Source of the DNA: Aquificota bacterium
GTDB taxonomy: Bacteria > Aquificota > Aquificia > Aquificales > Hydrogenothermaceae
Assembly (NCBI GenBank): GCA_013153295.1
Contig: JAADEV010000128.1
Coordinates: 1-11,760 of the forward strand
Direction: 5' to 3'
Length of the DNA stretch: 11,760 nt
Part shown: positions 1 to 11,760 of the stretch, in pieces
Numbering within the stretch: the first letter of the stretch is position 1
How the letters are laid out: each line of letters starts with the position of its first letter
Made by a program: the position numbers and the translations under genes
The notes under the pieces: model-generated
What the model was told of the DNA's origin: nothing
Seen by the model: only the letters and a program-made list of their open reading frames with translations
Database searches by the model: none

Positions 1-464
1 TTAATATTGGGGCTGAAGATGAAAAGCAGATGCTAAAGGATTTTGGGACTGTATCAAAAGCCTGTTTAGAGTGGCAGATGCCATTACTTGCGATGCTTTA
101 CTACAGGGGACCTGAGGTTAAAAATCCATTTGACCCAGATGCTATTGCCCATATTGCAAGGCTGGGGGCTGAACTTGGGGCGGATATTGTAAAGGTTCCT
201 TACACAGGAAACCCTGATACATTCCGTAAGGTTGTTGAAGGTTGCCCAGTTCCAGTAGTAATTGCAGGGGGTCCTAAGGTTAATTCTGATAAAGAGTTAT
301 TACAAATGGTATATGATGCTGTTGTTGTTGCAGGTTGTGCAGGTCTTTCTGTAGGAAGGAATATCTTCCAACATACAGATGTTTCTAAAATAACTTATGT
401 TTTATCTAAAATAGTTCATGAAGGAATAACTGTGGATGAAGCTTTAAAATTACTGCAAGAATAG
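1..464 (+). CDS. 2-amino-3,7-dideoxy-D-threo-hept-6-ulosonate (ADTH) synthase-like class I aldolase, 3' part
   Basis: The gene is cut by the left edge. The frame is open from base 3 and gives the last 153 residues, ending at TAG 462-464. The visible part is the second half of a TIM barrel of the DeoC/LacD-like class I aldolase family. The motif [15 protein letters not shown] contains the lysine expected to form the Schiff base. AGGPK and SVGRNIFQH are the phosphate-binding loops near the end. From memory it resembles Methanocaldococcus MJ0400 more than glycolytic aldolases, for example in [21 protein letters not shown] and GRNIFQH. MJ0400 makes ADTH, the precursor of 3-dehydroquinate in the archaeal route to aromatic amino acids. 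The partner enzyme, 3-dehydroquinate synthase II, lies at 8042-9037, which supports that role. A glycolytic or gluconeogenic fructose-bisphosphate aldolase role remains possible because the families overlap. Family call is firm; exact substrate is inferred. Confidence 0.85.
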
Positions 465-498
465 TTCATAATTTGCTTTTTTAATCTAAAAAAGGAAG

Positions 499-527
499 TT
501 GCAAAATAGGAAAAGGGGTTTTATAAT
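499..527 (+). promoter_or_regulatory. Sigma-70-type promoter of the tRNA-His gene
   Basis: A -35 box TTGCAA (499-504; 4 of 6 against TTGACA) is followed after 17 bases by a perfect -10 box TATAAT (522-527). Transcription should start near 533-535, leaving a leader of about ten bases before the tRNA. The box quality and spacing make this the best promoter in the window. No comparable signal was seen on the other strand here. Confidence 0.7.
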
Positions 528-544
528 ATAAGCCTCTTTATTCT

Positions 545-618
545 GGAGGGTGTAGCTCAGTCGGTAGAGCACAAGGTTGTGGCCCTTGGGGTCGCGGGTT
601 CAAGTCCCGTCACCCTCC
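545..618 (+). tRNA. tRNA-His (anticodon GTG)
   Basis: A complete cloverleaf can be folded by eye. The acceptor stem is GAGGGTG (546-552) with CACCCTC (611-617). The D arm has GCTC/GAGC. The anticodon stem is CAAGG/CCTTG (572-576 and 584-588) around a seven-base loop with GTG at 579-581. The T arm is GCGGG/CCCGT around TTCAAGT. An extra G at 545 opposite C at 618 is the G-1:C73 pair, the histidine identity element read by HisRS, which confirms the assignment. The 3' CCA is not encoded (the bases after C618 are CTT), so it must be added after transcription. The gene stands alone, with its own promoter just upstream and no other tRNA beside it. Confidence 0.97.
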
Positions 619-740
619 CTTCCCCATCTGTAGCTAATAACTTAAATACTTTCCTTTTCATAGTAAAATCCCCCATTATATCTGATAATATGAATTTAAT
701 ATGAATTAGTGTTAAAGCTAAAAGTAAGGAGGAGCTTAAT

Positions 741-1313
741 ATGAAGAGATTTTTGCTTACGCTGGGGTTTGTTTTTGCTATTTTTTCCTCTGTTTGGGCT
801 AAAAATCCGATAGTGGTTATAAAAACAGACCTTGGGGATATTTATGTTGAACTTTATCCGGACAAAGCCCCTAAAACAGTGGCTAACTTCTTAAGGTATG
901 TTAAAGATGGTTTTTACAACGGGCTTGTTTTCCACAGGGTTGTTAAAGGGTTTGTTATACAAGGTGGTGGCTTTGATAAAAAACTGAAATACAAAAAGCC
1001 CACATACCCACCTGTGGAGAATGAAAGTAATAATGGACTTTCAAATGTTAGGGGGACTATAGCAATGGCAAGGACTTCAGACCCCCACAGCGCCACCACA
1101 CAGTTTTATATTAACTTGGCAGATAACACATTCCTTGATTACGGTAAAACTCCGCAGAAATGGGGATACACTGTATTTGGAAGGGTTATAAAGGGAATGG
1201 AAGTGGTTGATGAGATAGGCAGTATCCCTACTATAAATATCGGCTATATGATGAATGTGCCAATTAGACCTGTGGAGATAAAAAGTATAGAGATTGTGGA
1301 AGAGGGGGATTAA
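741..1313 (+). CDS. ppiA: Periplasmic cyclophilin-type peptidyl-prolyl cis-trans isomerase (PpiA-like)
   Basis: This enzyme catalyses cis-trans isomerisation of proline peptide bonds, helping exported proteins fold. Of its 190 residues, the first 20 form a signal peptide (KR, then a hydrophobic stretch, with likely cleavage after VWA at 20), which places it in the periplasm. The rest is one cyclophilin domain. The active-site elements are FHR (64-66), QGGGF (74-78), RGTIAMAR (104-111), QFYIN (121-125) and WGYTVFGRV (141-149). The order and spacing closely match E. coli PpiA, with a short insertion around 80-90. The usual active-site tryptophan of eukaryotic cyclophilins is not evident, as in bacterial PpiA. 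The start is fixed by an AAGGAGGAG ribosome site at 726-734. The gene is probably monocistronic, and its last four bases overlap the end of the convergent hyuB. Confidence 0.93.
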   Translation: MKRFLLTLGFVFAIFSSVWAKNPIVVIKTDLGDIYVELYPDKAPKTVANFLRYVKDGFYNGLVFHRVVKGFVIQGGGFDKKLKYKKPTYPPVENESNNGLSNVRGTIAMARTSDPHSATTQFYINLADNTFLDYGKTPQKWGYTVFGRVIKGMEVVDEIGSIPTINIGYMMNVPIRPVEIKSIEIVEEGD

Positions 1314-2869
1314 CCTTCCCTACGGTAGCCCCCTCCACCGGGGGTTTTTATTACGATACTGTCCCCTTTCTTTAGTCTGGTGTGGAATTTACCTCCCATT
1401 TTAACCTCTTTACCGTCCCTTATTAATATATTCTCCCCAACCTTTGCAGGACTTCCGCCAAACAGTCCATAAGGGGGAATTCTCCTCCTTTCAGATATAA
1501 CTGTAATCTCCACATCTGTTAAAAACTTTATCTGTCTGATTATCCCATCTCCACCTCTGTATAAACCTTCCCCACCTGAGTTATCCCTAAGTGAGTATCT
1601 TTCAACCATAAATGGATACTCAAACTCCAACGCCTCAACAGGGGTGTTAAGTGTGTTTGTCATATGGGACTGTATTCCACTTTCACCATCTACACCTAAG
1701 GACGCCCCCATACCACCTCCTATTGTTTCGTAGTATGTAAAGGGCTTCCCTGTCTTTGGGTTAACACCTCCTATTGTAAGGTTGTTCATTGTCCCTTGGC
1801 TTGCAGATGGTATCTCGTCTGGTATAGCCTTTGATAATGCCCCTAAAACCACATCTACTATACGCTGTGATGTTTCCACATTTCCCCCTGCCACAGGGTA
1901 AGGGTGCTGGCAGTCTACAACGCTTCCCTTTTTGGTTATAACCTGTATAGGTTCAAAACAGCCTTTATTTGTAGGTATATCCTCCCTTACAAGGCTTCTA
2001 AACACATAGTAAACTGCAGATAAGGTTATAGCCCTTACGCAGTTTATATTCCCCTCTGTCTGTGGGTCTGAGTTTGAAAAATCAACAGTAGCTTTACTGC
2101 CCTCTATCTTTATATCAACCTGTATTTTTATATCCCTGTTGCCAGCCCCGTCATCTTCCATAAAGTCGTAAAAGGAATACTCCCCATCGGGAATTCTGTT
2201 TATCCTGTCTTCCATAATCCGCTTACTATAACTGTTTAAAGCCTCCATATAAAACTGTATATCTGAGACTGGATACCTTTCAGATAGTTGGATAAGCCTT
2301 TTTATACCTGTGATGTTAGCGGAGATTTGGGCTAAAAAATCACCTTCCCTTTCCTCTGGGGTTCTTACATTACTTTTTATAAGCTGTAAAATCCATCTGT
2401 TAACCTCTCCCCCTTCTACTATCTTTACAGGTGGGATTATAAGCCCTTCGTGGTATATGGTTTTTGAAAGGGGCATAGACCCTGCTGTTATTCCCCCTAT
2501 ATCTGCGTGGTGTGCCCTGTTTGCCACAAAAAACTCAAGCTGTCCATCTATAAAAACAGGGGCTATTACTGTTATATCAGGTAGATGCGTTCCCCCTCTG
2601 TAAGGGTCGTTTAAGGCTACCATATCACCCTCTTTAAAGGTGATACTTTCTAAAGCTGACTTAACAGACATTGGCATAGACCCGAGGTGGACTGGTATGT
2701 GGGAGGCTTGGGCTACTAAATCACCGTTTTTGTCAAAAACTGCACAGGAAAAATCCCTCCTTTCCTTTATATTTGATGAAAATGCAGATTTTTGTAAAAC
2801 TGTTCCCATCTCCTCTGCGACAGCAGAAAGTCTGTTTTTAAAAACCTCAAGTAGGATAGGGTCTACCAT
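1310..2869 (-). CDS. hyuB: Hydantoinase B/oxoprolinase family subunit (HyuB)
   Basis: The 519-residue protein is full length for the HyuB family. It pairs with HyuA to form ATP-dependent N-methylhydantoinases, 5-oxoprolinase-like enzymes and acetone or acetophenone carboxylases. Family hallmarks are the start [13 protein letters not shown] (2-14), [10 protein letters not shown] (37-46), [18 protein letters not shown] (49-66), [15 protein letters not shown] (87-101), [10 protein letters not shown] (117-126) and a glycine-rich C-terminus ending KTPGGGGYR. The conserved histidines and acidic residues in the last two N-terminal motifs are the likely metal and substrate site (family knowledge, not shown here). 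The ribosome site GGGGAG sits six bases before the ATG and overlaps the end of the preceding gene, so translation is probably coupled. It is the last gene of the minus-strand operon. Its substrate cannot be told from sequence; no acetone carboxylase gamma-type subunit is nearby, which argues mildly against that activity. Confidence 0.92.
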
Positions 2870-2872
2870 CTT

Positions 2873-3394
2873 TTACTCCCCGTAGATTATTTTGTGTAGC
2901 CAGCTTTTTACTATCTGGGCAAGGTGGGATATATCACTGCCGTAGTATAGTATCTCAAACACAAGGGTGAAGAGAAAAACAGACAGCATACTTACAAAAA
3001 CAAGGGTTTGGATAAACATTCCTGCGTGGTAGCTTCTTTTTAAAACCGCCTCCTTTGGGTTAAGTGGGTTGTAGTAGACCTTAACCTTTGCCCCCTCTGG
3101 AAACTGGCTTATTAGCCTTTTTATAGTCCCTTCGTCTGAGGCTATCTCTGTTAGAAACACTTTGTTAGATATGTATTCCTTTCCCTTTACTGTGTATTTG
3201 TATTCCACATCTGGGTAAAAGTAATCGTATGAGATTGTGGATATATCCTTTCTCAGTGAGGATTTTAACACCACCCCTTCTGTCTTTTTCCAAAAGTAAA
3301 CCCTAACAAGGCGGTAAAACAGGAATAATGTTATAAGCCCTAAAACACTTACCCAAAAGCCAAATGGGAGGAATAAAAACTTTCCGTCTTTCAC
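2873..3394 (-). CDS. DUF3592-like membrane protein of unknown function
   Basis: This 173-residue protein has two predicted membrane helices, roughly 11-34 and 125-150. Between them lies a soluble beta-rich segment of about 90 residues. That segment carries the features I associate with DUF3592 proteins: TEGVVLKS after the first helix, then PDVEYKYTVKGKEYISN (61-77), then FPEGAKVKVYYNPLNPKEAVL (98-118). The loop between the helices is probably exposed on one face of the inner membrane; which face was not resolved. Translation starts with GTG at 3394-3392, which overlaps the TGA of hyuA by four bases (GTGA), and hyuB begins three bases after its stop. It is therefore wedged into the hyuA-hyuB pair and surely co-transcribed with them. 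No function can be assigned. A membrane anchor or partner for the Hyu complex is one guess; a chance passenger is another. Confidence 0.8.
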   Translation of the reverse strand: MKDGKFLFLPFGFWVSVLGLITLFLFYRLVRVYFWKKTEGVVLKSSLRKDISTISYDYFYPDVEYKYTVKGKEYISNKVFLTEIASDEGTIKRLISQFPEGAKVKVYYNPLNPKEAVLKRSYHAGMFIQTLVFVSMLSVFLFTLVFEILYYGSDISHLAQIVKSWLHKIIYGE

Positions 3395-5355
3395 ACCTTA
3401 ACCCTTATATTTCCATACTGGTCTATATACCCCTCTGCAAATGGTGGGATTACAGTTGTGGAGGAGTATTCAAGTATAACAGCAGACCCTTTTATCCTGT
3501 TCCCTGCCTTTAGTTTATCCCTAAGGTAAAAGGTTGTTTCATACTCCTTTCCATCAAAGATTAGTTTTTTCCTACCTACAACTGCCTCAGGAGGAGGTTG
3601 TTTATCCCCTTCTGCTACCAGCTGTATCTGTGGTTTTTCAGTTTGCCCCACTGCCCTTACCCGTAGGTTTACAACCTGCACCTGTTTTTCAGGTCTACTG
3701 TATCCGTAAAGGGCTTTGTGTCTGCTGTGGAAATCCTCTACAAACCTATCTGAGAAAGGTATAACTATCTCAAAGGACTGTCCTTTATACCTTAAATCCA
3801 CAAGTTTATGTATTTCCACATCTGCCCTTTTAAACCCTTCCCTTTCCATATCTGTTAATGCCCTTTCCTCAAGTTTACCGAAAGCCTCCTTTAGTCGGTT
3901 AATATCTGTTTCCTCTGACATTACAGTAAGGGAGTAGTCCTTTATCACATCTGCAAACGCCATACCAAATGCTGAAAATACACCGGGATTAAGTGGGATT
4001 ATAACCTCTGGGATAGACAACTCTCTGGCTAAAAACGGGGCGTGTAGCCCACCTGCACCTCCGTATACAAACAGGGAAAACTCCCTTGGGTCGTATCCCT
4101 TCTCTATGGATATAACCCTTACTGCCCTTTCCATTTTTGTGTTTGCAACCTTAAGTATGCCCTCCGCAAGTCTGTCTGCAGGTATTCCCCACTCTATACT
4201 GTATAACTCAAAAAACTTATAAAGCCTTTCCATATTAAGTTTCATACTACCGCCAAGGAAGTAGTCAGGGGACAGTCTACCTAAAAACAGGTTGGCATCG
4301 CTTACTGTAAGCCTTTCCCCTTTGCCATAACAGACAGGTCCCGGGTCTGCCCCTGCACTTTCAGGACCTACATTTAAAGACCCTCCCTTATCTAAGTAGG
4401 CTATAGAACCTCCCCCTGCCCCAACTGTATGTATATCTATAATTGGCACCTTTACAGGGAAGTCATCTATATATGTTTCTGTGGAAAATGGAATACTGTC
4501 GTTTAGTAGGGATACATCTGTAGATGTTCCCCCCATATCAAAGGTTATTAACTTTGTTTTTCCTATCAGTTTGCCAAGGTGGAAAGCCCCTACAACCCCA
4601 CCTGCGGGACCTGACAGAATAGTCCTTACAGGTTCTTTCCTTGCTGTGTCAGGGGATATAGCCCCACCGTTAGACTGGATTATTGATAAACTGTCCCCTT
4701 CCTTAAGGTTTTCCTGTAGGTTTTTTATATAGCTGTTCATCTTTGGCATAACATAGCTGTTTACAACTGTGGTAGAACCCCTTTCATACTCCCTAAACTC
4801 TGGGATTATCTGTGATGAAACAGAGACGAAAAAACCCTCCTCCTCAAGTATCCTTTTAACAGTTTCCTCCCCAGTAGGATTTAGGAAAGAAAACAGAAAG
4901 GAGACAGCTACCGCCTGTATACCCTTTTCTTTAAGCTGTTTAGCTACCTCCCTTACTTCCCCTTCATCTACAGGTTTTACAACCTTACCTTCACTGTTCA
5001 CCCTACAGTCTAAACCTATACAGTCCTCCCTGTTTACCAGAGGAGGTTTCCTTCTGTAGGTTAAATCGTAAAGTTTCTTCCTGTCCTGTCTCCCTATAAA
5101 AAGGGTGTCCTCAAAACCTTTATTTGTTATAAATGATGTTCTTGCCCCTTTCCTCTCAAGGACAGAGTTTGTAGCCACAGTAGAACCGTGGGTTATGGCT
5201 AAAGGCTGGTCTGTTCCTATCCTTTGTAAGCCCTCTAAAACAGCCTTTGAAGGGTCTGACGGCGTGGATAAAACCTTGAATATATACCACTTTCCGTCTT
5301 TATGGTAAACAAAATCTGTAAATGTGCCACCTGTATCTACACCGACCTTTATCAT
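3391..5355 (-). CDS. hyuA: Hydantoinase A/oxoprolinase family subunit (HyuA), ATP-binding
   Basis: The 654-residue protein is the ATP-using subunit that partners HyuB. The N-terminal hydantoinase/oxoprolinase domain opens with the phosphate-binding motif GVDTGGTFTD (5-14), followed by THGSTVATN (55-63). The central hydantoinase A domain has a second actin-like motif, DMGGTSTDV (273-281), then VGAGGGSIA (311-319), GPESAGADPGP (330-340) and SDANLFLGRL (352-361). The motif VYGGAGGLHA (430-439) completes the nucleotide fold, and a small beta-rich domain closes the protein. In the family, ATP phosphorylates the substrate amide, lactam or ketone-derived intermediate before HyuB completes the reaction. 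The ATG overlaps the stop of the upstream zinc-ribbon gene by four bases (ATGA), so translation is coupled. Substrate unknown: hydantoin, 5-oxoproline and ketone carboxylation are all open. Confidence 0.94.
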   Translation of the reverse strand: MIKVGVDTGGTFTDFVYHKDGKWYIFKVLSTPSDPSKAVLEGLQRIGTDQPLAITHGSTVATNSVLERKGARTSFITNKGFEDTLFIGRQDRKKLYDLTYRRKPPLVNREDCIGLDCRVNSEGKVVKPVDEGEVREVAKQLKEKGIQAVAVSFLFSFLNPTGEETVKRILEEEGFFVSVSSQIIPEFREYERGSTTVVNSYVMPKMNSYIKNLQENLKEGDSLSIIQSNGGAISPDTARKEPVRTILSGPAGGVVGAFHLGKLIGKTKLITFDMGGTSTDVSLLNDSIPFSTETYIDDFPVKVPIIDIHTVGAGGGSIAYLDKGGSLNVGPESAGADPGPVCYGKGERLTVSDANLFLGRLSPDYFLGGSMKLNMERLYKFFELYSIEWGIPADRLAEGILKVANTKMERAVRVISIEKGYDPREFSLFVYGGAGGLHAPFLARELSIPEVIIPLNPGVFSAFGMAFADVIKDYSLTVMSEETDINRLKEAFGKLEERALTDMEREGFKRADVEIHKLVDLRYKGQSFEIVIPFSDRFVEDFHSRHKALYGYSRPEKQVQVVNLRVRAVGQTEKPQIQLVAEGDKQPPPEAVVGRKKLIFDGKEYETTFYLRDKLKAGNRIKGSAVILEYSSTTVIPPFAEGYIDQYGNIRVKV

Positions 5356-5831
5356 ACCTGCCTTTCCCAGTGAACCCTTATATACTTGGTTCCCTCTGGA
5401 TACTGCATATTAAGTTTTCCTTTGTAAGCCTTTTGGACAGCTTCCCCTATCCTTCTGGCAAGGTGTTCGTAGGTTGTGGTAATAACAATTCTGTCCCCTT
5501 CGTCTTCCAACGAGATAATCCTCTCAAGAGGTCTATAAGCTGTCTCCTCATCACTTACATTTTTTATTAGGTTTTTTATCTCATCTTTATGTTTCTGGAG
5601 AAACTCCCCTTCAAGGACAACTATCCCACCTTCGTATCTGTCCTCTATCCTTCTACAGGCTGGGCATACCATCTGCTTTGCATTCTCAGGTATCCTGTCA
5701 ACCCATTTAAAAATCCCGTCCTGAAAAACAACACCACATTTCTGGCATACAGATGGGTCTGGATATTTAGCCTTGGTAAAGTAGGGGTCGTGGATATACT
5801 CCTTTATAAGCCTGTCTTTTCTACCTTTCAT
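5352..5831 (-). CDS. Small two-CxxC zinc-ribbon-like protein (BCAM0308/NMD3-like family)
   Basis: The first gene of the minus-strand operon encodes 159 residues with two zinc-ribbon knuckles, CQKC (29-32) and CPAC (56-59). These are spaced as expected for one four-cysteine zinc site. An acidic, helical middle follows, and then an alpha/beta segment (about 103-157) containing ERIISLEDEGDRIVITTT and LARRIGEAVQKAYKGKL. The arrangement resembles small bacterial proteins annotated as BCAM0308 family or as NMD3-like; this is recalled similarity, not a search result. It is probably cytoplasmic, since no signal or membrane segment is visible. A GGAGGT site at 5839-5844, seven bases before the ATG, fixes the start. 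Its ATGA overlap with hyuA ties expression of the two together, but a shared job is only inferred. RNA or nucleic-acid binding is plausible for the fold, and the true function is not known. Confidence 0.75.
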   Translation of the reverse strand: MKGRKDRLIKEYIHDPYFTKAKYPDPSVCQKCGVVFQDGIFKWVDRIPENAKQMVCPACRRIEDRYEGGIVVLEGEFLQKHKDEIKNLIKNVSDEETAYRPLERIISLEDEGDRIVITTTYEHLARRIGEAVQKAYKGKLNMQYPEGTKYIRVHWERQV

Positions 5832-5889
5832 AACATAAACCTCCAGTTAATTTAGGTTATAATTATAACAATAAGAGGAGGTTGGAATA
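5832..5889. promoter_or_regulatory. Divergent promoter region between the hyu operon and cysS
   Basis: The 58 bases between the two divergent starts contain a perfect 12-base palindrome, TTATAATTATAA (5857-5868). It supplies a consensus TATAAT -10 box on the plus strand (5858-5863) and another on the minus strand (5867-5862), overlapping by two bases. Start sites would lie near 5870 (plus) and 5855 (minus), leaving leaders of about 20-25 bases that carry the strong ribosome sites at 5873-5882 and 5844-5839. I see no good -35 box at 16-18 bases on either side. Polymerase may rely on AT-rich DNA or an activator, and use of both boxes is inferred. Confidence 0.5.
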
Positions 5890-7362
5890 ATGAGCCTGAA
5901 GATTTACAACACCCTGTCTGGAAAAAAAGAGGAGTTTGTCCCTATAAAACCCGGTGAGGTAAAGATATACACCTGTGGTGTTACAGTCTACGACCACAAC
6001 CACGTGGGACACGGCAGAAGTTTAATAGTGTTTGATATGATTAGGAGATACCTACGATACCTTGGATACGATGTTAAGTTTGTAAGGAACTTTACAGATG
6101 TGGACGACAAAATTATAAACAGGGCTAAGGACGAGTGTCTCCCATTTACAGTGATAGCAGACAGGTATATAAAAGAGTATTTTCAGGACGCAGAAAACTT
6201 TAGGATAGAGCCTGCAGATGTTGAGCCGAGGGTGACAACCCACATACCGGATATTATAGATTTTATCCAAAAGCTAATAGAAAAGGGATACGCCTACGAG
6301 GTAGACGGTGATGTTTACTTCTCTGTAAGGAAGTTTAAAGACTACGGAAAGCTGTCAAAAAGAAGTGTTGATGAGTTAATAGCAGGGGCAAGGGTTGAAC
6401 CGGGGGAAAAGAAAAGGGACCCACTTGATTTTGCCCTTTGGAAAAGGTCTAAAGCAGGTGAGCCATCTTGGGACAGCCCTTGGGGTAAAGGTAGACCCGG
6501 TTGGCATACAGAATGCTGTGCAATGATATTTAAACACCTTGGGGAAACTATAGATATACACGGAGGTGGGCTTGACCTAACATTCCCCCACCACGAAAAC
6601 GAGCTTGCACAGGCAGAAGCCCTTTCAGACAAACCGTTTGCAAGATACTGGGTTCACAACGGACTTGTAACAGTTAACGGACAAAAGATGTCAAAATCCC
6701 TTGGAAACTACATAACACTAAAAGAGATATACTCAAAATACGAGCCTGATATACTTAGACTTTTAGTCCTGTCTGTCCACTACAGAAGCCCCCTTGATTT
6801 CTCTTGGGAAAAGATGGAAGAGACAAAAAAAGCCTATGAAAGGCTGAAAAACGCAATAGATGAGTATGAGACACTTGAAAAACTACCTATAAAAGAGGAT
6901 TTTGAAGGACACCTTTACGACGCAATAGCAAAGGCGGAACAGGGGTTTTACTCTGCAATGTCAGACGATTTTAACACCCCAGAGGCTTTAGCATCACTGT
7001 TTGGACTTGTTAGGGAGATGAATATACTAAGGGACAGGGCGGTAAAGGAAGGTGGAATATCCCAAAAAGCCCTAAAATCCTACAAAGAGGCAAAAGATGT
7101 TTTATACCAGATAGGAAGGGATATATTCGGGCTGTTTGACAGCCTACAACCTTGCAAACCGACGGAAAAAACAGAGGAAACAACAGAAAAATCCCAGAAA
7201 GAGCAGGTTGACAGCCAGCTTGTAGAGATGCTTTTAGAGGTTAGGAATATAGCCAGAAAGGAAAAACAGTATCATATAGCAGACCTTATAAGGGACAAAC
7301 TATCCCAACAGGGAATTGTTATAGAAGACACCCCAGTTGGAACAAAATGGAAGAAAAAGTAA
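5890..7362 (+). CDS. cysS: Cysteinyl-tRNA synthetase
   Basis: This class I aminoacyl-tRNA synthetase charges tRNA-Cys in the cytoplasm. At 490 residues it is slightly longer than E. coli CysRS (about 461). The HIGH-type signature is HVGH (38-41) and the KMSKS loop is 266-270. The four zinc ligands that select cysteine are all present: C29 in IYTCG, C209 in GWHTEC, H234 and E238 in [17 protein letters not shown] (221-230) and [12 protein letters not shown] (68-79) are further family motifs. The extra length lies partly in a low-complexity linker rich in Lys, Glu and Thr (about 412-433), just before the C-terminal anticodon-binding helices. The start is set by AAGAGGAGGT (5873-5882). It leads a plus-strand run of five closely spaced genes, and its stop directly abuts the next ATG. 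Confidence 0.98.
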
Positions 7363-8028
7363 ATGGGACAGGAAAAGTTAGCGGCAAAGATTTTTGACAG
7401 TGTAGTAAAACGCTACGATAACTTCCTTAGGTTTGCCACATTCGGTTTAATAGACAAATGGCAGGAAGCCCTTGTAAAAAACACCCCAGCCGGTAGCGTT
7501 GCCTTAGATGTTGGAACTGGAACAGGGGAAGTATTAAAAAAGGTCTCCCAGCAGTATCCAGACTGTAAACAGGTTGGGCTTGATGTGGCATTTAATATGC
7601 TAAAAAAGGCAAAGGAAAAAAACCCATCTTCACTACTTGTAAAAGGTTCTGCCTACAACCTACCGTTTAAGGACAGTAGCATATCTTCCATTTATATGTC
7701 CCTTGTTTTCCGCCACCTTGAGCCAGAGGAAGGATTACAGGAATTCCGTAGGGTTTTGGAAAAGGGGGGACACATTGGGATACTTGATATATCAAAACCA
7801 CATAAACTAATCTTTGATAGTATATACTTTTTCGCAAACAAACTGTTTAGACCATTTGGGACAAGGATTTTCTCAAATGAGGAATACGACTACTTTATGC
7901 ATTCCATAGTAAACTCCAAAAGCCCTGAGGAGCTAAAAAAACTAATGGGAAGGTTTGGGTTTAAACAGACCTTTATAAAAAAGTTTCTCTTTGGAATGGT
8001 TGTAGTAGCAGTTTTTAAAAAAACCTAA
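7363..8028 (+). CDS. ubiE: UbiE/MenG-family SAM-dependent quinone C-methyltransferase
   Basis: The 221-residue protein has a Rossmann-type SAM-binding domain. Motif I is ALDVGTGTG (47-55), the acidic ribose-binding residue is D74 in VGLDVA, and the later strand motif is RRVLEKGGHIGILDISKP (129-146). UbiE-specific marks are the N-terminal IFDSVVKRYDNF (10-21), a helical insert after DISKP, and the C-terminal FLFGMVVVAVFKK (208-220), which parallels the last strand of UbiE. It should therefore methylate a prenylated quinone precursor at the membrane. In this lineage that would be a naphthoquinone (menaquinone type) rather than ubiquinone, which is inference. The canonical RN pair after the FGLRN-like strand reads RH here. 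The ATG follows the cysS stop with no spacing, so translation probably depends on coupling. Another small-molecule methyltransferase of the same clan is the main alternative. Confidence 0.82.
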   Translation: MGQEKLAAKIFDSVVKRYDNFLRFATFGLIDKWQEALVKNTPAGSVALDVGTGTGEVLKKVSQQYPDCKQVGLDVAFNMLKKAKEKNPSSLLVKGSAYNLPFKDSSISSIYMSLVFRHLEPEEGLQEFRRVLEKGGHIGILDISKPHKLIFDSIYFFANKLFRPFGTRIFSNEEYDYFMHSIVNSKSPEELKKLMGRFGFKQTFIKKFLFGMVVVAVFKKT

Positions 8029-8041
8029 AAGAGGAGGAAAG

Positions 8042-9037
8042 ATGAAACAGTTTATAGTAGACGCCACAGATTACGACAAAAAGATAATAACCACAGCCCT
8101 TGAAACAGGGGCAGACTGTATCATAATCCCAGAGGAAAAACTCCCTGAAGCAAAAAAGTTAGGCAGAATAAAGTTTATAACAATGGACAAAGAGGGAAAC
8201 CTATCAGACGATTTTGTGATAATCACAATAAACAACAAAGAGGACGAAGAAAGGGCGGCACAGCTTGCAAAAGCTGGAAAGAAGGTGATAGTAAAAACTA
8301 CAGACTGGACAATAATCCCACTGGAAAACCTTATAGCCCAATCTGAGAATATATACGCAGTGGTAAAGGACGAAAAGGAGGCGGAAATAGCCCTTGGCAT
8401 ACTGGAAAAGGGTGTTAAAGGTGTAGTCCTAAACACCAAAGATATAAACGCAGTAAAAAGAACCGGCAATGTGGTAAAGGAAAACAGCGAAAAAGTCCAA
8501 ATGGTAAAGGCTAAAGTAGTATCTGTAATCCCTGTGGGAATGGGGGACAGGGTAGCTGTAGACACAACATCACTACTGAAAAAAGGACAAGGTATGCTTG
8601 TTGGAAACTCATCTGCAGGTATGCTTTTAGTCCACGCAGAAACAGAGGAAAGCCCCTATGTGGCATCAAGACCATTTAGGGTTAACGCCGGGGCAGTCCA
8701 TATGTATACCAGAGTGCCCGGAGGTAAAACTGTATACCTGTGTGAGCTTGAGGCTGGAAAGGAAGTAATGGTATACGATACAGAGGGCAACGGGCAGGTA
8801 GCTGTTGTAGGCAGGGCAAAGGTTGAAAGGAGACCTATGTTATTAGTTGAAGCGGAATACAACGGGAAAAAACTAAGTGCAGTCCTACAAAACGCAGAAA
8901 CAATCAGACTGGTAAGGGGGGACGGTTCACTGGTATCAGTTGTAGACCTGAAGGAAGGGGACGAAATAATAGGGTATGTGGAAGAAGCAGGTAGACACTT
9001 TGGAATGAAGGTAGACGAAACAATTATAGAAAAATAA
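8042..9037 (+). CDS. aroB': 3-dehydroquinate synthase II (archaeal type)
   Basis: This 331-residue protein aligns end to end, from memory, with archaeal MJ1249 and is unrelated to classical AroB. Diagnostic stretches are GMGDRVAVDTTSLL (176-189), GMLVGNSSAGMLLVHAETE (193-211), SPYVASRPFRVNAGAVH (213-229), VERRPMLLVEAEY (264-276), LQNAETIRLV (283-292), and the C-terminal RHFGMKVDETIIEK. The family enzyme uses NAD+ to deaminate and cyclise ADTH to 3-dehydroquinate, feeding the shikimate pathway in the cytoplasm. The ADTH-forming aldolase is probably the gene at 1-464. A GAGGAGG site at 8031-8037 fixes the start; the gene lies 13 bases after the methyltransferase and 12 before the next gene, so it is mid-operon. 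Family call is very firm; the pathway pairing is inference. Confidence 0.95.
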   Translation: MKQFIVDATDYDKKIITTALETGADCIIIPEEKLPEAKKLGRIKFITMDKEGNLSDDFVIITINNKEDEERAAQLAKAGKKVIVKTTDWTIIPLENLIAQSENIYAVVKDEKEAEIALGILEKGVKGVVLNTKDINAVKRTGNVVKENSEKVQMVKAKVVSVIPVGMGDRVAVDTTSLLKKGQGMLVGNSSAGMLLVHAETEESPYVASRPFRVNAGAVHMYTRVPGGKTVYLCELEAGKEVMVYDTEGNGQVAVVGRAKVERRPMLLVEAEYNGKKLSAVLQNAETIRLVRGDGSLVSVVDLKEGDEIIGYVEEAGRHFGMKVDETIIEK

Positions 9038-9049
9038 CGGGGATAAACT

Positions 9050-10600
9050 ATGAATACAGCATTCAAAGTTGGGCTTTTTGTAATATTCATATCACTGATT
9101 ACAGGGTATCTGATAATAACATTCAGCGGAAAGGAGTTTGGGGTAGAGACCAAAGAGTATTACCTATACTTTGATGCTGTAGAAGGGCTTTCTGTTGGGG
9201 CAGATGTGCAGGTAAAAGGGGTAAAAGCTGGAAGGGTTGAAAATATAGGACTGGAAGGAAACAAGGTAAAAGTAGAAATAAGGGTAAGGTCTGATATACC
9301 AATATACAAAGACGCAAAGGCGTATGTTAGAACCCTCGGGCTAATGGGGGATAAATACATATATATAGACACAGGACACCCGGAAACAGGGCTACTTGAA
9401 AGTGGGGCGGTAATAAAGCAAACAAAGGTTTACGCATCTACAGAGGAGGCATTTGCATCTGCAACAGAGGTGGCAAAAAAGATAGAAAAACTGGTGGATA
9501 ACCTTAACAAAGCCGTTGAGGAAGGCGGTTTAACAGATATGATAGCCAACATTAGGGAGTTGGCATACAACGCAAACCAGCTGGTTGTAGAAAACAGGGC
9601 AGGTATAAAAAAGGCAATAGACAACATAGTAATAATAACAGAGGAGCTTAGGAGAACACTACCACCACTTGTGGCAAGGATAGACAGGGTAGCCCAGAAC
9701 CTTGAAGCTATCACAGGGGAAAACAGACAGGATATAAGGGAGCTTATAAAAAATCTAAAGGAAACATCTGTAGCCCTCAGGGATAAAACACCCCAGCTTT
9801 TAGATGAGATTAGGGAAGCGGCGGAAGCGGTAAAAGGCACAATAGGGGAAAACAGACAGGATATAAAAGTGGCTATCCAAAAAATAAGGGAAGCCTCTGT
9901 AAAGTTAGACAAAATACTAACACAGGTGGCACAGGGTAAAGGGACACTTGGGAAGCTGGTTTTTGACGACGGGCTATACAACACAGTGGACAAAGGTATA
10001 AAGGATTTCTCCAAACCATTCTCAGTTATAAACAAAACAAAGTTAGACATACTAATGTATGCAGAAAAACACACGGGGAACGAGGACGAAAAGGCGGGTA
10101 TAGCCGGTAAACTCTCCCCCGGGGAAAACAGCTACATATATGTAGGTTTACTTACAAACAGCAACGGCACAGTATCCAAAGAAGAGGAGATAATCTCAGA
10201 CGGCACAGTAAAAACCACAGTAAAAAGGGATTACGGAATACTGTTTGATGTTCAATACGCCCACAAGATACTAAATATATGGGACAAATCCCTATGGGTT
10301 AGGGGAGGGCTAAAGGATAGTTCTGGAGATGTGGGGGTAGACCTTAACCTTTCCAGAAACCTAGTGTTAAAGGCAGACCTTTACAACTTTGATAGGAAAT
10401 ACTCATACAAAAACAAAGAAGCTGACAAGCCCCAGCTTGATGTAGGTTTTACATACAGATTTAACACAAACCCACTGTTTATTAAATTTGGTGGGTCAGA
10501 CCTGTTAAACAGTGATATAATGGGGGTCTATATAGGGGCAGGATTTATGTTCAGGGACGATGATATAAAGTATCTGTTAGGTGGTATGCCTAAGCCTTAA
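9050..10600 (+). CDS. MlaD/MCE-family envelope protein with long helical region and beta-rich C-terminus
   Basis: This protein belongs to the MCE family, whose members form hexameric channels that carry lipids between the inner and outer membranes. An N-terminal signal anchor (about 5-24) puts the rest in the periplasm. One MCE domain spans about 33-125, with VEGLSVGADVQVKGVKAGRVENI (44-66) and LGLMGDKYIYID (96-107) as its core motifs. A long amphipathic, probably coiled-coil segment follows (about 130-295), containing an internal repeat, then GTLGKLVFDDGLYN (298-311), common in long MCE proteins. The last 160 residues alternate hydrophobic and polar residues, ending in GFTYRF, FIKFGGSDLL and VYIGAGFMF, and look like beta strands of a small barrel or sheet. 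At 516 residues it is much longer than E. coli MlaD (about 180). No MlaE permease or MlaF ATPase gene is adjacent. A GGGGAT ribosome site starts near 9039. Confidence 0.87.
   Translation: MNTAFKVGLFVIFISLITGYLIITFSGKEFGVETKEYYLYFDAVEGLSVGADVQVKGVKAGRVENIGLEGNKVKVEIRVRSDIPIYKDAKAYVRTLGLMGDKYIYIDTGHPETGLLESGAVIKQTKVYASTEEAFASATEVAKKIEKLVDNLNKAVEEGGLTDMIANIRELAYNANQLVVENRAGIKKAIDNIVIITEELRRTLPPLVARIDRVAQNLEAITGENRQDIRELIKNLKETSVALRDKTPQLLDEIREAAEAVKGTIGENRQDIKVAIQKIREASVKLDKILTQVAQGKGTLGKLVFDDGLYNTVDKGIKDFSKPFSVINKTKLDILMYAEKHTGNEDEKAGIAGKLSPGENSYIYVGLLTNSNGTVSKEEEIISDGTVKTTVKRDYGILFDVQYAHKILNIWDKSLWVRGGLKDSSGDVGVDLNLSRNLVLKADLYNFDRKYSYKNKEADKPQLDVGFTYRFNTNPLFIKFGGSDLLNSDIMGVYIGAGFMFRDDDIKYLLGGMPKP
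9715..9865 (+). repeat. Internal 129-bp-period repeat in the MCE gene
   Basis: A 22-base stretch at 9715-9736 recurs exactly at 9844-9865, an offset of 129 bases or 43 codons in frame. Both copies encode GENRQDI, and similarity continues beyond the identical bases, as in ELIKNLKETSVAL (231-243) against VAIQKIREASVKL (273-285). A weaker earlier version, ENRAGIKKAI, lies at residues 181-190. This is a duplicated helical module of the periplasmic rod rather than a mobile repeat. Confidence 0.85.
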
Positions 10601-10610
10601 CAAACCTTTT

Positions 10611-10614
10611 GGGG
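10611..10614 (+). promoter_or_regulatory. Ribosome binding site that decides the Crp/Fnr start
   Basis: GGGG followed by AAAAGA lies six bases before ATG 10621. An in-frame TTG at 10609 would put this site inside the gene and has no ribosome site of its own, so ATG 10621 is preferred. Confidence 0.65.
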
Positions 10615-10620
10615 AAAAGA

Positions 10621-11310
10621 ATGGACAAAGACAAAGAGGCTTTTTTAAAAAATATACCCTTATTGGAAGGTATACCTGAAGAGGACATACAGAACATATC
10701 TAAGTATTTCCATTTAAAAGAGTATAAAAAGAACGACTATATATTCTTTGAAGGGGACGAAGAACCGGGAATATACATAGTGGTAGAGGGTATAGTAAAG
10801 CTGATAAAGGAAACAGCAGACGGAAAAACTGTAATACTTAGACTGGTTACCCCCAAGGAGGTTTTCGGTTGGCTTGTGGTAGGGGATACAAAACCTACAA
10901 GCACATACACAGCACAGGCATTAATGGACACAAAGGTTTTACATATATCAAATCAGGATTTTATAAAGCTGTTAAAACAGTATCCTGCACTGGCAATAAA
11001 GATAACCTGTGATGCGTCAAAGATGCTACTTGAGGCTTACGACAGACTGAAAAGCCTCGCCGCAGAAAAGGTAGAAGGTAGAATAGCAAGTTTACTACTT
11101 GAGCTGTCCAGAAAGATAGGCGTTGAACAGGGGGACAAAGTGGTAATAAAAGCCCCTATCACCAGACAGGATTTAGCAGAGATGACAGGAACAACAGTAG
11201 AAACAGCAATCCGTATAATGAGCAGATGGAAAAAGGAAGGTATCGTAAACACCGAACGGGGCAAAATAGAAATAATAGACATAGACTATTTAGAAGATTT
11301 AGTTTCTTAA
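10621..11310 (+). CDS. Crp/Fnr-family transcriptional regulator
   Basis: From ATG 10621 the protein has 229 residues. An N-terminal cyclic-nucleotide-binding-type beta roll (about 20-115) carries KNDYIFFEGDEEPGIYIVVEG (37-57) and EVFGWL (80-85). A dimerisation helix (about 120-147) and a C-terminal winged helix follow, with the helix-turn-helix at about 180-207 (ITRQDLAEMTGTTVETAIRIM). The ligand pocket differs from CRP: the usual GE...RSA cAMP signature reads GWLVVGDTKPTSTYT, with no arginine to bind the phosphate, so cAMP is unlikely. The N-terminal cysteine cluster of oxygen-sensing FNR is also missing; the only cysteine is C130. The recognition helix has ETAIR where Crp/Fnr usually has ETVSR. 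The effector is therefore unknown. It begins 20 bases after the MCE stop and is probably in the same transcript; its targets cannot be read from the window. Confidence 0.92.
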   Translation: MDKDKEAFLKNIPLLEGIPEEDIQNISKYFHLKEYKKNDYIFFEGDEEPGIYIVVEGIVKLIKETADGKTVILRLVTPKEVFGWLVVGDTKPTSTYTAQALMDTKVLHISNQDFIKLLKQYPALAIKITCDASKMLLEAYDRLKSLAAEKVEGRIASLLLELSRKIGVEQGDKVVIKAPITRQDLAEMTGTTVETAIRIMSRWKKEGIVNTERGKIEIIDIDYLEDLVS

Positions 11311-11319
11311 ACTACTACC

Positions 11320-11420
11320 CTATATAAATTAGAAAGTTCTATACTTCATAGCTGAATATCTCTAGGCTGCAAGTAGCCCTAAATCTTGCCAACAGAGCCA
11401 GCATTAGGATTTTTTCCTAG
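11320..11420 (-). pseudogene. Decayed TnpB C-terminal tail and element end (second copy)
   Basis: On the minus strand this stretch reads like a worn copy of the intact tail at 11574-11760. Both share GCTGGCTCTGT followed by Y-GGC (AGSVG; at 11390-11404 here), then CAG-Y-CTA...GAGA-Y-AT, then AGCT-R-TGAAG, in the same order. The relic lacks about 50 bases of the middle, has stop codons inside the tail (TAG at 11379-11381 and a TGA further on), and its terminal hairpin is degraded. The alignment was made by eye. It suggests an older insertion of a related IS200/IS605-type element in the same orientation. The limits are approximate. Confidence 0.5.
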
Positions 11421-11556
11421 GAGTTTCCCTTCTCCCAACTTACCTTTATCTTTCCTTTTAAACTGAAAACATATATACACATAAAACCAGGAGTTTAATT
11501 GTTGGTAGTTCTCCCCTATCCTACCACAAACTTTTTGGTTAACTACCATGACCCCT
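11421..11556. other. Intergenic stretch between the two TnpB tails
   Basis: I recognise no gene here. It holds an 8-base inverted repeat, TGGTAGTT (11503-11510) and AACTACCA (11541-11548), and a minus-strand frame without stops that continues that of tnpB after its stop codon. If the element ends at about 11557, the bases from 11556 downward are host or target DNA, and the first sixteen (minus strand 11556-11541) would supply the omega RNA guide. No terminator with a proper T tract was found for the upstream Crp/Fnr gene. Confidence 0.4.
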
Positions 11557-11599
11557 GTGAACCACTCTCCAATTTATTGGAGAGCTTCCTGCTTCACAG
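11555..11599 (-). repeat. Nested hairpin at the tnpB stop, likely right end of an IS200/IS605-type element
   Basis: A perfect inverted repeat of two 9-base arms, CTCTCCAAT and ATTGGAGAG, with a 2-base loop spans 11565-11584. It is enclosed by a second 7-base stem, CTGTGAA (11555-11561) with TTCACAG (11593-11599). The tnpB stop codon falls in the inner loop. Minus-strand RNA would carry this hairpin followed by GTGGTTCAC. Subterminal hairpins just before the end are typical of IS200/IS605 right ends, and ISDra2 ends in a similar GAGGTTCAA (recalled). The exact boundary, near 11557, is inferred. Confidence 0.65.
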
Positions 11600-11760
11600 C
11601 TAGATGTCTCGTAGACTGCCCATTGATAGGCACTGCTCCCTTTCGGTCGCTAATTTGCTCTCGCAAAAGTCCGCCGACAGAGCCAGCTCCACAGGCTTTA
11701 CTTGTTCCCTTTCGGTCACCAATTTGCTTTCGCAAAAGTCCCGCAGTCCCTGCGGTAGGG
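11574..11760 (-). CDS. tnpB: TnpB (IS200/IS605 OrfB) C-terminal tail, partial
   Basis: The frame enters from the right edge and gives the last 61 residues, ending at TAA 11576-11574. It reads TAGTAGLLRKQIGDRKG, then SKACGAGSVGGLLREQ, then a tail ending RHLAVKQEALQ. TnpB proteins commonly finish with a low-complexity AGTAG/ACG/GS-rich stretch and a VKQEA-type terminus, because this part of the gene also encodes the omega RNA scaffold. That composition and the hairpin at the stop are the grounds for the call. The RuvC core and zinc finger lie outside the window, so intactness of the nuclease cannot be judged. TnpB would be an RNA-guided DNA nuclease that helps the transposon persist at its site. 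No TnpA transposase is visible. Confidence 0.7.
   Translation of the reverse strand, partial: PTAGTAGLLRKQIGDRKGTSKACGAGSVGGLLREQISDRKGAVPINGQSTRHLAVKQEALQ
11637..11741 (-). repeat. 69-bp in-frame tandem duplication in the tnpB 3' end
   Basis: Bases 11637-11672 and 11706-11741 match at 33 of 36 positions and are offset by 69 bases, or 23 codons. They encode GLLRKQIGDRKG and GLLREQISDRKG. Each copy contains a TTTGC...GCAAA stem on the minus strand, with loops GAGA and GAAA respectively. The duplication preserves both the reading frame and the hairpin. Confidence 0.9.

What the first reader, a model, noticed from the sequence alone, without database searches (positions are those of the whole stretch)
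11637..11760. GNRA-capped hairpins inside the tnpB coding tail: an omega RNA scaffold in an Aquificota-like genome
The minus-strand transcript would form TTTGC-GAGA-GCAAA and TTTGC-GAAA-GCAAA stems, CC-GAAA-GG mini-hairpins and a CCGCA/TGCGG stem. The substitution between the repeat copies changes one GNRA loop to another and leaves the stems intact, which suggests selection on RNA structure as well as protein. TnpB from a likely thermophile would pair with a heat-stable guide RNA, and a scaffold with duplicated hairpins would differ from the characterised ISDra2 RNA.
Basis: partly seen in the sequence, partly recalled or inferred. Interest (0 to 1): 0.7.

Follow-up and report, generated by a model that had tools for sequence, protein, structure and literature searches.

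The report
Tiny double-hairpin repeat invading RNA-guided nuclease genes
The paired hairpins in this gene tail are two copies of a roughly 36-base double-hairpin repeat that inserts itself, usually keeping the reading frame, into transposon TnpB genes and also into CRISPR leaders of Aquificota bacteria.

Summary
The hairpins are real. The minus strand of 11557-11760 is the 3' end of an IS200/IS605 element: a tnpB tail that doubles as an omega-RNA-type scaffold, plus a right-end hairpin. Most of tnpB lies beyond the contig end, but an intact homologue with the same tail has TnpB domains. The duplicated hairpins are not the shared scaffold. They are two copies of a dispersed double-hairpin element (DHE): AC-[stem1]-GG(C/T)GA-[stem2]-GA(G/A)C. 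Two sister copies in the same genome lack it at the one site that can be compared, and filled and empty sites differ by exactly 36 or 42 nt at six tnpB sites. A covariance-model census of 46 genomes gave 23 strong hits, all in one family (Hydrogenothermaceae): 14 in tnpB genes or tails of three TnpB families, 9 at CRISPR leaders or array ends. Stems differ between subfamilies; the linker base pairs with the end base in 27 of 29 unique cores. Insertions leave no target duplication beyond one A. Best reading: a miniature mobile repeat like REP, RPE or mitochondrial double-hairpin elements. Movement as single-stranded DNA by a Y1/HUH transposase is inferred, not shown.

The parts
11704..11739 (-). 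DHE copy 1 (type A, 36 nt) between native stem b and AAGTAAAGCCTGT (site S2); the 37-nt model match includes the flanking A at 11703
   Evidence: R1 56 bits, E 1.5e-16, but it is one of the model's training sequences. No exact empty counterpart in TnpB family I; its flanks resemble the filled S2 site of TnpB family II, where filled is 44 nt and empty 8 nt
11635..11670 (-). DHE copy 2 (type A, 36 nt) inserted at GGCGG^AATG (site S4)
   Evidence: R1 51.1 bits (also a training sequence); filled 52 nt, empty 16 nt; empty in the same genome on C97 and C3
11741..11755 (-). native stem b of the omega-RNA-type scaffold (CCGCA-GGGAC-TGCGG)
   Evidence: its place matches columns 23-37 of the relatives' consensus, with both-side changes at pairs 26-34 and 27-33; the window was not in that alignment
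11564..11585 (-). right-end subterminal hairpin CTCTCCAAT-AA-ATTGGAGAG
   Evidence: right-end hairpin with both-side changes in relatives (columns 121-146)
11574..11759 (-). tail of tnpB (...KACGAGSVGG...VKQEALQ*), cut by the contig end
   Evidence: open ORF; resembles the C-terminus of intact TnpB in L014; the 61-aa piece alone matches no Pfam family
11557..11563 (-). inferred right boundary of the IS element (GGTTCAC)
   Evidence: similarity between copies ends here, by eye

Best explanation
The duplicated hairpins are two insertions of a dispersed, non-autonomous double-hairpin element of about 33-42 nt in Hydrogenothermaceae. It begins AC, carries hairpin 1, a linker (GG(C/T)GA, AGCGA or GAGC), hairpin 2, and ends in C (mostly GC) just before an A. 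It spreads by insertion without a target duplication longer than one nucleotide. It has entered the tnpB tail and omega-RNA region at several sites, other parts of three TnpB families, and leaders or array ends of CRISPR arrays of three repeat families. In the window each copy adds 12 codons to the tnpB frame and two hairpins to the scaffold, where it appears to be tolerated. Shown: dispersal, filled and empty sites, structure, linker/terminus covariation. Inferred: copying as single-stranded DNA by a Y1/HUH enzyme (resident TnpA or a RAYT-like relative), with hairpin 1 as left end, hairpin 2 as right end and the linker as a guide pairing with the terminal GA(R)C; I give this mechanism step about 0.35.
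For: Filled/empty lengths between fixed anchors: S4 52/16, S5 41/5, S1 43/7, S3 42/0, TnpB-III N-terminus 57/21, TnpB-II S2 44/8, CRISPR P2 38/3 (empty copies in the same genome), CRISPR leader-4 37/1 (empty copy in the same genome). Census: 23 matches with E <= 2.1e-5 in 46 genomes, all in 9 genomes of family f1; contexts 14 tnpB, 9 CRISPR. Type B pattern: 17 hits in 9 of 46 genomes, all f1, 0 hits of the reversed control pattern; 14 of 17 in tnpB contexts. Motif-only control without any stem requirement: 20 of 33 f1 matches have a stem between the motifs against 1 of 30 in f2/f3 (on the list; 41 genomes). Linker/terminus bases C-G in 22, T-A in 5, A..G in 2 of 29 unique cores (Fisher p 1.2e-5 on the 27). 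For type B the GC/GC clamp round hairpin 2 is predicted in single-stranded DNA.
Against: No transposase has been tied to the unit. The 5' flanks show no fixed tetranucleotide of the kind Y1 enzymes usually need. The two type A units folded alone as DNA are only slightly better than shuffles (z -1.1 and -1.6). Many copies share descent. The family is patchy: G022 has 14 tnpB matches and G006 nine but neither has a strong unit. A 38-nt unit in a TnpB-III tail ends the ORF inside it (L190), so frame is not always kept. Scan and model both require paired stems, so conservation of stems is partly circular; the control avoids this for stem 2 only. The census over more than 40 genomes ran with stricter filters and scored at most 150 candidates per genome, so counts are lower bounds.
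Confidence: 0.8

Rival explanations
1. The hairpins are an intrinsic, locally duplicated part of a thermophile omega-RNA scaffold that some copies have lost.
For: The region is a structured tnpB tail; the two units lie 69 nt apart.
Against: Same-genome sister ends lack the unit at S4; the sequence between the two units is not duplicated; the same unit occurs at other tnpB sites, in other TnpB families and in CRISPR leaders.
Confidence: 0.06
2. The DHE is a functional module (a protein-binding or RNA-processing site) shared by TnpB and CRISPR loci and kept by selection rather than selfish spread.
For: All 23 strong census hits lie at tnpB or CRISPR loci (with contexts); array-end copies are shared by three genera (L186-L188, L197).
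Against: Patchy: of 23 distinct leader stretches printed, 18 lack it by eye, and 9 of 10; positions differ between leaders; type B copies also lie elsewhere (L211, L212).
Confidence: 0.15
3. One or few old insertions were spread only by recombination between tnpB copies and between CRISPR leaders.
For: Both are multi-copy families; the window's S2 flank resembles that of TnpB family II, so this copy may have come with a recombined tail.
Against: Type A alone occupies about 4-6 tnpB sites and 5 CRISPR positions with unlike flanks (my count by eye); recombination between homologues does not carry a unit to a non-homologous site.
Confidence: 0.12

Closest known systems
REP elements, BIMEs and REPINs linked to RAYT (TnpA-REP)
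   Same: 20-40 bp palindromic repeats, thought to be non-autonomous, sometimes inside genes (PMC3733652: abstract and passages seen)
   Different: no GTAG or CGTC tag as the constant motif of the units (by inspection); at most five strong hits per genome; found at tnpB and CRISPR loci
Rickettsia palindromic elements (RPE)
   Same: inserted in frame within protein genes (one passage of PMC3733652)
   Different: another phylum; two-hairpin layout; much shorter than RPE-1 (length recalled); host genes here are tnpB
Double-hairpin elements of Allomyces mitochondria and other repetitive hairpin-forming elements
   Same: two hairpins, thought mobile, found in genes and spacers (passages of PMC2800124; the Allomyces paper itself was not seen)
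   Different: bacterial chromosome; linker and terminus conserved and covarying; no sequence comparison made
TnpB omega-RNA scaffolds (AmaTnpB, Dra2TnpB and others)
   Same: 3' tail of the element forming a structured RNA with a hairpin near the 3' end (abstract and one section of PMC10278001)
   Different: the DHE is an added module absent from many sister elements

Membership tests
IS200/IS605 TnpB element with omega RNA | TnpB domains encoded upstream of the tail | tested here: inconclusive
   window cut at the contig end; intact homologue L014 has PF01385, PF07282 and PF12323
IS200/IS605 TnpB element with omega RNA | subterminal right-end hairpin and structured 3' tail | tested here: met
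IS200/IS605 TnpB element with omega RNA | processed omega RNA in cells | not testable with these tools
   needs small-RNA reads
REP (RAYT-associated) | GTAG or CGTC tag beside the hairpin | tested here: not met
   constant motifs are AC, GG(C/T)GA and GA(G/A)C; tags as described in PMC3733652
REP (RAYT-associated) | associated RAYT gene | not tested
   only Y1_Tnp was looked for: one partial match in the own genome and one TnpA beside a TnpB in L195
MITE | terminal inverted repeats and target-site duplication | tested here: not met
   ends AC and GC; filled/empty pairs show no duplication beyond one A
Rickettsia palindromic element | in-frame insertion in genes | tested here: met
   +36 or +42 at six tnpB sites; exception at a TnpB-III tail (38 nt, L190)
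Rickettsia palindromic element | sequence homology to RPE | not tested
   no RPE sequence was fetched
CRISPR spacer acquired by Cas1-Cas2 | flanked by a repeat on both sides | tested here: not met
   in L186-L188 and L197 the unit lies at the outer end of the last repeat shown, with no repeat beyond

The most novel reading that the evidence does not exclude
A miniature mobile element whose insertion is directed to RNA-guided nuclease loci: it colonises TnpB/omega-RNA genes and CRISPR leaders selectively, perhaps because its transposition uses TnpA, TnpB or Cas machinery or the single-stranded intermediates these create.
Probability: 0.2. Interest if true: 0.85.

Novelty: new variant of a known kind. 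Interest (0 to 1): 0.65.

Why it matters
It indicates that omega-RNA scaffolds and TnpB C-termini can grow by capture of a mobile hairpin module, which could help explain why hairpin number varies so widely among TnpB scaffolds (variation reported in PMC10278001). It links CRISPR leaders and TnpB elements through one small parasite or module. The guide-like covariation makes a Y1/HUH mechanism testable on a very small substrate.

Tried and rejected
Rfam at gathering thresholds finds no family in the window tail (its only window hit is a tRNA at 546-618) nor in 14 related loci except CRISPR repeats in L032. A pattern for the unit was scanned in genome contigs (84 stretches; 11 of them from records titled Hydrogenothermaceae, Persephonella or Aquificota). 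I printed 80 of the 84; the printed others looked by eye like a recurring Burkholderiales coding motif or chance.

Local tandem duplication was rejected because the stretch between the two units is not duplicated. Spacer acquisition was considered for the array-end copies and rejected (no repeat on the outer side). Alignment across all subfamilies failed because the stems differ, so the model used type A only.

Six weaker model hits were fetched: L262 lies in a CRISPR-leader-like stretch at a contig end, L263 is a tnpB-tail remnant, and L261, L264, L265 and L266 look like ordinary coding sequence without the full unit. Of the hits above E 2.1e-5 I also looked at G053 (f2, 9.9e-5), G052 and G042 (f3), G018:C40 and C50, G003:C5 and C13, G023:C250 and G009:C1: G018:C40 is a CRISPR array end and the two G003 hits are TnpB-III tails; the rest lack the unit. 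The remaining weak hits were not examined.

Papers: the searches showed nothing describing this repeat, judged by titles and abstract starts of the listed part only (several had hundreds of further hits, one search had none); subscription journals are mostly not held.

Full report
Where it lies. The last ~200 bases of the minus strand are the 3' end of a repeated element, with other copies on C132, C90, C97 and C3; four of these five contigs end inside it. The tnpB frame (...KACGAGSVGG...VKQEALQ*) stops at 11576-11574, overlapping the right-end hairpin; the boundary is near 11557.

The scaffold. Eight tails without inserts (seven from f1; L027 from f2) fold to a consensus of 46 pairs, 17 with at least one both-side change: stem a, stem b (the window's CCGCA/TGCGG), a long-range helix CCUGU/GCAGG, inner helices and the right-end hairpin. 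Some pairs are broken in one or two sequences. This shared structure does not contain the TTTGC hairpins.

The insert. Between fixed anchors, filled and empty tails differ by exactly 36 nt at S1, S4 and S5, by 42 nt at S3, and in two other TnpB families by 36 nt at an N-terminal and a tail site. In the window's own genome C97 and C3 are empty at S4 while C132 and C90 are filled. The window carries the unit at S4 (11670-11635) and at S2 (11739-11704). I have no exact empty counterpart for S2 in family I; the window's S2 flank looks more like TnpB family II, so that copy may have come with a recombined tail. On the consensus, by my reading, S1 is in the loop of stem a, S2, S3 and S5 are in junctions, and S4 splits a three-pair helix whose GGA is restored by the unit's own first A.

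The family of units. A covariance model of 13 type A units, the window's two among them, was run on 46 genomes (28 of f1, 18 of f2/f3): 23 matches with E <= 2.1e-5, all in 9 genomes of f1. Scores of training copies are not independent evidence. A second subfamily pattern gives 17 hits in 9 of 46 genomes, all f1, with no control hits; by flanks 14 lie in tnpB elements, L211 in what looks like a remnant of another transposase (a recalled resemblance, not tested), L212 is unassigned, and L210 lacks the second hairpin. A structural scan found 49 unique units in the Aquificota loci in hand and none in 1.1 Mb of control loci, both strands counted.

Structure. Among 29 unique type A cores the scan reads 10 stem-1 and 9 stem-2 sequences. 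The third base of the linker and of the terminus are C-G in 22, T-A in 5 and A..G in 2 (Fisher p 1.2e-5 on the 27, relatedness not corrected). Requiring only the two motifs, 20 of 33 matches in f1 have a stem of two or more pairs between them against 1 of 30 in f2/f3 (13 of 24 and 1 of 27 when unique). GNRA loops are not the rule.

CRISPR loci. Nine of the 23 strong matches are at CRISPR loci. G004:C31, G009:C2, G016:C36, G001:C3 and G001:C27 have the unit in a conserved leader with the AATATATTTTCT motif, at three different positions; the two G001 leaders keep only one repeat-like remnant in the stretch fetched. L032 of G033, outside that census, is another. G014:C120 has it in a leader of arrays with the repeat GTTTTTAG.GTGCCTAT.AGGAATTGAAAC; its own array is decayed, but the empty leader in the same genome (L260) is followed by 11 repeats. 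G024:C43, G024:C62 and G014:C143 have it at the outer end of arrays with the repeat GTCGCAATGCCCTT..., as does the weaker G018:C40. Which side is the leader is inferred from repeat orientation. The other 14 are in tnpB: five in G000 (C130 twice, C132, C90, C73), G001:C38, G014:C59, G016:C166 (a remnant), G018:C22, G018:C36 twice, G021:C103, G024:C14 and G024:C55. TnpB matches number 0 to 14 per f1 genome, so the loci are a small part of each genome; I did not compute a formal enrichment. Genomes rich in tnpB can lack strong units (G022: 14 tnpB matches, none; G006: nine, none).

Frame. Inside tnpB most units keep the frame: +36 or +42 at the six measured sites, and 33-nt units inside open ORFs. 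CRISPR units are 35, 36 or 38 nt. The exception is a 38-nt unit in a TnpB-III tail, where the ORF ends inside the unit (L190).

Mechanism. Clean insertion before an A, no longer target duplication, two hairpins, and pairing between linker and terminus recall Y1/HUH elements (IS200/IS605, REP), in which a guide 5' of a hairpin reads the cleavage site; that comparison is general knowledge, not a test. A Y1 TnpA lies next to one filled tnpB (L195). None of this shows that TnpA moves the unit.

Verdict. Its concentration at tnpB and CRISPR loci is the surprising part. I count about 4 to 6 tnpB sites and 5 CRISPR positions as separate type A insertions, by eye; the tnpB range is wide because S2 (and perhaps S4) of families I and II may be the same old insertion.

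Noticed in passing
window 11310-11404 (minus strand): A second, decayed right end of a related IS element (GCTGGCTCTGTTGGC...CAGCTATGAAG...GTAGTTTAAG) lies next to the better preserved one.
   Followed up: no
L007 3760-4160: Internally deleted element: a TnpA fragment followed by a tnpB tail with three double-hairpin units; a PATE-like non-autonomous copy or solo omega-RNA candidate.
   Followed up: partly
L061 1450-1600; L055 1475-1525: Repeated single hairpins GGCGA[ACCGAAGGT]GAGCA, resembling the second half of the unit, in tandem in G002 (L061) and beside the start of a TnpB III gene in G006 (L055).
   Followed up: partly
L186-L188, L197: CRISPR arrays with the repeat GTCGCAATGCCCTT(AAAAAG or ATTAG)TCGGG..., joined at one end to a double-hairpin unit in three genera; array type not determined.
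   Followed up: partly
L026 1240-1273; L199 and L220: Units inserted inside TnpB proteins away from the extreme tail (QIYDLSDQKGA, KQISDLSDQKGA) with the ORF staying open.
   Followed up: partly
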